Notes under the pieces: generated by a model
The model's input: only the letters and a program-made list of their open reading frames with translations
The model's database searches: none
What the model was told of the DNA's origin: nothing
In this document: in pieces, positions 1 through 64,000 of the stretch
How positions within the stretch are numbered: the first letter of the stretch is position 1
How the letters are laid out: every line of letters begins with the position of its first letter
NCBI RefSeq assembly: GCF_003346815.1
Contig: NZ_CP031217.1
Span: 2,480,001 to 2,544,000, forward strand
DNA length: 64,000 nucleotides
Origin: Halarcobacter bivalviorum
GTDB taxonomy: Bacteria; Campylobacterota; Campylobacteria; Campylobacterales; Arcobacteraceae
Direction of reading: 5' to 3'
Made by a program: the position numbers and the translations under genes

Positions 1-405
1 AGTTACAGGAGCACCTAAATACTCTTCCGCATCTGCTTTTAATTTTCCTAAAATTTTTGCAGAGATTTCTTGAGGAGTATAAACTTTTCCTGCAATATCA
101 ACTGCTGCTGCACCATTTCTATCAACGATTTTATATCCTACTTTAGATTGTGCTTCTTTAGCATTCTCTTCATCCATCATAAGACCCATAATTCTTTTTA
201 CAGAATAGATTGTCTTTTCAGGGTTTGTAATAGCTTGTCTTTTTGCTGGATCACCAACTAAAACTTCACCTTTATCTGTAAATGCTACGATAGATGGAGT
301 TGTATTTTTTCCTTCTTTATTAGGAATAACTTTTGCTTCACCATTTTCATAAACTGCCATACAAGAATTTGTTGTACCTAAGTCAATACCAATTACTTTA
401 CTCAT
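1..405 (-). CDS. dnaK: Chaperone protein DnaK (Hsp70), 5' part only
   Basis: Only the first 135 codons lie in the window; the rest runs off the left edge. The product begins [20 protein letters not shown], the classic phosphate-1 loop of the Hsp70 ATPase domain, followed by the [16 protein letters not shown] region. DnaK is the cytosolic ATP-dependent chaperone that works with DnaJ and GrpE. It lies 77 bp downstream of grpE in the hrcA-grpE-dnaK order usual for Campylobacterota. An AAGGA ribosome-binding site precedes the ATG. It probably shares the CIRCE-controlled promoter upstream of hrcA; no separate strong promoter is evident in the 77-bp gap. Confidence 0.97.
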
Positions 406-482
406 AACTATATCCTTATCATTTTTTTATTATCAAATTTTTATTTTTATATTCAATAGTTTAAAGACTTTCCGGTCGCTTT

Positions 483-1067
483 TTATTTTTTACAAATAGA
501 AACCATTGCTGGTCTTAATAACCTATCTTTAAATAGATAACCTTTTTGTAAAGCCTGAACAATTTGTCCATCTTCATGCTCTGTACTATCCACTTGCATA
601 ACTGCATTATGGAAATTTGGATCAAATTCTCCTTCAGTTTCAACAATTGAAATATCATGTTTTTCAAATGCTGTATAGAAGTTTTTGATTGTTAATTCAA
701 CACCCTCTTTTAGTTTTGCTAAAAGTTCTTCAGCTGGAACTTCTTTTGCTGCTTCTTCAGCTGCAAGTGCCATCTCTAAAGTATCAATTGGTGCTAATAA
801 ATCTTTTGCAAACTTCTCAGAAGCATAATCAATTGCTTGATACTTCTCTTTTTCTAACCTTTTTTTAATATTTTCAAAATCAGCATGAACTCTAAAATAT
901 TTATCTTCACTCTCTTTTAATTTAGCTTCAAGTTCTGCTATTTTTTCTTCTAAAGTTAATTCTTTAGGTTCATTTGTCTCTTCATGAACTTCTTGTGTTT
1001 CAACATTTTGTTCAACTTCTTCTTGATTTATTTGTTCTTCTTTTAATTCTTCTTTATTTTCACTCAA
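483..1067 (-). CDS. grpE: Nucleotide exchange factor GrpE
   Basis: GrpE releases ADP from DnaK in the cytosol. The 194-residue product has a Glu-rich, low-complexity N-terminus (about 1-40), a long coiled-coil helix (about 40-95) and a C-terminal beta domain with the family signature around [12 protein letters not shown] and [14 protein letters not shown]. The start is a TTG at 1067, supported by an AGGAG ribosome-binding site eight bases upstream and by the lack of any nearby in-frame ATG. It starts 10 bp after hrcA ends and is followed by dnaK, so the three are presumably co-transcribed. Confidence 0.95.
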
Positions 1068-1077
1068 AATATCTCTC

Positions 1078-1869
1078 CTAAACCATACTTATTTTATTAT
1101 AAAAATATTCGTAGTCTTTAGATAACTCTCCAACTACTAACATTTTAATCTCTTTATTTTCAATCTTACAATTATGACAAATGGCAATATAACCTTCAGG
1201 AATTAAATCCTCAAAATATAAACCCTCTTCTAAAGAGTCTAAAATATTCCCTTTAAGAAATGCATTTATACTATTTTCATCATAATTATATTTTAGTGCT
1301 AAAGAGAAAAACTCTTTAGTATTATAAATATGAAAATTTTTATTTTGTAAATGCTGACTCACTTTTTCATAGATTTCATATGCTCCAACTTGTTTTGAAA
1401 TATTTACAATATGTACTAATTCAAGTCCTTGCATATCACTTAAAAATCTATATAGTGCATCAGAATATTTAACAGTAATTGCAAAAGTGCTAAACTCTAA
1501 AATCATATATCTATTTTCAACATTTAAAATATCTTTTAAAACATCTGATTTTTGCTCTTGCACAAATACTGCCACACCTAGGTCTTTAGAAAAATATTCT
1601 ATTGCCCTTCTATCAACAAAATCAAGTTTGAAATTTAATTTATTACTCCAATATAGTTTTAAAGCTTCTGTTGTAGGAGTTCTTCCTGAACTAACATGTT
1701 CTTGTGCTAAAAATCCTTCATCTCCCAACTTCTTAAAATATCCTCTAATAGTTGCTGGAGAGTATGCAATATCATACATAGACTTTAGCTGTGTAGAACC
1801 TATTGGCTCTAAATGTTCAATATAGGCTTTAATAATCGAATGTAATAAAAACTCTTTTTTATCAATCAT
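1078..1869 (-). CDS. hrcA: Heat-inducible transcription repressor HrcA
   Basis: HrcA binds CIRCE operators and represses class I heat-shock genes. The 263-residue protein has an N-terminal winged helix (about 1-75, with [20 protein letters not shown] and the SSGRTPT segment) and a C-terminal GAF-like domain. It is shorter than the roughly 340-residue HrcA of Firmicutes, as expected for the Campylobacterota branch. It is the first gene of the operon, directly downstream of a consensus promoter and two CIRCE-like repeats, which implies autorepression. The ATG at 1869 is the natural start. Confidence 0.93.
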
Positions 1870-1881
1870 AATTTCTCACTT

Positions 1882-1908
1882 TTAGCACTTGTAATCTCAA
1901 ACTGCTAA
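1882..1908. promoter_or_regulatory. CIRCE operator (HrcA binding site), start-proximal copy
   Basis: TTAGCACTT, nine bases, then AACTGCTAA. This fits the CIRCE consensus TTAGCACTC-N9-GAGTGCTAA with one internal mismatch between the arms. It overlaps the predicted transcription start of the hrcA promoter, so bound HrcA would block initiation. Confidence 0.85.
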
Positions 1909-1912
1909 AAAC

Positions 1913-1941
1913 ATTATACTATATGAGTGTATAAATGTCAA
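1913..1941 (-). promoter_or_regulatory. Sigma-70 promoter of the hrcA-grpE-dnaK operon
   Basis: On the minus strand there is a perfect TTGACA (1936-1941), a 17-base spacer and a perfect TATAAT (1913-1918). A full-consensus promoter is unusual in this AT-rich genome, where -35 boxes are generally weak. The predicted start falls near 1906, inside the start-proximal CIRCE. Confidence 0.85.
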
Positions 1942-1948
1942 GTTGTTT

Positions 1949-1975
1949 TTAGCAAAAGATAAAGAAAAGTGCTAA
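1949..1975. promoter_or_regulatory. Second, degenerate CIRCE-like element upstream of the -35 box
   Basis: TTAGCAAAA, exactly nine bases, then AAGTGCTAA. The right arm is intact and the left arm keeps TTAGCA, with three mismatches to a perfect inverted repeat. It lies just upstream of the -35 hexamer, so the promoter is bracketed by two candidate HrcA sites. Confidence 0.5.
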
Positions 1976-2064
1976 TTTCTTTTAAAGTGCCCTTTTTTAA
2001 ATGCTTTAGTTTGATATAAAGTTAAAGTAACTATAATTAATAAAATATAATCAAAGAGCTTAAA

Positions 2065-3015
2065 ATGAAAAAATTTACTGCTATTTTTGTTCTATTATCT
2101 TTAAAAGTATCTCTTTTTGCTGCTGCAGAATTTGTTACTATTGGAACAGGAAGTGTTACAGGAACTTACTACCCAACAGGTGGTGCAATTTGTAGATTAG
2201 TTAATAAATATAAAAAAGAGACAAGAATAAGATGCTCAGTTGAATCAACTGGTGGTTCTATTTACAATATAAATGCTATAAATATAGGAGAACTAGATTT
2301 TGGTATAGCACAATCAGATGCTGTTTATCAAGCAATTAAAGGTGAAAAAAACTTTAAAAATACTCCAGTTAAAAAATTAAGATCTGTTATGTCTATTTAT
2401 CCAGAGCTTTTAACTTTAGTTACTAGAAGCGATGCCAATATAAATTCTATTGATGATATAAAAGGAAAAAGAATAAATATAGGAAATTTAGGTAGTGGAA
2501 ATGAGACTACAGTTTCTAATTTATTAACACATTTAAATATTCAGAAATCTGAACTATCACAAGTTGGAAGATTAAAAGTTGGGGAAGCACCTGATGCATT
2601 AAGAGATGGAAAACTTGATGGATATTTTTATATGGTGGGACACCCAACAGCAAATATTAAAGATGCTTCAAGTTCTACAAATATCAAACTTGTACCTATA
2701 AGAGGAGAAAAGATTGATAGCTTTATTGAAAAAAATCCTTTTTATGTAAAAGGAGAAATTCCAGCTGCTATTTATAATGGAGTATCTACCACTATTCCTA
2801 CTTTTGGAGCAAAAGCTGTATTAATTACGAGTTCAGATGTAAGTGATAAAGCAGTATATACTTTAGTAAAAGCTATTTTAGAGAACTTTGAAAAATTTAA
2901 ACAATTACATCCAGTGTATAAATATATTACAAAAGACTCTTTACTTGAGGGGTTAAATGCTCCTTTACATGATGGAGCAGTGAAGTATTATAAAGAAAAT
3001 AACTTTATTAAATAA
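2065..3015 (+). CDS. TAXI-family TRAP-type periplasmic solute receptor (orphan)
   Basis: This 316-residue protein has a Sec signal peptide (MKKFTAIFVLLSLKVSLFAAA) and the TAXI-family opening FVTIGTGSVTGTYYPTGGAI, followed by the STGGSIYNINAI and FGIAQSDAVY segments. TAXI receptors normally deliver small organic acids or amino acids to TRAP permeases. No DctM/DctQ or fused 4TM-12TM permease gene is adjacent. It is convergent with a response-regulator/histidine-kinase pair 12 bp away, which raises the possibility that it is a periplasmic sensing partner of that kinase. Its ligand cannot be read from the sequence. Confidence 0.88.
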   Translation: MKKFTAIFVLLSLKVSLFAAAEFVTIGTGSVTGTYYPTGGAICRLVNKYKKETRIRCSVESTGGSIYNINAINIGELDFGIAQSDAVYQAIKGEKNFKNTPVKKLRSVMSIYPELLTLVTRSDANINSIDDIKGKRINIGNLGSGNETTVSNLLTHLNIQKSELSQVGRLKVGEAPDALRDGKLDGYFYMVGHPTANIKDASSSTNIKLVPIRGEKIDSFIEKNPFYVKGEIPAAIYNGVSTTIPTFGAKAVLITSSDVSDKAVYTLVKAILENFEKFKQLHPVYKYITKDSLLEGLNAPLHDGAVKYYKENNFIK

Positions 3016-3022
3016 AGTTATT
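2998..3022. terminator. Convergent hairpin, likely bidirectional terminator
   Basis: Perfect 10-bp inverted repeat AATAACTTTA/TAAAGTTATT with a 5-base loop, followed on the plus strand by a T-rich run (3022-3037). It overlaps the stop codon of the TAXI gene and lies just past the end of the convergent regulator gene. The stem is AT-rich, so it may be weak. Confidence 0.45.
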
Positions 3023-3027
3023 CTTTC

Positions 3028-3747
3028 TTATTTTTTTAATTGCTTTTCGATTATGTATCCATAACCTTTATGTGAGATAATAAAGTCATCTTCTTTAACT
3101 TTATCTTTTAATCTTTTCATTACTGTTCTAAATGCAGAATCATTTGTGTTTACATCATTCCAAACATCTTGTTTGAATTTCTCTACAGGAACAACTTCTC
3201 CTAAATTATCTATTAATACTTTTAAAATATCTAACTCTTTTTTAGATAGTTTTACAATAGATTCTTGATTATAAAGTTTGTCATTTTCCACATCATATGT
3301 ATATCTTCTATTTAGAGCAATTAAAACTTCATGGGTATTTTCTGAAGCAAAATCAGATAATACTTCCTCTTTTGCTTTTTTAAGCATATCCATCATATTA
3401 TCAATATTTAATGGTTTTACAAAATATCCTAATACTCTTAAGTTGATTAATTTAAGTAAATCATCTTCATTTTTATGTGCACTTACAATAATAAATCTCT
3501 GATTTGGAACTAACTCTCTAATATCATCAATCATTGAGATACCATCTTTATTTGGCATTTTTAAATCAGTTAATACTAAATCAAAGTTTTTATTCTCTTT
3601 AAAATCTCTTTTAAAGATATTGCTAGCCTCTTGTCCATCACAAGCAACAACAACTTCATCAAAAATTGTATTAAGATAAAAAGATAAGGTTTTTCTTGCT
3701 ACGTCTTCATCTTCAACTAATAATACTCTAGTTTTATAGTTTTTCAT
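3028..3747 (-). CDS. Two-component response regulator, OmpR/PhoB type
   Basis: An N-terminal receiver domain (LLVEDEDVARKTL, phospho-acceptor Asp in VLTDLKMPN, the switch Ser in IIVSAH and the Lys in YFVKPL) is followed by a C-terminal winged helix ending in ISHKGYGYIIE. It is therefore a DNA-binding regulator partnered with the kinase encoded 38 bp upstream. A longer start at 3759 is open, but no ribosome-binding site precedes it. The ATG at 3747 sits just after GGGAAGAG and is preferred. The target genes are unknown; the facing TAXI gene is the obvious candidate. Confidence 0.9.
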   Translation of the reverse strand: MKNYKTRVLLVEDEDVARKTLSFYLNTIFDEVVVACDGQEASNIFKRDFKENKNFDLVLTDLKMPNKDGISMIDDIRELVPNQRFIIVSAHKNEDDLLKLINLRVLGYFVKPLNIDNMMDMLKKAKEEVLSDFASENTHEVLIALNRRYTYDVENDKLYNQESIVKLSKKELDILKVLIDNLGEVVPVEKFKQDVWNDVNTNDSAFRTVMKRLKDKVKEDDFIISHKGYGYIIEKQLKK

Positions 3748-3785
3748 CACTCTTCCCATTATGATTTCATTATTTTATTATATAC

Positions 3786-6365
3786 TTAAAGTGGTAAAAT
3801 AATAGTAAAAACTATACCATCTTTAATATTTTTAGCAGTAATGCTACCATTCATATTCTTTTCAATAATTGTTTTTGCCATATATAGCCCTATTCCCGTA
3901 CCTTGGTCTTCAAACTTAGTTGTAAAGTATGGTTCAAACATTCTTTCCATAACCTCTTTATTTACTTCACCACAATTGTTTTCTAAAGAAATATAGACAT
4001 TATTTTCTTCTCTTTGAATTTTTATTTTTGTTTCTGCTTTAAATTTTTTGTCTTTACTTTTTACTAAAGCTGCATCATTTGCATTGTTTAGAATATTTAA
4101 AATAACTTGTTGAAATTCATTTTTATAACTTAGTATTTCAATACTATCTCCACTAACTTCAACTCGCATATTTGTTTTTTCAAGCTGAGTATCTACAATT
4201 TTTATACAAGACTCAATAGACTCTTTTAAATTAAATTTAACTTTATCTTTTGTTGGTTGATAAAAATTTCTAAAATCATCAATAGTTTGAGACATATAAT
4301 CAATTTGAAGTTTTGTATCTGAAATAATGTCTTCAATATCCTCTTTTTTTAGATTTTCATAATTGTCTCTAATAAAATGAGTTAATAGATTGATATTATT
4401 TAAAGGTTGTCTCCATTGGTGTGCTATATTTCCAAGCATCTCTCCCATTGCAGCAAGTTTACTTTGATGAACTAAGATTCTATCTTTTTCAATATTTTTA
4501 GCTAACTCTTCTTCTACTTTTAGTTTTAACTCTTCTTCTGTTAGCTTCATTTTTGTAATATCTGTTATATAACCATAAAGATGAGTCACATTTCCAAAAT
4601 CATCTTTTAAGAAGATAGTTCTATTAAATACCCATCTAATAGTTCCATCTTTTTCAATAACTCTATATACTTTTGTAAAAGACTTTTCATCTTTTATAAG
4701 TGCTTTTCCTAAATCCTCTTGTAACTCTTTAGAGTCATCTTTATGTACAAAGTTTAAGAAACTTTCTCTTTTATTTTCAAAATCTTTTGTTGCATAACCA
4801 AAAGAACTTATTGATTTAGAAACATATTCAGGAGTTAACGTCTCATCATTTTTCCATTTAAAAATAACTATTCTTCCATATTCAACTAAAAGATCAACAT
4901 ATTGAAGCTCTTTTGAAAGCCTCTTTCTTCTTTCAATGTCCATTGACATCATTAACATTCTTTTAGGTCTTTTTTCTTTATCTCTAAAAGCTTTTCCTCG
5001 AACTAAAATCCATTTATATTCATTCCACTTATTTTTAATTCTATATTCACTAATAAAGTGTTCAGTTTTCCCTTCAAGATGTGTTCTAAGCCTATTTTCT
5101 ACGATTGGTCTATCTTCTTGATGAATTAAATTTAACCACTCTTGTAAATTTCTTATTTCACCTTTTTGATAACCAAACATATCCAGCCATTTTCTTGAAA
5201 AAAAGATATTTTTTGTATCTAAATCAATATCCCATAAGCCATCATTTGAGGCAATAATAGCTAACTCATATCTATCTTTCCATTTTTTATACATATTATT
5301 TTTTGTCTCTAATCTTTTATTGTATCTATAGAAAATAGAGTTAATAAATTTTGTAAAAACTGTTGAGGCTAAGATTAAAAAAAGTGCAATTAAAATAACT
5401 ATTGCAATAGAAACAGAGAGTTTAGAATTATATTTATACTCTAAATTTGATAATTTACTAGGTAGAGTATAACTTTTTATTGATACTAAAAAATTATATT
5501 TTGTAAAATTGTAAGTTTTATGGCTTTTACTAATTTCATGTTGAGTCATATATTTTCGTAAAATTTCACTTGAACTATCAAGTCTATCTTGCTCTAAAAT
5601 ATATTTAGCGTTTAACTTTTGACCTTTATTATAATAGTTGTATACATAGCCTTGATTATAATCATAAAACCAAAAATAACTATCACTATAATATTTACTT
5701 TTTTGAACAATTGAATCAAGGATGACTCTTCTAATAGAATCTTCCATATCATCTATTTTAGAAAAAGCTCCTAAATACCAATTCTTATTTGTAATATCTT
5801 TAAAATAACTAAGTCTAATTTTATGGTGTGTTTTATCAATCCAATAGATTAGATTATCTTTTCCAATATAAAGTATATTTTCTAACATGTGTCGTTGAAA
5901 TCTTCGAAGTTCTATTTTTGAGTCAGTTATTACCCTTAGATAATTGATTACATTTTCACCATAGATAATGTTTAATTTCTCTTTATCAAAAATTACAAAT
6001 TCAAAATTACTATCTTTTTCAAGCTCTTTTATAAATTTTTTAATATCTTTTAAACTAGCTTCACTCTTTGAATATTTTAAAAATCCACTTAATGAAGTTA
6101 CTGCATCATTTAAAGCAACCTCTTCCCCATCAAAAGAGGAGTTTGCTTTAAACTTAATATCATTTACATATTGTTCTAAAATATTTCTTTTTTCAAACTG
6201 TTCTTTTTGAGTTAAAAGTTTTTCTTCATTTTTCTGTTTTACTTCAAGAACTGATACTATAACTACCATTGAGATAATTGCAGTTACAAAAACAAAGATT
6301 AAAGGGGTATAGATTAGATGTTTTTTTATATCACTAAGAGTATAAAACTTTCTTTTCTTTAACAT
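3786..6365 (-). CDS. Membrane sensor histidine kinase with periplasmic Cache-like region and two PAS domains
   Basis: The 859-residue protein has a first membrane helix (about 15-37), a roughly 280-residue extracytoplasmic region resembling Cache sensors (for example YSDSYFWFYDYNQGYVY), and a second helix near 315-340. Two PAS folds with PAC tails follow (about 360-480 and 490-610). The dimerisation H-box is IAHQWRQPL (His about 649) and the C-terminal ATPase has N- and G-boxes (ILNNANDA, GTGIGLYMAK). Its ATG overlaps the truA stop by one base (TAATG), so it is translationally coupled to truA. The next gene is the cognate regulator. The signal is unknown. Confidence 0.92.
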   Translation of the reverse strand: MLKKRKFYTLSDIKKHLIYTPLIFVFVTAIISMVVIVSVLEVKQKNEEKLLTQKEQFEKRNILEQYVNDIKFKANSSFDGEEVALNDAVTSLSGFLKYSKSEASLKDIKKFIKELEKDSNFEFVIFDKEKLNIIYGENVINYLRVITDSKIELRRFQRHMLENILYIGKDNLIYWIDKTHHKIRLSYFKDITNKNWYLGAFSKIDDMEDSIRRVILDSIVQKSKYYSDSYFWFYDYNQGYVYNYYNKGQKLNAKYILEQDRLDSSSEILRKYMTQHEISKSHKTYNFTKYNFLVSIKSYTLPSKLSNLEYKYNSKLSVSIAIVILIALFLILASTVFTKFINSIFYRYNKRLETKNNMYKKWKDRYELAIIASNDGLWDIDLDTKNIFFSRKWLDMFGYQKGEIRNLQEWLNLIHQEDRPIVENRLRTHLEGKTEHFISEYRIKNKWNEYKWILVRGKAFRDKEKRPKRMLMMSMDIERRKRLSKELQYVDLLVEYGRIVIFKWKNDETLTPEYVSKSISSFGYATKDFENKRESFLNFVHKDDSKELQEDLGKALIKDEKSFTKVYRVIEKDGTIRWVFNRTIFLKDDFGNVTHLYGYITDITKMKLTEEELKLKVEEELAKNIEKDRILVHQSKLAAMGEMLGNIAHQWRQPLNNINLLTHFIRDNYENLKKEDIEDIISDTKLQIDYMSQTIDDFRNFYQPTKDKVKFNLKESIESCIKIVDTQLEKTNMRVEVSGDSIEILSYKNEFQQVILNILNNANDAALVKSKDKKFKAETKIKIQREENNVYISLENNCGEVNKEVMERMFEPYFTTKFEDQGTGIGLYMAKTIIEKNMNGSITAKNIKDGIVFTIILPL

Positions 6366-7087
6366 TAGTAGTAAACCTTAGCTAAATAAAGACCATAAGG
6401 ACTAGCAGGTGTTCTAAACTTGTTTTGCTTTTTTTCTAACTGTTTTTTTAAATCCTCTAAAGATAGTTTTCCATCAGAAATTTTTAGTAAAATACCTACC
6501 ATAAGTCTAATTTGTGATCTTAAATAAGAGTTAGCACAAAAATGAAAAACATAAATATCTTTATACTTATAAAACTTTGTAGAAAAAACTTCCCTTACAG
6601 TATTCTCTTTATCACTTCCTTTTTTATGGAAATACTCAAAATCATGAACACCTTCAAAAAGTTTAATTGCCTCTTTTATTTTTGCTTCATCTATTTTTTC
6701 ATGATAAGAGATATAATCTGCATTAAAAACTGTAGGTTTATTTGTAGAGACTAAATATCTATAAACTCTTTTTTTTGCATGAAATCTTGAGTGAAAATCC
6801 TTTTCTACTTCTTGAATAGTTTTAATATTTATTGAGTTGGGTAGATGCTTATTAAGTATTTTTTTTAACTTTTTTAAATCATTCCAAAAAGAGGGAAGAA
6901 AAGCATTAAATACTTGACCTGTAGCATGAACATCTTTATCTGTTCTTCCACTTAAAACAATTTTAGTATCTATATTAATTGATTTAAATGCTTCTTGAAG
7001 CCTATCCTCAACACTTAATCCATTAGGTTGAGTTTGACTTCCTTGAAATTTAGTTCCATCATATGAAATTGTAAATTTAGCATTCAT
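6365..7087 (-). CDS. truA: tRNA pseudouridine(38-40) synthase TruA
   Basis: TruA isomerises uridines 38-40 in the anticodon arm. The 240-residue protein starts MNAKFTISYDGTKFQGSQ and carries the catalytic Asp50 in SGRTDKDVHATGQV. The family motif is usually GRTDxGVHA; here the Gly is Asp, a tolerated position rather than loss of the nucleophile. The C-terminal RSQIRLMVGIL segment is typical. The gene begins 1 bp after the LptF/G permease gene ends, and its stop overlaps the kinase start. Confidence 0.95.
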   Translation of the reverse strand: MNAKFTISYDGTKFQGSQTQPNGLSVEDRLQEAFKSINIDTKIVLSGRTDKDVHATGQVFNAFLPSFWNDLKKLKKILNKHLPNSINIKTIQEVEKDFHSRFHAKKRVYRYLVSTNKPTVFNADYISYHEKIDEAKIKEAIKLFEGVHDFEYFHKKGSDKENTVREVFSTKFYKYKDIYVFHFCANSYLRSQIRLMVGILLKISDGKLSLEDLKKQLEKKQNKFRTPASPYGLYLAKVYY

Positions 7088-7088
7088 A

Positions 7089-8105
7089 TTAATATTGTTG
7101 TTTTACCATCTTTGAATAAACAAAATAAGTAAGAATTGTCCAAGAAATAGGAACAATATATAAAGAGTGAAGAAGTAAATTTTCTGTTAAAATTTCCATA
7201 AAAATATAAAAAACAACAACTGAAACCATTGCATAAGAAACAGCTTTATTTTTCTCATACCTTGGATTATAATAACCAAAAGCAACTACTAAAAATAGTG
7301 AGATTAAAGGAAATAAAGAAGTTAAAATATAAAAAGAGAATTTATCCACTTGATAATCTTCTGCTATTGATTGCTTCCAAAAAGTATAACTATCTGTAAA
7401 AATATTTTGTTTGTTTTTATTCACAGAATCATTTATATCTAATTGAGCATAATTGATTTGATTTAACTCTTCTCTATCTATAAAAAAAGATTTTCCTTCA
7501 TATAATTTAAAACTTAATTCACCTTGCTCATTTACCAATTTTGCACTTTTTGAGATAATGAATTGATCTTTATTATTTTCAGTTTTAAAAAGTTTAACCT
7601 CTTCATATGTTTTATCTTTTTTTCCATCAATATAAATTAGCCAATCTCCAAATTTTTGTCCAAATTCTGAGGCTCTAATATTGAAGTTTGCTTCTTTTTG
7701 TTTCTGATCTAAAAACCGTTCATTTAGGAATTTAGCTTTTGGAATTAAACCAACAGAAATAAATAGTAAAGCAAGTGATAAAATAAAAGTTATAGGTAAA
7801 AATATTTTTAAAATCTTTAAAGGATTTAATCCAAATGAAGTAATAACTATAAGCTCATATTCACTTGATAATTTACCTAAAGTAATAACTAAAGAGATAA
7901 AAAAAGAAATAGGTAGAGTATAAAAAATAATTGTAGGAATAACATACATATAAAGTCTTAATAATTCTAGAACATTCATAGTAATTACAGAAGTTAAAGC
8001 TGCTATTTTTACTAAAAATATAATTGAAGTAATAAAATAAAGACCTAAAAATATAGGTAAAAATGTATGTGTAAACTGATTAAGTAAATATTGTTTTAAT
8101 TTCAA
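7089..8105 (-). CDS. LptF/LptG-family permease of the lipopolysaccharide exporter
   Basis: The 338-residue protein has three N-terminal membrane helices, a periplasmic beta-jellyroll domain (about 120-265, with FGDWLIYIDGKK) and three C-terminal helices. This is the YjgP/YjgQ architecture that, with LptB, extracts lipopolysaccharide from the inner membrane. Whether it is LptF or LptG cannot be decided here. Translation appears to start at a TTG (8105) that overlaps the upstream prepilin peptidase stop as TTGA, with AAAGG upstream. It is part of the glmU-coaBC-uppS-pilD-lpt-truA run. Confidence 0.9.
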   Translation of the reverse strand: MKLKQYLLNQFTHTFLPIFLGLYFITSIIFLVKIAALTSVITMNVLELLRLYMYVIPTIIFYTLPISFFISLVITLGKLSSEYELIVITSFGLNPLKILKIFLPITFILSLALLFISVGLIPKAKFLNERFLDQKQKEANFNIRASEFGQKFGDWLIYIDGKKDKTYEEVKLFKTENNKDQFIISKSAKLVNEQGELSFKLYEGKSFFIDREELNQINYAQLDINDSVNKNKQNIFTDSYTFWKQSIAEDYQVDKFSFYILTSLFPLISLFLVVAFGYYNPRYEKNKAVSYAMVSVVVFYIFMEILTENLLLHSLYIVPISWTILTYFVYSKMVKQQY

Positions 8106-8860
8106 AAAATGACCTTTGTAATTTCTAAAAAGTATTCAACTATAAAACCTAAAGATAAAAAGGGAATAAAAGGTATTTCAATATCTTTATTTTTATATGT
8201 ATTGTATATTGATGGAATTATAGCAAAAAGTGCCGCAAAAAATATAGCTATTAAAGAAGCATTGATTCCAAGGACTATTGCGAAACTTGCTAAAACAGGA
8301 ATATCTCCTTCTCCTAAAGCCTCTTGTGTTTTTAAACTCTCGTCTTTTAATATCTTTGCTTTTATATTTTGAATATAAAAAGAGATTAAAAAATTTAATA
8401 AAACAAATGCTCCTGCAATAATACAAGCTGCTTTAATTGCTTCTAAAAAAGAGTGTTCTGTCATAAAAAAAGAGAAAATAAAAAGTATTAACAACAGATA
8501 ATCAGGAACTGCTTTATATTTTAAATCAATAAAAGATAAAACAATCAAAATATAAAAAAATATAAGAGAGAAGAAAAAACTATAACTTATTTCTAATTTT
8601 ATAAATAAAAAAAGAGTTATCAAAGCAGTTAATAACTCAACAAAAGGATAATGAAAAGAGATTTTTTCTTTACAGCAAGAAGAAGTCCCTTTTAATAAAA
8701 GAAAAGAGATAAGAGGAATATTATTGTACCAAGAAATTTTTTGATTACAATTAGGACAAGAACTTGGCTTTAAAATGGATTCATTTTTTGGCAATCTTAA
8801 AATTAAAACATTTAAAAAAGAGCCAAAAGCTAATCCAAAAATAAAACTAAATAGCGCCAA
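8102..8860 (-). CDS. Prepilin peptidase (A24 family, PilD-like)
   Basis: This is an inner-membrane aspartyl protease that cleaves, and often methylates, type IV pilins or pseudopilins. The 252-residue protein opens FGLAFGSFLNVLILRLP and has a cytoplasmic zinc-type loop (CPNCNQKISWYNNIPL), membrane helices, and the two catalytic aspartates in FIDLKYKAVPD and GEGDIP. The second cysteine pair of the loop is an adjacent CC rather than CxxC. The start is a TTG at 8860 overlapping the end of uppS by 14 bp; no closer ATG fits the family N-terminus. No pilin genes are in the window. Confidence 0.9.
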   Translation of the reverse strand: MALFSFIFGLAFGSFLNVLILRLPKNESILKPSSCPNCNQKISWYNNIPLISFLLLKGTSSCCKEKISFHYPFVELLTALITLFLFIKLEISYSFFFSLIFFYILIVLSFIDLKYKAVPDYLLLILFIFSFFMTEHSFLEAIKAACIIAGAFVLLNFLISFYIQNIKAKILKDESLKTQEALGEGDIPVLASFAIVLGINASLIAIFFAALFAIIPSIYNTYKNKDIEIPFIPFLSLGFIVEYFLEITKVIF

Positions 8861-9539
8861 ATCGTCTTTCTCTATTTATAAAATCACTAATCATATCATC
8901 AAGTTCATTTGTTGTAAACTCGGGCCAATATGTATTTGTAAAAAAAAGTTCTGCATATGCATTTTGCCAAAGTAAGTAGTTTGATAATCTAATTTCACCA
9001 CTTGTTCTTATAAGCATATCAACATCAGGTATTCCAGCTGTATCAAGACATGATTCAAAATTCTCTTTTGTAACTTCTAAGTTTTTTTCATTTAACTTTT
9101 TTATAGCTCTTAAAATCTCATCTTGTGAACCATAATTTAATGCTAAAATTTGAGTAAGATTTTTTCCATTAGCTGTTAGCTCTTCTGTTTGTTTGATAAT
9201 TTTTTGTAAAGAGTTTGAAAATTTTGATAAATCTCCAATTGCTTTAAAACAAATTGAATTCTCTAAATAAACCTCTAATTCACTTTTTAAATATTTTTCT
9301 AAAAGTTTCATTAGAAATTCTACTTCAAGTTTTGGTCTTGCCCAGTTTTCTGTTGAAAAAGCATATAAAGTAAGATACTTAACTCCAAGTTTAGAACAGT
9401 GTTTTGTTACTCTTCTAACTGTTTTTGCACCCTCTTCATGTCCTGCAGTTCTTTTTAAACCTTTCTCTTTTGCCCATCTTCCATTACCATCCATAATCAT
9501 AGCAATATGTGTAGGTACTATTTGATTAAGATTACTCAT
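8847..9539 (-). CDS. uppS: Undecaprenyl diphosphate synthase (cis-prenyltransferase)
   Basis: It makes the C55 lipid carrier for peptidoglycan and glycan assembly. The 230-residue protein has HIAMIMDGNGRWA with catalytic Asp17, the LYAFSTENW signature and the C-terminal RTSGEIRLSNYLLWQ and FTNTYWPEF motifs. An in-frame TTG lies six bases upstream (9545), but the ATG at 9539 is preferred. It overlaps the coaBC stop by 8 bp, indicating coupling. It lies between coaBC and the prepilin peptidase gene. Confidence 0.96.
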   Translation of the reverse strand: MSNLNQIVPTHIAMIMDGNGRWAKEKGLKRTAGHEEGAKTVRRVTKHCSKLGVKYLTLYAFSTENWARPKLEVEFLMKLLEKYLKSELEVYLENSICFKAIGDLSKFSNSLQKIIKQTEELTANGKNLTQILALNYGSQDEILRAIKKLNEKNLEVTKENFESCLDTAGIPDVDMLIRTSGEIRLSNYLLWQNAYAELFFTNTYWPEFTTNELDDMISDFINRERRFGAI

Positions 9540-10752
9540 CAGCAAACTTTTGTGCTAGCTTTTCAATAAGCTGTAATGAAAGTTCACCTTTTTCTCCAGA
9601 AAAAGAGAAACTCTCTTCTTTTAAAATTAACTCAATTTCATTATCATTTGTACCAAAAGAGGATTTATCTTTTAAGATATTTAAACAAACTCCATCCAGA
9701 GATTTTTCTTGAAGCATTTTACAAGCATTCTCTTCTGCAACAACTTCATCCATTTCAGCTTTAAAACCAATTGAGATTAAACCCTCTTTATCTATTGAGT
9801 TTAAAATATCCATATTTTGTTTTAAATTTAATTTCCAAGAATTTCCTATCATCTCTTTTTTCATTTTTCCTAAGAAGTCATTTTCAGGAAGATAATCACT
9901 AACAGCAGCTACCATAAAAAGATAAGGTTTTTTATTCTCTTTTTTTGCTTTATTAGTAAGAATTACTAAGTCCTCATACATCTGTTGAGAGCTTTGAACA
10001 CTGATTTTTTCTATGCCTAAAGGAAGATTTTCATGTCCTCGTGTACTTACAATACTTACTTTTGCACCTTTTAAATATAAAGCAAGAGCTAATGAAGCTG
10101 CCATTTTTCCAGATGAATAATTTGAGATATATCTCACATCATCAATCTTTTCAATAGTACCACCACCACTTAAAATAGCACTTCTATTTGACCAATAATT
10201 AGTTTTTAATAACTCTCTTGCTGTTTCATAAAAAATAGTTTCTGGCTCTGCCATTGCACCATTTCCCACATCTTTACAAGCTAACTCTTTTATTTGAGAA
10301 TCAATAATTTTAAAATCTAAAGTTTTTAACTTTTTTAAGCTCTCTAAAGTAACTGGATTTTCAATCATATTTGTATTAGCTGCAGGAGAGATAAGTTTTT
10401 TACCCTTAAAAGCTAATACTGTTTGAGTTAATAAATTATCAGCTATTCCATTTGCTATTTTATTTATTGTATTTGCACTACAAGGAGCAAGAACTAAAAC
10501 TTCTGCCCATTTTCCAATATCAATATGATTTAATTCTTGATTCTTTTCCCAAGATTCAGAACTCTCATCTAAGACTCTATTTTGAGAGATTGCTTCAAAA
10601 GATAGTTTAGTTACAAAACGTTGAGAAGCTTCTGTCATAAGAACTTTTACATTTGCTCCTGCTTTTACATATAATCTTATTAACTCTAAACTTTTATATA
10701 CTGCAATTGAACCTGTTACGCAAACTAAAATATTCTTATCTTTTAAAAGCAT
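9532..10752 (-). CDS. coaBC: Bifunctional phosphopantothenoylcysteine decarboxylase/phosphopantothenate-cysteine ligase
   Basis: It performs two consecutive steps of coenzyme A synthesis. The N-terminal flavoprotein decarboxylase (about 1-180) shows VCVTGSIAVYKSLELIR, catalytic His75 (NHIDIG), Asn126 and Cys159. The C-terminal ligase (about 185-406) has ILSGGGTIEKIDDVRYISN and AAVSDYLPE. Two family motifs are altered: the usual PAMNxxM reads PAANTNM, and GxGRMAEP reads GNGAMAEP. The key Asn and Cys remain, so activity is expected. The gene lies 5 bp downstream of glmU. Confidence 0.95.
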   Translation of the reverse strand: MLLKDKNILVCVTGSIAVYKSLELIRLYVKAGANVKVLMTEASQRFVTKLSFEAISQNRVLDESSESWEKNQELNHIDIGKWAEVLVLAPCSANTINKIANGIADNLLTQTVLAFKGKKLISPAANTNMIENPVTLESLKKLKTLDFKIIDSQIKELACKDVGNGAMAEPETIFYETARELLKTNYWSNRSAILSGGGTIEKIDDVRYISNYSSGKMAASLALALYLKGAKVSIVSTRGHENLPLGIEKISVQSSQQMYEDLVILTNKAKKENKKPYLFMVAAVSDYLPENDFLGKMKKEMIGNSWKLNLKQNMDILNSIDKEGLISIGFKAEMDEVVAEENACKMLQEKSLDGVCLNILKDKSSFGTNDNEIELILKEESFSFSGEKGELSLQLIEKLAQKFADE

Positions 10753-10757
10753 GATTC

Positions 10758-12053
10758 CTACTTTTTTGCCTCAAAGTGTTTATAGAAATAACCTTCTACA
10801 ACTCTTTTTTTAGCTCTTGTTGTATAAAGTTGACCTTTTTTTAGATCACTTGTTACTGTACTTCCAGCACCAATAATTACATCATCTTCAACATTAATTG
10901 GAGCTACAAATTGTGTATCACTACCTACAAATACATTTTTACCAATAATTGTTTTATATTTATTGATTCCATCATAATTGCAAGTAATTGTTCCACAACC
11001 AATGTTTGTACCCTCATCAATTTCACAATCCCCAAGGTATGTTAAATGCCCTGCTTTTACACCAGTTAGTTTTGCTTTTTTTGTTTCTACGAAATTTCCA
11101 ATATGAGTAGCATTTAATTCACTTCCTGGTCTAATTCTTGCCATTGGTCCAGCATCTGAATCTATTAAAATAGAGTCTTCTATCACTGTATTTGTTTTAA
11201 TATGAGAGTTTACTATTTTAGTATTTCCAAGAAGAGTAACTCCATTTTCTAAAATCGATTCACCCTCAATTTGAACACCCTCTTCTATATAAATAGTATC
11301 AGGTAGTCTCATTATCACACCCTCTTGAAGAAAAGCTTTTTTAATTCTATTTTGGTGAATTACTTCTGCATCTGCTAACTCTACTTTTGAATTAACACCT
11401 TTAAAATTCTCTTCACTTACAACAATTGGTTTTAAAGCTTTCCCTTCATTAATTGCCATCTCTACTAAGTCAGTAATGTAGTACTCTTTTTGAGCATTAT
11501 TATTTGATAATTTTGGTAAGTTTTCTAATAAGAATTCTGTATCAAACTGGTAAATACCTGCATTTGCACTTGTAATTTTAAGTTCTTCTTCTGAAGCATC
11601 TTTTTGTTCTACTATTTTTTTTACATTCCCATTTTCAATAACAACTCTTCCATATCCAGAAGCATCATCTAATTGTAATACAGACATAACTATTGTTGCA
11701 TCCATATCAAATTTCTCTAATTCACTTGCTTGAATTAATGGCATATCCCCATTTAAAACTAGTGTTTTTTCATATTTTGGTGTAATACCCATAACTGCTC
11801 CACCAGTTCCTGGATAATTTTCATGGTCTTGTATTACAAAATTTATATTTTGAAAATATTTTTCAATCTCTTCTTTAACTCTTTGTGCTTGATGATATAA
11901 AACAACTGTTACATCATCACTTAATTTTAAAGCCTCTTTTATAGAGTAATATAACATTGGTTTACCAGAGATTTTATGTAAAACCTTTGGTGTTGTTGAT
12001 TTCATTCTTGTTCCTGCACCTGCAGCTAAAATTATTATTGATTTATTTGTCAT
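10758..12053 (-). CDS. glmU: Bifunctional UDP-GlcNAc pyrophosphorylase/glucosamine-1-phosphate acetyltransferase GlmU
   Basis: GlmU converts glucosamine-1-phosphate to UDP-GlcNAc. The 431-residue protein has an N-terminal nucleotidyltransferase domain (IILAAGAGTRMKSTTPKVLH, NGDMPL) and a C-terminal left-handed beta-helix acetyltransferase (about 230-430, with GHLTYLGDCEID and NYDGINKYKT). UDP-GlcNAc feeds peptidoglycan and lipopolysaccharide. The gene follows the ankyrin gene by 6 bp. Confidence 0.96.
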   Translation of the reverse strand: MTNKSIIILAAGAGTRMKSTTPKVLHKISGKPMLYYSIKEALKLSDDVTVVLYHQAQRVKEEIEKYFQNINFVIQDHENYPGTGGAVMGITPKYEKTLVLNGDMPLIQASELEKFDMDATIVMSVLQLDDASGYGRVVIENGNVKKIVEQKDASEEELKITSANAGIYQFDTEFLLENLPKLSNNNAQKEYYITDLVEMAINEGKALKPIVVSEENFKGVNSKVELADAEVIHQNRIKKAFLQEGVIMRLPDTIYIEEGVQIEGESILENGVTLLGNTKIVNSHIKTNTVIEDSILIDSDAGPMARIRPGSELNATHIGNFVETKKAKLTGVKAGHLTYLGDCEIDEGTNIGCGTITCNYDGINKYKTIIGKNVFVGSDTQFVAPINVEDDVIIGAGSTVTSDLKKGQLYTTRAKKRVVEGYFYKHFEAKK

Positions 12054-12059
12054 AAAATA

Positions 12060-14000
12060 TTATCCCTTTAAAGAATCATCTATCTCTTTTTTTAAATTTG
12101 TCACAACTTCTTGTAAAGCTTTTTTCATTTTTTCATCAGTTATATTTGAATTAACTAATTTATCTAAATTGCTTTCTCTTTCTTTGAAAAACTTTGCAAC
12201 TGACTTACTCTTTTTATTGTGGTTATACATTAATACCCCAGAAGCAATTAGAACAATTACTAATCTTGCATGCCCTAAAATTGCAGCATAATTTAAAATA
12301 GTAAAACCTGCATAATCAGCAGCATTAATATCAGCTCCTGCTGCAATTAAAAGCCTCGCAATTTTATAATTACCTTTCCACTGAGTATGATGTAAAGCTG
12401 TTCTTCCTTGCTTATCTCTTATTTCTAAACTTGTTTTTTTTGTAAGAAGTTTTTCTACTACTTCAATATCATCAGCCATAACTGCTTTATGGAAAATTGT
12501 TCTTCCATCTTTATCTACAGTATTAATATCAACTCTAAATTTTAATAAGAAAACTAATCTTTCTAAGAAATGTTCTTTTTCTCTTTGATTTACAATTTTT
12601 AAACCATTATCAATCATGAAAGATAAAGGAGTATTCCCTTCCTTGTCTTCTACATTTAAATCTGCACCAGCATTAACTACATGCTTAATTAAGTCTAAAT
12701 TATTCTCATTTACTAAATCAAAAATTAATGTTTTTCCATCAGCTCTTGGCAGATTGATTTTTGGTTTAAACAGAAGCATCTTCTTTAATAAACCAAAATA
12801 ATCCTCTTCTTCTCGTAACTCTAAAAATCTTTTTAAACTTGGTTTTTTATTATTACTTGTAATTAAAACTGCTTCACATAAATCATCAATAACTGTTCTC
12901 TCAGAAAAATCTCTATGATCAATATCTACTCCATTTGCAATTAAATGGTCTATCATATTCATATTTCTAGGACCTTTTAAAACAGCATCAAAAAGAACTG
13001 TTCTTCCTTCATTATCCTGAGCATTAATATCTGCACCAGAAGCTAAAAGAAAATCTATTGTGTCATAATTCTCTCTTTCAACTTCTTTGTATAAAACTGT
13101 TTTTCCTTGTGAATCTGTTCTATTAATCGCAAGTCCACTATCAATTAGAAATCCTGTTAGTTTTAAATAGTTTCTAGTAGGGTCTACAAATCTATATTTA
13201 CCTTCTACTTTTATTTCATCTAATTTAGAGATTGCTAAAATTTTTAAAATTTCGTCAAGAAGAGTTTTATCTGCATAATCTTTAATATTTAGTTTTACCC
13301 CAGCTTCTAATAAAAGCTCAATTGTAGAAATTGCTTGAGAACCTAAAACAACAGCATTAAACAAAACATTTTGTCTTTTTTTATCTAAAATATTTACATC
13401 TATTCCGTTTGTAATTAAATATTTTGTTATATTATCGTCATCTTTTAAAACAGAATGAAATAGTACTGTTTGTCCATTATTATCAACAGTATTTATATCT
13501 TCAATATTATTTACTACTTCTTTTATGATTTCTAAATTTCCACCCTCGACAGCATCAAAAAGAACTGTTCTTCCATAGTGGTCAGTAATAGAAAGGTCTG
13601 GATTATGAGCCATTAAGATTTTAAATACTTTATCATTCTCTTCTAATGCGGCATCTTGAAGTACTGTTCTTCCTGAAGAGTTAATATGATTTACGCTAGC
13701 TCCATTATCAAGAAGGAATCTTATCATCATTCCATCCATCTTATCAGCAGCTTCACTTAATACTGTTTTCCCGTAATTATCCTCAGCATTAATATCAATA
13801 CCATTTTTAATTAATATTTTAATTGATTCAATTCTTCTTTTTGCAGCTAATTCAAATAATAAAGTTCTACCTTTTGCATCTTTTTTATTAATATCAACAC
13901 CGCTGCTTATTAACGATTGGATTTTCTTTTCATCAATATAGTTTTTAAGAAGCTCTTTATGTAAAGCCTCTGCACTATCACCTTTGAACATACCTAACAT
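12060..14000 (-). CDS. Large ankyrin-repeat protein, about 16 repeats
   Basis: The 646-residue protein is almost entirely ankyrin repeats of about 33 residues starting near residue 14. Many open with a GRTVLFDAV- or GKTVL-type loop and end in the GxDINxxD turn. Longer inserts interrupt the array near residues 250-285 and 375-405. No signal peptide is present; a hydrophobic stretch in the last repeat (about 575-600) is followed by a charged helical tail. Ankyrin solenoids bind protein partners, but the partner and role are unknown. An AGGA site precedes the ATG. It sits between a helicase gene and glmU with no functional clue. Confidence 0.85.
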   Translation of the reverse strand: MLGMFKGDSAEALHKELLKNYIDEKKIQSLISSGVDINKKDAKGRTLLFELAAKRRIESIKILIKNGIDINAEDNYGKTVLSEAADKMDGMMIRFLLDNGASVNHINSSGRTVLQDAALEENDKVFKILMAHNPDLSITDHYGRTVLFDAVEGGNLEIIKEVVNNIEDINTVDNNGQTVLFHSVLKDDDNITKYLITNGIDVNILDKKRQNVLFNAVVLGSQAISTIELLLEAGVKLNIKDYADKTLLDEILKILAISKLDEIKVEGKYRFVDPTRNYLKLTGFLIDSGLAINRTDSQGKTVLYKEVERENYDTIDFLLASGADINAQDNEGRTVLFDAVLKGPRNMNMIDHLIANGVDIDHRDFSERTVIDDLCEAVLITSNNKKPSLKRFLELREEEDYFGLLKKMLLFKPKINLPRADGKTLIFDLVNENNLDLIKHVVNAGADLNVEDKEGNTPLSFMIDNGLKIVNQREKEHFLERLVFLLKFRVDINTVDKDGRTIFHKAVMADDIEVVEKLLTKKTSLEIRDKQGRTALHHTQWKGNYKIARLLIAAGADINAADYAGFTILNYAAILGHARLVIVLIASGVLMYNHNKKSKSVAKFFKERESNLDKLVNSNITDEKMKKALQEVVTNLKKEIDDSLKG

Positions 14001-14061
14001 ATACGTTTCCTCAAGTTTTGCCTTTTACCTAAATCTTATATTCTACCAAAAAAATAATTAA

Positions 14062-15585
14062 TTATCTTCGTCTGGGTCTTCTTGGTTTAAAAAACTTTTT
14101 TTTCTCTTCAATATTATTTACTTTTAAATTACTTTTTAAACTTTTTTCAATAAATGAATTAAAAGAATTTCTTAGAATTAAAGCCTTTTCATAATCAACG
14201 AAAATATTTGGAAATTTATAAGAAAGCCAAAGATATAAAGAGATTTTTTTTACTTCATCTTCAACTAATAATAAATCCTTTTGAGTAACTGCTTTTTTTG
14301 GTAAAGTAATTGAAGGTTTATATCTACAAATTTTATTTTTAATAACTGCTACAATATAAGCTTCATAAGCTTGTAAAATAATTTTTGATTTAGTTGTAAT
14401 TGGAGCTTGTGCTAATAAATATTTTTCTTCCAAATCTAATTTATCTCTTTTGTCTACAATAGTAGAAGCCTCTATTAAAGAGGAGATATTTGAAGCAATA
14501 AAAGGACCATCAAACTTCATATTTGTTTTAAAAAACTTTAAAATTTTTACTAAAGATTTTGTTTTTATATGATTACTTAACTCAAGTAATTGTTCTGTAG
14601 AAATTTTAACTTTATATGGAGGTTTAATAGTCTTAACAGGTTGCTCAAACTCCTCTTTTATATAAGATAAAACATCTCTTCTTGTTGCACCTAAAAAACC
14701 TACATCAAAAAGTTTGTATCTTCCTGCACGACCAGCTATTTGAACAATCTCGTTTACTGTGATTTTTCTTCTACTAACCCCATCAAATTTTGTATCTGTT
14801 GTAAAAAGTATATTCTTAATTGGTAAATTTAACCCCATTGCAATAGCATCTGTTGCAATTAATATATCACTTTTTCTTTCCCTAAATCTCCTTGCTTCAT
14901 CTCGTCTAACTTCAGGAGATAAATTTCCATAAATTACAGATACTCTATACTTTTTTTGTAGTTTTTGTTTTAACTTTAAAACATCTGTTCTTGAAAAAGC
15001 AATAAGAGCAGTCGCTGGTTCTAAATTATCTAAAGAAACATGTCTTGCCATTACTTTTAATGGTGTTTTTCTTTGATGTTTTACTACTTCAAGCTCTTCA
15101 TTTAAATAAGAAGCTATTTTTTTTACTGCATCAAGGGCATTTACACTTCCAGTCATAATAACTGTTTTTGCAGGACAACCAATAATAGCATTTACCCAAG
15201 CCCAACCTCGTTCATCATCATCTAACATTTGAACTTCATCTATTATTGCCACATCTACATCAAGGTTAAAATCTAACATCTCAATTGTTGAGCAAACATG
15301 AGCGGCATCTTCATTTATTTGTTGTTCTTCACCAGTAATTAAAGAGTTCTCTATTCCTGACTCTTTTAACTCTTCATGTCCTTCTAAAGCAAGTAATCTT
15401 AAAGGAGCTAAATAAAGACCAGAGTTTGCTTCTTTTAGCTCTTTCATTGCATTATAAGTTTTCCCAGAATTTGTAGGTCCTACAAAAAACTTAAGTTTTC
15501 TATTCATACTTCGAGCAAGAGGAAAAAGTTCTTTTAAATCACAGTTTAAAAGTGTTTGTAATTGTTGTTGGAAAGTTTCTTTCAT
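14062..15585 (-). CDS. SUV3-like superfamily 2 RNA helicase (DEVQ box)
   Basis: The 507-residue protein has Walker A VGPTNSGKTYNAM, motif II DEVQM, motif III TGS and motif VI QIAGRAGR. The C-terminus includes an LDLEEKYLLAQAPI block like the C-terminal domain of SUV3, the mitochondrial degradosome helicase, and ends in a basic RRPRRR tail. DEVQ with GPTNSGKT is characteristic of SUV3 rather than of DEAD or RecQ helicases. Bacterial SUV3-like proteins are poorly characterised; a role in RNA decay is inference. No Shine-Dalgarno sequence precedes the ATG, and a TATAAT lies six bases upstream, suggesting a leaderless mRNA. Confidence 0.82.
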   Translation of the reverse strand: MKETFQQQLQTLLNCDLKELFPLARSMNRKLKFFVGPTNSGKTYNAMKELKEANSGLYLAPLRLLALEGHEELKESGIENSLITGEEQQINEDAAHVCSTIEMLDFNLDVDVAIIDEVQMLDDDERGWAWVNAIIGCPAKTVIMTGSVNALDAVKKIASYLNEELEVVKHQRKTPLKVMARHVSLDNLEPATALIAFSRTDVLKLKQKLQKKYRVSVIYGNLSPEVRRDEARRFRERKSDILIATDAIAMGLNLPIKNILFTTDTKFDGVSRRKITVNEIVQIAGRAGRYKLFDVGFLGATRRDVLSYIKEEFEQPVKTIKPPYKVKISTEQLLELSNHIKTKSLVKILKFFKTNMKFDGPFIASNISSLIEASTIVDKRDKLDLEEKYLLAQAPITTKSKIILQAYEAYIVAVIKNKICRYKPSITLPKKAVTQKDLLLVEDEVKKISLYLWLSYKFPNIFVDYEKALILRNSFNSFIEKSLKSNLKVNNIEEKKKFFKPRRPRRR

Positions 15586-15591
15586 GGGCGT

Positions 15592-15597
15592 ATTATA
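15592..15597 (-). promoter_or_regulatory. -10 element immediately upstream of the SUV3-like helicase start
   Basis: A perfect TATAAT on the minus strand ends only six bases before the helicase ATG, which places the expected transcription start at or next to the start codon. No purine-rich ribosome-binding site is present. No good -35 box is visible. Confidence 0.5.
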
Positions 15598-15664
15598 GTA
15601 AATAGAATATAATATCAGATTAAAAGAATAATCTAATATAAATAAATTTAAGAAGTAGGTAAAA

Positions 15665-16786
15665 ATGGATTGTAAATATTTTGGAAAATGTGCAAGTTGT
15701 ACTCTTTATGATAAAACATATGAAGAACAACTTGAATATAAAAAACAAAGAGAAAAAAATAGATTTAGTGATTTTGAAATTCCAAATATTGAGATAATTA
15801 AAAGTGAAGAAAAACATTTCCGTACAAGAGCAGAATTTAGAATTTGGAAAAATTTTGATGATGAGAATAATCCTACTATCTCTTATGCCATGAATGATTT
15901 TAATAAAAATAGTTTAGAAATAGATTCATGTCAAATCGTATCTGAATCAATTTTTAATTTAATGCCAAAACTTTTAGAAAGAATTAAAAATAATGAAGAA
16001 TTAAAGTTTAAACTTTTTGCAGTTGAGTTTTTAAATTCTACAATAGATGATATGTTAGTAACACTTATTTACCATAAAAAATTAGAAGAAAGCTGGCTAC
16101 AAGAGGCTAAAGAACTTGAAAAAGAGTTGAATATAAAAATTATTGGAAGAAGTAGAAAACAAAAAGAGGTATTAAGTGAAGACTTTATAAATGAAACCTT
16201 GATAATCCAAGATAAACCTTTTTATTTTCAATATAAAGAGGGTGGTTTTACACAACCAAATACAAACGTAAATGTAAAAATGATTGAATGGGTTTTAAGA
16301 AATATAGAAAAAAGTGAAAAAGATCTTTGTGAACTTTATTGTGGAGGAGGAAATTTTACAATACCTTTAAGTCAAAAATTCAATAAAGTACTTGCAACAG
16401 AAATTTCAAAAACTTCTATAAAATCAGCCTTGACAAACTGTTCACTAAATAATATTTCAAATATAGATTTTATCCGTATGAGTGCAGAAGAGTTTGTAGA
16501 AGCTTTAGAAAGTAAAAGAGAGTTTAGAAGATTAAAAGATATTGATTTAAAGATGTACAACTTTGATACAATATTTGTTGATCCTCCAAGAGCTGGTTTA
16601 GATGATACTACAAGAGCCTTAAGCAAGCAGTTTGAGACAATTATTTATATCTCATGTAATCCAGAAACTTTACATAGAGACTTAAAAGAGTTAACAAAAA
16701 CACATAAGATAATTAATTATGCACTTTTTGATCAGTTTTCATATACAGAACATATTGAAAGCGGGGTTATTTTAAACAAAATTTAA
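15665..16786 (+). CDS. trmA: RNA m5U methyltransferase, TrmA/RlmC family
   Basis: An S-adenosylmethionine-dependent uridine-C5 methyltransferase. The 373-residue protein lacks a TRAM domain. It has the SAM site LYCGGGNFTIPL, the FVDPPRAGLD motif, catalytic Cys in YISCNPETLHRDL and general base Glu in HIESG. It is conventionally annotated TrmA (tRNA U54) in this phylum. However, the N-terminus has Cys3-x5-Cys9-x2-Cys12 and Cys89, the spacing of the iron-sulfur cluster in RlmC/RlmD rRNA enzymes and absent from E. coli TrmA, so the RNA target is uncertain. It is divergent from the helicase gene. Confidence 0.85.
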   Translation: MDCKYFGKCASCTLYDKTYEEQLEYKKQREKNRFSDFEIPNIEIIKSEEKHFRTRAEFRIWKNFDDENNPTISYAMNDFNKNSLEIDSCQIVSESIFNLMPKLLERIKNNEELKFKLFAVEFLNSTIDDMLVTLIYHKKLEESWLQEAKELEKELNIKIIGRSRKQKEVLSEDFINETLIIQDKPFYFQYKEGGFTQPNTNVNVKMIEWVLRNIEKSEKDLCELYCGGGNFTIPLSQKFNKVLATEISKTSIKSALTNCSLNNISNIDFIRMSAEEFVEALESKREFRRLKDIDLKMYNFDTIFVDPPRAGLDDTTRALSKQFETIIYISCNPETLHRDLKELTKTHKIINYALFDQFSYTEHIESGVILNKI

Positions 16787-16835
16787 TTTTAGCTTAGATA
16801 ATATTAAGTAATATACAAAATGTAAAGGCTACATT

Positions 16836-17732
16836 ATGAGAATCAACACAAATATATCATCTCTTACAGCTCAAGAATCATCAGTTAACACAAATAATAA
16901 CTTAAAAAGTTCATTAGAAAAGTTATCTTCTGGTCTTAAAATTAATAAAGCTTCAGATGATGCTTCTGGTTTAGCGATTGCTGATAAATTAAGAACTCAA
17001 GCTACAGCAATCAACCAAGCAGTTGATAATGGTAACTCTGCAGTTACTTTATTACAAATTGCTGATAAATCGATGGCTGAGCAATCTAATATTCTAGATA
17101 CTATCAAAGCTAAACTTATCCAAGCTAACACAGATACTACTTCTGCAGCTGGTAGAGTTTCTATTGCTAAAGATATTGATAAATTATTAGGACAGTTAGA
17201 TAATATCTCAAGATCTACTAACTATAATGGTACTCAACTTATTGGTAACACTACAGGAAGTTCAAGTTCAACTGCTTTATCTTTCCAAGTTGGTGAAAGT
17301 TATACTAATGGTGGTACTATTGATTTAGGTGCTATTACTTCTAATAGTACTGGTCTTGGTTTAACATCTTTAGCTAGTTCTGTTTCTGCAGCTGGTGCTT
17401 TAAGTGCTGGTTCTACTTTAGGAAACTTGTCAGGTGCAAACTTTGGTGGTGTTGCTATTGAAGGTTTCCAAGATGCTATTGGTAATGCTATTACAAAACT
17501 AAATGGATATAGAGGGGACATCGGTTCTACTCAAAACCAAATTGAATCTGCAGTTAGAAACTTAATGACTCAAGCTACAAACGTTAAAGCTGCTGAGTCT
17601 ATTATTAGAGACGTTGACTATGCAAAAGAGTCTGCGAACTTTAATAAACAAAACATTATTTCGCAAGCTGGTTCTTATGCTATGTCTCAAGCAAATAATG
17701 TTCAACAAAACGTATTAAGATTATTACAATAG
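16836..17732 (+). CDS. flaA: Flagellin, first copy
   Basis: This is the structural subunit of the flagellar filament. The 298-residue protein is short for a flagellin. It has the conserved coiled-coil D0/D1 N-terminus (LKSSLEKLSSGLKINKASDD, GLAIADKLRTQA) and C-terminus (AESIIRDVDYAKESANFNKQ ... VLRLLQ), with a small Ser/Thr/Gly-rich centre that could carry O-linked glycans. AAAGG lies upstream of the ATG. No sigma-28-like GCCGATAA-type element is visible upstream. A near-identical copy of equal length follows 283 bp downstream, and the glycosylation run faces both genes. Confidence 0.97.
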   Translation: MRINTNISSLTAQESSVNTNNNLKSSLEKLSSGLKINKASDDASGLAIADKLRTQATAINQAVDNGNSAVTLLQIADKSMAEQSNILDTIKAKLIQANTDTTSAAGRVSIAKDIDKLLGQLDNISRSTNYNGTQLIGNTTGSSSSTALSFQVGESYTNGGTIDLGAITSNSTGLGLTSLASSVSAAGALSAGSTLGNLSGANFGGVAIEGFQDAIGNAITKLNGYRGDIGSTQNQIESAVRNLMTQATNVKAAESIIRDVDYAKESANFNKQNIISQAGSYAMSQANNVQQNVLRLLQ

Positions 17733-17753
17733 TTTTCTACATACCCTTTATAT

Positions 17754-17786
17754 AGGTTACTTCTTCTAGAAGTAACCTTTTTTTTT
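17754..17786 (+). terminator. Rho-independent terminator of flaA
   Basis: A perfect 10-bp stem AGGTTACTTC/GAAGTAACCT with loop TTCTA is followed directly by nine T residues. This is the cleanest intrinsic terminator in the window and would separate flaA from flaB transcription. Confidence 0.92.
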
Positions 17787-17922
17787 CTCTTTTTTATTTT
17801 TCCATTTTATTTATTTTAGAATAAGACTCGAAAAAAATCTTTAAATATTTTCAATTTAATCTAACTTTAAGAATTGGTGTGTCATAATTTCAGTATAAGT
17901 TTATTAGGGATCAATGGATTCC

Positions 17923-17966
17923 GAAGGTTTAAGTCCTATGCTTGGTAAAACAAGAAGGTTTTAAAG
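17923..17966 (+). other. Direct repeat in the flaA-flaB intergenic region
   Basis: The 228 bp between the flaA terminator and flaB contain no gene. Within them GAAGGTTTAAG (17923-17933) recurs as GAAGGTTTTAAAG (17954-17966), 31 bp start to start, about three helical turns. The segment is visibly richer in G and C than its surroundings. It could be a regulator site or part of a flaB leader; no known RNA family was recognised. Confidence 0.4.
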
Positions 17967-17995
17967 TTGTAAACATTTGTTTACTTTTGTATCAT
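17967..17995 (+). promoter_or_regulatory. Candidate flaB promoter with an internal palindrome
   Basis: TTGTAA (17967-17972), a 17-base spacer and TATCAT (17990-17995) form a plausible sigma-70-type promoter about 20 bp before the flaB start. Overlapping it is the perfect palindrome GTAAAC-ATTT-GTTTAC (17969-17984), lying between the two boxes like an operator. Confidence 0.45.
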
Positions 17996-18014
17996 AATAT
18001 TGAAAGGATCTATT

Positions 18015-18911
18015 ATGAGAATCAATACAAATATATCTTCGATTAACGCACAAGAATCAGCAGTAAATACTAACAGAAACTTACAAAACTCGTTAGAAAA
18101 ATTATCTTCTGGTCTTAAAATTAATAAAGCTTCAGATGATGCTTCTGGTTTAGCGATTGCTGATAAATTAAGAACTCAAGCTACTTCAATCAATCAAGGT
18201 ATTGATAATGGTAACTCTGCAGTTACTTTATTACAAATTGCTGATAAATCGATGGCTGAGCAATCTAATATTCTAGATACTATCAAAGCTAAACTTATCC
18301 AAGCTAACACAGATACTACTTCTGCAGCTGGTAGAGTTTCTATTGCTAAAGATATTGATAAATTATTAGGACAGTTAGATAATATTTCAAAATCTACTAA
18401 CTATAATGGTACTCAACTTATTGGTAACACTACAGGAAGTTCAAGTTCAACTGCTTTATCTTTCCAAGTTGGTGAAAGTTATACTAATGGTGGTACTATT
18501 GATTTAGGTGCTATTACTTCTAATAGTACTGGTCTTGGATTAAGTTCTTTAGCTAGTTCTGTTTCTGCAGCTGGTGCTTTAAGTGCTGGTTCTACTTTAG
18601 GAAACTTATCGAACTCAAACTTTGGTGGAACTGATATTGAAGGTTTCCAAGATGCAATTAATGATGCGATTTCAAAACTGAATGGATATAGAGGGGACAT
18701 CGGTTCTACTCAAAACCAAGTTGAATCTGCAGTTAGAAACTTAATGACTCAAGCTACAAACGTTAAAGCTGCTGAGTCTATTATTAGAGACGTTGACTAT
18801 GCAAAAGAGTCTGCGAACTTTAATAAACAAAACATTATTTCTCAAGCTGGTTCATATGCTATTTCTCAAGCAAATGCAACTCAGCAAAACGTATTAAGAT
18901 TATTACAATAA
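18015..18911 (+). CDS. flaB: Flagellin, second copy
   Basis: The 298-residue product has the same length and layout as the first flagellin, differing mainly in residues 10-25, near 58-62, at about 195-225 and just before the C-terminus. Long internal nucleotide stretches are identical, including the variable centre, which points to recent duplication or gene conversion. An upstream TTG (18000) is in frame, but the ATG at 18015 follows a GAAAGGA ribosome-binding site and gives the MRINTNISS start matching the first copy. It has its own promoter region and terminator. Confidence 0.97.
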   Translation: MRINTNISSINAQESAVNTNRNLQNSLEKLSSGLKINKASDDASGLAIADKLRTQATSINQGIDNGNSAVTLLQIADKSMAEQSNILDTIKAKLIQANTDTTSAAGRVSIAKDIDKLLGQLDNISKSTNYNGTQLIGNTTGSSSSTALSFQVGESYTNGGTIDLGAITSNSTGLGLSSLASSVSAAGALSAGSTLGNLSNSNFGGTDIEGFQDAINDAISKLNGYRGDIGSTQNQVESAVRNLMTQATNVKAAESIIRDVDYAKESANFNKQNIISQAGSYAISQANATQQNVLRLLQ

Positions 18912-18925
18912 TAATCTCATACATA

Positions 18926-18958
18926 AATACAGTAACCGAAAGGTTGCTGTATTTTTTT
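18926..18958 (+). terminator. Rho-independent terminator of flaB
   Basis: A 12-bp stem AATACAGTAACC/GGTTGCTGTATT with one G-U pair, capped by a GAAA tetraloop and followed by a T run. It ends 3 bp from the stop codon of the convergent maf gene. Confidence 0.92.
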
Positions 18959-18960
18959 AA

Positions 18961-20994
18961 TTAACAATTATTTTTAACTCTTTTACTATATTTTAAATAA
19001 TCATTTATCATTTTATTTACTTGTTTTTCATATACAATTAAAGTTTTTTCTATTTTCTTAATATCTTTTTTAATACTCTTATCATTTAAACAATAATTAA
19101 TATACATAAATACTGTATCAGTATATATTGATAAAAATCGTTTTGATGCAACTAATCTTGATACTTGTTTATTATAGAATTTGTATAAATCAATAACATA
19201 CCCTTTGAATTCATCATAGTTTGCTATTTTTCTACTTTTTTGTTCAGCTATAAAAGTTAAAATCTCATGAAGAGCAACTTCTTCATCTTTTAATTTAGCC
19301 ATATCCTCTTCTGTTAAGCTTTTTCTTGTAACTTCATCTAATTTTTCTTTTAATAAAACAATATCTTTATCAATCTTTTTTAATTTTATTTCATCAGCAG
19401 AAAGAGTAATTGCCTTATTAATTTTTGCACCATGCTTTGATAAATTATATAGTTTTTGTTCTTCTTTAAGTAATACTTCTGTTATATTATTTAAAGCTTT
19501 AAGTGAAAGTTGAAATACTCTTGTTGTATAAACTTTTTCTAAAAAGTTTCCTGCAACTTCCATTGTATCACTATTTAAAAAGCCACCTTTTTCTACAAAG
19601 AATTCATCACTATCTAATTTTAATTTTTTAGAAAGAGCATGTTCAGAAATATGAGTTTCTCCTGTATCTTGATTTAAAGCTAAATCTAATCCTAAAAGAT
19701 AAATCTCTTTACAATCTAAAGATAGAAGCCAACTTAAAGTCATTTCTCCAACACTATAAGCATTATAAAAAACTGTTTCAGAATAAAAACTACTCATTAC
19801 ATCAAAAGTAAATACATTTTCTTGTTTAAAGTTCTCAAGAATATTATATGAAGTCATAGAAGAGGCAAGAACAATTTTATCTTTTATATACTCTAAAGTA
19901 TTTTCAAAATCAAATTGTTTTAAAACATCCACTTCACTACTATCAACAGTAGTAATAATATCTGGAATAATATCATGATTAATTAACTTTTTTAAAGAGG
20001 CTGCCATTGCAATAATTATAAAATTATCTTTATTTTTATGTAACCAATCAATCTCTTCAGATAAAGAAGGTCCCGCGCCTACAAAAATTATGGGTTTTTT
20101 TGTTAACTCAATATCAATATCTTTAATATTTACTCTTTTATATTTACTAATAAGCTTACTATCATTGTTTACTAGATTGTATAAAGAAGAGATATAACTA
20201 TAAGCAAATGGATTATTTGAAGAAAAAGCAGTTGCAACTTTATCAAATAAATTAGAAACATTATAATCACTTGTAAAAAATTTCACACAATAATTTGAAT
20301 AAGCTTTATAAAGTAAAAAAGATGTGATTTTACTATCAAAATGACTTTCATCATCCATCACTGAGAAAATAATACCACTTCCTTGCCTCAAAAATTGAGA
20401 GTAATCTAATACAAATAGTGATAATCTAAATATCTCTAAATTCTCTTCACAAATAAAATAAAGGTCTGGTTTAAACTTTTTATGTATATCCAGTATATGT
20501 CTACCTAATAAAGTTCCCATAATAATAAACTTATTAAATTCCTTATACTTTTTTGTACTATAAGTTTCAACTCTATCATTATAAATATCTACATATTCAG
20601 AAGTATTATTAAATATCATTTGTACTGCATCTGTAAGAGAAACAGGATTTTCTAAATCTATGTCTAAATCAAATTTATGTCCAGTAAAAACTTTTTTATT
20701 TAAATTTGAAAAACTTCCTTTAGAAGTAAAGTCTAGACTTTTAGCTTTTTTTATTAATTTATTTGGCTTTCTATCATAAATATAACTATTCTCTTTTTCA
20801 TCAAAAATATCAAACTCACCCTCTTCTTTAATAAATTCTAAAAAATATCTCTCTTTATATTCTCCATTATTTATAGCCTGAGATAAACCATCAATTCTTA
20901 AATAAAGCTCTTTATCATAATCACTTAAAAAAGCAAGGTTTGTCAAAAAAGTATTTGTCAATGCAGTTTGTAATTGAATCTCTGTTTCTGTCAT
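18961..20994 (-). CDS. Motility-associated factor (Maf) glycosyltransferase, flagellin nonulosonate transferase
   Basis: Maf proteins (DUF115/MptE-like core) are required to put pseudaminic or legionaminic acid on flagellin in the cytoplasm before export. The 677-residue protein has the core signature KPIIFVGAGPSLSEEIDWL and PDIITTVDSSEVD near residues 300-355, the LLGLDLALNQDTGETH segment, and a long helical C-terminus. An in-frame TTG exists at 21009, but the ATG at 20994 has AAGG seven bases upstream. It is the last gene of the 24-gene run, separated from flaB only by a terminator, which fits flagellin as acceptor. Acceptor and donor specificity are inferred. Confidence 0.9.
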   Translation of the reverse strand: MTETEIQLQTALTNTFLTNLAFLSDYDKELYLRIDGLSQAINNGEYKERYFLEFIKEEGEFDIFDEKENSYIYDRKPNKLIKKAKSLDFTSKGSFSNLNKKVFTGHKFDLDIDLENPVSLTDAVQMIFNNTSEYVDIYNDRVETYSTKKYKEFNKFIIMGTLLGRHILDIHKKFKPDLYFICEENLEIFRLSLFVLDYSQFLRQGSGIIFSVMDDESHFDSKITSFLLYKAYSNYCVKFFTSDYNVSNLFDKVATAFSSNNPFAYSYISSLYNLVNNDSKLISKYKRVNIKDIDIELTKKPIIFVGAGPSLSEEIDWLHKNKDNFIIIAMAASLKKLINHDIIPDIITTVDSSEVDVLKQFDFENTLEYIKDKIVLASSMTSYNILENFKQENVFTFDVMSSFYSETVFYNAYSVGEMTLSWLLSLDCKEIYLLGLDLALNQDTGETHISEHALSKKLKLDSDEFFVEKGGFLNSDTMEVAGNFLEKVYTTRVFQLSLKALNNITEVLLKEEQKLYNLSKHGAKINKAITLSADEIKLKKIDKDIVLLKEKLDEVTRKSLTEEDMAKLKDEEVALHEILTFIAEQKSRKIANYDEFKGYVIDLYKFYNKQVSRLVASKRFLSIYTDTVFMYINYCLNDKSIKKDIKKIEKTLIVYEKQVNKMINDYLKYSKRVKNNC

Positions 20995-21009
20995 TTTTAG
21001 CCTTATCAA

Positions 21010-22071
21010 TTAATTTAAAATTTGATCTACTATCTTATCTATTTCTAGATTCATAGTTGAAAAAATATTATTTCTATTTTCTTTTTTCTTTGTTAATAAT
21101 AATTCTACTGTTTCCAATAAATCTTTTTTTGTATTCACCCAATACATCAAATTATTATCTATTTGAAATTTATCATAATGACAAATAAAACTTCTTGTTG
21201 AGATAGTAGGTGTGTTAAAAAAGCATGCTTCGGTATTCAATGTTCCTCCACCACCAATAAATAAATCAGCATAAGCTAAAAGATGTTGAATTACTATTTT
21301 TTCTTCAAGTACAGTAGCAAAAGGAAATTCTTCTTTTAAATATGCACTTTCATATCTTGGGATAATAATAATATTTGAATTTGTTGTATTGTAAATCTCT
21401 TCTAATGCTTCATATAAAATAGGATACTTTTTATCAACATAAGAAGATTTATACTCTTCTTCTCTAATAATAATCATCTTTTTTGATAAATCAAGATTAT
21501 ATGATTTAAGAACATCTTTAACATATTCAAAATCTGGTTCGAAATTTTTTAACCAAATTACAGGATCAATAAAATTGTAATCAAAGATTTGTTCTTCATC
21601 TAAAGAAAATCTTAGAAAAATCTCATCAGGAACAACAAAAGGTTTAAATACTTTACTTGATAAAGGTAAAGTAAGTCTTGCTTGAGGAAGTGCTTTTTTA
21701 AAATTTGTATTATGGTCTGATAAAGGAATATCATAAAAATTGATTACTGGAATTCCTAGCCCAAATGCCACTCTATTTGCATCAACAGAACATAGGCAGA
21801 CAAGCCTATCAATATCATAGATAGTTACAAACTCCATAAGTGCTTTTTGTCTCTCAATTGAAGCATGGAGTTTATCTTTTAAACAAGCTCCACCAAACTC
21901 TCCTCTATTTACAAAATCTATATTATAAAGTTTTAATAGCTCTACTACTTCAGAGTAATCCTTCCCCTCCCTAGCAGTTATTAAAACTTTTTTACCTCTT
22001 TTTTCAATCTCTTTAACAATAGGGATAAAAAATAAAACAGATTTTGGAGTAACTAAATCAAACCAAATCAT
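21010..22071 (-). CDS. DUF354 protein, glycosyltransferase-B-like fold
   Basis: A 353-residue protein of the DUF354 group, whose fold resembles UDP-GlcNAc 2-epimerase and GT-B enzymes. The opening MIWFDLVTPKSVLFFIPIV and the late LFIGGGGTLNTEACFFNTPT block are typical. Its reaction is not established; a nucleotide-sugar or glycan-transfer role is inferred from the fold and neighbours. The ATG at 22071 (AAAGG six bases upstream) is preferred over an in-frame TTG at 22077. It starts 2 bp after the methyltransferase stop. Confidence 0.75.
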   Translation of the reverse strand: MIWFDLVTPKSVLFFIPIVKEIEKRGKKVLITAREGKDYSEVVELLKLYNIDFVNRGEFGGACLKDKLHASIERQKALMEFVTIYDIDRLVCLCSVDANRVAFGLGIPVINFYDIPLSDHNTNFKKALPQARLTLPLSSKVFKPFVVPDEIFLRFSLDEEQIFDYNFIDPVIWLKNFEPDFEYVKDVLKSYNLDLSKKMIIIREEEYKSSYVDKKYPILYEALEEIYNTTNSNIIIIPRYESAYLKEEFPFATVLEEKIVIQHLLAYADLFIGGGGTLNTEACFFNTPTISTRSFICHYDKFQIDNNLMYWVNTKKDLLETVELLLTKKKENRNNIFSTMNLEIDKIVDQILN

Positions 22072-22073
22072 AA

Positions 22074-22754
22074 TCAACCTTTATTTATATAACAAATGCC
22101 AAGTTTCTGTAAATCTTCAACTCTTTCAATTGAGCTATCTTTTTTTATAATTTCCCAAGCCTCTTTCATACCTTCAGACCATGAAATATCATCAAAAACT
22201 ACAATTGCATTTTCTGTTAAAAAAGGTTTAATTTGATGAAAGTATTTAATTGTTGCATCTTTATCATGATGCCCATCAATAAAAGCAAAATCAATAAAAG
22301 CTATCTCTTCTAATACGTCAGCTAAAATATCTTGAAATTTTCCTATATATTGTTTTATATTTGAACAGTTGGCTTTTTTAATATTATTTGAAGCAAGCTT
22401 AGCAACATTACAATCACCTTCAACAGTAAAAATAGTTGAATTTTTATTTGCTTTTGACATATAAATACTAGAAAAACCACAACAAGTTCCAAGCTCTAAA
22501 AGTCTTTTTGGTTTATTTTCTTTTACTAAAAAATAAAGTTTTTGTGCCCACTCATTTTTTAATCCAATAGAACATAAATCAAAAGAATTTGTACTCTTTT
22601 CAACACCTTCATACATCTGCTTTTCATCTCTATTATCTTCAGGGTCTCCAGCACCATAATCTTTAAGAATTATAGGTAATCTTTGAGCTTTTATCTCTTC
22701 TCTTATTTTTTCTATCTCATTAAATATAGTTAAATCTTCTTTTGATAATTGCAT
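22074..22754 (-). CDS. Class I SAM-dependent O-methyltransferase-like protein
   Basis: The 226-residue protein has a Rossmann SAM site (LLELGTCCGFSSIYMSKA), acidic motif FTVEGD and a FIDGHHD block, as in the Methyltransf_24/O-methyltransferase-3 group. Residues VVFDDISWSEG could bind metal. In this setting it probably methylates a sugar hydroxyl of the flagellar glycan, but the substrate is not shown by sequence. It sits 8 bp after the amidotransferase gene. Confidence 0.82.
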   Translation of the reverse strand: MQLSKEDLTIFNEIEKIREEIKAQRLPIILKDYGAGDPEDNRDEKQMYEGVEKSTNSFDLCSIGLKNEWAQKLYFLVKENKPKRLLELGTCCGFSSIYMSKANKNSTIFTVEGDCNVAKLASNNIKKANCSNIKQYIGKFQDILADVLEEIAFIDFAFIDGHHDKDATIKYFHQIKPFLTENAIVVFDDISWSEGMKEAWEIIKKDSSIERVEDLQKLGICYINKG

Positions 22755-22762
22755 TTACTCCC

Positions 22763-24511
22763 TTAATAGTGCTTGTTAAACCATCTTGCAAAAATATATA
22801 AATTCCATAAATATTGTTTAAATTTATTTTCTTTTGATTCATTATATATAAATTTTACAAAGTCTTTATTGAAAATCTCTTCTTTCTCATTAACCTTTAA
22901 AATAGTATCTAAAATCTCTTCTTTATACTCTTCATGCAACCACTCAATAAAGGGGAAGGAAAAACCTTTTTTTTGTCTATGAACTATCTCTTTAGGTAAG
23001 TATTTTGAAGCAACTATTTTAAGTAAATACTTATTTGTATTACCCTTTTTAATTTTTTCATCTACACCTAGAAGATATTCTACTAATTTATGGTCTAAAA
23101 AAGGTGCTCTTAATTCTAAAGAGTTAGCCATTGACATTCTGTCAATTTTTGTCATTAAAACCTCAGCAATCCAAATTTTAAAATCTATATAAGTTAACCA
23201 TCTGGTTGGATCATAATCAACTTTATATTTTTCTATTAGATTTTTTTCTTGATAAGTAGATAAAAGTCTTTTTTTCTGTTCCTCAGAAAAAGTTTCACCA
23301 CACATTCTATATATAGGTTCATTAAAATAGGCTCGCTTATTATATTCCCATTCTTTTGTAAATTCAAACTCTTGTGGTTTCTCAAAATTTTTATAATATT
23401 CTAACACTTTAAAATAGTTATCATACCCTAAAAAGCTCTCATCACTTCCTTCTCCTGATAAAGCAACCTTTATTCCTTGTTTGTTTATATACTGACTTAT
23501 TAAATAAGTAGGAATTGCTGCACTATCTGCAAAAGGTTCATCTACAAAGTCTAACATTTTATCTATAGTCTCAATAAAATCTTTTCTTCCTATAATCAGT
23601 TCATGGTGATTTGAATTTATATGTTTTGATACTAGTTTAGCAAAAGGTAACTCACTATAGTGGGTATGTTCATCATATCCTATACAAAAAGTATTTATTT
23701 TTTTATCACTATATTTTGAATACAAAGCAGAGACTAAAGAAGAGTCTAATCCTCCCGAAAGTAAAGTTGCTACTTCTACATCAGAAACTAATCTTTGTTT
23801 AACAGAATTAATAAGTAAGTCTTCTATTTTATCTACAATGTCTTTTTCATTTTGTTCTGATACTTCTATCTTATCAATATCATAATATTTTTCTTTTATA
23901 AATGTAGTAGAGTCTAAATATATAAAATAGCCAGCTTCAAGTTTTTCTATTCCTTCATAGAAAGTATTTCCATTAATAGGTGTAGAAAAAGTAAGATATT
24001 CGGAAAATGCATTTTGATTAAAAATAGGAGTAGAATCTAAAAGTTTTAAAATAGATTTAATTTCACTTGCATAAATAAATTTTTTTTCTTTGAAGTAGAA
24101 ATAAAAAGGTTTTTTTCCAAACCTATCTCTAGCACAAAAAAAAGATTTTTTCTTTTTATCAAAAATACAAAAAGAAAACATTCCTTCTAATTTATTTAAA
24201 AATGCTCTCTCATATTTTTGATAAAGACGAATTATAACCTCTGTATCTGATTTTGTAATACAATTTAAATTCTCTTCTTTTATAAGTTCTTGATAATTAT
24301 AAATTTCTCCGTTAAAAGTAATAATTAAATCATCAAAAGACATTGGTTGATTTGCCTCTTCATTTAAATCTATTATTGCAAGTCTTGTATGTCCAAAAGA
24401 AAAATTTTCAAAATTAACATAACCTAAATTATCTGGACCACGATGATTTATTAATTCAACTGCTTTTATAAATTTATCTGTATTAAAATTACAACCTACT
24501 ATTCCACACAT
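22763..24511 (-). CDS. asnB: Glutamine-hydrolysing asparagine synthase-like amidotransferase
   Basis: The 582-residue protein has the class II glutaminase domain with nucleophile Cys2 (MCGIVGC), NHRGPDNLGY and the GEIYNY segment, then an ATP-pyrophosphatase synthetase domain with LLSGGLDSSLVSALYSK. Full-length members make asparagine from aspartate. Homologues inside glycan loci are often thought to amidate sugar carboxylates or form amidino groups, which the position between galE and a methyltransferase makes plausible. Sequence alone cannot separate the two roles. Confidence 0.88.
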   Translation of the reverse strand: MCGIVGCNFNTDKFIKAVELINHRGPDNLGYVNFENFSFGHTRLAIIDLNEEANQPMSFDDLIITFNGEIYNYQELIKEENLNCITKSDTEVIIRLYQKYERAFLNKLEGMFSFCIFDKKKKSFFCARDRFGKKPFYFYFKEKKFIYASEIKSILKLLDSTPIFNQNAFSEYLTFSTPINGNTFYEGIEKLEAGYFIYLDSTTFIKEKYYDIDKIEVSEQNEKDIVDKIEDLLINSVKQRLVSDVEVATLLSGGLDSSLVSALYSKYSDKKINTFCIGYDEHTHYSELPFAKLVSKHINSNHHELIIGRKDFIETIDKMLDFVDEPFADSAAIPTYLISQYINKQGIKVALSGEGSDESFLGYDNYFKVLEYYKNFEKPQEFEFTKEWEYNKRAYFNEPIYRMCGETFSEEQKKRLLSTYQEKNLIEKYKVDYDPTRWLTYIDFKIWIAEVLMTKIDRMSMANSLELRAPFLDHKLVEYLLGVDEKIKKGNTNKYLLKIVASKYLPKEIVHRQKKGFSFPFIEWLHEEYKEEILDTILKVNEKEEIFNKDFVKFIYNESKENKFKQYLWNLYIFARWFNKHY

Positions 24512-24519
24512 AAAACTTC

Positions 24520-25536
24520 CTATTTAGAAATACTCATAAGTTTCTTTTCCCAATTTAAAGCTGTTTTACAGATTAGCTCTAAATCATTATATTTAGGACT
24601 CCATGCAAATTTATTTTTAATTTTATTACTATTTGCTACTAAAACTGTAGGCTCACCCTCTCTTTTTTCAACTACTTCTATATTAAATCTCACATTACTA
24701 ACTTTTTGCATCATTTCAATAATTTGTTTTACACTAAAACCATACCCATATCCACAATTGAAAATATCACTATCATTTCCTTCTTTTAAATATTCTAAGG
24801 CTTGAATATGTGCAGAGGCAAGATCTTCTATATGAATATAATCTCTTATACAAGTACCATCTTCGGTAGGATATGTATCCCCATAAATTTGAACTTTCTC
24901 TCTTTTTCCTAAAACAGTTTGTGCCACTAAGGGAATCAAATGTGTTTCTGGTTCATGAATTTCACCCAGACTATTATCTAAACTAGCCCCTGCTACATTA
25001 AAATATCTAAGAATAATAAATTTAAAATCTTTATTAGCTTTTGCACTATCTCTTATTATCTCTTCACTTAATAATTTACTCTTTCCATAAACATTAATTG
25101 GATTACAAACTTCATTCTCTTCTATTAATTGTTTATGTACATTTCCATAAACAGCAGCAGTTGAACTAAAGATAAATTTATTTACTTTATATTTTAAACT
25201 TAGTTTTACTAAATTCAAAGTATTCAAAGTATTATTCTCATAATATTTTATAGGCTCTTTCATCGATTCAATAACTTGTGTATATGCAGCAAAATGGAAA
25301 ATAGCAAAGAAGGAATACTTTTTAAAGATTTTTTCCACCTCTTCAAAATCATTTAAATTAAGTTTTATAAACTCAAAATTCTCTTTTAAAAATAGTTTTT
25401 CTAAAGTATTAACTGTAGAAAAGTTATTGTTAATCAAATCATCTATAACTACTATTTTTAAATCTTTATTCTCTGAAAGTTGCTTTACTACATGACTTCC
25501 TATATAACCTATTCCACCTGTTACTAAAATATTCAT
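24520..25536 (-). CDS. galE: UDP-glucose/UDP-GlcNAc 4-epimerase
   Basis: An extended SDR of 338 residues. NAD-binding GGIGYIGSH lies at the N-terminus, SSTAAVYG and the catalytic YGKSK motif in the middle, and RYFNVAGA and TEDGTCIRDYIH in the second half, all GalE signatures. It interconverts UDP-glucose/galactose and perhaps the N-acetyl forms, supplying sugar donors for the glycosyltransferases of the locus. It starts 5 bp after the upstream glycosyltransferase ends. Confidence 0.93.
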   Translation of the reverse strand: MNILVTGGIGYIGSHVVKQLSENKDLKIVVIDDLINNNFSTVNTLEKLFLKENFEFIKLNLNDFEEVEKIFKKYSFFAIFHFAAYTQVIESMKEPIKYYENNTLNTLNLVKLSLKYKVNKFIFSSTAAVYGNVHKQLIEENEVCNPINVYGKSKLLSEEIIRDSAKANKDFKFIILRYFNVAGASLDNSLGEIHEPETHLIPLVAQTVLGKREKVQIYGDTYPTEDGTCIRDYIHIEDLASAHIQALEYLKEGNDSDIFNCGYGYGFSVKQIIEMMQKVSNVRFNIEVVEKREGEPTVLVANSNKIKNKFAWSPKYNDLELICKTALNWEKKLMSISK

Positions 25537-25541
25537 TTATC

Positions 25542-26675
25542 CTACTTTTCTATAACAATATTCCACTTATTTAACATATTATCCAAACTATAGTCCATAG
25601 CTCTTTCAAAAGATAAAAGCCTCATTTTTTCTTCAAGACTATTATTAGTGATAACTTCCAAAAGCTTACTACCTAAAGTCTGTATATCACCTCTTTTTAC
25701 TAAAGGGAAATAATAACCATCTTTTGATAATTCATTACTCGAAGGTTCAAAGTCATAACTTACTAATGCAGCACTTACAGCTAATGACTCTAAAATTGTA
25801 TTTGGTAAACCTTCATAATATGAAGGAAAGGCAACAACTCTTGCATTTTTCATATATTTAAATGGATTTTTTTCAAATGTCAAGATTTTAACTTGATTCA
25901 TTAAATTAAACTCTAAAATCATCTTTTCCAATTTTTCTTTATCTTTCCCATCCCCAATAAAAAGTAATGGAACATCAGTTTCTTTAGATATTAGCTTAAA
26001 AGCTTTTAATAAATCATCTTGTCCTTTTTGAACAAATTCAATCCTTCCTATGCATAAAATAAAATTTTTCTCTTGGCACTCTTCTTCTGCTTGTTTTCGT
26101 GCCTCTTTTATATTAACTCCATTTTCAATACAATAGGTTTCTAAATTATAATTATTATAAAAATAATCATGAACACCTTTACTTACAGTTATAATTTTAT
26201 AATTTCTATAATAAATAGGTATTGATTGATAATAAAAATCTGCATCTAATAGATGAATAAGATTTCTTTTATAAGAGTCTTGTTGTATATGAGAAGTTAA
26301 AATTAAATTTGTTTTGTAATTCAAAATTTCTACTGTTTTTGTTGCAATAAGATTATTATAATCTTCATGGGAAATAATAGTGTCAAATTGTTTATCTTTT
26401 AAAATAGAAACTAAAGAATTAACTCTAAAGTCAAATAACTCTTTTCCAAAACTTACAATAGTATTTTTATTTTCTTGAATTAGTTTTTTATAATCAAATA
26501 CTCTTTCATCTAAAAATATTATTTCAATCTCTTCAGGAAGTTTAAAATCTATCTTCTTTTCAAAAAGTATTAATGTGATTTTATAGTTATCTTTAAAGTA
26601 CTCAATATGGTTTTTTACAACTCTTTGCACTCCACCAAAAGACATATTATGGGTTATTATTGCAAGAGTTTTCAT
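25542..26675 (-). CDS. Glycosyltransferase family 4 protein
   Basis: The 377-residue retaining GT-B enzyme starts MKTLAIITHNMSFGGVQRVV. It has the C-domain donor site signatures ILCIGRIEFVQKGQDDLLKA and the EX7E-type FPSYYEGLPNTILESLA. An ORF extension to 26726 exists, but it would overlap the preceding methyltransferase, and the family N-terminus begins at the ATG at 26675, one base after that gene's stop. Donor and acceptor are unknown. It probably adds a hexose or hexosamine in the glycan locus. Confidence 0.88.
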   Translation of the reverse strand: MKTLAIITHNMSFGGVQRVVKNHIEYFKDNYKITLILFEKKIDFKLPEEIEIIFLDERVFDYKKLIQENKNTIVSFGKELFDFRVNSLVSILKDKQFDTIISHEDYNNLIATKTVEILNYKTNLILTSHIQQDSYKRNLIHLLDADFYYQSIPIYYRNYKIITVSKGVHDYFYNNYNLETYCIENGVNIKEARKQAEEECQEKNFILCIGRIEFVQKGQDDLLKAFKLISKETDVPLLFIGDGKDKEKLEKMILEFNLMNQVKILTFEKNPFKYMKNARVVAFPSYYEGLPNTILESLAVSAALVSYDFEPSSNELSKDGYYFPLVKRGDIQTLGSKLLEVITNNSLEEKMRLLSFERAMDYSLDNMLNKWNIVIEK

Positions 26676-26676
26676 A

Positions 26677-27405
26677 CTAACTTTTTTGACAGCAGGCATA
26701 AAGTTCTGCACAGTTTTTATTAGCAATAGATGATATTTTATTTAAAGCTTCTTTATATTCATTAGGTAAAGTACTTAATTGAGTATCAGTTAGAAACTTT
26801 AATTGTATACCTTCTAGTTTTGAAACAACTAAGTTAGCAGCTTTTATATCTTGAATAAGAGTATCATAATCATAAACTCGTTTATGTTCTGCTCTTATAT
26901 CATTCTCATTAAAATCATAAGGTGTATTTAAATAGCCCATTTCAACACCAATAAGTCTATGAAAAGAAAGAGCATTTGGAACAATTATATGTATCTTCCC
27001 ATCTTTTGTAAGCCATTGTTTAATTAAAGTAAGAATCTCTACAGGATTATCTACATGCTCTAAAGAATCTGTTAAAATAATATCTGTAAATTGTTCTTGA
27101 GGGATAAACTCTTCCCATTTTGACTTTATAAATATAGCTTCTTTTAAAAGAGAATCTTCTTTTATCAAAGAAGTAAATTTATCAATCATATCTACTATTG
27201 TTAATCTCTTTGACCATCTCACTAAAATAGAACTTGTTGCTGCACCATCACTTCCTAGTTCTAATACATTTTCTCCTGAAAAGTTTTCTAATATTTTTTG
27301 ATAACCAAATTTTTTAGTTCTTAGATATTCAACATAATAACTTTTTGTTTCATACTTTTTCATATATTTTTGTATTTGTTCTTCTAGTATTTCTAACTTA
27401 ACCAA
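26677..27405 (-). CDS. Class I SAM-dependent methyltransferase
   Basis: The 242-residue protein has SAM motif I VLELGSDGAATSSILV, an acidic post-I strand (LTIVDMID) and a DSLEHVDNPVEIL block, as in Methyltransf_11/23 proteins of surface-glycan loci. The start is a TTG at 27405, backed by TGGAG six bases upstream; the next Met (residue 15) lacks a comparable site. Substrate unknown, presumably a glycan sugar. Confidence 0.82.
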   Translation of the reverse strand: MVKLEILEEQIQKYMKKYETKSYYVEYLRTKKFGYQKILENFSGENVLELGSDGAATSSILVRWSKRLTIVDMIDKFTSLIKEDSLLKEAIFIKSKWEEFIPQEQFTDIILTDSLEHVDNPVEILTLIKQWLTKDGKIHIIVPNALSFHRLIGVEMGYLNTPYDFNENDIRAEHKRVYDYDTLIQDIKAANLVVSKLEGIQLKFLTDTQLSTLPNEYKEALNKISSIANKNCAELYACCQKS

Positions 27406-27424
27406 GGTTTACTCCACTTAAATA

Positions 27425-29317
27425 TTATAATTCTTTTATCTTTTCTATTAATACAACTCTATTCTTAGTATATTTATATAAAAAAGCATGTATTTTTAAA
27501 TATATTTTAACAACTATTCCTAACGATTGCGAACTACCTGTCTTCTTAAATATTTTATACTTTATTAACTCAATAAACGTACCTATTCCATCTTTTTGTA
27601 AACGATGTTCTCTTCGTTTATAAGTAATGTCAGATACATAAAAACCATATTTTTTAAAAATACTATTTACTTCTTTATAACTACGATAATATAAATAACG
27701 TCGATAATATAAGTAAACTTTTGTAAAATTTTTTCTATCCCATCTTTTTAATTTTTTTAAAATTAAAAAACAAATATAAATCACTTTCTTATTTTTTAAT
27801 AAATGTAAAGGAGGCAATCCTGTATGAGAATCAATAAAAGGATATGTTGCTGCATATTCACTGTATATAAGTCCATTTAACTTCATCACTCTATTTAATT
27901 CAGAAGCAACTTGTTCCATATCTTCAATATGTTCAAAAACTTGATTTGAAAATACTGCATTTATTGAATTGTTACTATTATTTAATATAAATTTTTTTGA
28001 ATTTGCTAATTGAAGTTTTTCTGCATCAATACCTAATTCTTTTAACTTTCTTTCTGTCTCTTTATATTTAAAATCTAAGACTTCAACTCCATATGTAATA
28101 AATCCATTTTGATGAAGCTCTATTAAATCATTACCTTCCCCAAAACCTAACTCTAAAATAGAAGAACCTTTAAAAATTCCTCTATTTATAAATCTTTCAC
28201 AAGCAAAATCTAAAATTATATTTTGAAAACTACACTCATGTTTTTGAATATAATGATGTAAATCTTTTATTTTATGTTTCCAATCTAGATTTGAAGAAGA
28301 AAAGTCTCTCATCTTTTGAAAATGCTCTTCTGTAATATTATTTAAATAATTTATTATGCTTTGAATATCAACTTTATTTAAATATAAAGCTAAATCACTA
28401 TCTAAAAAATCTTCATCTATATAAGAATATATAAAAGGTATTCCTCTACTCATATATTCTCTACTTTTTAAAACTGAAGCACTTTTTAAACCTAGTCTTT
28501 CTAAACCTAAAGAAGATACTCCTATATTCATTTTCATAAAGAGATTATCTAATTCTTTACCTTGTAAAAATCCATGTGAGATAATATTAATATCTTCATA
28601 TCTTGTTGTATCAAAACCTCCAACAATATGAAGTTCTATTTTTACAGTACCTTTATATTCTCTTATTGCTAATACTAGTTTATCTAATCCATGCCAAGAA
28701 GCTTCATTACTTGCGATAAAGATTACTTTTAATACTTTATTATCAAATTCTTTTGCAGGAGTAAAAGGAATTATTTCATTATTTATTCCATTTGAAAAAG
28801 TAAAAGAAGATTTTTTTCCACTTTTTTTTAGTTCAATATCTACAATTTCTTTAGTTACTCCAATAATTCCTTTTACATATTTTAAATTTCTTTTAGAACA
28901 ATAACTTTCAAGTCCAAATTTAATCCAGTTTATAAAACCTTTTCTATATTCTTTGTATTCAATATCTTCATTTGTATGGTGTTCGGAAAAAATTTTATTT
29001 CCATATTTATAAAAAAAATAAGAACTCCCTAGAGAACAAGCTCCTACATATCTTAAAACAATATATTCATATTTATTAAAATCTACATTTTTAGAAATTA
29101 AAAGATGCGTAAAAAGTTGTTGTTGTAACTTAAGAGAAAAAGGAATATTAAATATATCAAATTTTTTGTATATTAAATTGTCTTCTACATTATCAAGATT
29201 ATTATTTAATATATAAAAATCTATATCATAATCTTTTGAAGCTTTTACCATTTGTATAATTTTCTTTTCTACTCCATTAATAGGATTTGGCATAAATGAG
29301 ATATATGCTATTTTCAT
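27425..29317 (-). CDS. Fusion of a GT-B glycosyltransferase and a SAM-dependent methyltransferase
   Basis: The 630-residue protein combines two enzymes. Residues 1-340 look like a GT-B glycosyltransferase (MKIAYISFMPNPINGVEKK, IIGVTKEIVDIELKKSGKK, a SASVLKSREYMSRGIPFIY donor loop). Residues 370-630 are a methyltransferase (SILELGFGEGNDLIEL, SNQVFEHIEDMEQVASELNR). Both share one uninterrupted frame. Such a fusion could add and methylate one residue in sequence. The ATG overlaps the upstream stop as TAATG with GAGG before it. Substrates are unknown. Confidence 0.82.
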   Translation of the reverse strand: MKIAYISFMPNPINGVEKKIIQMVKASKDYDIDFYILNNNLDNVEDNLIYKKFDIFNIPFSLKLQQQLFTHLLISKNVDFNKYEYIVLRYVGACSLGSSYFFYKYGNKIFSEHHTNEDIEYKEYRKGFINWIKFGLESYCSKRNLKYVKGIIGVTKEIVDIELKKSGKKSSFTFSNGINNEIIPFTPAKEFDNKVLKVIFIASNEASWHGLDKLVLAIREYKGTVKIELHIVGGFDTTRYEDINIISHGFLQGKELDNLFMKMNIGVSSLGLERLGLKSASVLKSREYMSRGIPFIYSYIDEDFLDSDLALYLNKVDIQSIINYLNNITEEHFQKMRDFSSSNLDWKHKIKDLHHYIQKHECSFQNIILDFACERFINRGIFKGSSILELGFGEGNDLIELHQNGFITYGVEVLDFKYKETERKLKELGIDAEKLQLANSKKFILNNSNNSINAVFSNQVFEHIEDMEQVASELNRVMKLNGLIYSEYAATYPFIDSHTGLPPLHLLKNKKVIYICFLILKKLKRWDRKNFTKVYLYYRRYLYYRSYKEVNSIFKKYGFYVSDITYKRREHRLQKDGIGTFIELIKYKIFKKTGSSQSLGIVVKIYLKIHAFLYKYTKNRVVLIEKIKEL

Positions 29318-30675
29318 TATTTTTTTACCTCTTCTATTATCTCACTATAAAGCTCTTGAAACTTTTCCCACTTATCTACTTCAAAAGAGCTATTATGCCA
29401 AAGAATTACCATTTGTCCATTATATTTTTTTACTTCATCCATAACTTCAAATATCTCTTTTTTTGCCTTCTCTTTATTCATTTCTATAATAACCCCATCC
29501 ATTACAATTAAAGGATGTTCATATAGATTCAAAGTTTTTTTATTTATAAAATCAAATATTTTATATGAATAACAACATCCTGTTCTAAATCCAACTCTAT
29601 CAGTAAAACCAAAAGAGCTATCATTTAAAATACCAATTGATTCTAAATCAATAAATGTATGAGGTACATTAAATCTTAGATAATGCTGTCGTGAAAAAGT
29701 AATTTTGTTTTGGCTAATATTTTCAAGAATCTCTTTATCATTTTTTAAAATATTAATATCTTCACAGCTTAAAAAGCTAGGATGTAGTCCAATAACATGC
29801 CCTTTTTCTTTTATTTTTTCTAAATATCTTTTTAACTTTTTCAAGTCAAAATCTGCATCTTTGTCACAATGTTGCCCAACAAGAAAATAAAAAATTGATT
29901 TAACTCCTATTTCTTCTGACTTATTAATAAAATAATCAATTTTATCGTATGGGTCTTTTTTTAATTTTATTCTTACTAAAAAATAAGAACATATTTCTTT
30001 ATATGCTTGTTTGAAATTCTTATATTTAAATAAACATTTTTTTAATCGAGTTATAAAAAAATTATAATCTTTCCAAAAATATAAATGATCAATATCATGG
30101 GTAGGAATAAATTTAAACTTGTGATCTTTTTTTGAAAAAGAAGAATCTAAATTTAATATTAAATTCCATAATATCTCTAAATATTCATGAACTACAGCTT
30201 TTTTTTCAAAACCAAACTTTATTGAAAGCATATTTTGACTCGTTACTCGATTAAATTGATCATAAGAAGAGATTAAAAACTCTTCAAATCGACTTAGCAT
30301 AAAAAAGATACTTCCAAATATATCTAACCCACAATATATATTTTCATTAATTCCTACTTTTATTTTCTTATAACAATTCTTTTCTTCAATTATATTGTTA
30401 TCAGAAATTATTTCCCAATAGTTTTTCCCGTATATTATAGGTGTTTCTTCAATATAATCAATTTCTTTAGGAATAGATTCAGAGACTAAATAACTTTCAT
30501 AGTTTTTAAATAAAACATTCTCTAAAATAAAGTACTTATCATTAAAAGAAATTTTATAGTTTCCTCTTTTTTCAAAAAATAAGTTATACTCTATCCCTAA
30601 AAAGTCTTTAAAAATAGTTTCACACAAATATCTAATTTCTTCTTTATGAGTATTAGGAGCTACTATTTTTATCAT
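29317..30675 (-). CDS. Polysaccharide deacetylase-like (NodB-fold) protein
   Basis: The 452-residue protein has a C-terminal NodB-like barrel beginning near residue 180. It has the metal motif THDIDH, then KSIFYFLVGQHCDKDADFD and GHVIGLHPS, with a LWHNSSF ending. This matches the DUF7033-type polysaccharide deacetylase proteins of glycan loci. The N-terminal 150 residues are family-specific. It could remove an acetyl group from a sugar, or be a catalytically altered relative; its substrate is unknown. No signal peptide, so a cytoplasmic site is likely. Confidence 0.75.
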   Translation of the reverse strand: MIKIVAPNTHKEEIRYLCETIFKDFLGIEYNLFFEKRGNYKISFNDKYFILENVLFKNYESYLVSESIPKEIDYIEETPIIYGKNYWEIISDNNIIEEKNCYKKIKVGINENIYCGLDIFGSIFFMLSRFEEFLISSYDQFNRVTSQNMLSIKFGFEKKAVVHEYLEILWNLILNLDSSFSKKDHKFKFIPTHDIDHLYFWKDYNFFITRLKKCLFKYKNFKQAYKEICSYFLVRIKLKKDPYDKIDYFINKSEEIGVKSIFYFLVGQHCDKDADFDLKKLKRYLEKIKEKGHVIGLHPSFLSCEDINILKNDKEILENISQNKITFSRQHYLRFNVPHTFIDLESIGILNDSSFGFTDRVGFRTGCCYSYKIFDFINKKTLNLYEHPLIVMDGVIIEMNKEKAKKEIFEVMDEVKKYNGQMVILWHNSSFEVDKWEKFQELYSEIIEEVKK

Positions 30676-31367
30676 TTTTTCTTTGCTACAATAACACTAT
30701 GATAAGAGAGTTCAGAACGAACTAAAGATAAAAAATGATTTTTAGTTACAGTTGAAGGAATCTTTGGCAAATTCAACTTAAATCTATTAGCAAACTTTCT
30801 ATACCAGGGATAAAGAAAATAAGAAGTATTAAACCCATCCATATGCACTATTTCAAATCCATTTTCTTCAAGAAGTTTTTTATAATAGTTGGCACTATAA
30901 AAATTAACCCCCTCCAGATGTTTTAATTTTTTACCTTTTAAAACTCTTTCTAAAGTAAAAAAAGAATATTTTGTATGAGCAGTTATCATTAAAATACCAT
31001 TTTTCTTTAATATTCGATGGAACTCTTTTATTCCTTGGTCTATATCTTTAAGATAATAGATAACAGAAAAAGAGTAAATAAAATCAAAGAAATCATTATT
31101 AAAAGTCATTTTATCAATTGATTCTTTTTTATAATAAAAACCATGCTCTAATTTAAGTTCTTCAAATAAATCTACTGCATACGAATTTAAATATCCAGAC
31201 TTATATAAATTATCAATATATTTACCACTACCACATCCAGCATCTAAAATATTTATCTCTTTTTCACTTGGTAAAAAATAATTTAAAAAAATATATTGAG
31301 GGTCTAAAGCAGATACATTAAAGTTAGAAAGTTCTTTTTCATAGATTGTTTTAATGTTCTTGTACAT
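30672..31367 (-). CDS. Class I SAM-dependent methyltransferase
   Basis: The 231-residue protein has motif I ILDAGCGSGKYIDNL and the Methyltransf_11 block DFIYSFSVIYYLKDIDQGIK. An in-frame TTG at 31394 would extend it, but the ATG at 31367 follows a strong GGGGAG and is preferred. It overlaps the upstream gene by 17 bp and the next by 4 bp. Substrate unknown. Confidence 0.82.
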   Translation of the reverse strand: MYKNIKTIYEKELSNFNVSALDPQYIFLNYFLPSEKEINILDAGCGSGKYIDNLYKSGYLNSYAVDLFEELKLEHGFYYKKESIDKMTFNNDFFDFIYSFSVIYYLKDIDQGIKEFHRILKKNGILMITAHTKYSFFTLERVLKGKKLKHLEGVNFYSANYYKKLLEENGFEIVHMDGFNTSYFLYPWYRKFANRFKLNLPKIPSTVTKNHFLSLVRSELSYHSVIVAKKK

Positions 31368-32511
31368 AAAAAGGAACTCCCCAAAATAGATCAATTACTT
31401 TTATATTTTCTAACTCTTCTTTAATAACTTTATCTACTATTTTTTCAAATATATTTTTTTTTAAAATAGTAATAAGTAAAAAAGCTTGTTTATCTGATTT
31501 TCTATTTTTAAAATCTTCAAAACTTATCCTACCAGGCTCTTCACTAAAATCATCAATTATTCCTGCCAAAGTTATTTTATGGTTACTAAATAGTTTATTA
31601 AATAGTTGTCCTGCTTGTCCTGAGCCATATAGATAAATTTCCCCTTCTTTAGATAAATTTTTTATATATGATAGATAATTTAGATATGTATTGTGATATT
31701 TAAAAAATGCTGACTTAATTGGTTTAGTTTTTAAAAAAAACTTCTTTTTTCTTTTTTCCTTTTTTATCAAAATATTAAGAGATACTGAATATTTATACTC
31801 AGACTTATAGAAGCTACTATTATAAAAAAGAATATCATAACCAAATTTATTGCATAAATATTTCATAGTTTCAAGTGAAAAATGTAATTTATGGTCAATA
31901 TTTAATGTCTCAGTACCAAAAATATTATTTGAAAATTCATAAAAAGCATCAGGGAAAGATAACAATAAATACTTACTATTTTCCAATAATAAATCTACTT
32001 TCTTGAAAAACTTCAAAGGATATAATAAATGCTCAATTACATGAGTTGAAATCACTAAATCAAACTTTTGAGTAATATTAAAATCTAAAAAATCTCCTTC
32101 AAAATATTTAATATTAGAATAATCTTTATGTACTTTAAAATCTACTCCTACTAACTCATTAGTATTTAGAATATTTCCTAATTCATGCAAAAGTTTTCCA
32201 TCTCTACATCCAATATCTAGAATAGAATTTATCTCATTACTATCAATAGTTTTAGCTATACTTATATAGTCATCTAAACGATTATTCAACTCTATCTTAG
32301 AATTATTATCTAGGAAAAGCTCTTTTTGTATATATTTAAAAAATAATCTTTGATATTTTTCCTTATTGGTAAAAATATCTCTATTAAAAATAATAGTACA
32401 CTTATTACAAAAACCATATTTTATATTTTTTATTAATTTGTCATGAGTGTAAATAGTTGGTAATTTTTTATATTTATCTATTTTTTTGCTATTACATATT
32501 GGACATTTCAT
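31351..32511 (-). CDS. Sugar C-methyltransferase-like protein with zinc ribbon and C-terminal Rossmann domain
   Basis: The 386-residue protein has three parts. An N-terminal zinc site has CPIC at 3-6 and CNKC near 35-38. A SAM methyltransferase follows (ILDIGCRDGKLLHELG, VISTHVIEHLLYP). The C-terminal Rossmann-like domain has IYLYGSGQAGQLFNKLF and DDFSEEPGR. This three-part layout resembles the TylC3/Methyltransf_13-14 NDP-sugar C-methyltransferases. The actual substrate is not known. Its end overlaps the next methyltransferase gene. Confidence 0.78.
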   Translation of the reverse strand: MKCPICNSKKIDKYKKLPTIYTHDKLIKNIKYGFCNKCTIIFNRDIFTNKEKYQRLFFKYIQKELFLDNNSKIELNNRLDDYISIAKTIDSNEINSILDIGCRDGKLLHELGNILNTNELVGVDFKVHKDYSNIKYFEGDFLDFNITQKFDLVISTHVIEHLLYPLKFFKKVDLLLENSKYLLLSFPDAFYEFSNNIFGTETLNIDHKLHFSLETMKYLCNKFGYDILFYNSSFYKSEYKYSVSLNILIKKEKRKKKFFLKTKPIKSAFFKYHNTYLNYLSYIKNLSKEGEIYLYGSGQAGQLFNKLFSNHKITLAGIIDDFSEEPGRISFEDFKNRKSDKQAFLLITILKKNIFEKIVDKVIKEELENIKVIDLFWGVPFYVQEH

Positions 32512-33188
32512 ATTTTTACTGCTAATCTACCTAATAAATCAATTCTATTTAAAAAAATAGACAATTTTTCTTCTTCAATATATTCATCAACTGCTTTTTT
32601 AGAACCTTGCCAATACCCATAATCATCAACAAGTAATATACCCTTTTGAGTTAGTTTTGGATATAAATATGTCAATTCATGTTTTGTAGACTCATACCAA
32701 TCAGTATCTAGTCTTAATAAAGAAATAGCATCAGGTAATACATTAGGTATTGTGTCTTCTACTTTTCCTTTAATATAATGAATTTTATTTTTATCATAAC
32801 CAATTTTAGACATATTTTCTTTTACTTCTTCTAATGAACTATAACACCAACTACTGCTATTCTTTTCTTTCATTTTTTCAAATTGTTCTATTGCATTAAG
32901 TCCATCTATTCCTACGTCTGTACAAGTAGGCTCACTCATCCCTTCAAAAGTATCAAAAAGATATAAGTCTCTAGTTTCATCACCTAATTCTTTAAGAACT
33001 TTAGCCGCCAGCATCATATTTCCAGCTTTCCAGACACCACACTCTACAATGGCACCTTTTATATTATTTTTAATAATATATTCTATTGAATGTATCATTG
33101 TATATAATTTATATTGACTTGTCATTGTATAAGGTTTTACAAAATTACATAATTCTTTTTCTCTTTCAGTAAACTCTGCACTATACAT
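32508..33188 (-). CDS. TylF/MycF-family sugar O-methyltransferase
   Basis: The 226-residue protein shows VECGVWKAGNMMLAAKVL, LFDTFEGMSEPT, LRLDTDWYESTKHEL and LVDDYGYWQGSKKAVDEY. These are the signatures of macrocin O-methyltransferase relatives, metal-dependent enzymes that methylate sugar hydroxyls; the Asp residues of LRLDTDWY and LVDDYG would bind the metal. It overlaps both neighbours by 4-8 bp. Confidence 0.88.
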   Translation of the reverse strand: MYSAEFTEREKELCNFVKPYTMTSQYKLYTMIHSIEYIIKNNIKGAIVECGVWKAGNMMLAAKVLKELGDETRDLYLFDTFEGMSEPTCTDVGIDGLNAIEQFEKMKEKNSSSWCYSSLEEVKENMSKIGYDKNKIHYIKGKVEDTIPNVLPDAISLLRLDTDWYESTKHELTYLYPKLTQKGILLVDDYGYWQGSKKAVDEYIEEEKLSIFLNRIDLLGRLAVKI

Positions 33189-34242
33189 TTACTATATCCT
33201 TTACAATATTAAGTATTTTATTTTGATAAATACTAATTGAATATTTTTTATAATAATATTTAATTGAATCTTCTGAAATCTTTTTTCTTATATTCTGATA
33301 ATTTAAAATTTCTTCTAGATTTTCTAAATATATTCCACAGCCTTTTTCTATTTTTTCTTTTGTAGGAATTCTTCTATTACCTATAATAGGAATTCCTAAT
33401 GCCATATAATCCATATCTTTATTTATTTCTTGCATTGCATTACTTAAATTTATTGACTTTGTAAGAGAAAACCCTAGCAAATAATATTTATCTAATAATT
33501 TTTTTATTTCTAGATTTAATTCAGTAGAATTCATTCTCATTTTATGAATAATATTTTTATTTGAAAAAACTCTTTCTCTTAATTCTCTATCACTAATTGT
33601 TCCATATATATAAAAGTTATATAATGGATATTTTTCAACTAAATCTAAAATTTCTTTAGAACCTTTCATTGGAGTAAACCAGCCTAAATATAAAAAAGCA
33701 ATATCCTTATTTGAATCATTTCTCTGTTTCATTTTTTCCAAAGGAGATGCATAATATATTACTTCTGTTTTATTTTTAAAATACTCATTCAAAGCATCAG
33801 AATTTACAATTATTTTATCAGTAAAATTAAAAACTATCATTCTTTCAAGAAAAGAAAAAATATTTAATAAAATAGGCAATCTTTTAAAAAAAGTAACTCT
33901 CTGTGCTAAATGATAATAATTTAAATGAACATTATTGTCTAATGTTTCATAAATAACTTTTTTACCACAAAGTTTTGCAAAGAACACTATCCATAAATAT
34001 AACATGTCTTGGACATAAATAATATCATATTTAAAAATCTTAGGAATTTTAGAAAAACTAAAAAGGTCATAAAACCCTAAAGTAAAAAAATTATTAATTT
34101 TTGTTTTCAATCTAATGTTTTTTATATCTCTTGAGATGATATCTACATCATATTCTTCTACTTCTGATAGAGTATTATATAATAACTCTAATCGTGGATG
34201 AATAGGATTTATAGAATATGGAGAAAAAATACCTATTTTCAT
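33181..34242 (-). CDS. Glycosyltransferase, GT-B type
   Basis: The 353-residue protein begins MKIGIFSPYSINPIHPRLEL. It has an N-terminal acceptor half with IIYVQDMLYLWIVFFAKLCG and a C-terminal donor half with FLYLGWFTPMKGSKEILDL and YMALGIPIIGNRRIP. The fold is GT4-like, but the usual EX7E motif is not clear, so the family is tentative. Base composition is even more AT-rich than the housekeeping genes around the locus. Confidence 0.72.
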   Translation of the reverse strand: MKIGIFSPYSINPIHPRLELLYNTLSEVEEYDVDIISRDIKNIRLKTKINNFFTLGFYDLFSFSKIPKIFKYDIIYVQDMLYLWIVFFAKLCGKKVIYETLDNNVHLNYYHLAQRVTFFKRLPILLNIFSFLERMIVFNFTDKIIVNSDALNEYFKNKTEVIYYASPLEKMKQRNDSNKDIAFLYLGWFTPMKGSKEILDLVEKYPLYNFYIYGTISDRELRERVFSNKNIIHKMRMNSTELNLEIKKLLDKYYLLGFSLTKSINLSNAMQEINKDMDYMALGIPIIGNRRIPTKEKIEKGCGIYLENLEEILNYQNIRKKISEDSIKYYYKKYSISIYQNKILNIVKDIVNV

Positions 34243-35162
34243 TCAAATAAAAAGAGAGGAAGTGTTTTTACTTCTATCTTTAGACTCTCTCTCCCTGCAA
34301 TTTCACCTTTTTGTAAAGGACCTTTTATGATAATATCGACATCTTGATTTTTGATAAATGTTTTATAATTTAAAATCTTTATTCCCTCAATAAGCTCATC
34401 ATTTTTAAAATCATCTATAAAATATTTAACATTTATATAAGACTCTTTTAAAAAATTATAAACCCTATTTCCTTCTTTCTCTGATCCAAAAATTGCTATA
34501 TTTTTTATGTTTTTTCCTAAAAAATATTCTAAAATAGAGTTTATTGCAATAATAGATTTATCTCTATATCTATATATATCTCCTTGATTTGGTAATATAA
34601 ATTTCTTATTAGTTTTTCTATAAATCACACCTGCTAATACATTTTTATCTTTTTTTATAATATATTCAAACTTCAATAATTCATAATTATTTGCAGCAGC
34701 TAATTCAAAAAAGAATCTTTCATGGTAATTAAAGAATGAATGATTTTTCCATTTATCAATTGGTAAAATATTAATTAATAAACCACCTTCTTTACATAAA
34801 TTATGTAAATTTTCAAATACTATATTTTGTGAAAAAATATGTTCACTTGTTCCGCAATTAGTTACTAAATCAAACTGTTTATAAAAGGAATATTTCTCTT
34901 GTATATTATAATTTAAATCAAAATCATGAGCATTGTGTTCTTTATCAATATCAATACATTCATACTCAGAAAAGCCTAATTTTTCATAAATTTTTTTAGC
35001 AGAATTTCTTCTTTTCTCACTTAATTCTATATTCAAATTTGTTAATTCATTTATTTCCAAACAATCAATATCTTGAGATCCAAGTTCAATCACACTATCA
35101 CAGTGAATTAAAATATCTTTGCTACCATTAAAGAACTTTATTACTTCACAACTATATCCCAT
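34239..35162 (-). CDS. Methyltransferase-like protein with C-terminal nucleotide-binding domain
   Basis: The 307-residue protein has an N-terminal half resembling a SAM methyltransferase with a weak motif I (DSVIELGSQDIDCLEI) and a FDLVTNCGTSEHIF block. The C-terminal half has a Rossmann-like IAIFGSEKEGNRVYNFLK and YFIDDF, recalling the C-terminal domain of the three-part protein at 31351-32511. Enzymatic activity is uncertain. It overlaps neighbours on both sides. Confidence 0.6.
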   Translation of the reverse strand: MGYSCEVIKFFNGSKDILIHCDSVIELGSQDIDCLEINELTNLNIELSEKRRNSAKKIYEKLGFSEYECIDIDKEHNAHDFDLNYNIQEKYSFYKQFDLVTNCGTSEHIFSQNIVFENLHNLCKEGGLLINILPIDKWKNHSFFNYHERFFFELAAANNYELLKFEYIIKKDKNVLAGVIYRKTNKKFILPNQGDIYRYRDKSIIAINSILEYFLGKNIKNIAIFGSEKEGNRVYNFLKESYINVKYFIDDFKNDELIEGIKILNYKTFIKNQDVDIIIKGPLQKGEIAGRESLKIEVKTLPLFLFE

Positions 35163-36948
35163 TAGTTCCCTTTTTTATTATATTGAGAAAATTGCTTTCA
35201 TCTTCTTTTTCTTTTGAATAAAAACTTAATATTGCACTTTCTCTTAGCTTTATGTCTTTAATTAATAAAGATACATATTCAACATACTTTTCTAAAGTAT
35301 TAGGATAAAAATATTTTCTAGCTTCATTAACAATTGAATCTAATTGTTCCTTTGTAGAATGAGGTACATAACAAACAAAAGGCTTCTGTTTTGCAATATA
35401 TTCTTGAAAAGATTCTCCTCCTCTAAAAGGGAAAGAGTCTAAATATAAATCAATAACACTACCATAAAGATGCGGATCAACATACCCTACAAAATAAAAT
35501 CTATCTTTTATTCCTAGTTCTTCTATCTTTTCTTGAATACCTTTTTGATCTCCACTTCCACAAGCAATAAAAATTGTATTAGGATTATTGTGCATAATTT
35601 TAGCTATTGTTTCAAGATAATCATAATTATCAATCTTTACTAATCTTCCTATTGAGCCCAAGATAAAGGTATTTAAAGGAAAACATTCTCTAATCTCTTT
35701 TATCTTTATATTATCAAATGAGGAATTATTTTTTTTATCTAAAGGAATAGTAATTTGTTCAAAATCTAACTCTTTTTCAAAAATACAATGAGTTATCTTT
35801 TTATCTATTTCCTCTATATTATAAGCATGATTTCCATGACTCCAATAAATTTGTAAAGGAGCTGTTCTAGTAGTAAATAAAAAGTTATATTCTGGTCTAG
35901 CATTCATTCCTATTAAAACATCAATATCTTCTGCTATTATGTATTCACGAAGTTTTAAACTTTTTTGAACAGTTGAATAAAATACAGAATCATTTTGAGC
36001 AAACTCTTTATTGCAATCTATTACTTTACAACCTAAAAGTTTCAACTCATTTTGCTTTTCAGGAAAAGAGCCTCCCAATTCTTTAAAATTTAAATCAAAA
36101 ACAATAATCTCTACTTCTGTATTTACTAAACTCTTTAACAATCTATATAAAACTTGATAAATTGAATATTCTATCAATCTCTCTTGAATAAAGGCAATTT
36201 TTAATTTTTTATTATTACTTTTTTTTCTATTTGGTTTTATTTCATATTTTTGTATTAAATGATTTTTAATATAAGATTCAAGTTTTTTTTCTACTAAATT
36301 ATTAAAATATGAACACTCTTCAAAGCTTGTAGAAACACCATTATAAGAAAATGATAGCGGAGAGTATAAATAAAAAACAAGTTCATCGTCTTTTTTCTCT
36401 ATTGCTGTTTCAAATATTTTAAATAAATAGTCAAACATTTTATGAAATGACTCTTTATTCTTTTCATAAATCAACATTGTTATGTAATGAAATTTGAAAA
36501 TAACTTGTTGTTTTTCAGTAACTGTTTTATTCCAAAAACTCTTATCATTAAGAAACTCTAAATTAAAACATTCTAAATACTCTTCAAGCTTTTCTTGAGG
36601 GAATATTAATAAGATAAAATCTTTATTATCTAAAATATTTTGAAAATTATCAAAGTTATAATAGCTTTCAAAAAATTTACTTTTAATCTCTTTAGTCTCT
36701 TTTTGAGCTTCTATAGTCTGAAGAAGATATAAAACAATAGCAAACCTAATATCTTTTAAATTATCACTTAATAATGAAATAGCTTTTTTTAGAAGTATTA
36801 TATTTTCTGATGAAAGAGAATGGCCATTTTCTATATATTTACAAATATAATAAAGTCCAACAATTACTTCATCTTCAAAATTTTTATTTTCTATATTATT
36901 AATAGCTAAAGTAATTACTTCTTCTGCAATATTATTTAAATCTTCCAC
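35152..36948 (-). CDS. Large GT-B glycosyltransferase with helical N-terminus and OGT/GT41-like C-terminus
   Basis: The 598-residue protein has a helical, mostly charged N-terminus (about 1-240) and a GT-B catalytic part. The latter shows IYWSHGNHAYNIEE, LGSIGRLVKIDNYDYLETI and SFPFRGGESFQEYIAKQKP, resembling the GT41 O-GlcNAc-transferase C-terminal domain. This group often glycosylates protein side chains, so direct transfer to flagellin is conceivable, but that is inference. The start is a GTG at 36948 supported by AAGGAG five bases upstream. Confidence 0.7.
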   Translation of the reverse strand: MEDLNNIAEEVITLAINNIENKNFEDEVIVGLYYICKYIENGHSLSSENIILLKKAISLLSDNLKDIRFAIVLYLLQTIEAQKETKEIKSKFFESYYNFDNFQNILDNKDFILLIFPQEKLEEYLECFNLEFLNDKSFWNKTVTEKQQVIFKFHYITMLIYEKNKESFHKMFDYLFKIFETAIEKKDDELVFYLYSPLSFSYNGVSTSFEECSYFNNLVEKKLESYIKNHLIQKYEIKPNRKKSNNKKLKIAFIQERLIEYSIYQVLYRLLKSLVNTEVEIIVFDLNFKELGGSFPEKQNELKLLGCKVIDCNKEFAQNDSVFYSTVQKSLKLREYIIAEDIDVLIGMNARPEYNFLFTTRTAPLQIYWSHGNHAYNIEEIDKKITHCIFEKELDFEQITIPLDKKNNSSFDNIKIKEIRECFPLNTFILGSIGRLVKIDNYDYLETIAKIMHNNPNTIFIACGSGDQKGIQEKIEELGIKDRFYFVGYVDPHLYGSVIDLYLDSFPFRGGESFQEYIAKQKPFVCYVPHSTKEQLDSIVNEARKYFYPNTLEKYVEYVSLLIKDIKLRESAILSFYSKEKEDESNFLNIIKKGTNGI

Positions 36949-36949
36949 C

Positions 36950-37645
36950 TTAACTCCTTATAGATTTTTTTATAAATTCACTTGCTATAATAAAATCTAT
37001 TTCTTCATCTATATCTATTGAATCTTTTCGATCCATTATATAAGCATATATATTCTCTTCTAGAAAAAATCCCTTATTCTCCAAGAATTTATCTGTACGG
37101 CAAATATATATTGCTCCATTTAATCTATAATATTTCTCTAAATCTTGACTTCTTTTATTTTTTATTTCATCTTTTAAAAAGAGTTTCATATTATTATCAC
37201 TAGGTAAAGTATTACTCCATAAAGGACTATGTTCCATTTCACACACACTTATTATTGCATCAGCTTTTTTTTCTTCTAAAAGTTTTATTGCTTCATCAAT
37301 ATGTGATGATTTTCGAAGAGGACTTGTTGCTTGCAATAAAACAATATATTCATATTCTTCAGATATATTTTCAACAACATGTTTTAATGTATCAAATGTA
37401 GTAGTTGTATCTTCTGCTAGATTTGCAGGTCTTTTTATTATCTCTGCCCCATAATCTTTTGATATTGAAAGTATTTCATCGTCATCACTAGAAACAATTA
37501 ATTTATCAATATATTTACTATTTAATCCTGCTTCTATACTATATGCAATTAATGGTTTATCAAGAATTTTCAATATATTTTTTCTTGGAAGTCTTTTGCT
37601 TCCTCCTCTTGCAGGAATAATACTAAGAAATGATTTTTTATTCAT
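36950..37645 (-). CDS. legF: CMP-legionaminic acid synthetase (acylneuraminate cytidylyltransferase family)
   Basis: It activates the nonulosonic acid with CTP. The 231-residue protein starts MNKKSFLSIIPARGGSKRLP, the NeuA-family nucleotide-binding motif, followed by LLQATSPLRKSSHIDEAI. A longer reading to 37687 is open, but it overlaps ptmE in another frame and lies before the family N-terminus, so the ATG at 37645 is used; it overlaps the ptmE end by 8 bp. The legionaminate assignment rests on the legC, legI, legG and ptmE neighbours. Confidence 0.87.
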   Translation of the reverse strand: MNKKSFLSIIPARGGSKRLPRKNILKILDKPLIAYSIEAGLNSKYIDKLIVSSDDDEILSISKDYGAEIIKRPANLAEDTTTTFDTLKHVVENISEEYEYIVLLQATSPLRKSSHIDEAIKLLEEKKADAIISVCEMEHSPLWSNTLPSDNNMKLFLKDEIKNKRSQDLEKYYRLNGAIYICRTDKFLENKGFFLEENIYAYIMDRKDSIDIDEEIDFIIASEFIKKSIRS

Positions 37646-38690
37646 CAAATACTCTAAAATACTCACTTTGAGCTTGTTCAAAATCACTCATTCTTCCAAT
37701 ATCTAACCAATATTCATGTAAAGGGAATGAAATTGTTTTAAGTTCTTTTTCTATTAATTTTTCAAATAGTGTTGGCATATCAAAAAATTCATTATTTGGG
37801 ATATATTCAAAAACTTGAGGAGATAAAGCATATATTCCTGCATTTACAAAAAACTTTTCTATGGGTTTTTCTTTAATTGAGATTATTTTACTTTCATCAG
37901 TTTCAATAACACCATAAGGAACTTGGTAATTATACTCTCGTACACACATTGTTGCTATTGCATTTTCAAAAGAATGAAAATCTAAAAGGTGTGTAAAGTT
38001 AATATTTGTAAGTAAATCTGCATTCATTACAAAAAAAGGTTCAATAGGTTTCTCTTTTAATAGACTTAAAGCACCTGCTGTTCCTAATCTTTTTGTCTCT
38101 TCTATATAATCAATATTTACTCCAAAATTAGAACCATCTCCAAAATATTCTTTTATCATATCTGCTTTATAATTTACACTTATTGTAATATTTACAAAAC
38201 CATATTTTGCAAAGTTTTCAATAATTGTTTCAAGTATTGGTTTATTTCCCACTTTTAAAAGAGGTTTAGGAATTCCTTCTGTTAAAGGTCTAAGTCTTGT
38301 TCCTAGTCCACCTGCCATTAAGATTACTCTATTTCTTCTTTTTGTTACTCTAATAAGACTTGCTAAATCTTCAATATCTACTAATCTACCCTTATCATCA
38401 ACAATAGGAATCTGATAAAGCTTTTTTGATAAAGCTTTTTGAATAATAGACTCTTTTGAATCATTTATATTTGCCAAAGTAGGTTTTTTAAAGTATAAAT
38501 CTTTTATAGAAGAAGTTAAATCTAGTCCTCTTAAAAAACCTCTTCTTATATCTCCATCAGTTATTGTTCCAAGTACTTTTTCATTATCATCAACTACAAT
38601 AGCAATTCTAATAGCTCCTGTATCAATAATCTCTAAAGCCTCTTTTATTGAAGCATTAACACTTAGCTTTAAATTCTCTATTTTTTTCAT
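37638..38690 (-). CDS. ptmE: Glucosamine-1-phosphate guanylyltransferase-like protein, CBS plus nucleotidyltransferase (PtmE)
   Basis: Two CBS repeats (about 1-115, with VVDDNEKVLGTITDGDIRRG) precede a sugar-phosphate nucleotidyltransferase (RVILMAGGLGTRLRPLTEGI, then MNADLLTNINF). In Campylobacter jejuni the homologue PtmE makes GDP-glucosamine, the entry to the GDP-linked legionaminic acid route. Its presence implies that this organism uses GDP- rather than UDP-linked intermediates. The ATG overlaps the stop of the PIG-L gene as ATGA. The guanylyl specificity is inferred from homology. Confidence 0.85.
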   Translation of the reverse strand: MKKIENLKLSVNASIKEALEIIDTGAIRIAIVVDDNEKVLGTITDGDIRRGFLRGLDLTSSIKDLYFKKPTLANINDSKESIIQKALSKKLYQIPIVDDKGRLVDIEDLASLIRVTKRRNRVILMAGGLGTRLRPLTEGIPKPLLKVGNKPILETIIENFAKYGFVNITISVNYKADMIKEYFGDGSNFGVNIDYIEETKRLGTAGALSLLKEKPIEPFFVMNADLLTNINFTHLLDFHSFENAIATMCVREYNYQVPYGVIETDESKIISIKEKPIEKFFVNAGIYALSPQVFEYIPNNEFFDMPTLFEKLIEKELKTISFPLHEYWLDIGRMSDFEQAQSEYFRVFDE

Positions 38691-39346
38691 AATATTTCCT
38701 TCAACAATACAAAGCTTTCAGCATATTCACACCCAGAAGTTGCACCTCTTAAAGTAGCCAAAGCTCTAAGATTTCTTTCACTTCGTGGAAAAGGATGTTC
38801 TTCTATTTCACTCTTAAAGATTTTCATAATCTCAATTTTAGTTTCAAAATAATCACTTATATCTACAAAAACATTAGGAGTAAAACTATCTTCCTTTACA
38901 CTTGGAGCAAATTCTGTTTCACTTAATGTTTCCATCATATATATTTTTTTTACAAATGGATATCTAAATGATTTTGTACAAGAAAAAGCTGCTTCAAATA
39001 TTTTTCTATGATCACTATGAACATCTCCTTTAAAAGGTAAATAAATTATATTTGGTTTAACTTCATTTATTACTTTTGAAATTTTGCTTATTAATTCACT
39101 CATACTATATTCATCTACTTGCATAGTTTTAAGTTCTAAATTATGTACCTTATCGAAATTATACATTTCTGATACTTTGATAAGCTCTATTTCTCTTTTT
39201 TTATAATAGCTATTCTCTTTATCAAGAGTAGTACAAATTAACCAATGAGTTTCATCTTTATTTGCTTTATGTTTTAGTAAGGTTCCTCCACATCCTAAAG
39301 TTTCATCATCAGGATGAACTGCTACGACTAGAACTCTATTTTTCAT
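38687..39346 (-). CDS. PIG-L/LmbE-family N-deacetylase
   Basis: A zinc-dependent N-deacetylase of 219 residues with the AVHPDDETLGCGG signature (metal ligands His, Asp, Asp) near the N-terminus and GDVHSDHRKIF in the middle (third ligand). Family members deacetylate GlcNAc-containing molecules. Between the formyltransferase and ptmE genes, with 4-bp overlaps on both sides, it most likely removes an N-acetyl group from a legionaminic-acid intermediate so the formyltransferase can act. That coupling is inference. It is not part of the C. jejuni core Leg pathway. Confidence 0.88.
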   Translation of the reverse strand: MKNRVLVVAVHPDDETLGCGGTLLKHKANKDETHWLICTTLDKENSYYKKREIELIKVSEMYNFDKVHNLELKTMQVDEYSMSELISKISKVINEVKPNIIYLPFKGDVHSDHRKIFEAAFSCTKSFRYPFVKKIYMMETLSETEFAPSVKEDSFTPNVFVDISDYFETKIEIMKIFKSEIEEHPFPRSERNLRALATLRGATSGCEYAESFVLLKEIL

Positions 39347-40224
39347 AAATATTCTCCTACTTTAGGAACTTCTTTAAATTCATGTTCCAAAATTTCAATA
39401 GCTGCATCATAAGTTTTTACAATAAGCTTTTCTTCATTAGATTCTATTACTTTTCCACTCTCTATATTAGTATCATTATTTTCAATTATTTTAACTTTCC
39501 AAATAGAAATATCGTTTTCCTTATACTCTATGTGTGCTCCAACATAAGGTTTAGTTAAAGCTCGTACTAAATTATAAATAGCTTTACTACTCATACGAAA
39601 ATCAATTTTACCATCTGCTTTATTTCTCTTTCTCCAAATATTTGAAAGAGCTTGGTCTTGCTTTATTCTAGTATACGTATTATCTTTCAATTGAGGAACA
39701 AACTCCTCTATTTGGATAAGTGAAAGTTGTATAATTTTATCATAAAGAGTTTTTGCATCATCACTATCTAATATTTCAAACTCTTTTTGAGAAATAATAT
39801 CTCCACTATCTGCTTTTTCATCCATAAAGAAAAATGTAGAAGCACTTCTTTTTAAACCTAAAGCTAAAGCCCAAATAATTGGATGTCTTCCTCTATTTTG
39901 AGGTAATTTTGCAGGATGATATCCAACTACTCCCATAGGAGCTAAAGATAACAATTCATTTTTGATTAAACTTGACCAACCAAAACAAAATATAATATCT
40001 GGATTTAAATCTTTAATCCAGTTAATACTCTCTTTTGAATTAATATCCTCTACAAAATTAAAAGGTATTTTATTCTCTTTACAAATAGGTGTTAAATCTG
40101 CAAAATCACTATTAAAACTTGATTTTTCCTTAGTACATACTCCTACAAGCTCAACATCAATATCTACAAGCTTCTGAAGTGCTTTCTTTGAAAATTCAAC
40201 TGTTCCAATAAAAACAATTTTCAT
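39343..40224 (-). CDS. Sugar N-formyltransferase-like protein (methionyl-tRNA formyltransferase fold)
   Basis: The 293-residue protein has an N-terminal formyltransferase domain (MKIVFIGTVEFSKKAL, HPAKLPQNRGRHPIIWAL, DEKADSGDIISQ) and a C-terminal domain like that of Fmt and ArnA. These enzymes use 10-formyltetrahydrofolate. Location inside the Leg operon argues for formylating an amino sugar rather than Met-tRNA. Of the Asn-His-Asp catalytic triad, His103 and Asp139 are present, but the Asn position is Gly101 (VVGYH). The cognate deacetylase overlaps downstream. Confidence 0.82.
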   Translation of the reverse strand: MKIVFIGTVEFSKKALQKLVDIDVELVGVCTKEKSSFNSDFADLTPICKENKIPFNFVEDINSKESINWIKDLNPDIIFCFGWSSLIKNELLSLAPMGVVGYHPAKLPQNRGRHPIIWALALGLKRSASTFFFMDEKADSGDIISQKEFEILDSDDAKTLYDKIIQLSLIQIEEFVPQLKDNTYTRIKQDQALSNIWRKRNKADGKIDFRMSSKAIYNLVRALTKPYVGAHIEYKENDISIWKVKIIENNDTNIESGKVIESNEEKLIVKTYDAAIEILEHEFKEVPKVGEYL

Positions 40225-41381
40225 AAAGTAAATCCTATATCATAAAAAGATTTCTTTAAAAGATTATCATATTTTATACTCTTTAAAATCTTTACTATCT
40301 TTTGACTTGAACATCCATCTCCATAAGGGTTTTGTACTTTTTCTAATAATTTTTTAAACTCTTTTGAATATAGTTGTTTAAATGCTTTATTTATCTCTTC
40401 TTTTGTCTCTTTACAATTAATTACACTTTCAGAAGAGATTCTTCCTTTTTGCCTATCTCCAATATTTATTGTTCCTATTTTAAAACTAGGAGCTTCAAGA
40501 AGACCACTTGAACTATTTCCAACTACTGCATCAATATATTGTAAAGCACTTAAATATCTTAATTGACCTAAAGAAGTAAAACATACTGCTTTTTCAGAGT
40601 TCTTTGAAACATATTCATCAATCATTTGATTAATAACTCTTCCATCTGTATCACTATTTGCTTTTGTAAATATAATATTTGTTTCTTCTAGTTCATCAAT
40701 TGCAAACAGAAGTTCTTGAAACTGTTTTTTAGCAGTTGCTTTTTCTAAAGTAACTGGATGAAAAGTTACAAGTATATTTTTCTTATTTAAGTTAAAATCA
40801 ATAGATTTTTCAAACTCTTCTCTTGATAAAAGTTTTAGTCTTTTAATATTTTCTATTCCTAGTCCACCTACAGTAAAGACTCTACTTGGGTCTTCTCCTA
40901 ATTGAACTACTCTTTTTCTATATTCCTCTATTGATGTAAAATGAAGCTGGCTCATTTTTGTAATACTATGCCGAATTGATTCATCTATTAAGCCTTCAGT
41001 TGTTTCTCCCCCATGAATATGAGCAATAGGAATATTTGATATCATTGCACTACTTACTGCACTAAAAATCTCATATCTATCTCCTAAAACAACTACTAAA
41101 TTAGGCTTTAATTCTCCATAAGCTTCAGCAAAAGATATTTGAGCTAAGCCCATTGATTTACAAATACCTATATGCGTATCAGAAGATAAGAGCATTTCAA
41201 TTTTTCTATCTATTTTAAACTCTTGCTCTATTTCTTTAAAAGTTAATCCAAATTCTGAACTTAAATGCATTCCTGTAACAATAACTTGAAGCTCTAAATC
41301 TTTATCTGCTTCTATCTCTTTCATAAGCCAATAAAGTAAGCCATACTCAGCTCTTGTTCCTGTTACAATACATATTTTCAT
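40221..41381 (-). CDS. legG: Hydrolysing NDP-sugar 2-epimerase, LegG/NeuC family
   Basis: The 386-residue protein starts MKICIVTGTRAEYGLLYWLM and has VTGMHLSSEFGLT, VVLGDRYEIFSA and HIHGGETTEG, all NeuC-family signatures. In the Leg pathway it removes the nucleotide and inverts C2 to yield 2,4-diacetamido-2,4,6-trideoxymannose, the LegI substrate. ATGA overlaps occur with both neighbours. Confidence 0.92.
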   Translation of the reverse strand: MKICIVTGTRAEYGLLYWLMKEIEADKDLELQVIVTGMHLSSEFGLTFKEIEQEFKIDRKIEMLLSSDTHIGICKSMGLAQISFAEAYGELKPNLVVVLGDRYEIFSAVSSAMISNIPIAHIHGGETTEGLIDESIRHSITKMSQLHFTSIEEYRKRVVQLGEDPSRVFTVGGLGIENIKRLKLLSREEFEKSIDFNLNKKNILVTFHPVTLEKATAKKQFQELLFAIDELEETNIIFTKANSDTDGRVINQMIDEYVSKNSEKAVCFTSLGQLRYLSALQYIDAVVGNSSSGLLEAPSFKIGTINIGDRQKGRISSESVINCKETKEEINKAFKQLYSKEFKKLLEKVQNPYGDGCSSQKIVKILKSIKYDNLLKKSFYDIGFTL

Positions 41382-42376
41382 ATTAACTCATCTTCTTTAT
41401 AGTCTTTTTGTGCAAATGTACCTATAATTTCATCCCACTGCATAGGACTAATTCCATTTCCTGGTCTTTTAATAGCAAGTTTATCTTCAGTAAAAACTTC
41501 CCCTACTTTTATTTCAGTTTTTGCAACTATACTTTTTCTTACTATCTCTTTATTTTTAGCTTCACTCTTTGATGGTTTTTTTAAAGTACTTCCTAAAGCT
41601 TTTTCTATATTTCTAATTGCCCTTACCATGGCTTTTAACTCATCTGGTTCTAAAGAAGCTTTATGGTCTGGCCCTTCCATTGTTTTATCTAATGTAAAAT
41701 GTTTCTCAATACAATAAGCTCCCATAGCTACTGCTGCAGTAGGTACTTCAATTCCTAAAGTATGATCACTATAACCAAACTTAATATCAAAAGTATTTCC
41801 AATAGTTACCATAGCCTTTAAATTAACATCTTCCATAGGAGTTGGATATTCTGTATTTGCATGTAAAACTATTATATTCTCTTTTTTAGTGCCATAAGAG
41901 ATTAAAATATCTAAAGCATCCTCAATTTCCCCAATATCAGCCATTCCAGTTGAAAGAATAACCTTCTTATTTAGCTTACCTATTTGTCTTAAGTATGGAA
42001 GATTTGTTATCTCTCCACTTGGAATTTTAAATATTTCAAGTCCTAAATCATCTAAAAGCTCTATACTATCATGATCAAAAGGAGTAGATAAAAACATAAT
42101 ATTTTTTTCTTGAGCATAAGAGATAAGTTCTTTATGAGTATCAACATCAAGTTCTAATTTTTTGATCATTTCAAATTGAGACTCTTCTTTATTGGTAGTC
42201 TGTTTTTGATACTCTGCTTTTTGTGCATTCTTTGAAACTAAATTTTCTGTTTTAAAAGTTTGAAACTTAACAGCATCAGCCCCTGCTTCACTTGCAACAT
42301 CAATAAGCTTTTTTGCAAGTTCTTTTTTACCATTATGATTTACACCAGCTTCAGCAATTATAAATACTTTATTCAT
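41378..42376 (-). CDS. legI: Legionaminic acid synthase (NeuB family)
   Basis: It condenses the 6-deoxymannosamine derivative with phosphoenolpyruvate. The 332-residue protein has the NeuB barrel (IIAEAGVNHNGKKELAKKLI, FKIPSGEI, CIEKHFTLDKTMEGPDH) and a C-terminal SAF/antifreeze-like domain (about 275-332). The legionaminate rather than neuraminate or pseudaminate assignment follows from legC and ptmE in the same run; no pse genes are visible. Confidence 0.92.
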   Translation of the reverse strand: MNKVFIIAEAGVNHNGKKELAKKLIDVASEAGADAVKFQTFKTENLVSKNAQKAEYQKQTTNKEESQFEMIKKLELDVDTHKELISYAQEKNIMFLSTPFDHDSIELLDDLGLEIFKIPSGEITNLPYLRQIGKLNKKVILSTGMADIGEIEDALDILISYGTKKENIIVLHANTEYPTPMEDVNLKAMVTIGNTFDIKFGYSDHTLGIEVPTAAVAMGAYCIEKHFTLDKTMEGPDHKASLEPDELKAMVRAIRNIEKALGSTLKKPSKSEAKNKEIVRKSIVAKTEIKVGEVFTEDKLAIKRPGNGISPMQWDEIIGTFAQKDYKEDELI

Positions 42377-42951
42377 TTTACTAAACTCCCTGCTTTTATA
42401 AAACCTTCTACTATAATACCTTGTTTAGAAACAGCATTACTTCCAAAAAAAGTATTCTCTTTTACATAAACTTGCCCATTTAGTATACTTGCAGTTGAGA
42501 TATGGCAATTATCTTCTATTATTACATCATGTTCAATAAGTGCTTTTGTATTAATAATACAATTTTTACCAATTTTTGTATTAGAATTAATAATTGCATG
42601 ATGCATAATCACACTACCTTCATCAATTGTTGAATACTTTGAAACATAAGCTAAAGAAGAGATTATAACAGGTAGCTTAAATCCTATTTCTTTTAGTCTA
42701 TGAAATATCTTAATTCTTATACTATTTGACTCTATATGTCCTATTGTAATAACTGCATTGTGACACTCTTTAAAAAGTTCTTCTAAATCATCATCACAAG
42801 CTATAACCTCATAATTTAAAACTTTTTTACCAATATTCTCTTTTATATCTACAATTCCAATTATTTCATACTTATTTTCTTGTTCAATTACATCAATAAC
42901 ACTATGGCAATGACCACCGCCACCAATTAAAATTATCTTTTCTTTTTTCAT
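42373..42951 (-). CDS. legH: Sugar N-acetyltransferase, LegH/PglD/NeuD family
   Basis: The 192-residue protein begins with the nucleotide-sugar-binding Rossmann motif IILIGGGGHCHSVIDVIEQ and ends in hexapeptide repeats of a left-handed beta-helix (about 100-190, IGKNCIINTKALIEHDVII). It should acetylate the 4-amino group made by LegC. The catalytic His is likely the one in NTKALIEHDV. It has 4-bp overlaps with both neighbours. Confidence 0.87.
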   Translation of the reverse strand: MKKEKIILIGGGGHCHSVIDVIEQENKYEIIGIVDIKENIGKKVLNYEVIACDDDLEELFKECHNAVITIGHIESNSIRIKIFHRLKEIGFKLPVIISSLAYVSKYSTIDEGSVIMHHAIINSNTKIGKNCIINTKALIEHDVIIEDNCHISTASILNGQVYVKENTFFGSNAVSKQGIIVEGFIKAGSLVK

Positions 42952-44084
42952 AGTCTCACCGAACTTGGAATATTTACAACTCTCTCTTCCAAATATTTTG
43001 CATTTTTCAATTCATCTTTTTGACACTTCTCAAACATTTCAAGCTCACTACAAAGCCTCCAAATAGGTCTTGTCATAACTTTATTACTATTAGAAAATTC
43101 TAAAAACTCATCTCTTTGTTTTTTATTCTCTAACTTTATTGCTTGAAGCCAATAATTTGAACTACAATCATTTGGTTCTTCTACAAAATCAATATTTATA
43201 CTTGAAAAATACTCTTTATATATTGTTGCTAAATCTTTTTTAGAAGATAAAAATTTATCAAGGTTTTCCATTTGAGCAACTAATAATGCAGCATTTAAAT
43301 TAGGAAGTCTATAGTTATATCCTACTTCATCATGTACATATTCATAAGAGTGAGGTATTTTTGCTGTTGTTGTAATATGTTTGGCTCTTTTTGCTAAAGC
43401 TTCATCATCTGTAACTATTACTCCACCACCACCTGATGTAATTATTTTATTTCCATTAAAAGAAAAAGCTGAAATCTTTCCAAATGTTCCTGTATGTTTC
43501 CCTTTATAATAAGAACCTAAACTCTCTGCAGCATCTTCAACTAAAGATATTTTCCACTTTTCACAGATATTTTTGATTTCATCTATTTTACAAGGATGTC
43601 CAAAAGTGTGCATTGGAACACAAGCCTTGATAACTTTTTTGGTAGTTTTATTTATACATTTATCATCAATTATTTCACAGTTTTTTTCCAAAAACTCTTT
43701 TAAAGAAGTAGGAGACATACCCATAGTATCTATATCTACATCAATAAAAATAGGCTTTGCTTTACAATAACTAATAGCATTACAAGTAGCTATAAAAGTA
43801 AGAGGTTGAGTAATTACTTCATCATCATCTTTTACACCTGCTAATATTAAAGAAATATGTAAAGCTGCTGTTCCATTTACTGTTGCTATTGCATATTTAC
43901 TCCCTACATAAGAAGCAAAATCTTTTTCAAATTTATCTACAAACTTTCCAACACTAGATACAAAGGTAGAATCAATACACTCATTTAAATATTTCTTTTC
44001 ATTACCAATAAATTTTGGTTCATGTAAAGGTATAAAGTCATCTGTGTTAAATATATTTTTTATAAAATCTACTATATCTTTCAT
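42948..44084 (-). CDS. legC: PLP-dependent aminotransferase LegC
   Basis: A DegT/DnrJ/EryC1/StrS aminotransferase of 378 residues. The opening block FIPLHEPKFIGNEKKYLNEC and VSSVGKFVDKFEKDF is characteristic of LegC. The PLP lysine is in FSFNGNKIITSGGGG and the acidic AAESLGS loop is present. It aminates C4 of the 4-keto-6-deoxy sugar from LegB. It begins 1 bp after legB ends. Confidence 0.93.
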   Translation of the reverse strand: MKDIVDFIKNIFNTDDFIPLHEPKFIGNEKKYLNECIDSTFVSSVGKFVDKFEKDFASYVGSKYAIATVNGTAALHISLILAGVKDDDEVITQPLTFIATCNAISYCKAKPIFIDVDIDTMGMSPTSLKEFLEKNCEIIDDKCINKTTKKVIKACVPMHTFGHPCKIDEIKNICEKWKISLVEDAAESLGSYYKGKHTGTFGKISAFSFNGNKIITSGGGGVIVTDDEALAKRAKHITTTAKIPHSYEYVHDEVGYNYRLPNLNAALLVAQMENLDKFLSSKKDLATIYKEYFSSINIDFVEEPNDCSSNYWLQAIKLENKKQRDEFLEFSNSNKVMTRPIWRLCSELEMFEKCQKDELKNAKYLEERVVNIPSSVRL

Positions 44085-44085
44085 T

Positions 44086-45273
44086 TTACATCTTTGAATC
44101 TAAATATTTTCCAATCTCTTTATGCCCGAAATCTGGGATAAGTTTAAAAAACTCTTTAACTATATCCTCTTTTGTCCAACTTAAATTTTCTTTGAACTTA
44201 TTTATATTTTTTTCAAACTCATTTAAAAGTTTTTCATCATAAATTGCTTCATTTTTAATAATTCCTAAGTTATCAAACTTACTCATATCTAAAACTTCTT
44301 TGTCTGTAAAAAACTCTTCAAAATCTTTCTCTCCTGTTGTATCACTAGGAGTAAAAAGACATGGCCATTTACCTTGAGAAGGTAGAGTTTTTGCCAAGCT
44401 TCTAGCCTCTTCTTCGTCTTTACAAAGATAAGGTTCATACCCAAGATTATTTAAATATTTGACTGCAATCTCAGAGAAAGTTATTAAATGCAAGCTTTCA
44501 CTTAATTTTGGAAAGAAAATATCTCTATTTTCACCAAAAATACATGACATAAGACAAAGTTCCCCACTTTCTTGAGGAGTTACAAAATATCTTTTTATAT
44601 CATTTGGTGCAACTATTGGTTGATTTTTCTCTATTCTTTGATTAAAACCATGAAGCAAACTTCCATCACTAAAAGCCACATTTGCAAATCTTGCCATCGA
44701 AACATCTATTTGTTTTGATTTTCTCATTACAAACATTTCCATTATTCGTTTACTTGCACCCATCATGTTTACTGGATTTGCAGCTTTATCTGTACTTACA
44801 CAAAAATATTTTTTAGTTCCATTTTCAATTGATTGTTGAAGGGTTTTATCCGTATTAAAAATATTTGTTTCACACATTCGCATAAGAGTAAAGGGATCTT
44901 TTTCACTTCTTACATGCTTTAGTGCCGACAAATTTAATACATAATCATACTGCCCATCATTTTTTATAAAAGCATCATATTCAATACTTCCTATATCAAG
45001 TGCAAAAGTGGCAAACTCTCCATCAATATATCCAAAACTACTTCTTATATCTCGAACTAGCTCTACCATGTTATTTTCACTTATATCTACAACATGCAGT
45101 TTTTTAGGATTTCGTTTAAATATCTCTTTTGTTACGGCTTGTCCAATTGAGCCAGCACCACCAATTACAAGAAAAGATGAGTTTTTAACAATTGTTATTA
45201 GTTTATTATTATAATTACCTATATCATCAATAAATAATTCTTTTGTTCTGCCAATTAAACTTAATTTATTCAT
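44086..45273 (-). CDS. legB: NDP-N-acetylglucosamine 4,6-dehydratase, LegB role (CapD/FlaA1-type SDR)
   Basis: First gene of the glycosylation run. The 395-residue soluble SDR has FLVIGGAGSIGQAVTKEIF, a STDKAANPVNMMGASK segment and ARFANVAFSDGSLLHGF. The usual active-site Tyr of YxxxK is Met (MMGASK), as in PglF/FlaA1-type dehydratases, and it carries an N-terminal extension of about 30 residues before the Rossmann fold. By position it supplies the 4-keto-6-deoxy substrate of LegC. It belongs to the CapD/polysaccharide-biosynthesis branch rather than the shorter GDP-mannose-dehydratase-like LegB, so nucleotide specificity is open. Confidence 0.85.
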   Translation of the reverse strand: MNKLSLIGRTKELFIDDIGNYNNKLITIVKNSSFLVIGGAGSIGQAVTKEIFKRNPKKLHVVDISENNMVELVRDIRSSFGYIDGEFATFALDIGSIEYDAFIKNDGQYDYVLNLSALKHVRSEKDPFTLMRMCETNIFNTDKTLQQSIENGTKKYFCVSTDKAANPVNMMGASKRIMEMFVMRKSKQIDVSMARFANVAFSDGSLLHGFNQRIEKNQPIVAPNDIKRYFVTPQESGELCLMSCIFGENRDIFFPKLSESLHLITFSEIAVKYLNNLGYEPYLCKDEEEARSLAKTLPSQGKWPCLFTPSDTTGEKDFEEFFTDKEVLDMSKFDNLGIIKNEAIYDEKLLNEFEKNINKFKENLSWTKEDIVKEFFKLIPDFGHKEIGKYLDSKM

Positions 45274-45337
45274 TTTAACAATATACCTAAATTATTATTT
45301 ATCTTTAATTTTTAAGAGTAGATATGCAATAATTTAT

Positions 45338-45343
45338 TATAAT
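45338..45343 (+). promoter_or_regulatory. -10 element upstream of the small hypothetical gene
   Basis: A perfect TATAAT lies about 19 bp before the small plus-strand gene, within the 88-bp divergent gap to legB. No convincing -35 is seen. The legB promoter must also lie in this gap, but no clear minus-strand pair was found. Confidence 0.45.
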
Positions 45344-45361
45344 AATATTTATAGGTGAAGA

Positions 45362-45565
45362 ATGGCAAATAATATTCCAGATGATATTTTAAAAATACAA
45401 AAGAAACTTGCTACCTTTGAAAAAGGAAGTAGGAACTACAAAAAATACACCAAAATCTTAGCAAAGCATATTAAGAAATATAATATGAAAAAAAGAGTTA
45501 CTTCTCACATTAAAACAATTGAGACAATTGAAAAAATAACTCAAGAAGATAAAAAAGAAGATTAG
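45362..45565 (+). CDS. Small basic hypothetical protein
   Basis: A 67-residue, Lys-rich, predicted helical protein (MANNIPDDILKIQKKLATFE) with no signal peptide, membrane segment or cysteine. AGGTG precedes the ATG and a TATAAT lies upstream, so it looks expressed. It is codirectional with recA, 95 bp upstream. Not recognised; a nucleic-acid-binding role would fit the charge but is speculation. Confidence 0.65.
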   Translation: MANNIPDDILKIQKKLATFEKGSRNYKKYTKILAKHIKKYNMKKRVTSHIKTIETIEKITQEDKKED

Positions 45566-45609
45566 TAATATTACAAATTGCAATAAAATTTATAACTTTA
45601 AAAAAATTG

Positions 45610-45618
45610 TGTTAAAAT
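45610..45618 (+). promoter_or_regulatory. Extended -10 promoter of recA
   Basis: TG-T-TAAAAT forms an extended -10 about 43 bp upstream of the recA start. No LexA-type box was seen in the leader. Confidence 0.4.
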
Positions 45619-45660
45619 TCCAACATAATTAAAACAGAGACCAACAATTTAGGAAAAAAA

Positions 45661-46698
45661 ATGGATGAAAATCAAAAAAAATCACTTGAATTAGCGATTA
45701 AACAAATTGATAAAACTTTTGGGAAAGGGACTCTTATTAGACTAGGGGATAAAGAAGTTGTTCCTGTTGAGGCTATTTCTACTGGTTCATTAGGACTTGA
45801 TTTAGCTTTAGGTGTAGGAGGACTTCCAAAAGGTAGAGTAATTGAGATTTATGGACCAGAATCATCTGGTAAAACAACTCTAACTTTACATGCAATTGCA
45901 GAATGTCAAAAAGCTGGTGGAGTTTGTGCTTTTATTGATGCAGAACATGCTCTTGATACAATTTATGCAAAAAATCTAGGAGTTGATATTGATAACTTAC
46001 TTGTTTCTCAACCAGATTATGGAGAGCAAGCTTTAGAGATTTTAGAAACAGTTATTAGATCAGGAGCTGTAAATCTTGTAGTAGTTGACTCTGTTGCAGC
46101 ACTTACTCCTAAAGTAGAGATTGATGGTGATATGGATGACCAACAAGTTGGTGTTCAAGCTAGACTTATGTCTAAAGCACTTAGAAAAATAACTGGTCTA
46201 TTAAATAAAATGAACTGTACAGTAATTTTTATTAACCAAATCAGAATGAAAATTGGTATGACAGGATATGGAAGCCCAGAGACTACAACAGGTGGAAATG
46301 CTCTTAAATTTTACTCTTCTGTAAGACTTGATATTAGAAGAATTGCAACTTTAAAACAAGCAGAGAACTCTATTGGAAATAGAGTAAAAGTTAAAGTTGT
46401 AAAAAATAAAGTAGCACCTCCATTTAAACAAGCAGAATTTGATATTATGTTTGGAGAAGGTATCTCTAAAACAGGAGAACTTATTGATTATGGTGTAAAA
46501 CTTGATATTGTAGATAAAGCAGGTGCTTGGTTTAGCTATGACAATACTAAAATTGGTCAAGGAAAAGAGAACTCAAAAGTATTCTTAAAAGACAATCCTG
46601 AAATTGCAAAAGAGATTGAAGATAAAATCCTTGCAGCTATGGGAGTTAATGATACTTTAATTCAAGGTGAACCTGAATTAGATGAAGATGACGAATAA
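45661..46698 (+). CDS. recA: Recombinase RecA
   Basis: It performs strand exchange in homologous recombination. The 345-residue protein has Walker [10 protein letters not shown], the [11 protein letters not shown] Walker B region, the L2 loop [20 protein letters not shown] and an acidic tail. AGGA precedes the ATG. A terminator follows it, so it is separate from eno. Confidence 0.98.
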
Positions 46699-46704
46699 AA
46701 ACAA

Positions 46705-46735
46705 GAGTACTTCAAAGCTATTTTGAAGTACTTTT
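46705..46735 (+). terminator. Rho-independent terminator of recA
   Basis: A perfect 11-bp stem AGTACTTCAAA/TTTGAAGTACT with loop GCTAT, followed by TTTCTCTC. It begins seven bases after the recA stop. Confidence 0.85.
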
Positions 46736-46824
46736 CTCTCAATTAAACTGACTATATCCCCTACTTCAAAATATATTTTTTTATCATTATTATTTATCAA
46801 AGCAACACAAAATAAAATTTTTTG

Positions 46825-46830
46825 TATAAT
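46825..46830 (+). promoter_or_regulatory. -10 element of eno
   Basis: TATAAT lies 30 bp before the eno start in an AT-rich leader. The 162-bp recA-eno gap holds only the recA terminator, this box and the leader hairpin. Confidence 0.5.
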
Positions 46831-46845
46831 ATTTAGATTTAATAA

Positions 46846-48135
<1,290 letters not shown>

Positions 48136-48138
48136 TTT

Positions 48139-48381
48139 ATGAGAGAAAACCTTCATGAAGTAAAGAAATTTTCGTTAATAGCAATAGGTTCTATTGCTAT
48201 AACGATGCTTCTTAGTTATCATGTAGCAAATATTCTTTTTGGAGATAACTCTTTAGAGGTTTATACCTCTTTAAAAAATAAAAAAGAGTATCTTCAAAGC
48301 GAAATAAAAAGATTACAGCTTGACAATGCTCATTTACAAAAAGAGTATTTTGAACTTAAAAATTTGGAGCCAGAAGAATGA
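48139..48381 (+). CDS. FtsB/DivIC-like septum formation initiator
   Basis: The 80-residue bitopic protein has a membrane helix (about 12-33, FSLIAIGSIAITMLLSYHV) followed by a coiled coil (about 45-75, LKNKKEYLQSEIKRLQLDN), the layout of FtsB/DivIC. These proteins link FtsQ and FtsL at the division site. It lies between eno and an AMIN-domain gene and overlaps the latter as ATGA. Confidence 0.75.
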   Translation: MRENLHEVKKFSLIAIGSIAITMLLSYHVANILFGDNSLEVYTSLKNKKEYLQSEIKRLQLDNAHLQKEYFELKNLEPEE

Positions 48382-49073
48382 AAACTTTATTAACCTTGTT
48401 ACTACTTTTACAAGTAGCTTTATTTGCTAGAGAAAATCCTTTTCAACCAACTGCTGCTTATGAAGAAGAAGCAGCAAGAATGGTTGAACTTAATGAGATG
48501 GATGAAGATTATGCAATTGAGTATCAAAGGGAGCAATCTTACATCAATGATGTGTATGAGAAGATGAATAATCCTGCTGTTGAAGAGAAACCAAAAGAAG
48601 TAAAACCTGTATTAACAGAAGAGAAAGTTAAAAAGTTAATAGAAAAGGCAAAGAAAGAGACAGAAAACAAAACAAAAGAGATTGTTAAAAAAGCTGTTGA
48701 AGAGAAACCTAAAGAGATTGAGCAAGTTGTATATGTAAAACCTAGACTTGATGTATCATACGAAAAAGAGATTTTACCTTTTGTAAAAGTTGAATATGAT
48801 AATGATAAGATTGATATCTACTCAGATTACAAAGTTTCTAAAAAACTTACACTACCAGGTAAAAAGAAAATTATTTTAGATTATACTGCTAAGAAAAATT
48901 TCTATACAGTAAGAGAAGATTTAGAATCAACAAACTTCCCAAAAATTGCAGTAGGGAATCATAAAAAAGATAACTACTTTAGAATTGTAATTGAATTAGC
49001 TCAACTTCCAGAAAACTACGAAGTATCTTATAACGACAATAAAGTAACTATCGTAAAGTTATACGATAACTAA
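48378..49073 (+). CDS. AMIN-domain periplasmic protein
   Basis: The 231-residue protein has a signal peptide (MKTLLTLLLLLQVALFA), a charged Lys/Glu-rich linker (about 60-125) and a C-terminal AMIN domain (about 135-230, SKKLTLPGKKKIILDYTAKK). AMIN domains bind peptidoglycan and target periplasmic division or envelope proteins. No catalytic domain follows, so it may be a septal or cell-wall adaptor. Pairing with the FtsB-like gene supports an envelope role. Confidence 0.75.
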   Translation: MKTLLTLLLLLQVALFARENPFQPTAAYEEEAARMVELNEMDEDYAIEYQREQSYINDVYEKMNNPAVEEKPKEVKPVLTEEKVKKLIEKAKKETENKTKEIVKKAVEEKPKEIEQVVYVKPRLDVSYEKEILPFVKVEYDNDKIDIYSDYKVSKKLTLPGKKKIILDYTAKKNFYTVREDLESTNFPKIAVGNHKKDNYFRIVIELAQLPENYEVSYNDNKVTIVKLYDN

Positions 49074-49085
49074 AAACTACTTTTT

Positions 49086-49115
49086 TATTAAGCCACTTTT
49101 TTTGTTGGCTTAATA
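49086..49115. other. Convergent inverted repeat
   Basis: A perfect 10-bp inverted repeat TATTAAGCCA/TGGCTTAATA with a 10-base T-rich loop, overlapping the antiporter stop codon. No T run follows on either strand, so it is not a canonical terminator, but the convergent position suggests an end-of-transcript structure. Confidence 0.35.
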
Positions 49116-50251
49116 AAATTTGATAAAACCCTAATTGCTACCATTACAATTAATACTTCCATAATAGCTGATAGAATAAAAGCATAATAATAAAACTGTG
49201 TAATAGAATGATTATGATAAGCAATCGTTGCTACTGCAATTAAAAGTGTTAATGGCATAGAGTGTGAAAGCCCTATCATATAAAACTTATTCCATCCCAT
49301 CTCTTTTACAAACAGCAATGAAGCAATAAATCTAATAATTATCATAGCTATTGCAATTAAAAAGGCAGTTTTAACTAAACCATCTTCAGTCAATGATGTT
49401 AAATCAAATGAAGAACCAATATAGATAAAGAAGATTGGAACTAACCACCCAAATCCAAAGTGTTCTAATTTATGAGATAAACCTTTATTATGCTCATCAA
49501 AGAAAGTGGTAATAAATGTACCTGCAATGAATGCTCCAAATGCTACTTCTAAGTGTAAATAAAGCATTACAGAAATCATTAAGAAAAAGATTGCCATTGA
49601 TACACGAATATCTTGTTCTTGATGGTCTCTTTCTGGCATTAAATAAGTTTTAATTTCAGGATACCACCAAACAAGATTATGAAATAATTTATATAAAACA
49701 AGCATTGCTACTAAAAAGATTGTAAATAGAATCATTGTTTTATAAAACTCTGAGTTAATACCAAACTCTAATGCAGCAGCAACTGTTGTAAGTGCAAAGA
49801 TAGATACAATCTCACCTATAAGACCAACTGTAATTGAAAGTTTAATCCAATCAACATCGCCATACTCTTTTTTTAAAGCAGCTAATACACCAATGGAAAT
49901 AAGAGGTAAGATTACTATAAATATATATCCAATATCTAAATAGAAGCTAATAACAGCAGCTAGTGAAAACAAAATCACATTATACATAAGTGATTTTTTT
50001 AGTATTGTTGCAGAGGTATTTATAATCTTCTTTAAATCAACTTCAAGTCCAGCAAGGAACATCAAATAAAGAAATCCTAACTCAGCAACAAGCTCTAAAA
50101 TAGAGTGTTCTGCAATAAGAGCAAAATATCCAGCAACTGCACCAAGAATAATCTCTACTGTAATAGTTGGAAGTTTTAAAATCTTCGAAATTAATGGTGA
50201 AGTAAAGATTATTAGGGAGATTGATATTATTATTAAAATTTCTTCACTCAT
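49088..50251 (-). CDS. Cation:proton antiporter, CPA2/KefB type
   Basis: The 387-residue membrane protein has about 11-12 helices and the Na+/H+-exchanger fold (PLISKILKLPTITVEIILGA, FLYLMFLAGLEVDLKKI with the conserved Asp, AFGAFIAGTF). It lacks the C-terminal TrkA-N regulatory domain of KefB/KefC. It probably exchanges Na+ or K+ for protons. Which ion is moved is not evident. It lies 14 bp downstream of bioB. Confidence 0.9.
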   Translation of the reverse strand: MSEEILIIISISLIIFTSPLISKILKLPTITVEIILGAVAGYFALIAEHSILELVAELGFLYLMFLAGLEVDLKKIINTSATILKKSLMYNVILFSLAAVISFYLDIGYIFIVILPLISIGVLAALKKEYGDVDWIKLSITVGLIGEIVSIFALTTVAAALEFGINSEFYKTMILFTIFLVAMLVLYKLFHNLVWWYPEIKTYLMPERDHQEQDIRVSMAIFFLMISVMLYLHLEVAFGAFIAGTFITTFFDEHNKGLSHKLEHFGFGWLVPIFFIYIGSSFDLTSLTEDGLVKTAFLIAIAMIIIRFIASLLFVKEMGWNKFYMIGLSHSMPLTLLIAVATIAYHNHSITQFYYYAFILSAIMEVLIVMVAIRVLSNFIKPTKKVA

Positions 50252-50265
50252 TAATTACCCTAATT

Positions 50266-51117
50266 TTAGTTTCTTTCTCTAATAACTTTAATACCTTGTC
50301 TTTCAAGCTCAGCAATATCTTCAGCTGGAGTTCTACCTGCTGTTGTTAAATAATCTCCAATAACAAAAGCATTAGCACCCTTTTCAAAGATTTTATATTG
50401 CTCCTCTCCAAACATTAGTTCTCTTCCACCTGCAACCATAATTTTCATTGCATTTGGAACCATCTTTCTAGCTAAAGAAATTAATTCAAAAGCCTCTTCT
50501 CTTGTTACAGAGTTTTCAACTATTGGTAAAGCAGAATTTGGATGGAAGAAGTTTAATGGTACATTCATAGGCTCTAAAGAAGCAATTGACTCAAGCATTG
50601 AAACTCTTTGCTCTTGTGTTTCTCCTAAACCAAAAATTCCTCCACATACAAGTCTTAATCCAACCTCTTTTACATTTTTACATGTTTGGTATCTTTCATC
50701 CCAAGTGTGAGTTGTAACAATCTCAGGATAAAAGTCTCTTGCTGTTTCAAGGTTATGATTATATGCATCAACACCTGCTTCTTTTAGTGTTTGTAGCTGC
50801 TCAACAGAAGCTGTACCATTACATGCAATTAAGATTAAACCTAAGTTCTCTTTTTTAACTGCTCTTGCTGCTTCACAAACAAATTCTAATCTTTTGTCAT
50901 TTAGACCTTTTCCTGCCGTTACAAGACAAAAACCATTTGCATTATTTGCTCTTGCTCTTTTTGCTTCTTCTACAATTTGTTCAATTGCTTTTTTCTTATA
51001 TCTTTGAATATCAGCTTTATACTTTACACTTTGTGTACAAAACTTACAATCTTCATTACATGTACCACTTTCAATATTACAAATAGCACATAAAAAAATC
51101 TCTTTATTTTCGCTCAT
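50266..51117 (-). CDS. bioB: Biotin synthase BioB
   Basis: A radical-SAM enzyme that inserts sulfur into dethiobiotin. The 283-residue protein has the CNEDCKFC [4Fe-4S] motif, YNHNLETARDFYPEIVTTH and GGIFGLGETQEQR, and is shorter than the E. coli enzyme (about 346), as in other Campylobacterota. The start overlaps the end of the phosphodiesterase gene by 14 bp. No other bio genes are in the window. Confidence 0.95.
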   Translation of the reverse strand: MSENKEIFLCAICNIESGTCNEDCKFCTQSVKYKADIQRYKKKAIEQIVEEAKRARANNANGFCLVTAGKGLNDKRLEFVCEAARAVKKENLGLILIACNGTASVEQLQTLKEAGVDAYNHNLETARDFYPEIVTTHTWDERYQTCKNVKEVGLRLVCGGIFGLGETQEQRVSMLESIASLEPMNVPLNFFHPNSALPIVENSVTREEAFELISLARKMVPNAMKIMVAGGRELMFGEEQYKIFEKGANAFVIGDYLTTAGRTPAEDIAELERQGIKVIRERN

Positions 51118-51622
51118 ATTTTATCTCTTTTTCTAAAAAACTGTTTTTATTTATATCTTTAGAGTAATAGTTGATTATATACTCATTTTCATTAATTTCT
51201 AACATCACACACTCTATTAAAGGTTTCTCTCTAGCACAAACCTCACCGGGGTTTATAAATAGTGTTCCATTATTATATTCTGTCTCAAACATATGAGTAT
51301 GACCAAAAATAATAATATCACTATCATTTGCATTTAAATAAAAAGGTAAATGCATTAACTTGAATTTTATATCTTCTATCTTAAAAAGATATGGCTCTTG
51401 TTTTATATTATATTTATTAGCAAAAGATAATAAAGAGGCATCATTATTCCCAAAAACTGATATATATTTAAGTTTTGATTGCTCCAAAAGTTTCAAGTTT
51501 TCTTCAATACATAAGTCTCCTGCATGAATTAAATATTCACACTCTTTTTGCTTTAAAAACTCTATTACTTCTTTGGTATAGTCACTTTTATAGTGACTAT
51601 CCGATAAGATTCCTATTTTCAT
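51104..51622 (-). CDS. YfcE/MJ0936-type metallophosphoesterase
   Basis: The 172-residue protein has the two-metal phosphoesterase motifs ILSDSHY, HAGDLC, FGNNDA and FGHTHMFETEY. Family members hydrolyse phosphodiesters in vitro with unclear natural substrates. It starts immediately after topA ends and overlaps bioB. Confidence 0.87.
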   Translation of the reverse strand: MKIGILSDSHYKSDYTKEVIEFLKQKECEYLIHAGDLCIEENLKLLEQSKLKYISVFGNNDASLLSFANKYNIKQEPYLFKIEDIKFKLMHLPFYLNANDSDIIIFGHTHMFETEYNNGTLFINPGEVCAREKPLIECVMLEINENEYIINYYSKDINKNSFLEKEIKYERK

Positions 51623-53977
51623 CTATTTTGTTGTTTTTTTAGTAGTGCTCTTTTTAGTTGTTGTAGCTTTTTTTCTTGTAGTTGTCTTTTTTGCTGTAGT
51701 TTTTTTAGCAGTAGTTTTTGATTTTGGGTCTTTTTCAATAATCTCTACTGTTTGCTCTAAAGTTAAATCTTCAGCCTCTACACCTTTTGGAATTTTGAAG
51801 TTTTTTCTTCCTTTTTTAATATAAGGACCATATTGTCCTGTTAAAATTTGGATTTTTTCTTCAGGAAACTCTTTAATTAATGCTTTTGCTTTTGCTTCAT
51901 CAAGCTCTTTAATAACCTCTTTTGCTCTTGCTTCTTCAATTGTATAAGGGTCATCTGTTTTTAAAGAGTAATATTTAGTTTTAACTTGTAAGTAAGGTCC
52001 AAATCTACCAATATTTGCCTTTATTTCATCTCCTTCTTGAGTATGACCTACAACTCTTGGAAGAGTAAATAAAAATAGTGCTTCATCAAGTGTAATAGTA
52101 TCCATATTTAAATGATCTGGAATAGCTACAAATTTTGGTTTTTCTTCATCATCTTTAGTTCCAATTTGAACAAATGGACCATATCTTCCAACTCTTGCAC
52201 TAACTGGTTTTTTACTTTGAGGGTCAATTCCTATTTCTCTAATTTGAAGATAGTCCTCTTTACTTACACTCTGCTCTTTTTCATCAATTGTTTTTTTGAA
52301 TCCACCATAAAATTCATGCATAACTTGTTGCCATGCAATTTTACCCTCTGCAATATCATCAAACTCTTCTTCTACTCGTGCAGTAAAACCTAAATCAACA
52401 ATTCCTGGGAAATGGTCAACTAAAAAGCTATTTACAATCTCTCCTGTTGGAGTTGGAGCTAGTTTTTTATCTTCTGTTTTTACTACATACTCTCTTTGTT
52501 GAATAGTAGAAATAGTTGGAGCATAAGTAGATGGTCTTCCTATTCCTTCACTCTCTAATTTTTTAACTAAAGAAGCCTCAGTATATCTTGCTGGAGGTTT
52601 AGTAAAGTTCTGCTCTAAATCTAAAGTCTCTAAGTCTAAAACTGTATCTTTTTTAATAGTAGGAAGAATCTTTTCAGTACTATCTAAAGCAGTTTCTGGA
52701 TTATCACTTCCTTCTGTATATGCTTTCATAAATCCTGCAAATACAATTCTTTGTCCTTTTGCTTGAAACTCTAATTCAGAATCTTTTCCTGCAATAATTT
52801 TATATGTAGTATTTGCAATAGTTGCTGCTGCCATTTGAGTTGCAAGTGTTCTTTTCCAAATAAGACTATAAAGTCTATATTGTGCATTTTCAACATAGGG
52901 TTTAATATCACTTGGTTTTAATGCCATATTAACAGGTCTAATAGCTTCGTGAGCCTCTTGTGCTCCTTTTGCTTTAGATTTATAAACTCTAGGTTTTGCT
53001 AACGCATATTCTTTTCCATATTCAGCTTCAATAACCTCTTTTGCTGCACTTGTTGCAACTTTTGAAAGGTTTAATGAGTCTGTTCTCATATAAGTAATTA
53101 AACCTCCAGAGTGATTTGGAATATTACCAACATTTCCTTCATAAAGTTGTTGTGCAATAACCATTGTTTGTTTAACTGAAAGTCCAATTTTTCTACTTGC
53201 TTCTTGTTGCAAGGTTGAAGTTGTAAAAGGAGCTGCTGGATTTCGTTGAGACTCTTTCTCTTCAATATCAGCTAATACAAAATTTGAAGCATTTGCTGAA
53301 GCTTCAATCTCTTTTGCTTCTTGCTCATTTCTTACTTTAATTGTTTTCCCATCAACTTTTGCTAATAATGCTTCAAGTTCTGGATTTACAAAATTAGATT
53401 TAATTCTCCAATACTCTTCAGGGATAAACTCTCTTATTTCATTCTCTCTATCAACTATAATTCTTACTGCAACAGATTGAACTCTACCTGCACTAAGACC
53501 ATATCTTACTTTTTTCCAAAGTAGTGGAGAAAGTTCATAACCAACTGCTCTATCAAGTATTCTTCTTGCTTGTTGAGCATCTACAAGATGTTGATTTACT
53601 TCTCTTGGATTATTGATAGCTTCTAAAATTGCATCTTTTGTAATTTCGTGAAAAACAATTCTTTTTAAAGGGTTTTTTTCAATTTTTAGTGCAGGAATTA
53701 AATGCCATGCGATAGCTTCTCCCTCTCTATCTTCATCGGCTGCTAGGTAGATTGTTGTATCTTTAGTAATCTCTTTTTTTAAGTCACTAATAACTTTTTT
53801 CTTATCTGCTGAAACCAAATATTTTGGTTCAAAATTATTCTCAGGATCAAATCCTAACTTTGACTTTGGAAGATCTCTAACATGCCCCATTGAAGCCATT
53901 ACTTTGAAATCTTTTCCTAAAAACTTTGAGATTGTTTTTGCTTTTGCGGGAGACTCTACTATTACTAAATTTTTCAC
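51623..53977 (-). CDS. topA: DNA topoisomerase I
   Basis: It relaxes negative supercoils. The 784-residue protein has a Toprim domain (LVIVESPAKAKTISKFLG, AADEDREGEAIAW), the active-site Tyr in LITYMRTDSLNLS, three C-terminal topoisomerase repeat segments (RVGRYGPFVQ, NIGRFGPYLQVK, LTGQYGPYIKKG) without zinc-finger cysteines, and a Lys/Thr-rich tail of about 30 residues with repeated KKTT units. The GTG at 53977 gives the family N-terminus MKNLVIVESPAKAK; an in-frame TTG lies one codon upstream. Confidence 0.96.
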   Translation of the reverse strand: MKNLVIVESPAKAKTISKFLGKDFKVMASMGHVRDLPKSKLGFDPENNFEPKYLVSADKKKVISDLKKEITKDTTIYLAADEDREGEAIAWHLIPALKIEKNPLKRIVFHEITKDAILEAINNPREVNQHLVDAQQARRILDRAVGYELSPLLWKKVRYGLSAGRVQSVAVRIIVDRENEIREFIPEEYWRIKSNFVNPELEALLAKVDGKTIKVRNEQEAKEIEASANASNFVLADIEEKESQRNPAAPFTTSTLQQEASRKIGLSVKQTMVIAQQLYEGNVGNIPNHSGGLITYMRTDSLNLSKVATSAAKEVIEAEYGKEYALAKPRVYKSKAKGAQEAHEAIRPVNMALKPSDIKPYVENAQYRLYSLIWKRTLATQMAAATIANTTYKIIAGKDSELEFQAKGQRIVFAGFMKAYTEGSDNPETALDSTEKILPTIKKDTVLDLETLDLEQNFTKPPARYTEASLVKKLESEGIGRPSTYAPTISTIQQREYVVKTEDKKLAPTPTGEIVNSFLVDHFPGIVDLGFTARVEEEFDDIAEGKIAWQQVMHEFYGGFKKTIDEKEQSVSKEDYLQIREIGIDPQSKKPVSARVGRYGPFVQIGTKDDEEKPKFVAIPDHLNMDTITLDEALFLFTLPRVVGHTQEGDEIKANIGRFGPYLQVKTKYYSLKTDDPYTIEEARAKEVIKELDEAKAKALIKEFPEEKIQILTGQYGPYIKKGRKNFKIPKGVEAEDLTLEQTVEIIEKDPKSKTTAKKTTAKKTTTRKKATTTKKSTTKKTTK

Positions 53978-54044
53978 CAAACCATACCTTACACTAAATT
54001 TAAGCTTTGAATTCTAACATAAAAAAATGAAAATTCTATTAAGC

Positions 54045-54845
54045 TTAATAGATAATTATTTCTTCTTGGATTTCTATATTAAACTCATCTTTTATTCTTT
54101 TTTTTGCTAAGTTAATTAAATAGATTGCATCTTCATAAGAACCATTTCCATAATTAACCAAAAAGTTAGAGTGCTTTTCACTAAAGCCCATTTCACCTTT
54201 TTTAAAACCTTTTAAACCCACCTCTTCTATCAATCTTCCTGCAAAATCATCTTTAGGATTTTTAAAACAACTTCCTGCACTAGGAACTTGTGGTTGATTA
54301 TCTCTCATTTGTTTAAAAAGTTCTGCTTGCTCTTTTGAGAAACCATACTCTACATTAAATACTACTTCATAAACTATTGTATTAATTTTAGTCTCTCTAT
54401 ATGAATACTCAATATCCTCTTTTTTTATATAACCATCTTTTGTTTTTATAGAATGAATATAATTAAAAATCTCCCACTGCTTAAGTCCTGCATTCATTTT
54501 AACTAAACCACCAAGACTTCCAGGAAGTTTTCCCAAAAACTCTAAATTTGCTAAATCATTCTTTTTTGCATATGAAAGTAATTTTCCAGATTTTGTAGCA
54601 CAACCTACATATAAAAGGTTATCTTCTAATTTTATATAATCAAAAGCCTCACCCAAAACTGCAAAGTTTGGATGAGTATTTGAAATAAGAACATTATTTG
54701 CTCTTCCTAAGATAGTATAATCAGTATATTCGCCAATCTCATTTATTACTAAAACTTCTGCTTTAGGTCCAATATGAATTGAGGAATATTTTGAGAAATC
54801 AACTTCTTTAAAATAGTTTTTGTATTCTTCTTTTTCTTCGTTCAT
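54045..54845 (-). CDS. murB: UDP-N-acetylenolpyruvoylglucosamine reductase MurB
   Basis: A flavoenzyme of peptidoglycan precursor synthesis. The 266-residue protein has the FAD-binding IHIGPKAEVLVI and LGKLPGSLGGLVKMNAG segments, the catalytic Ser in PSAGSCFKNP and the late SEKHSNFLVN motif. Its ATG overlaps the upstream stop as TAATG. Confidence 0.93.
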   Translation of the reverse strand: MNEEKEEYKNYFKEVDFSKYSSIHIGPKAEVLVINEIGEYTDYTILGRANNVLISNTHPNFAVLGEAFDYIKLEDNLLYVGCATKSGKLLSYAKKNDLANLEFLGKLPGSLGGLVKMNAGLKQWEIFNYIHSIKTKDGYIKKEDIEYSYRETKINTIVYEVVFNVEYGFSKEQAELFKQMRDNQPQVPSAGSCFKNPKDDFAGRLIEEVGLKGFKKGEMGFSEKHSNFLVNYGNGSYEDAIYLINLAKKRIKDEFNIEIQEEIIIY

Positions 54846-55708
54846 TAATTAGCTCTTAATTCCTCATATTCACTTGGAATTAAAAAATCTTTTGCTCTTA
54901 TTAGGCTTGTATAAAAACCATGCTTATACCCTAACTCATATAGTTTATCTAAAGCCTCATATTGAAGTTCACTTAATTGTACTGAATTATCATTTGCATA
55001 AAGGTCTAAATAGTTATCTAAAGTATCAGCATCTACTCGAATAAGACCTTTTTCTAATAACATAGGAGCTAAAACATTTCTATTTTTATTTGCAACATCA
55101 ACTGCTTTGATTAAAGTATTTTCATAATCAATTGCACTATGAAGAGGAAGTGAACGTCTTAAACACATTCCACCAAGAGGTAATGGTAAACCACCACCAC
55201 TTAACTCTTCCCAAATATCCCACATCTCACGTTCAACTTCTAGATTCTCATCAAAAGTAAGAATTGATTCATGGATTAAAACACCAGCATCTACAGTTCC
55301 ATCTAGTACTGCTTGCTCTATATCTAAGAAGTTCATATAAGTAATTCTTGCTTCTGGATAAGCTATTTTAAATAGAAGTGCATTTGTAGTAAACTCACCA
55401 CTAAGAGCTACTTTGAAATTTCTTTTTAATTTTTGATTCTTTTTCTTAACCAACTTTGGACCGTAACCTTCACCAAAAGATACGGCAGTTTTTAATAGTG
55501 CATAATCATCTTTAACAAAAGGATAAAGAGCAAATGAAATAGCACAAATATCATACTCGCCTTTTAAAGTTGCTTGATTTAGGGTTTCAATATCAGCTGC
55601 AATATTTTTAAAAACCGCATCTTTAGGACTAACCCAACCAAACTTTATAGCATAATACATAAAAATATCATCAGCATCAGGAGAGTGTGCAACACTTATT
55701 TCTTTCAA
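54845..55708 (-). CDS. MqnD-like menaquinone (futalosine pathway) protein
   Basis: The 287-residue, periplasmic-binding-protein-fold enzyme starts KEISVAHSPDADDIFMYYAI and has GEFTTNALLFKIAYPEARI and LPLPLGGMCLRRSLP. It matches the alternative MqnD-type (1,4-dihydroxy-6-naphthoate synthase) proteins of Campylobacterota, which make menaquinone by the futalosine route. Substrate assignment to this step is by family, not by residues. The start is a TTG at 55708 with AAGGA upstream; no ATG fits. An extended -10 lies just upstream. Confidence 0.78.
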   Translation of the reverse strand: MKEISVAHSPDADDIFMYYAIKFGWVSPKDAVFKNIAADIETLNQATLKGEYDICAISFALYPFVKDDYALLKTAVSFGEGYGPKLVKKKNQKLKRNFKVALSGEFTTNALLFKIAYPEARITYMNFLDIEQAVLDGTVDAGVLIHESILTFDENLEVEREMWDIWEELSGGGLPLPLGGMCLRRSLPLHSAIDYENTLIKAVDVANKNRNVLAPMLLEKGLIRVDADTLDNYLDLYANDNSVQLSELQYEALDKLYELGYKHGFYTSLIRAKDFLIPSEYEELRAN

Positions 55709-55741
55709 AACTTTTCCTTAATTATTTTCATTTTCTAAGGG

Positions 55742-55750
55742 ATTGTATCA
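55742..55750 (-). promoter_or_regulatory. Extended -10 promoter of the mqnD-like/murB pair
   Basis: On the minus strand TG-A-TACAAT lies about 34 bp before the TTG start. The 89-bp gap holds nothing else recognisable. Confidence 0.5.
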
Positions 55751-55797
55751 AGTTATGGATTACTTTTTCATTTAACATCTCTTTTAAGAAAAAATCT

Positions 55798-57471
55798 CTA
55801 AGCTTTTTTTGATACTTTTACAATAAAGATTGCTCCTTGTTCACTATTTTTAACATTTATAAACCCATGCATATTTCTTTCAATAATATTTTTAGCCATA
55901 TAAAGACCTATTCCTGTACCTTGAGTTTTATGTCTTGTAGTAAAATAAGGGTCAAAAATTTTATCTATAATATTCTCTTTTACTCCCCCTGCATTATCTT
56001 CTACTTTTACAAGAGCATAATGTTCTCCTGCTTTTATCTCTATATTTATTTGAGGATTTTTAGTTTTCCTCTCTAAGATAATATCTTTTGCATTACTAAT
56101 CAAATTTAAAATAACTTGTGAAAACTCATTTTTATAACCTAAGACCTCACTATCTTCTTTTACATCAAAACTTAAATCTATTCCATGATATTTTAAAGAA
56201 GACTCCACAATAAAATAAGCTTCTCTACAAGCTTTTTCTATAGAAAACAACTCCTTTTCTCCTTGTGGTTTAAAGAAGTTTTGAAAGTCATCTATTGTTT
56301 GAGACATATAAGAAGTTAATTTATTAGCCTCTTTTATTTTTGTATCTAAATACTCTTTTGTAAACTTTTCAAAATCATAAGTTACTTTCATATTCATGTG
56401 TATTGCTGAAATCTGTGCTAATGGTTGTCGCCATTGATGGGCAATATTTCCTATCATCTCTCCCATTGCGGCTAATTTACTTTGTTGAATAAGTATTTGC
56501 TCTTGTTGTAATCTTTGATTAATCTCTTTTTGAATCTTCTCTTCTAAGTTTCCAATCATATTATTAATCATATTTTTAAGTTCATTTAATGAAACATTAT
56601 TTGTATTTTGAGTAAGTCTTGTCCCTAAATTTCCACTCTCAATATTTTCTAGAACTCTTGTGGCATTTTTAATTAAAGCCTCATTTTGTTCTACATTTAT
56701 TCTAATATAAGCCACATTTTTATTAATAATTGCAGCCATTTGCCTAAATTCATCTCGTCCATCTATCTCTATTTTAGAGACTTTTGTTGTTTTGTCATTT
56801 AAATATTTAAAGAAATCATTTAAACCATTTTGAACTTTATAAATTGAAGTTAAAATATTATTTGATACAAACCAACCAATCACAACTGCAAAACAAAGAA
56901 TTAAAGCAATACTTATAAAGACTTCTAGTTTTATCTCTTTTGATTTTTTTACTGCTTCACTATAAGCTACAGTAGCATTATTTAAAGATTGTTTTTGTAA
57001 AAAGAAAAGTCTCTCTACCAAAATATCAAATTGTTTTTTACTTACCGTTGTTACATTTATATAAGCTCCCTCTTCAAACTCCTCTTCTAAATATTTTTTT
57101 GTTTGAAAAATATGCTCTTTATAACTTTGCCACATTTCAAAAAGCATAGGACTATAAACTTTTACATTTTCAAAATCTATATCTAACTTCTCTATAATCT
57201 TATTTAAATCTTTTTCAATCTCTTTTCTAATCTCTTTATTTGGAGCCATAACTAAAGATTGATTTAGTTGTCTTAAACTATATAAAGGAGTAATAATTTT
57301 ATTTTGTAAAGATAAAATTGCTTGAGACTTACTATGGACTACTTTTAAAGTTTCAATATTATCCTCACTAATATTTACAGCCTTATAGGCTAAAATTGCG
57401 ATTGAAATACAAAGAATACTAAATAGTATTCCTAACTTTGATTTGATATTCATATTTTTTATTAAGTTCAT
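55798..57471 (-). CDS. Membrane sensor histidine kinase of the torA locus
   Basis: The 557-residue kinase has two membrane helices (about 12-33 and 178-203) bracketing a helical periplasmic region of about 145 residues. A HAMP-like linker, a coiled coil, the H-box IAHQWRQPL (His about 345) and an ATPase domain (ILNLISNAKD, GTGIGLYMAK) follow. There is no PAS domain. It is the last gene of torA-cytochrome-regulator-binding protein-kinase and starts 5 bp after the binding protein. By position it should sense TMAO/DMSO or their binding protein. Confidence 0.9.
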   Translation of the reverse strand: MNLIKNMNIKSKLGILFSILCISIAILAYKAVNISEDNIETLKVVHSKSQAILSLQNKIITPLYSLRQLNQSLVMAPNKEIRKEIEKDLNKIIEKLDIDFENVKVYSPMLFEMWQSYKEHIFQTKKYLEEEFEEGAYINVTTVSKKQFDILVERLFFLQKQSLNNATVAYSEAVKKSKEIKLEVFISIALILCFAVVIGWFVSNNILTSIYKVQNGLNDFFKYLNDKTTKVSKIEIDGRDEFRQMAAIINKNVAYIRINVEQNEALIKNATRVLENIESGNLGTRLTQNTNNVSLNELKNMINNMIGNLEEKIQKEINQRLQQEQILIQQSKLAAMGEMIGNIAHQWRQPLAQISAIHMNMKVTYDFEKFTKEYLDTKIKEANKLTSYMSQTIDDFQNFFKPQGEKELFSIEKACREAYFIVESSLKYHGIDLSFDVKEDSEVLGYKNEFSQVILNLISNAKDIILERKTKNPQINIEIKAGEHYALVKVEDNAGGVKENIIDKIFDPYFTTRHKTQGTGIGLYMAKNIIERNMHGFINVKNSEQGAIFIVKVSKKA

Positions 57472-57476
57472 GATAG

Positions 57477-59126
57477 CTACTTTATTCTTTCTGGTTTAAC
57501 TGCTTCTTGAAGCTCTTTTTTATACTCTTTTTTTCCTCTTACCGACCAGTGGTCTTTACTTAATTCTATCTCCCATAAAGGAATTATTCCACCTTCATAA
57601 GGCTTATATATTAGCTCTTTATTTACTGCAATAACTTTATTTAAAGAGGGTACTCTTAAAGTATATGCCTTTTGTCTTGCTCTATGTAAAATATTTTTAA
57701 CAAGTTCTTTATATTCCAAAGTTCCTGTTTTAGTAAGAAAATAGTTTTCTATATAAGCTTTCATTGTGTCATCTTTAGGAATAGTTGACCAGGCACTTCC
57801 TATTTCATAAATAAAAAATACAGTCCAAGGATTTTGATAATACCAGTCATCATCTCCCCAAATTAAAAGGTCCCACTCTTTTGTATTTTTATTTGAACTT
57901 GTTGTTAGAAGTTGTTTATAAATATCTTTCTCACTATTTGTTACAGCATATTCAAAACTTACTCCATATTTTTTTAACTGAAACTCTATTCCTTTAAATA
58001 AAAACATAAATCTATCTTGAGTAAAGACTTTTAATTTCAGCCCATTTAATAAACTATGTAACTTCTCTTCTGTAAGTTTTTTCTCTTTTATTTCATACTC
58101 TTTTGCTACTTCTTCAACTACTTTATAGTTTATTGAAGTAGTAAAAGGAGAAACTCGTCCCTCTTTTTTATATACAAAATTTAAAAGCCTCTCTTGGTCA
58201 AGAGCTTGATTTAAAGCTACTCTTACCTCTTCATTAAGAAGCTTTTTGTTCCCATTTATTAAATTAAAAAATATTACAAAGTTATCTGTTGATTTAGAGA
58301 TAATAAGTTTTGAGTATTTTGATAAAATTACTTCAAATTTCTTATTAAAAGGAATAGGCATTAAATCTAACTTTCCTTCATATTTAGTAATATCATCTAT
58401 TGCTTTATTTATATCCAACTGCGTATAAACAGTAATTCGTTTTATTTTAGGAAACTCTTTATTCCAATAGTAAGGATTTGCTTCTAACTCAATTTTATTT
58501 GTTTGTTCACTTCCTATTGCATAACCACTTTTAATAATATAAGGTCCCATTCCAAACTCACCAGGCACTTTATTAGCAGTCCCTGTTTCAGCACCTACTG
58601 GTTTATACTTTTGGATATACTCTTTTGTATAAAAATATACTCTTGCAAGGTCAGTTAAAAACATCTCATATTTTTGTTTTAAAATGATTTTAACTCTTCT
58701 TTCATCAAGTTTTTTAACTTCAAAATCTATCTTGTTAATATTTGTATACAAAAAAGGATATTTTCTAAAATAGTTTAGATTGTATATCACATCATCAATA
58801 GTAAAAGCTTCCCCATTTTGAAATCTTAGATTATCTCTTAGAGTAAAAATATAAGTATAATCATCTACTCTTTTATGAGATTCTGCTAAGTCATAAACCC
58901 AACCTTTTTCATTATCATATGAACGAATAAGTCCTGCATTTGTAGCTTTTGCAATATATGAATAAGGGATTGAAGGAAGAAAAATATTTATATGAGAATT
59001 TGGGTCTAATCTTTGGGCTTTATTTAATGAACTCCTATCCTCTCTAAATTCTAATTTTTTGATAAGATGAGAAGAAGAGAATAATGAAGAGAAAAGTAAA
59101 GATATTAAAATTAGAATTTTAAACAA
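57477..59126 (-). CDS. Periplasmic oligopeptide-type solute-binding protein (SBP_bac_5) of the torA locus
   Basis: The 549-residue protein has a signal peptide (MFKILILISLLFSSLFSS) and the SBP_bac_5 layout: YTFTLRDNLRFQNGEAFTID, VRVALNQALDQERLLNFVY and NPWTVFFIYE. Such proteins usually feed ABC peptide importers, but no permease or ATPase gene is nearby. It overlaps the response-regulator stop by 8 bp and precedes the kinase by 5 bp, so a role as extracellular sensor partner, analogous to TorT in E. coli, is attractive. The TTG start at 59126 (AGGA upstream) is the best available. Confidence 0.85.
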   Translation of the reverse strand: MFKILILISLLFSSLFSSSHLIKKLEFREDRSSLNKAQRLDPNSHINIFLPSIPYSYIAKATNAGLIRSYDNEKGWVYDLAESHKRVDDYTYIFTLRDNLRFQNGEAFTIDDVIYNLNYFRKYPFLYTNINKIDFEVKKLDERRVKIILKQKYEMFLTDLARVYFYTKEYIQKYKPVGAETGTANKVPGEFGMGPYIIKSGYAIGSEQTNKIELEANPYYWNKEFPKIKRITVYTQLDINKAIDDITKYEGKLDLMPIPFNKKFEVILSKYSKLIISKSTDNFVIFFNLINGNKKLLNEEVRVALNQALDQERLLNFVYKKEGRVSPFTTSINYKVVEEVAKEYEIKEKKLTEEKLHSLLNGLKLKVFTQDRFMFLFKGIEFQLKKYGVSFEYAVTNSEKDIYKQLLTTSSNKNTKEWDLLIWGDDDWYYQNPWTVFFIYEIGSAWSTIPKDDTMKAYIENYFLTKTGTLEYKELVKNILHRARQKAYTLRVPSLNKVIAVNKELIYKPYEGGIIPLWEIELSKDHWSVRGKKEYKKELQEAVKPERIK

Positions 59127-59805
59127 AACGGTATCCTGTTCCTGATAGATTAAAGATTATATCCGTAGGAAGTTTTTTTCTTAGATTTCGAACTAATGAG
59201 CGTAAAGCACTATCTGTCATAATATCATCACCCCAAACTTTATCTTGAAGCTCTTCATATGTAGTTATTCGATTTTGGTTAGAGATAAGAACTTCAAAGA
59301 AGTTCATCTCTTTTTTGTTTAGAATAATAACCTCATCTTTATATCGTAGCTCTTTTTTATCATAATCATAACTATAATCTTCATCCACTTTTAGAAAAAC
59401 TTTTTTATTTAGAACAAGAAGAGAAACACATTTTTCTAAAACTTCAAATAAAGCCTCTAGCTCAACTGGTTTTATGATATATTTTTCCATATGAAGTTCA
59501 ACAGCTTCAAGTAAATATTTTTTATCTGTATGGGCTGTAATCATTACTATTGGAATAGTTCTATTTGTTTGGCGTACTTTTTTTACAAACTCTATTCCAT
59601 TTAAAATAGGCATATGAATATCGCTTAAGATAATATCTGGTTTCTCTTTTTCATAAAGCTCTAAAGCCTCTTGCCCATTTGAAGCTTGAAAAACCTCTTT
59701 TACATAATAACTTAAACTATCAGCGATATTCTCTCTTATACCTACCTCATCTTCAGCATAAAGGATTTTTAAACCTTTTAACTTATCTAAAAACTCCTTT
59801 TGCAT
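59119..59805 (-). CDS. Response regulator of the torA locus, OmpR/PhoB type
   Basis: The 228-residue protein has a receiver (ILYAEDEVGIRENIADS, phospho-acceptor Asp62 in LSDIHMPILNG, MITAH, YIIKPVE) and a winged helix (VWGDDIMTDSALRSLVRNLR ... LSGTGYRFV). It likely controls torA. AAGGAG lies six bases before the ATG and an extended -10 lies upstream, so it may also be transcribed independently of torA. Confidence 0.92.
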   Translation of the reverse strand: MQKEFLDKLKGLKILYAEDEVGIRENIADSLSYYVKEVFQASNGQEALELYEKEKPDIILSDIHMPILNGIEFVKKVRQTNRTIPIVMITAHTDKKYLLEAVELHMEKYIIKPVELEALFEVLEKCVSLLVLNKKVFLKVDEDYSYDYDKKELRYKDEVIILNKKEMNFFEVLISNQNRITTYEELQDKVWGDDIMTDSALRSLVRNLRKKLPTDIIFNLSGTGYRFV

Positions 59806-59825
59806 GAAGACTCCTTTTTTCTTTA

Positions 59826-59834
59826 ATTATAACA
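59826..59834 (-). promoter_or_regulatory. Extended -10 promoter before the torA-locus regulator
   Basis: Minus-strand TG-T-TATAAT in the 33-bp gap after the cytochrome gene, about 20 bp before the regulator start. It would allow basal expression of the sensory genes. Confidence 0.55.
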
Positions 59835-59838
59835 AAAC

Positions 59839-60396
59839 TTAGTGTTTTGTTTTTATAAAGCCATCTGAAGAGTTAGCTTTTAAATATCTAAGTAGATATG
59901 AAGCCTCTTCCTCATCAAGTTTTGCAAATCCTTTCATTGTTCCAAAGATTGCCTCCCACTCCATCATAGAGTGATGATTTACTTCTGGTCCTGCATGACA
60001 TTGAGTACACATTTCAAAATAGAACTCTTCATGCTCTCCCCAAACATCTACTGGATCGTTTGAAGTTAACTCTTTTGCTAATGTACCCACTAACTCAAAT
60101 TCATTAGCACTAAGTTTATTAACTTTAAATCCCTTATCTAGTTTTGCCATTAAAAGCTCTTTTGTTTTAGAAGAATAAAGTTCATCATTAAACATAAAAC
60201 CTTTAATTGAAACCTTTACTTCTTTTCCCATCTCTTCTATAATAGTTACGGGAACACCTACAAAAACTTTTGCTGTTTTTCCATTTTCATCTTTTAAAAC
60301 TGAATCTTGATAGATAAAGTTTTGCTCCGCATTTACTTGGAAAAAACTTCCAAGTAAAGCTAATAGTACTATTGTATTTCTTATAATTGTTTTCAT
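59839..60396 (-). CDS. Monoheme c-type cytochrome, TorC C-terminal-like
   Basis: The 185-residue periplasmic protein has a signal peptide (MKTIIRNTIVLLALLGSFFQ), a beta-rich segment (KVFVGVPVTIIEEMGKEV) and one heme site CTQCH at 130-134, with a candidate Met ligand near 154. It resembles only the C-terminal domain of TorC, without the membrane pentaheme part, as in C. jejuni Cj0265. It probably passes electrons to TorA, with which it is adjacent (1 bp gap). Confidence 0.87.
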   Translation of the reverse strand: MKTIIRNTIVLLALLGSFFQVNAEQNFIYQDSVLKDENGKTAKVFVGVPVTIIEEMGKEVKVSIKGFMFNDELYSSKTKELLMAKLDKGFKVNKLSANEFELVGTLAKELTSNDPVDVWGEHEEFYFEMCTQCHAGPEVNHHSMMEWEAIFGTMKGFAKLDEEEASYLLRYLKANSSDGFIKTKH

Positions 60397-60397
60397 C

Positions 60398-62836
60398 TTA
60401 AGCTCCTATAATTTTTGGTGGATTGTAAGCTACATTTGGAGTTACAGTCCCTGCTTTTCTTATACTTACAAGTACAGTATTTGCTGTAGTTGCTTGTGCC
60501 ATTTGTGATGTTGGTCTTGAAGATGTTAAAACATTTACTTGACCAGAATTACATCTTACTTTTCTTTGGTCATTTCCTCCAAAGAATGAATCGCCAGCAT
60601 TGGCATCTTCAGGAGAGTACCAAGCACCCTCTTCAATAGCTACAACACCATCTCTAATTGTATTTGTCACAACAACACCAGCAAGTAAACTTCCTCTATC
60701 ATTGTAAACTTCTACAATCTCACCATCTCTTACTCCAAATTTTTTCGCATCATTTGGAGAGATTCTAATAGGTTCTCTACCTTGTACTTTATGTACATTT
60801 TGCACCCAAGTATTATCTAACTGTGAGTGAATTCTATATGTTGGGTGAGGAGAGACTAAATGTAGTGGATATTTTTTCACTAACTCTTTATTTCCTAACC
60901 ACTCTGCTGGTTCAAACCACATTACATGACCTTTAAAATCATCATATCCATAAGAAGCAAACTTATCTGAGAAGATTTGAATTTTTCCAGTCTCTGTTTT
61001 AAGTGCATTATTTACAGGGTCTTTTCTAAAAGCCTCATGTCTAACAAATTTTCTTGCACTATCAGGAATATCATATTTAATAACTCCCATCTCCCAGAAT
61101 TTATCAAAAGTAATTCCCATCTCTCTATTTGCAGAAGATCTTTTATATAATCTTTCTAACCACTCTTTTACAGTTCTACCTCTTGAAAATCTTCTTCCTT
61201 TACCAAATTTATCAGCAAGTAAAGTAAAGATTTCATAATCATCTTTTGATTCATATCTTGGCTCTACAATCTTTTTCATTGCATAGATTCTATCTGCTGA
61301 ATAAGACATAGCCCCTGCAATATCATCTCTTTCCATAGTTGTTGTTGCCGGTAAAACAATATCAGCCATTTTTGCTGTTGGTGTCCACCAAGGCTCTACT
61401 ACAACTACTGTATCAAGCTTTCTCATCGCTTCAATTAATTCATTTACATCTGGTTGGTGACCAATTGGTGAACCACCTGCACTTAACATAAACTCTACTT
61501 TTGGATATTTGATAACTTTACCTTTGTAAGTTACAGTCTCACCTGGTTTATTAATTAAGTCACTCATTCTTGAAGCAGGAATAGCAATTTTTACTTTATC
61601 TCCTCCACCTTGACTCATACCACCAACAGTATTTTTACCAGAGTTTGCATCTCCTCCACCCTCATAATGCATAGAGAAACCAAAACCACCACCTGGAAGT
61701 CCAATTTGTCCAAGCATTGAAGCTAAAGTAATAATAGACCAGTCAACTTGCTCTCCATGGTGTGCTCTTTGCATCGCCCAGTTTCCAGCTATAAATGTTC
61801 TTTTTGAAACCATAATATCAGCTAACTGTTTGATAGTTTCTGCCGGGATTTCTGTTAAGTTCTCTGCCCATTCAGGTGTTTTTTCAATACCATCTTCTTT
61901 ACCTAAAAGGTATGGTAAGAATTTATCAAAACCATAAGTATATGTTTCAATAAATTTTTTATCATATTTACCACTTTTATATAAGTAGTTCATCATTCCT
62001 AACATTAAAGCAACATCACTTCCTGGTCTAATTTTAATCCACTCAGCTTTGAACTCTTGTGCAGACATTGTATAGATTGGGTCAATTGAGATTACTTTAA
62101 TCCCTGCTTTTTTATACTCTTCATAAGCATCAAAACATCTATGGTTATGTACAGAATACCCTGCTCTATTTGTTTTATATAAATCTGCTCCCCATAAAAC
62201 CATTACTTCTGTATTCTCAATAATTTGTTCATGTGCAGTTTGAATAGAGTAAACCTCCATATCTCCAACAATAGATGGATTTACTTGTCCCGCTGCACCA
62301 TTTGAATACTCACCTGATGTTCTAACAGCTCCACCTATTTGGTTAAAAAATCTTCCAGCTAGTGCATTTGGTTTAAAAGCACCTGGATGTGCCCATCCAC
62401 CATAAGAAGCATTATAAAGTGCTTCATTTCCACCTTTTTCTTGTGCTTTTTTAATTGCTTTTGCAACTAAATCAATAGCTGTATCCCAAGAAACTCTTAC
62501 AAACTCTTCTTTCCCTCTTAAATCACCTCTTCCTTTTCCTTCAAGGTAACTTTTTCTAACTACTGGATATTTAACCCTTGAGTCTGAACTATTTCTATCT
62601 GCTAAAGCTTTTACCATAACAGTTGGATTTGCATCTGAATCTAATTGTGAAGTAATATCAACAATTTTATTGTCCCTTACATGAGCATAAAAAGCTCCAA
62701 AGTGAGAAGCACTTGGAATTTTTTTAGTTCTACTTGCAAACTCTTTTGCAACAGCTCCACTTAATGTTCCACTTCCTGCTAATGCAGCTGAAGCTACTGC
62801 CCCTGCTTTTAAAAAGTCTCTTCTTGAATTGTTCAT
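60398..62836 (-). CDS. torA: Periplasmic molybdopterin TMAO/DMSO reductase, TorA type
   Basis: The 812-residue protein has a twin-arginine signal (SRRDFLKAG) and a DMSO-reductase-family core (VSWDTAIDLVAKAI, YGGWAHPG, GEYSNGAAG with predicted Mo-ligand Ser178, LWGADLYKT). The C-terminal guanine-dinucleotide-binding domain has RIHSQLDNTW and IEEGAWYSP. No N-terminal Fe-S cysteines occur, as in TorA/BisC. It reduces TMAO and similar N- or S-oxides as a terminal oxidase. An in-frame TTG at 62842 is open, but the ATG at 62836 has AAGGA six bases upstream. Confidence 0.92.
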   Translation of the reverse strand: MNNSRRDFLKAGAVASAALAGSGTLSGAVAKEFASRTKKIPSASHFGAFYAHVRDNKIVDITSQLDSDANPTVMVKALADRNSSDSRVKYPVVRKSYLEGKGRGDLRGKEEFVRVSWDTAIDLVAKAIKKAQEKGGNEALYNASYGGWAHPGAFKPNALAGRFFNQIGGAVRTSGEYSNGAAGQVNPSIVGDMEVYSIQTAHEQIIENTEVMVLWGADLYKTNRAGYSVHNHRCFDAYEEYKKAGIKVISIDPIYTMSAQEFKAEWIKIRPGSDVALMLGMMNYLYKSGKYDKKFIETYTYGFDKFLPYLLGKEDGIEKTPEWAENLTEIPAETIKQLADIMVSKRTFIAGNWAMQRAHHGEQVDWSIITLASMLGQIGLPGGGFGFSMHYEGGGDANSGKNTVGGMSQGGGDKVKIAIPASRMSDLINKPGETVTYKGKVIKYPKVEFMLSAGGSPIGHQPDVNELIEAMRKLDTVVVVEPWWTPTAKMADIVLPATTTMERDDIAGAMSYSADRIYAMKKIVEPRYESKDDYEIFTLLADKFGKGRRFSRGRTVKEWLERLYKRSSANREMGITFDKFWEMGVIKYDIPDSARKFVRHEAFRKDPVNNALKTETGKIQIFSDKFASYGYDDFKGHVMWFEPAEWLGNKELVKKYPLHLVSPHPTYRIHSQLDNTWVQNVHKVQGREPIRISPNDAKKFGVRDGEIVEVYNDRGSLLAGVVVTNTIRDGVVAIEEGAWYSPEDANAGDSFFGGNDQRKVRCNSGQVNVLTSSRPTSQMAQATTANTVLVSIRKAGTVTPNVAYNPPKIIGA

Positions 62837-62865
62837 TTTCAATCCTTTTTTTAATTTATAAAAGA

Positions 62866-62898
62866 AGTATAAGAAAAAAAAATCGAAAAAAAATCGAA
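62866..62898 (-). promoter_or_regulatory. torA promoter region with direct repeat at the -35 position
   Basis: Minus-strand TATACT (62866-62871) lies 29 bp before the torA ATG. Where a -35 box would be there is instead a direct repeat: AATCGAA on the plus strand at 62881-62887 and again at 62892-62898, 11 bp apart. Repeats about one helical turn apart at -35 are typical of OmpR-type activator sites, fitting control by the regulator of this locus. Confidence 0.45.
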
Positions 62899-63050
62899 TA
62901 TATATGTTTTTCTAAATTTATAGAATCAAACAAGCTTTTTAAAGAATTTGACATTTTAAAAATAGAGCAATATGGCTATAATTTTAAAAGAAGTGAATAG
63001 ACTTATATAAGATAATGATGTAATAAATGATTGTGCTTATGAGGTGAGAT

Positions 63051-63149
63051 ATGAAAATAGTTCACAATTTAGTAAGGATTTTAAAAACTATTTTGGCTTT
63101 CTACCTAAAGAGGCTAAACCTCTTTAAGTCTATTTTGCTGCTAAGTTAA
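63051..63149 (+). CDS. Possible 32-residue small protein
   Basis: A short reading frame MKIVHNLVRILKTILAFYLK... preceded by a strong GAGGTGAG ribosome-binding site seven bases or fewer from the ATG. The product would be basic and hydrophobic, possibly a membrane-binding helix. It overlaps the 3' end of the convergent alcohol dehydrogenase gene, so it may be chance. This lies in the otherwise gene-free 62837-63129 stretch, which also holds the torA promoter repeats. Confidence 0.2.
   Translation: MKIVHNLVRILKTILAFYLKRLNLFKSILLLS
63106..63126. terminator. Hairpin after the alcohol dehydrogenase gene
   Basis: An 8-bp perfect stem TAAAGAGG/CCTCTTTA with loop CTAAA, four bases beyond the dehydrogenase stop. 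No T run follows on the minus strand, so termination is plausible but not canonical. Confidence 0.4.
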
Positions 63150-64000
63150 GAATCTCTTCTACTTTATCAAGTGTAATATTTTGGTTTTCACCAATTGCAG
63201 TCATTCCATGTTTTTCTAAAGCACTTGTAACATTTGATACAACTTTATTATCAATTCCATAATCATTTAAATTTGTTGATACGCCAAGTGAATGGTATAA
63301 CTCTTCAATTTTTTCAATAGTCTCTTGTGCATCATTTATATTAAATACCTTTTGTCCCATTTGAAGTAGTTTCTCTTTTTTATCCTCAAACATTACTCTT
63401 AAAAGTTGTGGTTGAACTACAGCTAAACTTCTTCCATGGTCTAGTCCATAAAAGGCAGTTAATTCATGTCCTATCATATGAGTTGCCCAATCTTGTGCTA
63501 CACCCGAACCAATAAATCCATTTAAAGCTTGATTTGCTAGAAGCATTAGATTTTCTTGCCAATTATAAGTATCTCTTTTATCCCAATCTTTTGCAAGAGA
63601 AACTAAACCTTTTAAAATAGTTTCACTATATCCATCATGTAATAAAGAGTCATTTGGACAAGTGATATATTGTTCACAAGTATGAACAAAAGCATCAACT
63701 AATCCATTTGCAAGTTGTCTATCATCTAATGAACTCATTACACTTGGGTCAAGTACTGCAAACTTAGGAAAAATAAAAGGAGAAAAAAAGTATCTCTTTT
63801 CATTTGTCTCTTTTCTTGAAACTACTGTTCCACTATTTGATTCACTACCTGTTGCAGGAAGAGTTAAAACAACACCTAAAGGTAAAGCTTCTTTAGGTTG
63901 GGCACTTCCATCTAAGAAATCCCAAGCATCTCCCTCATATAAGGCTGCTGCAACTAGATATTTACAACCATCAACTACTGAACCTCCACCAACAGCTAAA
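63130..64000 (-). CDS. Iron-containing alcohol dehydrogenase, YqhD/BDH-like (5' end missing)
   Basis: The gene enters from beyond the right edge; 290 codons are visible. The first visible residues LAVGGGSVVDGCKYLVAAAL are the NAD(P)-binding motif of group III alcohol dehydrogenases. LPATGSESNSG, the His-rich metal region THMIGHELTAFYGLDHGRSL and VDAFVHTCEQY follow, as in YqhD. These enzymes reduce aldehydes, often with NADPH. The Met at 63738 is internal, since the reading frame continues upstream with clear homology. It is convergent with the torA promoter region. Confidence 0.93.
   Translation of the reverse strand, partial: LAVGGGSVVDGCKYLVAAALYEGDAWDFLDGSAQPKEALPLGVVLTLPATGSESNSGTVVSRKETNEKRYFFSPFIFPKFAVLDPSVMSSLDDRQLANGLVDAFVHTCEQYITCPNDSLLHDGYSETILKGLVSLAKDWDKRDTYNWQENLMLLANQALNGFIGSGVAQDWATHMIGHELTAFYGLDHGRSLAVVQPQLLRVMFEDKKEKLLQMGQKVFNINDAQETIEKIEELYHSLGVSTNLNDYGIDNKVVSNVTSALEKHGMTAIGENQNITLDKVEEILNLAAK

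Follow-up and report, generated by a model that had tools for sequence, protein, structure and literature searches.

A permease-less TAXI receptor beside a Cache/PAS kinase in Halarcobacter bivalviorum and its relatives: a possible glutamate co-sensor

Introduction

Co-sensing by periplasmic binding proteins is already known from LuxPQ, TorTS, BctC-BctE and CuaDSR. The original prediction, which was made from the sequence alone, likewise held that binding proteins can serve as co-sensors of kinases. Few kinase-signalling binding proteins have been characterised, about ten according to PMC9602780. Here the receptor is of the TAXI family and its permease is lost; no description of a TAXI receptor as kinase co-sensor was recognised in the literature searched, the coverage of which left out most subscription journals.

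The closest described systems compare with ours as follows. In Ruminiclostridium cellulolyticum, the gene of the binding protein CuaD lies beside the two-component pair CuaS-CuaR, and CuaD, which is separate from the binding protein serving the transporter, is proposed to be part of the sensor (PMC10384115). CuaD is an ABC-type sugar receptor, its ligand is cellobiose and the contact was shown by experiment, whereas our receptor belongs to the TAXI family, has lost its own permease from the locus and makes a contact that we infer. In Bordetella pertussis, BctC, the receptor of a secondary transporter, acts on the neighbouring kinase BctE, which controls uptake genes (PMC5812351, PMC9602780); BctC is a citrate receptor of the TctC family with its full transporter kept, whereas the TAXI receptor has no permease. 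DctP of Rhodobacter sphaeroides is a TRAP receptor in the pathway of the kinase DctS and DctR (cited in PMC8276074), but its permease is present and DctP-type receptors are unrelated in sequence to TAXI (PMC12344293). In LuxP-LuxQ and TorT-TorS, a dedicated binding protein works with a membrane kinase (PMC6321045); receptor families and ligands differ from those here, and the contact was solved there whereas it is postulated here. Among TAXI proteins, the glutamate receptor VcGluP of Vibrio cholerae has six mutated ligand-site residues, all identical in our receptor (PMC11574862), but has a TRAP membrane component. TAXI-GltS of B. pertussis (PMC12344293) is another TAXI system without TRAP permease; there the receptor gene is coupled to gltS, whereas no GltS was found in H. 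bivalviorum.

The locus in Halarcobacter bivalviorum

The window, the whole stretch of DNA that was analysed, comprises 64,000 nt (bases 2,480,001-2,544,000 of the complete 2.68-Mb genome). The features of the locus are as follows, in window coordinates.

1870..2064, plus strand: hrcA-TAXI intergenic region, the TAXI promoter region, which lacks both the tandem 11-bp repeats and a GGAG ribosome-binding site
2065..3015, plus strand: TAXI solute receptor, 316 aa; TIGR02122 at 352 bits against a cut-off of 84
3016..3027, no strand: 12 bp separating the TAXI stop codon from that of the regulator
3028..3759, minus strand: OmpR-type response regulator, 243 aa; Response_reg and Trans_reg_C
3786..6365, minus strand: histidine kinase, 859 aa

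The coordinates, strands and families of the three proteins and the 12 bp between stop codons agree with the original prediction. TAXI converges on the regulator-kinase pair. The kinase gene adjoins truA with a one-base overlap, and hrcA-grpE diverges from TAXI; these neighbours are named hrcA, grpE and truA by position.

The receptor begins with a signal-like stretch and is predicted to be exported; its AlphaFold2 model had a mean pLDDT of 89.9. The regulator carries an aspartate, D65, at the expected position. The kinase is ordered as a helix, a periplasmic Cache-like domain, a second helix, two PAS domains, HisKA (H649) and HATPase. Two PAS_3 stretches, HisKA and HATPase_c were matched, and the dCache_2 match lay slightly below the Pfam cut-off (25.3 vs 26.5 bits). 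The model of the sensor (mean pLDDT 82.5, pTM 0.59) found Cache sensors as top Foldseek matches at E ~1e-3 with low TM-scores. The model predicts a periplasmic, Cache-like sensor domain between the two helices, with weak fold matches; the periplasmic part spans about residues 45-310. A kinase with its own Cache domain may bind ligand alone, which is a point against a co-sensor.

Absence of the permease across the family

We searched 104 genomes of the family with the receptor, kinase, regulator and fused permease, and the loci were then read; the counts below are among the matches listed. Genomes are numbered, H. bivalviorum being G000. The order conserved in Arcobacteraceae is hrcA, TAXI, TRAP where present, regulator, kinase and truA. 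In G080, a fused TRAP permease of 706 aa sits between TAXI and regulator, and the gap at 3016..3027 is the site of this gene of ~2.1 kb in relatives. At our locus no fused DctQM permease, the mark of a TAXI-TRAP transporter, lies beside the receptor.

The receptor gene was found beside kinase and regulator in 46 genomes, 45 of them on one contig and one on split contigs. The permease was also present in 30 of these (7 in this genus; G095 on two contigs) and absent in 16, this one included (G000, G054, G056, G059, G061, G062, G063, G067, G068, G075, G087, G092, G096, G097, G098 and G099). Poseidonibacter lekithochrous (L133) is a cultivable relative in the permease-less state. G086, with 53 N in the receptor region, was unreadable and left out, as were additional copies of TAXI in G088 and G089, which adjoin truncated or broken kinases. 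Comparison of the loci shows that the permease is absent with receptor, regulator and kinase kept. The adjacency extends beyond one strain: the permease-less arrangement recurs at the same hrcA-truA place in 15 further genomes of the family and is not due to chance. A single-strain oddity was rejected, as the layout recurs across family genomes.

Other states of the locus were also found. TAXI stood alone between hrcA and truA, with no kinase, regulator or permease, in G020, G023, G024 and G026 (solo genomes); these four show that the receptor can outlast the kinase, which speaks against a co-sensor. Kinase and regulator were present without an adjoining TAXI in G041 and G042, a second point on that side. 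Only the regulator was kept beside truA in G032, G033 and G034. G035 had no close TAXI among the matches, and its kinase was broken into two reading frames; the contig of G076 stopped next to the regulator. TAXI and permease occurred without this kinase in G074, G084 and G085. Transporter with kinase, receptor with kinase, and receptor alone are stages found side by side in living relatives.

Among the best 80 of 107 matches, 47 records were not recognised as Arcobacteraceae (L147-L202 without L154, L155, L157, L182, L183, L192, L194, L197 and L201), and 40 of these had the related TRAP beside TAXI; their titles do not prove that each one is outside the family. As TAXI and TRAP mostly occur together in these other relatives, the permease was more likely lost than gained; gain was disfavoured on the same count. 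The "orphan" of the original prediction is permease-less today but no orphan by origin, being part of a TAXI-TRAP transporter that lacks its permease gene at this position.

Parsimony gave 3 permease-state changes among the kinase-linked rows on the receptor tree and 9, with the four solo genomes included, on the tree of TruA, HrcA and regulator, both trees being quick ones without bootstrap. About three or more changes are suggested by these sequences. The receptors of G000 and G061-G063 group with those of G054, G056, G067 and G068, and their neighbour genes do not. G057 combines a receptor resembling that of G058 with a kinase closest to that of the G000 group. Because the trees conflict, recombination at the locus is likely.

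Tandem repeats and promoters

The TAXI promoter of G002 carries three perfect units of a tandem 11-bp repeat. A consensus, YAAYTTNTAY, was read by eye from the permease-bearing set, and each TAXI promoter was scored for three units in comparison with 100 of its dinucleotide shuffles. All 30 permease-bearing promoters scored (at most 6 shuffles reached the score; at most 1 in 25 of them) vs none of 20 permease-less or solo promoters (lowest shuffle count 11); the high scores are partly by construction, and the absence is not. TAXI-TRAP promoters without kinase link scored in 2 of 9 cases (G084 and the second copy of G059), and 7 did not. TAXI here has lost its own repeats and is not visibly under the regulator, a further point against a co-sensor.

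Whole-genome scans at up to 3 mismatches, TAXI promoters included, covered 22 genomes with the regulator, where the pattern gave 60 matches and its reversed form 22, and four genomes without it, where the counts were 6 vs 6. At up to 2 mismatches, the counts were 30 vs 9 in 56 genomes with the regulator and 3 vs 2 in 48 without. G000 taken by itself had 3 matches when 3 mismatches were allowed (control 0) and none with 2; no repeat box was found in the 64-kb window.

Promoters of livK type lie outside the set behind the consensus, and 30 of them were scored, G054, G057 and G060 of this genus not being among them. All 13 from this genus scored, no more than 2 of 200 shuffles reaching the score. 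Among the remaining 17, one stood at 2, seven in all at 10 or fewer, and ten did not score. The two worst came from G035 and G033, in which the kinase is split and missing (180 and 199 of 200 shuffles, respectively). Boxes were also found near genes for aspartate ammonia-lyase, SstT and a basic/polar amino-acid receptor (on the opposite strand), and between a DctP receptor and glutamate synthase (named by eye). Other boxes had no amino-acid link: the dCMP deaminase/accBC region in four genomes, uracil phosphoribosyltransferase and others. In genomes that have the regulator, these comparisons support the presence of the putative box at genes for amino-acid uptake. The tandem repeats, distributed as one would expect of target promoters of an OmpR-type protein, are plausibly a candidate operator of the regulator. 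The repeat-binding protein may also be one other than the regulator.

The other TAXI-TRAP operon of G000 was compared in 13 genomes, two further loci giving no match. The box preceded it only in G000 and G061 (22/27; 2 and 0 of 200 shuffles) and was absent in the other 11 (44 or more of 200). This is suggestive, the two being a homologous pair among several promoters looked at. A box at the NSS symporter of G000 and G061 was not counted, as it lies on the strand opposite to the gene, whose own strand scores like shuffles. In the paralogous kinase/TAXI loci read (G066 and G091) the box was not convincing (14 to 200 of 200 shuffles), and it was absent at the second TAXI of G093 and G099.

Of the permease-bearing loci, 28 of 30 had GGAG within 60 nt upstream of TAXI, as did 4 of the 16 permease-less and none of the 4 solo ones (23, 4 and 0 within 25 nt, some starts being misplaced). 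Its loss agrees with a sensor required at low levels, but equally with decay.

Ligand site and proposed role

Residues Y35, S65, Q83, E114, Y189 and M190 of the receptor correspond to Y45, S75, Q93, E125, Y200 and M201 of VcGluP, as counted by hand on the alignment. All six were identical in 37/37 permease-linked, 15/16 permease-less and 4/4 solo receptors, G087 having I in place of M201, and were kept in all 8 permease-less genomes of this genus. The predicted ligand is probably glutamate.

We propose that the ancestral locus encoded a regulated TAXI-TRAP transporter, the receptor of which would have worked in uptake and probably also in signalling. The gene for the permease is gone in this lineage, and the receptor would have stayed as a dedicated periplasmic co-sensor. 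TAXI would bind L-glutamate or a close relative and close, and the closed protein would act on the Cache domain of the kinase. Such an action of ligand-loaded TAXI on the sensor is suggested by precedent (LuxP-LuxQ, TorT-TorS, BctC-BctE and CuaD-CuaS). The kinase would then change the phosphorylation of the OmpR-type regulator, with a sign that, like the docking, we infer. The regulator would bind the tandem repeats and set transcription of amino-acid uptake genes, e.g. livK.

That a transport receptor turned into a dedicated periplasmic co-sensor of a kinase controlling amino-acid uptake has, in our judgement, about an even chance. The co-sensor idea was part of the original prediction, and the indirect evidence for it is now strong. 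Receptor, regulator and kinase were retained when the permease was lost, purifying selection acts on the receptor, whose ligand site is kept, and a second, distant TAXI lineage has a paralogous kinase nearby. The four relatives that keep the receptor without the kinase count against it. More tentatively, as possible rather than probable, TAXI may have turned more than once in one family into a glutamate co-sensor of a Cache/PAS kinase by permease loss. Its promoter would have left the regulon of the kinase. The regulator would have come to act on other transporters of amino acids and perhaps, in this species and G061, on the TAXI-TRAP transporter that remains as well.

The locus may be viewed as a natural experiment in which a nutrient receptor was separated from transport and kept for sensing. 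It makes TAXI a candidate co-sensor family and yields a predicted ligand, operator and target list that are directly testable.

Other permeases in the cell

The kinase might instead sense a small ligand directly through its Cache-like domain, with TAXI feeding another permease; this could be the fused TRAP far off in the genome, a TRAP of the DctQM type or some unrelated symporter. A TAXI with a non-TRAP permease is on record (TAXI-GltS, PMC12344293), and G000 has DctM-type permeases elsewhere. A single fused TAXI-type permease of this genome exceeds the family cut-off, ~1.7 Mb away, but this directly follows a TAXI gene of its own. The original prediction saw no TRAP permease in the window; none lies between TAXI and regulator, and a search of the genome for one clearly paired with our receptor found none. 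G061 likewise has one fused TAXI-type permease over the cut-off of the curated model. No such permease was found in G054, G056, G062, G063, G067, G068 and G075 or in the solo genomes (the assemblies of G075 and G020 are incomplete), so it is absent genome-wide, over cut-off, in 6 of the 8 permease-less genomes of this genus. Of 36 genomes searched for GltS (PF03616), one had a match, G026; all eight permease-less genomes of this genus, G000 among them, lacked it, and as a replacement permease it was rejected for G000. In G059, G087, G092 and G096-G099, a second TAXI with TRAP is present elsewhere in the genome, and uptake may therefore have moved to another copy there. No other known permease explains the receptor, and we consider direct sensing with another permease unlikely.

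Selection and drift of the receptor

Somewhat less likely again is a relic receptor, retained for the time being after the permease was lost but due to disappear, with minor or no function and an inherited adjacency to the kinase. In favour of a relic, the repeats and the GGAG site are lost in many, four genomes have TAXI alone, and receptors drift once the permease is lost. Mean identity to 16 outgroup receptors was 60.1-63.4 for 37 permease-linked vs 53.3-62.5 for 20 permease-less or solo receptors; 15 of these 20 were further from the outgroups than any of the 37, and 5 overlapped. Columns fixed in permease-linked receptors (e.g. 63, 142, 183, 228 and 284) drift in several permease-less lineages.

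The gene is, however, intact in all 16 permease-less genomes counted. dN/dS was calculated by the Nei-Gojobori method for hand-chosen pairs, some with dS near or above 1. In 8 pairs within two permease-less subclades of this genus, TAXI had values of 0.049-0.139, compared with 0.034-0.159 for kinase, 0.023-0.075 for regulator and 0.079-0.212 for truA. For TAXI, 4 pairs of g19 genomes lacking the permease gave 0.087-0.114 and 3 pairs of solo genomes 0.14-0.23, the latter fitting a relic. Between the two subclades (3 pairs), TAXI was higher at 0.15-0.23 and kinase was at 0.19-0.24, which counts against a co-sensor. The receptor is under purifying selection, and low values within subclades together with the kept ligand site argue against a relic.

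Kinases beside other TAXI genes

A paralogous kinase (mostly 41-47% identity) lay within 10 kb of a TAXI gene in 24 of 25 cases among the matches listed, with a TRAP permease also present in 22 of the 24. Those TAXI proteins share 27-31% identity with ours. The exception was G033, where the two were on different contigs; two of the loci, L064 and L065, were read. It is improbable that the receptor serves another sensor such as a chemoreceptor, which would explain the four genomes with TAXI and no kinase and has parallels in chemoreceptors stimulated by binding proteins in several bacteria (PMC6321045), given that receptor, regulator and kinase stand together on one contig in 45 genomes and that the paralogous kinase lies near a second TAXI lineage. 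In L178 and L201, other two-component pairs adjoin related TAXI genes without TRAP.

Intergenic region between hrcA and the TAXI gene

An inverted repeat with the pattern TTAGCAnnn-N9-nnnTGCTAA occurs twice between hrcA and the TAXI receptor gene of the window, and both copies were kept in eight relatives.
1882-1908, first inverted repeat
1949-1975, second inverted repeat
The repeats resemble CIRCE elements, which would place the TAXI promoter within reach of HrcA sites.

Other TAXI genes of Halarcobacter bivalviorum

Two further TAXI genes were read from the genome.
L040:8566-11327 (G000:C1:760565-763326), complete TAXI-TRAP pair downstream of a LysR-type regulator gene
L039:7113-8390, third TAXI gene (425 aa), permease not adjacent
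The promoter of the pair contained a repeat box similar to that of the kinase-linked transporters, found only here and in one relative (G061) among the 13 genomes with this operon. The 425-aa protein has hydrophobic stretches at its start and near residue 325 as well as a C-terminal extension, and comparable 430-aa forms are present in several relatives.

TAXI loci in other genomes

In the relative G057, permease and regulator are separated by roughly 3.4 kb containing other genes, including a transposase-like fragment. Its receptor is similar to that of a second relative, G058, and its kinase to the window kinase.
L053:5752-8770, permease-regulator region of G057
TAXI genes without TRAP were found at three other loci.
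L201:5145-8942, TAXI and kinase-regulator pair, all three genes on the same strand
L178:479-3861, TAXI and kinase-regulator pair, divergent
L196:4318-8354, TAXI region of Vibrio zhanjiangensis
The pairs adjoining TAXI in L201 and L178 are other, dissimilar pairs. In V. zhanjiangensis, an ORF judged GltS-like by eye lies about 1.8 kb upstream of TAXI on the opposite strand.

Elsewhere in the window, positions 12060-14000 encode a 646-aa protein that, by eye, seemingly consists of ankyrin repeats nearly end to end.
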